Positions 1-10,131 of a DNA stretch of 10,131 nt are shown here, in pieces. The notes below the pieces were generated by a model, which was given only the letters and a program-made list of their open reading frames with translations, had not been told where the DNA came from and searched no databases. Numbering within the stretch: the first letter of the stretch is position 1; every line of letters starts with the position of its first letter. This DNA comes from Flavobacteriaceae bacterium (GTDB lineage: Bacteria > Bacteroidota > Bacteroidia > Flavobacteriales > Flavobacteriaceae), in NCBI GenBank assembly GCA_015488935.1, contig WFMU01000327.1:1-10131 (forward strand), given 5' to 3'. The position numbers and the translations under genes were made by a program.

Positions 1-43
1 AATTCCAAAACCCAAAATCCAAATTCCAAAATCCAAAATTCAA

Positions 44-60
44 CCCCGGGATTTCGGAGG
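44..60. repeat. GC-rich hairpin module, copy 1 (degenerate)
   Basis: CCCCGGGATTTCGGAGG is the first of three related modules, preceded by TTCAA and followed by AAAATTCCAA. The inverted arms are less complete than in copies 2 and 3, so a stem is only weakly supported here. Confidence 0.5.
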
Positions 61-177
61 AAAATTCCAACATCTAACATTTATCACGATACAATTTTTC
101 TTCGTTTTCGGAAGCTTTGGACTACGAAAAACTACTCGATAAGACGTTATTCTAAAAAATAATAATTCAACATTCAA

Positions 178-194
178 CCCCGAAACTTCGGAGG
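178..194. repeat. GC-rich hairpin module, copy 2
   Basis: CCCCGAAACTTCGGAGG has a CCGA/TCGG stem around AACT, with outer CC/GG pairs and one bulged A. It has the same left flank (ATTCAA) and right flank (AAAATTCCAAA) as copy 1, so module and array were probably duplicated together. Confidence 0.6.
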
Positions 195-260
195 AAAATT
201 CCAAATTCCAAATTCCAAATTCCAAAATCCAAATTCCAAATTCCAAAATCCAAAATTCAA

Positions 261-276
261 CCCCGAGACTTCGGGA
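261..276. repeat. GC-rich hairpin module, copy 3, near the 3' end of the Mur ligase gene
   Basis: CCCCGAGACTTCGGGA forms a CCCGA/TCGGG stem with a GACT loop. It lies about 35 bp beyond the stop codon of the minus-strand ligase gene, so it would be transcribed as CCCGAAGTCTCGGG. No clean U-run follows on the minus strand (GTTGAATTTTGG), so an intrinsic terminator is possible but weak. Its 13-base core recurs at 8055-8067. Confidence 0.55.
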
Positions 277-309
277 CAAAACTCATAATCCAAAACAATA
301 AAAACCTCT

Positions 310-1665
310 CTATTTCAAAGTTTTAGCCAATTCATTAAAATCCAAACCACCATAATTCCCCGAACTCATTAAAAGTACATTTGTATTCTTAAAATCTTGT
401 TGAAATAAAAAATTTCTAAAATCTTTAGGTGCTGTAAAAACAATTAAATCCTCTCGATTAAAAGCAGCCAAAATTTGTTGTTTGCTAACAGGAGCCAATT
501 TTTTTATAGCAACAGCATCAGGCGAATAAAAAACAACTGCTTTATCTGCAAATTGTAATGCATTGTGATATTCCTTTAAAAAATCAGGATTTAAACTACT
601 GTAGGTATGCAATTCCAAACAAGCGAGTAAAGTCCTATTTTTATATTGCTCTTTTACCGATTTGGTAGTTGCTTTTACTTTACTTGGCGAATGGGCAAAA
701 TCTTTAAAGATAACTGTAGAATCATTTTCGGCAATCTTTTCTAAACGTTTACTTGCACCACTAAAACTCATTATAGCTTCGTAAAAAGCATCTTCTTGTA
801 CACCAATTAATTGACAAATCCATTTAGCACCAGCAAGATTTTGTAAATTGTGTTTTCCAAAAATTGCTAAAGGTAAATTTCCAGTTTCGGTTTTTAGATA
901 GCTAATACCATTTTCAATAACATGTTCTGGTGTTTTGTAGGCGTATTTTTTAATATTGGCAGTAGAGTTTGCAACAATATTTTTAAGCGTTTCATCTTCT
1001 TCAAAGTAAACAAGCATTCCGCCAGGTGTAATTTTATCAATAAAAACAGCAAATTGTTCGTTGTAATTTTCAACCGTAGGAAACACATTAATATGGTCCC
1101 AAGCAATTCCGCTAAGCAAAGCAATATTAGGTTTATACAAATGAAATTTTGGACGTAAATCAATAGGTGAACTCAAATATTCATCGCCTTCTAAAATAAT
1201 AAATTCATTATCTTCGGTTAGTTTTACCATCGTTTCAAAACCTTCTAATTGTGCGCCAACCATATAATCTACATCCATATTATGGTAGTTTAAAACATGT
1301 AAAATCATCGAAGTAATTGTTGTTTTTCCATGGCTACCACCAATAACAACACGCGTTTTATTTTTAGATTGCTCATATAAAAATTCTGGATACGAATAAA
1401 TAGTAATTCCCAATTCCTGTGCTTTTAAAAGTTCAGGATTATCCGCTTTAGCATGCATACCTAAAACAATGGCATCTAAATTTGTATTAATTTTATTAGG
1501 AAACCATCCAAATTCTTTTGGTAACAAACCGTATTTTTCTAAACGAGATTTTGAAGGGTTGTGAATGGTATCATCAGAACCAGTAATTTGGTATCCTTTT
1601 TTGTGTAATGCAATGGCTAAATTGTGCATGGCAGAACCGCCAATGGCAATAAAATGTATGTTCAT
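310..1665 (-). CDS. mpl: UDP-N-acetylmuramate:L-alanyl-gamma-D-glutamyl-meso-diaminopimelate ligase (Mpl-type Mur ligase)
   Basis: This is a 451-residue cytoplasmic Mur ligase. Mpl enzymes attach the recycled tripeptide L-Ala-gamma-D-Glu-mDAP to UDP-MurNAc using ATP, returning murein turnover products to peptidoglycan synthesis (family knowledge). The N-terminal Rossmann domain begins IHFIAIGGSAMHNLA, typical of Mpl/MurC. The ATP-binding P-loop is GGSHGKTT at residues 109-116. The central domain carries EGDEY (159-163) and DH (190-191). The C-terminal domain has a DFAHSPSK segment, the counterpart of the Mpl DFAHHP motif. The length matches E. coli Mpl (about 457). The ATG at 1665 places the first glycine-rich strand at the very N-terminus, as expected. 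The gene is transcribed divergently from the alpha-2-macroglobulin gene, with a weak promoter candidate just upstream. MurC is the main alternative; the HSPSK variant and overall sequence favour the Mpl branch, but the exact peptide substrate is inferred. Confidence 0.88.
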   Translation of the reverse strand: MNIHFIAIGGSAMHNLAIALHKKGYQITGSDDTIHNPSKSRLEKYGLLPKEFGWFPNKINTNLDAIVLGMHAKADNPELLKAQELGITIYSYPEFLYEQSKNKTRVVIGGSHGKTTITSMILHVLNYHNMDVDYMVGAQLEGFETMVKLTEDNEFIILEGDEYLSSPIDLRPKFHLYKPNIALLSGIAWDHINVFPTVENYNEQFAVFIDKITPGGMLVYFEEDETLKNIVANSTANIKKYAYKTPEHVIENGISYLKTETGNLPLAIFGKHNLQNLAGAKWICQLIGVQEDAFYEAIMSFSGASKRLEKIAENDSTVIFKDFAHSPSKVKATTKSVKEQYKNRTLLACLELHTYSSLNPDFLKEYHNALQFADKAVVFYSPDAVAIKKLAPVSKQQILAAFNREDLIVFTAPKDFRNFLFQQDFKNTNVLLMSSGNYGGLDFNELAKTLK

Positions 1666-1685
1666 CTACTTTTAATTATCTAGTA

Positions 1686-1720
1686 CAAAAATACAAATTT
1701 TTACCGTTTCCCTAAACAAA
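1686..1720 (-). promoter_or_regulatory. Candidate promoter of the Mur ligase gene
   Basis: On the minus strand TATTTTTG (1693-1686) fits the Bacteroidota -7 consensus TAnnTTTG. A TTTG at 1720-1717 could be the -33 box, but the 23-bp spacing is longer than the usual 19-21. It lies 21 bp upstream of the ATG, leaving a very short leader. The call rests on motif match only. Confidence 0.4.
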
Positions 1721-1742
1721 AACACTACTTCGCTCATTACTA

Positions 1743-1773
1743 TTAGTTTTAGGAATACTTTTTGCTATCTTTG
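1743..1773 (+). promoter_or_regulatory. Candidate promoter of the alpha-2-macroglobulin gene
   Basis: TATCTTTG at 1766-1773 is an exact match to the Bacteroidota -7 consensus TAnnTTTG. A poor -33 candidate (TTAG, 1743-1746) lies 19 bp upstream. Transcription would start near 1780, giving a leader of about 57 nt before the ATG at 1837. The leader is AT-rich and has no Shine-Dalgarno sequence, as is usual in this phylum. Confidence 0.55.
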
Positions 1774-1836
1774 TTACGAAATAGAAAAAGAACCATTGAA
1801 TTAATAAATAAATTCATACTTTCAAAATAAAAAAAG

Positions 1837-4800
1837 ATGAAAAAATTAATAACAGTAGCCATGATTGTATTATTTGCAAATGTATTAAATGCCCAAAGTA
1901 ACTATAAAAGTAATTGGGAGAAAGTGCAAAAATTCGATAATGAAGCATTACCAAAATCAGCATTAGCAGAAGTTGAAAATATTTATAGAAAAGCAAAAAT
2001 AGATAATAACGCAGCACAAATAATAAAATGTGTGTTGTATAAATCTAAATATGCATTAATTTTAGAAGAAGATGCACAGTTAAAAATAATAAACGATATA
2101 AAAGCAGAAATTGCAAAGGCAAAAGCACCAGAAAAAAATATGCTCGAAAGTATTTTGGCAAATTTATATTGGCAATATTTTCAGCAAAATAGATATCAGT
2201 TTTACAACCGAACAAATACTGCTAAAAAAGTAGATGCAGAAGATTTTAGAACTTGGGATTTACATACTATTTTTGAAGAAATTGACACGCACCATCAACA
2301 TGCATTACAAGATGCATTAATCTTGCAAAATGCAGATTTATCTCAATTTGATGAGGTATTACACGTACAAAAAGGAGCCAAAAAATTTAGACCAACAGTA
2401 TATGATTTTATTGCCAATAAAGCATTAGATTTTTATAAAACAGGAGAAAGTAATTTGGCACAACCAGCCTATAAATTCGAAATTACTAAAGCAGATTTTT
2501 TAGGAGATAATAAAACATTTATAAAAGCAGGTTTTTCATCGAAAGATACTAAATCTCAAAAATTACAAGCCTTAAAAATATATAAAAACCTTACTTATTT
2601 TCATTTAAAAGATAAAGATAAAACAGCACTTGTCGATTTAACTTTAGGCAGATTAGATTTTGTAAGGCAAAATGCAAGAATTACAGACAAAGAAACCGTT
2701 TATTTAGAAACACTAAAAAAGTTACAAAAAGAGTATAGTAAAAGCTCCATAGTAACAGAAATAGATTACCGAATAGCAATATATTACCAACAAGAAGCAA
2801 ACAAATATGCGGCAAAAAAAGACAAAACCTATCAGTTTAAACTTAGAGATGCCATTGCAGTTTGTGATGCTGCAATAGCAAAATATCCAGAATCAAACGG
2901 TGCAAAAAAATGTCAAAATTTAAAAGCACAAATTGCATTGCCAAATGTAAATATTAAAAACGAAAGATATGTTGAAGTAAACAAAGAAAGTAGGCTGTTA
3001 GTTAGTTATAAGAACACCACAAAACTATATTTTAAAGTATATAAAATAACACCACATTTTGAAGAAGAAATAGATAAAATATACGAATACCAAAAGAAAT
3101 TAACAAGAATAAAACAACTGCAAAAGGTTGCAGATTTTAGCAATACACTAAAAACAGAAAACGATTACCAATTGCATACCACAGAAATTATATTTCCGAA
3201 ATTAAAACAAGGAGAATATCTAATTTTGGCATCTTCGGATATGAATTTCAATGATAAAAATGATTATGCATATAGTTTTATACAAGCAACAGATATTGCT
3301 TTAGTAGAAGAAAATGCAGATCGTAGTTATCGCTATCAAATTGTAAATAGATTTACAGGAAAACCATTACAAGGAGCAAACGTACATATTAAAAATTACA
3401 AAGTAAATAATTACAATAAAGCAATTGATAAAACTTTGGTTACAGATGCAAATGGCTATGTTGCATTAACGTCTAATTACCATCATAATTTAGTAGAAAT
3501 AACGGTAAATTATAAAGATAGTAAAGGTGTTTTTAGATATTTTAAAATAAATAAAAAAGATTTTAGAAATAAAGATAGTCACAATTTTAAAAACAATAGC
3601 ATTTTTGTATTTACCGATAGAAGTATTTACAGACCATCGCAAACAGTGTATTTTAAAGGAATTGCTATTGAAATGAGAGAAAATAAATCGGTAGTAATAC
3701 CAGACAGAAGTGTCTTGGTAACACTAAAAGATGTAAACCAGCAAGATGTAAAAACATTAGAATTAAAAACCAATGAATTTGGTTCGTTTAGTGGCGAATT
3801 TATATTGCCAAAAAACGGTTTAACAGGTCGCTACGAAATAGAAATACACGGTGTAGAAAGTTTTATGAATAAAATACCTTTTATGGGTAAAGAAGGTGTT
3901 TATGGCAATTCAGGATTTTGGGTAGAAGAATACAAACGACCAAAATTTTCTGCAAAATTTAATCCTGTTAAAGAAACATTTAAACTCAATGATAGTGTAA
4001 AAATAAAAGGTACGGCTCTCGCTTACGCTGGAAGTAATATTACCGATGCAAAAGTGGTATATCGTGTAAAAAGAAACGTACAATATCCAAGATGGTGGTA
4101 TTGGTATAAACCTTATGGATTTAATTCCGAAGCACAAGAAATAACACATGGCGAAACAAAAACAGATGCTAATGGAATTTTTGAAATTACCTTTGTAGCT
4201 CAGCCAGACTTAAGTGTAAATAAAAAAGATTTGCCTGTTTTTAATTATGAAATTATAGCAGATATAACCGATATTAATGGCGAAACTAGAAGTACATCTA
4301 CCATTGTTCATGTAGGATATCACTCGCAAAAAATAGATATTTCGGTAGCCAATAAACTAGATAAAACTAAAAAAGATAATAAAATAACACTAAATAGTAA
4401 AAATCTAAATGGCGAATTTGTAGCAGCAAAAGGCATATTGAAAATATACAAAATAAAAGCACCAAAGTTTGTACTTCGCAATCGTTCGTGGGCAGCACCA
4501 GACTATCAAGAAATACCACAAACCACATTTGAGCAATTATTTCCACACGATGTGTATATCACAAATACCAAAGAAGAAGAAAAAGGAGAAATGGTATTTA
4601 CAGCAAAATTTGATACCTCAAAAAATAAAGAAGTAACCTTAAAGAAAATGAAATCGTGGCTTTCTGGAAGTTATGTTGCTATTGTAGAGAGTAAAGATAA
4701 ATTTGGACAAGAAATTACAGATAAACAACGATTTACCATAGCAAGTGATAACGATAAAAAAGTTGCGGATAAGCAATTGTTTGATATTACACTAGACAAA

Positions 4801-7800
4801 GAAGATTATAAAGTAGGAGAGGATGTTATTGTAAAAGTAGGATCTGCTTCTAGCGATATGACCGTAGTGATAAACGTAGAAAAGGAAGATAAAATTGTAG
4901 CAACCAAAATCGTACACTTAAACAATGAAATAAAAACGGTAAAAATTCCTGTAAACGAAAAAGATTTAGGAGGATTTGGAGTAGCATATCATTTGGTAAA
5001 TTACAATTCCTTTTTAAGCGGTATGCTAAATATAAGCGTACCATATCCAAAAATGGATTTAGAAATTGAGACACTTACCTTTAGAGATAAAATACAACCA
5101 GCATCGCAAGAAACATGGAGTTTTAAGGTAAAAGGATGTAAAAAAGATAAAGTAGTTGCAGAGTTATTAACTAGTATGTACGATGCAAGTTTAGACCAAT
5201 TTAAACCACATAATTGGCAATTTCAACCAATTTACCATAAAGGCTATTATCCATCATCCATGGCAAATGCAGGACGAAGTTTTGGAGTAAACAACTTTAG
5301 AATGTACCAAAAAGGACCAAAATATGTAAATATAACCTATCAGGCTTATGAAGATTTAAATTGGTTTGGATTGCATTTTGGTTATGGTAGAAGATTTGGA
5401 TATATGGCAGAACCAATGTTGGCAGAAGCTAAAGGATTGCGAATAAGAGGAAAACGTAGGAAGATAGCTAAAAAACTAAAACGAATGAATAGATCTGCAC
5501 AACAAGAAATGGCGGCGGTTGCAAAAGCTGAAATGGATGAAGTTGTTGTGACAGAAAATCAAGGTTTTATTGCACAAAATACCAATGGAAATGATACTGG
5601 CGGAAACGACACAGATAAAAAAGAAGAAGACTTTAGTAATGTTAAGATAAGAACCAACTTTAACGAAACGGCATTTTTCTATCCACAACTAAAAACCGAT
5701 GCCCAAGGCAATGTCAGTTTTAGTTTTACTGCGCCAGAGAGTTTAACCAAATGGAAAATGCAATTATTGGCACATACCAAAGACTTACATTCGGCAATAA
5801 AAACCTTAGAAACCATTACTCAAAAAGAATTGATGGTACTGCCAAACGCACCGCGATTTTTACGTCAAGGTGATGAAATAATACTAAGTAGTAAAATAGC
5901 AAATCTAACTGCAAAAACGTTAAATGGAAGTGCACAATTAGAACTTGTAGATGCCATTACCAATAAAACCATCGATATAGATTTAGGAAATGAGGTAAAA
6001 ACAAAAACATTTCGTGTTGATGCCAACGGCAACACCAATGTATCGTGGACATTGCATATACCAGAAAACATCCAAGCAGTACAATATAAAATAGTAGCCA
6101 AAGCAGGAAACTATTCCGATGGCGAACAAAGCGTACTACCAGTGCTTACCAATAGAATGTTGGTAACCGAAACACTACCTATGTGGATACGAAGTAATCA
6201 AACAAAAACATTTACCTTAGATAAGTTAAAGACCAATAGTTCGAGTACCTTAAAAAATCACAAATTAACTTTAGAGATAACCTCCAATCCAGCATGGTAC
6301 GCTGTACAAGCCTTACCATACTTAATGGAATATCCGTATGATTGTGCAGAGCAAACCTTCTCAAAATACTATGCAAATACATTGGCTTCGCATATTGCCA
6401 ATTCCAGTCCACGAATACAAGAAGTATTTAAACAATGGAAAAATAGCGATGCTTTGTTGAGTAATTTAGAGAAAAATCAAGAATTAAAATCACTAATAAT
6501 ACAAGAAACACCATGGCTTAGAGATGCACAATCCGAAACCGAACAAAAGAAACGAATCGCTTTACTATTCGATTTAAATAAAATGCAAAACGAGCAAGAT
6601 GCAGCCATCAAGAAATTAAAACAAATGCAAATGGCAAGTGGTGGATTTCCATGGTTTAAAGGAAATAGATATGAAAACCGATACATTACACAACATATTG
6701 TAGCAGGATTTGGACATTTGGATAAATTAGGAGTGTATGAAAAGCAAGGCACAAGAAGTAAGATGCAAGAAATGACAAGCCGAGCAGTTTCTTATTTAGA
6801 TACACAAATTTTAAAAGATTATAATAAACTTCTAGAAAATGCAAGAAAAATATTTGCCAATGATACAGATAAGGAGCAAAAAATTAAAGACTATTTAAAG
6901 CAAAATCACACAAGTCATTTTCAAGTACATTACCTATATGCACGATCTTTTTACAAAGGACAAAAAGTACCAAAAAAGGTAAAAGTAGCATTAGATTATT
7001 ATACCAATCAGAGTTATACTTATTGGAAAGATTACAACTTGTACAGCAAAGGATTAATAGCCTTAATAGCACATAGAAATGATAATAGTACGGTTGCAAA
7101 CAAGGTGTTAAAATCATTAAAAGAAAATGCCATTACAAGCGAAGAATTAGGTATGTACTGGAAATCCAACACAAGTAGTTGGTTTTGGTATCAAGCACCA
7201 ATAGAAACACAAGCCTTATTAATAGAAGCTTTTTCGGAAATAGAAAACGATATAAAAACGGTAGATAATCTAAAAATATGGTTACTTAAAAACAAGCAAA
7301 CCAATCGATGGAAAACAACCAAAGCAACTACCGAAGCAGTATATGCATTATTATTGCAAGGAACAGACTGGATAAAAACAACAGAATTTGTAGAAGTAAC
7401 GGTAGGTAAAAAAACCATAAATCCATTAGCATTAGAAGAAACAAAAGTAGAAGCAGGAACAGGATATTACAAAACGAGCTGGACTGGAAATGAAATTACG
7501 CCACAACAAGCAACAGTAACCATAAAAAAACAAGGAAAAGGAATTGCTTGGGGTGCAATGTACTGGCAATATTTTGAAGATTTAGATAAAATAACAAGTG
7601 CAGAAACACCATTAAAACTAAAGAAAAAATTATTCCTAAAAACAAATACCGACAGAGGAGAGCAATTAACAGAAATTACAGGCAAAACAAAATTAGAATT
7701 AGGTAATTTAGTACGAGTACGTATTGAGTTGCGTGTAGATAGAGTCATGGAATTTGTACACATGAAAGACATGCGAGCGGCAGGATTTGAACCAATAAAC

Positions 7801-8028
7801 GTACTATCGCGTTACAAATGGCAAGATGGTTTAGGGTATTACGAAAGTACCAAAGATGCAAGTACCAACTTTTTCTTTGATAGATTGTCAAAAGGAGTTT
7901 ATGTGTTTGAATATGATTTACGAGTAAGCAATCAAGGAGATTTCTCTAATGGAATTACAAGCATACAATCGATGTACGCACCAGAATTTTCTAGTCATAG
8001 CAATGGAGTGCGTGTAAAGGTAAAGTAA
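1837..8028 (+). CDS. Secreted alpha-2-macroglobulin family protein with intact thioester motif
   Basis: This 2063-residue protein belongs to the bacterial alpha-2-macroglobulins, which trap attacking proteases by bait-region cleavage and thioester coupling (family knowledge). Residues 1-20 form a signal peptide (MKKL, hydrophobic core, then LNA-Q). There is no lipobox cysteine, so it is probably soluble in the periplasm, unlike lipoprotein homologues such as E. coli YfhM. Residues about 25-365 are helical and charged. Macroglobulin-type beta domains start near 367. An MG2-like segment FTDRSIYRPSQTVYFKG lies near 591 and WVEEYKRPKFSAKF near 695. A flexible basic, then Asn/Asp-rich stretch occupies about 1202-1272, just before the A2M domain (FNETAFFYPQL near 1275). 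The thioester motif is Cys1503-Ala-Glu-Gln1506 (context PYDCAEQTF), followed by a helical thioester domain with GGFPWFKG near 1602. The C-terminal part is a receptor-binding-like beta domain. It is longer than proteobacterial homologues (about 1650) but usual for Bacteroidota. The ATG at 1837 is set by the signal peptide. Confidence 0.93.
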   Translation: MKKLITVAMIVLFANVLNAQSNYKSNWEKVQKFDNEALPKSALAEVENIYRKAKIDNNAAQIIKCVLYKSKYALILEEDAQLKIINDIKAEIAKAKAPEKNMLESILANLYWQYFQQNRYQFYNRTNTAKKVDAEDFRTWDLHTIFEEIDTHHQHALQDALILQNADLSQFDEVLHVQKGAKKFRPTVYDFIANKALDFYKTGESNLAQPAYKFEITKADFLGDNKTFIKAGFSSKDTKSQKLQALKIYKNLTYFHLKDKDKTALVDLTLGRLDFVRQNARITDKETVYLETLKKLQKEYSKSSIVTEIDYRIAIYYQQEANKYAAKKDKTYQFKLRDAIAVCDAAIAKYPESNGAKKCQNLKAQIALPNVNIKNERYVEVNKESRLLVSYKNTTKLYFKVYKITPHFEEEIDKIYEYQKKLTRIKQLQKVADFSNTLKTENDYQLHTTEIIFPKLKQGEYLILASSDMNFNDKNDYAYSFIQATDIALVEENADRSYRYQIVNRFTGKPLQGANVHIKNYKVNNYNKAIDKTLVTDANGYVALTSNYHHNLVEITVNYKDSKGVFRYFKINKKDFRNKDSHNFKNNSIFVFTDRSIYRPSQTVYFKGIAIEMRENKSVVIPDRSVLVTLKDVNQQDVKTLELKTNEFGSFSGEFILPKNGLTGRYEIEIHGVESFMNKIPFMGKEGVYGNSGFWVEEYKRPKFSAKFNPVKETFKLNDSVKIKGTALAYAGSNITDAKVVYRVKRNVQYPRWWYWYKPYGFNSEAQEITHGETKTDANGIFEITFVAQPDLSVNKKDLPVFNYEIIADITDINGETRSTSTIVHVGYHSQKIDISVANKLDKTKKDNKITLNSKNLNGEFVAAKGILKIYKIKAPKFVLRNRSWAAPDYQEIPQTTFEQLFPHDVYITNTKEEEKGEMVFTAKFDTSKNKEVTLKKMKSWLSGSYVAIVESKDKFGQEITDKQRFTIASDNDKKVADKQLFDITLDKEDYKVGEDVIVKVGSASSDMTVVINVEKEDKIVATKIVHLNNEIKTVKIPVNEKDLGGFGVAYHLVNYNSFLSGMLNISVPYPKMDLEIETLTFRDKIQPASQETWSFKVKGCKKDKVVAELLTSMYDASLDQFKPHNWQFQPIYHKGYYPSSMANAGRSFGVNNFRMYQKGPKYVNITYQAYEDLNWFGLHFGYGRRFGYMAEPMLAEAKGLRIRGKRRKIAKKLKRMNRSAQQEMAAVAKAEMDEVVVTENQGFIAQNTNGNDTGGNDTDKKEEDFSNVKIRTNFNETAFFYPQLKTDAQGNVSFSFTAPESLTKWKMQLLAHTKDLHSAIKTLETITQKELMVLPNAPRFLRQGDEIILSSKIANLTAKTLNGSAQLELVDAITNKTIDIDLGNEVKTKTFRVDANGNTNVSWTLHIPENIQAVQYKIVAKAGNYSDGEQSVLPVLTNRMLVTETLPMWIRSNQTKTFTLDKLKTNSSSTLKNHKLTLEITSNPAWYAVQALPYLMEYPYDCAEQTFSKYYANTLASHIANSSPRIQEVFKQWKNSDALLSNLEKNQELKSLIIQETPWLRDAQSETEQKKRIALLFDLNKMQNEQDAAIKKLKQMQMASGGFPWFKGNRYENRYITQHIVAGFGHLDKLGVYEKQGTRSKMQEMTSRAVSYLDTQILKDYNKLLENARKIFANDTDKEQKIKDYLKQNHTSHFQVHYLYARSFYKGQKVPKKVKVALDYYTNQSYTYWKDYNLYSKGLIALIAHRNDNSTVANKVLKSLKENAITSEELGMYWKSNTSSWFWYQAPIETQALLIEAFSEIENDIKTVDNLKIWLLKNKQTNRWKTTKATTEAVYALLLQGTDWIKTTEFVEVTVGKKTINPLALEETKVEAGTGYYKTSWTGNEITPQQATVTIKKQGKGIAWGAMYWQYFEDLDKITSAETPLKLKKKLFLKTNTDRGEQLTEITGKTKLELGNLVRVRIELRVDRVMEFVHMKDMRAAGFEPINVLSRYKWQDGLGYYESTKDASTNFFFDRLSKGVYVFEYDLRVSNQGDFSNGITSIQSMYAPEFSSHSNGVRVKVK

Positions 8029-8037
8029 GAAAGAAAA

Positions 8038-8082
8038 ATTCAGGGTTTCACTTTCCCGAAGTCTCGGAGTGAATCCTTGACT
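8038..8082. repeat. Palindromic element, copy 1 (long-loop variant)
   Basis: Nine bases after the alpha-2-macroglobulin stop, arms ATTCAGGGTTTCACT (8038-8052) and AGTGAATCCTTGACT (8068-8082) are complementary at 12 of 15 positions. The usual 3-bp spacer is replaced by 15 bases that hold a nested hairpin, CCCGAAGTCTCGG. It could protect or end the upstream mRNA, but no U-run follows, so it is not a canonical terminator. Confidence 0.7.
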
Positions 8083-8156
8083 AATTATCGTTTAGCCATA
8101 ACTCTCTCAAAACTTCAGGAAAATGAAGTACCAACTTATTAAATTCTGAAAATGTT

Positions 8157-8189
8157 ATTCACACAGTGACTTGGAGTTATGGTGTGAAT
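8157..8189 (-). repeat. Palindromic element, copy 2 (diverged, probably reverse orientation)
   Basis: Arms ATTCACACAGTGACT (8157-8171) and AGTTATGGTGTGAAT (8175-8189) flank TGG, giving the same 15-3-15 architecture as the other copies. Read on the minus strand the core is ACT-CCA-AGT, as in the coding copies. The outer 8 bp pair perfectly; the inner part has several mismatches, and the arm sequence differs from the rest of the family. Confidence 0.5.
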
Positions 8190-8191
8190 TT

Positions 8192-8224
8192 CGTTAGGGT
8201 TTCACTCTAAGTGAAACCCTCTCT
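8192..8224. repeat. Palindromic element, copy 3 (perfect inner arms)
   Basis: AGGGTTTCACT (8196-8206) and AGTGAAACCCT (8210-8220) are perfect inverted repeats around CTA. The four outer bases on each side complete the 33-bp frame but pair poorly. The element lies three bases after copy 2 and directly before the FG-GAP-like gene remnant, so it marks that remnant's left edge. No U-run follows. Confidence 0.8.
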
Positions 8225-8226
8225 AA

Positions 8227-8445
8227 AATAAAAAAGTTACAACACTCTTGTTTCTGTACCAAGATCCTGCTCCTTTTGTTCCTATTACTTTTATGGGAGA
8301 TATCGATGGAGACAAAAAAATGGGTTTAATCATTAATTCAAGTAATCATTTTAGTTTAACAAGGCAAGTTTTATTTTTAACAAAACCAGTTAATCCGAAT
8401 GAAAATGTAAAGACAATAGGTAAATTTGATAAGTATTGTTGTTAA
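8227..8445 (+). pseudogene. 3' remnant of an FG-GAP/VCBS-like protein gene
   Basis: This open frame follows the palindrome at 8192-8224 and has no ATG near its start; only a TTG at 8248 could initiate. Its translation contains FMGDIDGDKKMGLIINSSNH and then VLFLTKP, ending in KYCC. The pattern resembles the C-terminal end of FG-GAP/VCBS-repeat proteins, whose usual motif is DxDGDGxxDxI. Here the second glycine and the last aspartate of that motif are replaced (DGDKKMG), consistent with loss of the calcium-binding loop and with decay. The upstream part of such a gene is absent. The last 74 bp, including the stop, are duplicated at 8544-8617. It may instead be a short expressed protein, but no promoter or start supports this. 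Confidence 0.55.
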
Positions 8446-8455
8446 TAGCCATTTT
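8372..8455 (+). repeat. Direct repeat of the FG-GAP-like tail, copy A
   Basis: Positions 8382-8455 match 8544-8617 with one difference (T8439/C8601, a silent TGT/TGC cysteine change). Including the flanking TATTTTTA block, the repeat runs 8372-8455 against 8534-8617 with three differences in 84 bp. The copies lie 162 bp apart, measured start to start. Confidence 0.9.
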
Positions 8456-8460
8456 ATATT

Positions 8461-8530
8461 TTGGTGAAAGAAACGGAATTACTTATAGATAATGAGGGTT
8501 TCACTCCAAGTGAAGCCCTCACTAAAAAAA
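8461..8530 (+). pseudogene. Fragment of a RAYT transposase gene
   Basis: This stretch aligns base for base with 8922-8991 of the intact transposase gene. It has seven mismatches in the first 38 bases and then near identity through the palindrome and A-run. It reads LVKETELLIDNEGFTPSE against LVRETELPINSEGFTPSE in the intact copy. No other part of a transposase is present on either side, so this is an isolated piece covering the region just after the HUH motif. The divergence left of the palindrome suggests it came from another RAYT copy in the genome rather than from the neighbour. Confidence 0.75.
8491..8523 (+). repeat. Palindromic element, copy 4 (inside the RAYT fragment)
   Basis: Arms AATGAGGGTTTCACT (8491-8505) and AGTGAAGCCCTCACT (8509-8523) flank CCA, with two mismatches. 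From 8493 onward the sequence is identical to the coding copy at 8952-8984. It sits in the same phase relative to the RAYT reading frame. Confidence 0.85.
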
Positions 8531-8533
8531 AAA

Positions 8534-8617
8534 TATTTTTATTAAAACCAGTTAATCCGAATGAAAATGTAAAGACAATAGGTAAATTTGATAAGTATTG
8601 CTGTTAATAGCCATTTT
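8534..8617 (+). repeat. Direct repeat of the FG-GAP-like tail, copy B
   Basis: This is the second copy of the 3' end of the decayed FG-GAP-like gene, including its stop codon (TAA 8605-8607). The RAYT fragment lies between copies A and B. The sequence after the repeat runs straight into the promoter candidate of the transposase-helicase gene. Confidence 0.9.
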
Positions 8618-8621
8618 CAAC

Positions 8622-8653
8622 TTTGTTTCTAAAATAGAAAATAACTACATTTG
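8622..8653 (+). promoter_or_regulatory. Candidate promoter of the transposase-helicase gene
   Basis: TTTG (8622-8625) and TACATTTG (8646-8653) are 20 bp apart and match both boxes of the Bacteroidota consensus TTTG-N19-21-TAnnTTTG. A start near 8660 would give a leader of about 65 nt. It lies just downstream of tail copy B and upstream of the first ATG. It is the best promoter match in the window, but expression is not shown. Confidence 0.65.
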
Positions 8654-8723
8654 TGTTTATTAGATTCAATATTAACTATGAAAAACAAATAATCCAACTC
8701 GTACCGTAACTTAAACCTACGAT

Positions 8724-10131
8724 ATGAACAAAAAAACTAAAAAAATGCAATTTGAAAAAAGCTATTTATATCACATTTACAATCAAGGTAACAACCAAAG
8801 AAAAGTTTTCTTTCATAGAGAGAATTATCTTTTCTTTTTAGAAAAAATAAAAATACATATTTCCCCTTTTGCGGATATTATTGCTTGGTGCTTGATGCCG
8901 AACCATTTTCATTTAATGGTGCTGGTGAGAGAAACAGAATTACCAATAAATAGTGAGGGTTTCACTCCAAGTGAAGCCCTCACTAAAAAAACGATTAACG
9001 ATAGCATAGGTATAATTTTACGATCTTACACAAGAGCTATTAACAAACAAGAGAATACCACAGGTTCCTTATTTAGGAAAAAAACAAAAGCAGCATGTAT
9101 TAATTGTCCTAAATTAACCAAAATACCTTCTTGGGTTTTAAGTGAAACCACAACGACACACTTCTCCGAAAAACAATATCCGCAAGTATGTTTTGATTAC
9201 ATACATCAAAATCCAGTAAAAGCTGGATTGGTTAAAAATGAGGAAGATTATGAATTTTCTTCTGCGAAAAATTATGCTGGTTTGGAAAAGGATAGTCTTG
9301 TAAATAAAAATATTGCATTGGAATATATTGATTATCAGAATAGTCAGGATTTCACTCCAAGTAAAACTCTGACTTCGAATCATCGTATCACTAGAGCAAG
9401 TAAAAACACAACAATGAATCCAGAACTCGAATTAGCCTTAAATTTTGTAGAAAAAACCGATAGAAATATTTTTCTAACAGGAAAAGCAGGTACAGGAAAA
9501 ACAACATTCTTACATCAAATAAAAAAAGAATCTTTAAAACGATTGGTGGTAGTTGCACCAACTGGTGTTGCTGCCATTAATGCAAAAGGTGTTACCATAC
9601 ACTCTTTTTTTCAGATGCCATTTGGCCCAATTATTCCTGGTGTAGCAGCAAAAAAATCAAAATTCAAGTTTGGAAAAGCTAAAATTGATATTATTCGCTC
9701 TTTAGATTTATTAATTATCGATGAAATTTCTATGGTTCGTGCCGATTTACTCGATGGTATCGACCAAGTTCTTAGACGCTACAAAAATAGAACTAAAGTT
9801 TTTGGTGGCGTACAAGTATTAATGATTGGCGATTTACAACAACTCTCTCCTGTAGTAAAACCATACGAATGGGAATTGCTAAAACCACATTACGAAACGG
9901 CCTTCTTTTTTAGTAGTCATGCATTTCAACAAGCAAACGCCGTTAATATTGAACTCAAACATATTTACAGACAAGATAATGCTGTATTTATTACTATACT
10001 AAATGAAATTAGAAACAATAATTTATCTGCAGCATCCGCCGCTATTTTAAACGAACGATACCAACCAAATTTTGAACCAAAAAAAGAAGATGGTTACATT
10101 ACATTAACCACACATAATAATAGAGCAAATA
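8724..10131 (+). CDS. RAYT (Y1/HUH transposase) fused in frame to a PIF1-like DNA helicase, 3' partial
   Basis: The frame is open from ATG 8724 to the window end (469 codons, no stop). Residues 8-205 are a complete REP-associated tyrosine transposase of the IS200-like Y1 superfamily. It starts MQFEKSYLYHIYNQGNN, has the HUH motif His61-Phe-His63 in MPNHFHLMV, and the probable catalytic Tyr159 in DYIHQNPVKAGLV. Such proteins nick and join single-stranded DNA at REP palindromes (family knowledge). Residues 77-87 and 207-217 are encoded by 33-bp palindromes. From Met231 (ATG 9414) a superfamily 1B helicase of the PIF1/RecD2 group follows. It shows Walker A GKAGTGKT (253-260, Lys259), motif Ia APTGVAA (278-284), Walker B DE (333-334) and motif III GDLQQLSP (369-376). 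The C-terminal helicase domain lies outside the window. Start may be ATG 8724 or 8745; the latter fits the usual RAYT N-terminus. Translation as one chain, or restart at 9414, cannot be told from sequence. Confidence 0.88.
   Translation, partial: MNKKTKKMQFEKSYLYHIYNQGNNQRKVFFHRENYLFFLEKIKIHISPFADIIAWCLMPNHFHLMVLVRETELPINSEGFTPSEALTKKTINDSIGIILRSYTRAINKQENTTGSLFRKKTKAACINCPKLTKIPSWVLSETTTTHFSEKQYPQVCFDYIHQNPVKAGLVKNEEDYEFSSAKNYAGLEKDSLVNKNIALEYIDYQNSQDFTPSKTLTSNHRITRASKNTTMNPELELALNFVEKTDRNIFLTGKAGTGKTTFLHQIKKESLKRLVVVAPTGVAAINAKGVTIHSFFQMPFGPIIPGVAAKKSKFKFGKAKIDIIRSLDLLIIDEISMVRADLLDGIDQVLRRYKNRTKVFGGVQVLMIGDLQQLSPVVKPYEWELLKPHYETAFFFSSHAFQQANAVNIELKHIYRQDNAVFITILNEIRNNNLSAASAAILNERYQPNFEPKKEDGYITLTTHNNRAN
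8952..8984 (+). repeat. Coding palindromic element, copy 5 (inside the transposase)
   Basis: Arms AGTGAGGGTTTCACT (8952-8966) and AGTGAAGCCCTCACT (8970-8984) flank CCA, with a single mismatch. The element is exactly 11 codons and starts on a codon boundary, encoding SEGFTPSEALT at residues 77-87. It sits in the loop after the HUH strand, where RAYTs vary in length and tolerate insertions. Confidence 0.92.
9342..9374 (+). repeat. Coding palindromic element, copy 6 (transposase/helicase junction)
   Basis: Arms AGTCAGGATTTCACT (9342-9356) and AGTAAAACTCTGACT (9360-9374) flank CCA, with three mismatches. It is again 11 codons in the same phase as copy 5, encoding SQDFTPSKTLT at residues 207-217. 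It lies where a RAYT would normally end, 39 bp before the helicase Met codon at 9414. Confidence 0.88.
9414..10131 (+). other. PIF1-like helicase part, with possible internal start at ATG 9414
   Basis: This part begins MNPELELALNFVEKTDRNIF, which by itself looks like the natural N-terminus of the stand-alone Bacteroidota PIF1-like helicase, directly before the Walker A motif. It could therefore be translated independently from 9414. The bases before this ATG are A-rich (TAAAAACACAACA), which suits initiation in this phylum. No TAnnTTTG box with a properly spaced -33 box was seen just upstream. If expressed, it would share the transposase transcript. It is listed separately from the fused gene because the real start is undecided. 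Confidence 0.6.

Follow-up and report, generated by a model that had tools for sequence, protein, structure and literature searches.

A RAYT transposase joined in one reading frame to a PIF1-family helicase in Flavobacteriaceae

REP-associated tyrosine transposases (RAYTs, also TnpAREP) are commonly regarded as domesticated enzymes that stand alone and whose benefit to the host is unclear. The locus described here raises the question of whether such a transposase can become part of a host gene, and by what route. The stretch of DNA that was analysed (the window, 10,131 nucleotides) spans all of contig G000:C327, from a Flavobacteriaceae genome of 2.5 Mb in 524 contigs. At positions 8724-10130 of the plus strand lies an open frame of 469 codons without a stop, which leaves the contig end still open; it encodes first a RAYT and then a PIF1-family helicase that is truncated by the contig end. 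The original prediction of a single uninterrupted RAYT-helicase frame was borne out by this frame and by the full fusion in another genome of the same genus, G005, where the protein is 1025 aa from its ATG, in an open frame of 1029, on a contig of 68.7 kb. A third genome, G003, also carries the fusion, truncated at its contig end; a TAA flagged in this copy sits ahead of its ATG.

The two halves of the fused frame

The RAYT domain occupies 8745..9329 (+), as judged from the NCBIfam profile, its motifs and the starts of homologues. Translation probably begins at the ATG at 8745, where three close homologues begin, with the in-frame ATG at 8724 as a possible alternative. The HUH motif is encoded at 8904..8912 (+; His61, Phe, His63) and was invariant in both alignments made; the codon of the catalytic Tyr159, in a YIHQNP motif, is at 9198..9200 (+) and was invariant in the fusion alignment. 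The residue numbers originally assigned to the two histidines and the tyrosine are correct on the window translation. The RAYT half scored 46.2 bits against NCBIfam REP_Tyr_transpos (NF047646), under the cut-off of 80, and 14 bits against Y1_Tnp (cut-off 23), a profile that one other fused RAYT, P0117, passes with 25.2. Because the profile score is under the curated cut-off, the RAYT name also rests on the HUH motif, the tyrosine and the REP context. The window RAYT carries the first two as NHFH and YIHQNP (a tyrosine in YxxxNP context); among solo relatives, NHFH was found in 71 of 72 and Y[IVL]HxNP in 66 of 72. As for the third, REP copies lie upstream, a REP hairpin lies inside the gene, and further copies occur elsewhere in the genome. 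The sequence match to PDB 4er8 was weak (E 0.015), and an AlphaFold model of the 1025 aa fusion, made from 16 sequences, had a mean pLDDT of 52 and low confidence in the RAYT part.

The closest described relatives are subclasses 2.4 and 2.6 of the RAYTs, within the Y1 HuH family (PMC6006769); the window RAYT differs from both by its fusion to a host enzyme. With subclass 2.4 (NH[IFV]H, YIxNNP, in-frame REP) it shares NHFH and the REP, but YIHQNP has Q for N; with subclass 2.6 (NH[LIV]H, YIH[QN]NP, SS, Bacteroidetes) it shares YIHQNP, SS and the host, but the middle residue of the HUH motif is F.

The helicase half (9417..10130, +) comprises the N-terminal 238 codons, the remainder lying beyond the contig. 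Membership of the PIF1 family and a Walker A motif had both been proposed, and were confirmed by a score of 97.3 bits against PF05970 (PIF1; cut-off 25.9) and by GKAGTGKTT at 9480..9506 (+), whose aligned residues are invariant among the fusions; the window helicase has both the curated-profile match and the Walker motifs by which this family of SF1B helicases is recognized. An ATG directly ahead of the helicase core (9414..9416, +) is a possible separate start, kept or regained. A full-length relative, P0005, has further helicase motifs, with HRDC and HTH_40 behind the core. The G005 helicase half matched the solved Pif1 structures 8bnv and 5ftb over 420-429 query residues (E 1e-96 to 1e-98), which share its helicase core and are without a RAYT, and also matched Helraiser 7lcc (E 6.8e-14). 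The fused gene was the sole copy of the helicase at E <= 1e-60 in all four fused genomes tested.

Upstream of the RAYT, at 8622..8653 (+), is a weak promoter-like site, TTTG-N20-TAnnTTTG, which we take to be a Bacteroidota-type promoter consensus. Three matches to this pattern were found in the window against 1.38 expected, a number reached in 34 of 200 shuffles. From this site onward to the window end TAnnTTTG is absent on the plus strand, and Rfam gave no match in window 8000-10131.

Distribution and history of the fusion

The helicase was present in 15 of 60 genomes at E <= 1e-60, the window's own genome included. Among six genomes of the same genus, a RAYT lies in frame ahead of the helicase in G000 (the genome of the window), G003 and G005; in G001 and G004 no RAYT stands immediately before the helicase, and G002 gave no helicase at E <= 1e-60. 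Of 397 genomes of the family, 91 have the helicase (E <= 1e-95), and open-frame length marks only G000 and G005 as fused, the remaining helicase frames being 805-870 codons long. When 5.8 billion proteins, restricted to those of about 566 to 1800 aa, were searched with the RAYT part of G005, there were 21 matches, namely 16 RAYT-PIF1 fusions (query included), one of them from a 928 kb contig, and five RAYT-MurF-Alr fusions. It had been suggested that chains with both domains might form a conserved clade, and the RAYTs of the 16 fusions do fall in one clade of the RAYT tree, in which the PIF1 fusions make up 21 rows (SH-aLRT 96). The background of this tree consisted of 53 solo loci, 16 cas1-adjacent loci and the other fusions described below; it omitted L073, L091, L099, L121 and L124 (no Tyr pattern), ORFs under 150 aa, P0022, P0100, the unfused proteins of the search that yielded the FolK fusions, and proteins first found in a third search. 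P0003 is identical to G003, and P0010 is near-identical to L046.

The in-frame state is not merely a product of the search for long proteins, because the adjacent RAYT-helicase pairs at loci located via the RAYT or the helicase alone were in frame in seven of seven cases (G000, G003, G005, L045, L046, L047 and L051). The HUH pair was kept in all 17 PIF1 fusions that contain the region, and the catalytic tyrosine in 18 of 18 (17 by script, P0022 by eye). Over 21 pairs from the seven loci, some of them with high dS, dN/dS was 0.10-0.36 for the RAYT part without the REP and 0.05-0.14 for the helicase part. Both halves look to be under purifying selection, and with the catalytic residues kept this agrees with the original prediction that both are intact. 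The fusion is real and conserved, and is not a product of chance or mis-assembly.

For 18 fusions the RAYT tree and the helicase tree disagree, each rejecting clades of the other. On the RAYT data five of five helicase clades were rejected (p 0.029 to 5e-6), and on the helicase data four of four RAYT clades (p no higher than 2.5e-4); the choice of clades followed inspection of the trees, and the window covers only 31% of the helicase columns. Between G003 and G005 the synonymous distance was 0.65 for an upstream oxidoreductase gene, 0.51 for the RAYT and 1.26 for the helicase. Since the RAYT tracks the oxidoreductase and the helicase, by eye, tracks a downstream SulP gene, ordinary recombination that breaks near the junction suffices, and the halves have probably been re-assorted through such recombination. 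Homing of the RAYT into one site was also considered, and was rejected on the low synonymous distance that RAYT and oxidoreductase share.

Six fused loci have the oxidoreductase upstream, and five of these have SulP downstream; in G005 one gene lies between the fusion and SulP, and the G003 contig stops before SulP. The oxidoreductase was not seen upstream of 38 unfused helicase loci (up to 1500 bases; under 450 in five), and among 10 unfused regions examined, only G004 had the helicase adjacent to SulP. At L048 an oxidoreductase is followed by a RAYT with its stop, an array of three REPs (one a full hairpin, the others truncated) and SulP, with no helicase between them, and the L048 genome gave no helicase at E <= 1e-60; this locus may represent the pre-fusion state or a loss. 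On the helicase tree L025, L026 and L125, which are unfused, sit within the fused helicases, so the history of the helicase includes losses, regains or recombination.

Two further genes of the window are not found at the other fused loci: a Mur-ligase-like gene (310-1665, -; Mpl by eye) and an alpha-2-macroglobulin-like gene of 2063 aa (1837-8028, +; by eye). A distant RAYT-like stretch with 33% identity was noticed at L157 (276-770, -), some 2.8 kb away from the G116 helicase, which is unfused.

REP hairpins inside the RAYT and at the junction

A REP hairpin with a 16 bp stem lies inside the RAYT frame at 8951..8985 (+), where it encodes the peptide around GFTPSEALT; its folding had a z of -7.2, and none of 200 shuffles was as stable. 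The junction linker (9330..9416, +; 29 codons) holds a degenerate REP at 9346-9376; by eye, it also has one half of another palindrome type, known from G005. Neither the internal hairpin nor the degenerate junction REP formed part of the original prediction. In the window the junction hairpin is not significant (z 0.35); its counterpart in G005 is perfect. Both G005 and G003 have a long in-frame REP hairpin within the RAYT and a second that forms the linker to the helicase, and in G005 the two have an identical fold and the same sequence. The internal hairpin of the window is strong but differs in REP type from those of G005 and G003, and the junction copy has decayed. Among the seven fused loci read as DNA, a strong junction hairpin was found in five (weak in the window and L047) and a strong internal hairpin likewise in five (weak in L045 and L051).

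Hairpins also occur at solo RAYTs. A strong hairpin just 3' of the stop was found in 25 of 72, against 3 of 269 in the control, and a strong hairpin within the gene in 32 of 62, against 3 of 62. The linker of the fusions is, or resembles, the REP hairpin often found behind such RAYT genes, and most fusion copies examined have REP sequence in the linker. In the unfused RAYT of G052, an internal REP at the matching place is followed by the stop and, within about 10 bases, by another REP, a layout that we presume to be the starting state of the fusion. PMC6006769 describes in-frame REPs inside RAYT genes for subclass 2.4, and according to the available text of PMC3733652, REPs and Rickettsia RPEs occur in frame inside protein genes. 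In those insertions and in the fusion a palindrome is read as protein; here the palindrome also links a transposase to a host gene.

Linker lengths over 20 fusions (P0003 and P0022 left out) ranged from 15 to 43 aa, with 13 distinct values; the in-frame state of this set is partly built in, since its members were found as long proteins, and only the seven independently located loci are free of this. No Met lies within 8 residues ahead of the helicase core in 16 of the 20, the other four being the window, G005, L051 and P0013. Internal and junction REP types agree in 13 of the 20 (permutation p 0.076), and the idea of concerted REP change inside each gene was dropped on this figure.

At up to 2 mismatches, the window REP type was found at 11 sites in G000, three of them in the window, and elsewhere at 18 sites in G003, two in G005, one in G001 and none in G004; the reversed-pattern control gave 0. 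The REP type of the G003 fusion has 29 sites in G003 and 0 in the unfused same-genus genomes G001 and G004 (reversed-pattern control 0), and the fused G005 has just three sites of its own REP type, two of them inside the fusion gene. REP and RAYT are not matched one to one, because G003 also has window-type REPs and G005 few of its own; G003 additionally holds other, distant RAYTs, and the comparison covers six genomes, a small number. Elsewhere in the window, a 69-base copy (8462-8530; 91% identical) of the RAYT's internal REP and its 5' coding flank sits upstream of the RAYT gene between two 92-base repeats (8372-8463 and 8534-8625). A REP cluster lies behind the alpha-2-macroglobulin-like gene at 8042-8224, with, by eye, a degenerate REP of the type used by G003 and G005 near 8158-8188.

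Other fusion partners and the origin of the fusion

A second search, limited to protein lengths of about 258 to 820 aa, gave 92 matches, among them 38 RAYT-FolK fusions, some from contigs of 5-6 Mb; by protein name, the cultured Draconibacterium orientale is among the carriers. A third added patatin and GNAT partners and a monooxygenase (source name kynurenine 3-monooxygenase). Altogether the RAYT is N-terminal to FolK in 38 proteins, to MurF-Alr in five, to patatin in five, and to GNAT, amidohydrolase and monooxygenase in two each. On the RAYT tree the FolK fusions form a clade of 38 rows (SH-aLRT 99) and the MurF-Alr fusions one of five rows (91, under the 95 mark), and the amidohydrolase, patatin and GNAT rows are on a side branch; the monooxygenase fusions are outside this tree. 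Because the partner groups fall apart on the RAYT tree, fusion arose several times with unrelated partners. It needs no helicase partner, because related RAYTs are joined in this order to enzymes without a known DNA role as well. The FolK fusions have the HUH motif in 38 of 38 and the tyrosine in 36 by script and in P0042 by eye; P0053 has Ser. In the MurF-Alr fusions the first His is changed to Arg in four of five and the Tyr to Phe in two of five, and the frame is still open. That RAYTs normally stand alone, as had been stated at the outset, fits the 75 of 80 related loci that had no match to the tested partners; one of the 75, L094, leaves its contig.

In P0124, P0125 and P0126 the order is reversed, with the RAYT C-terminal behind a ThiD-like kinase or an unknown domain. 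In the RAYT P0025, known from the protein alone, a repeat peptide occurs six times in tandem between the HUH and Tyr motifs. Addiction to an essential gene was considered as a general rule for the fusions. It was weakened by a second FolK in the sole FolK-fused genome tested, and also by the presence of the helicase in just 91 of 397 family genomes (E <= 1e-95). The FolK-fused genome, of Tangfeifania diversioriginum (that of L120), has a stand-alone FolK alongside the RAYT-fused one (L151, L152).

The RAYT-PIF1 fusion had been supposed to be undescribed, and we found no account of it, of other RAYT-helicase fusions or of RAYT-FolK fusions in the open-licence literature searched. PMC6006769, in its available part, mentions a few unexpectedly long proteins that were discarded, coming from gene fusions or annotation errors.

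We favour, at a probability of about 0.6, an origin in which a REP-flanked RAYT was fused by stop loss to a host helicase, in a joining indifferent to the partner, and was kept as an active transposase. A RAYT gene with its own flanking REP hairpins would have lain immediately upstream of a chromosomal gene for a PIF1-family helicase; the RAYT would then have lost its stop codon, turning the REP behind it into an in-frame linker. Stop loss and read-through of the flanking REP make the simplest origin because the fused copies have, by eye, sense codons at the place of the G052 stop. Loss of the helicase start in most descendants would have left one two-domain protein, presumably a single polypeptide. 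On the RAYT tree the fusion to the helicase happened once, and a single group of Flavobacteriaceae has retained it. The RAYT half would most likely still be a REP transposase, cutting single-stranded REP hairpins and rejoining them, and the helicase would keep its host job. Because joining is not specific to helicases, the likely driver may be retention: the fusion would supply the RAYT with a transcript and make it hard to lose. Joining is probably read-through of a RAYT-REP unit into whatever gene comes next, and this origin, with a RAYT that either stays active or does not, is preferred to a dedicated nuclease-helicase machine because the partners are unrelated and the MurF-Alr active site is changing. 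Our preferred origin draws on direct observation of a fused and conserved frame, of motifs that are intact, of dN/dS well under 1, of REP sequence in most of the linkers examined, of REPs dispersed through carrier genomes and of the other partners; the single polypeptide, the stop loss, continued transposase activity and retention as the benefit are inferred. Conserved fusions of RAYTs with a helicase, and with metabolic and cell-wall enzymes, would give a concrete, testable route for locking a transposase into host genes, its own palindrome serving as linker.

The original prediction likened the fusion to known pairings of an HUH nuclease with a helicase. TraI, a relaxase-helicase, has an HUH nuclease and an SF1 helicase in one chain, as the fusion does; unlike the fusion, it is a conjugation enzyme from another HUH branch. 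The Helitron RepHel protein is described in the available text of PMC6213432 as an N-terminal HUH nuclease and a C-terminal PIF1-family helicase in one protein, and Helitrons as eukaryotic rolling-circle transposons with a Y2 nuclease, of debated origin. The likeness lies in a single chain that runs from an HUH domain to a PIF1-family helicase, which makes the fusion a bacterial parallel to the Helitron architecture. The window has one tyrosine (Y1 RAYT by profile) where Helitrons have two, the Y2 nuclease belongs to another HUH group, and the fusion's own substrate would be a REP hairpin; nor was a large mobile unit seen around the fusion, in contrast to Helitrons. The tethered RAYT might nevertheless be served by a helicase that unwinds or feeds it single-stranded REP DNA, as a functional counterpart of RepHel. 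Besides the domain order (PMC6213432), the matches of the G005 helicase half to Pif1 8bnv and 5ftb and to Helraiser 7lcc, the conserved catalytic centres of both halves, the occurrence of the fusion in many assemblies and the dispersed fusion-type REPs of G003 speak for this. We nonetheless consider it rather unlikely, as FolK, MurF-Alr, patatin and others also serve as partners of related RAYTs, the FolK-fused RAYTs likewise retain their catalytic residues, so that conservation is not special to the helicase, and the trees of the two halves differ, though each stays within its own family. The Helitron-like architecture and the single clade thus stand from the original prediction, and the pairing itself as the point of the fusion does not, given the FolK, MurF-Alr and patatin partners. 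Slightly more doubtful is the fuller version, an independently evolved bacterial RepHel in which a Y1 transposase captured a PIF1 helicase that exposes or processes REPs, as one case of a wider welding of REP-bearing RAYTs, through an in-frame REP, to the front of host genes.

If the RAYT were instead an inert N-terminal passenger, its frame would be open only since the downstream helicase needs translation. The MurF-Alr fusions, with altered active sites in a frame that stays open, and the loss of most helicase starts are what such a frozen accident would leave, but the PIF1 fusions keep the HUH pair in 17 of 17 and the tyrosine in 18 of 18, and RAYT dN/dS is well below 1 in 21 of 21 pairs; we regard it as improbable. 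Only a little less so is the possibility that the fused frame is real and the helicase is mostly translated alone, from codons in or after the REP linker. Separate synthesis is possible because in-frame GTG or ATG codons lie at several junctions: ATG 9414 in the window and an ATG in L051, both at the helicase start, an ATG four codons upstream in G005, and linker GTG codons in G003, G005, L045, L046 and L047. Most fusions, however, have no Met close to the helicase core (16 of 20, within 8 residues), and translation from the RAYT start must continue into the helicase, because the seven loci read as DNA have no stop between the halves. The short contig, the fragmented genome and a large alpha-2-macroglobulin-like gene (by eye) that differs from the upstream neighbour in the relatives might point to an assembly artefact or a chimeric contig, but the same junction in independent genomes and on long contigs makes this a negligible prospect.

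Away from the fusions, the RAYT is preceded by a cas9-like gene and followed by a cas1-like gene, all on the RAYT strand (tblastn), at 20 of the 80 related loci: L053, L058, L063, L065, L066, L068, L069, L073-L076, L078, L080, L083, L091, L100, L103, L114, L118 and L124. Type II profiles confirmed the query Cas9 and the Cas1 of L039 and L066. The cas1-adjacent label, carried by 16 rows of the RAYT tree, requires 11 changes, at least three of them forced by starred branches.
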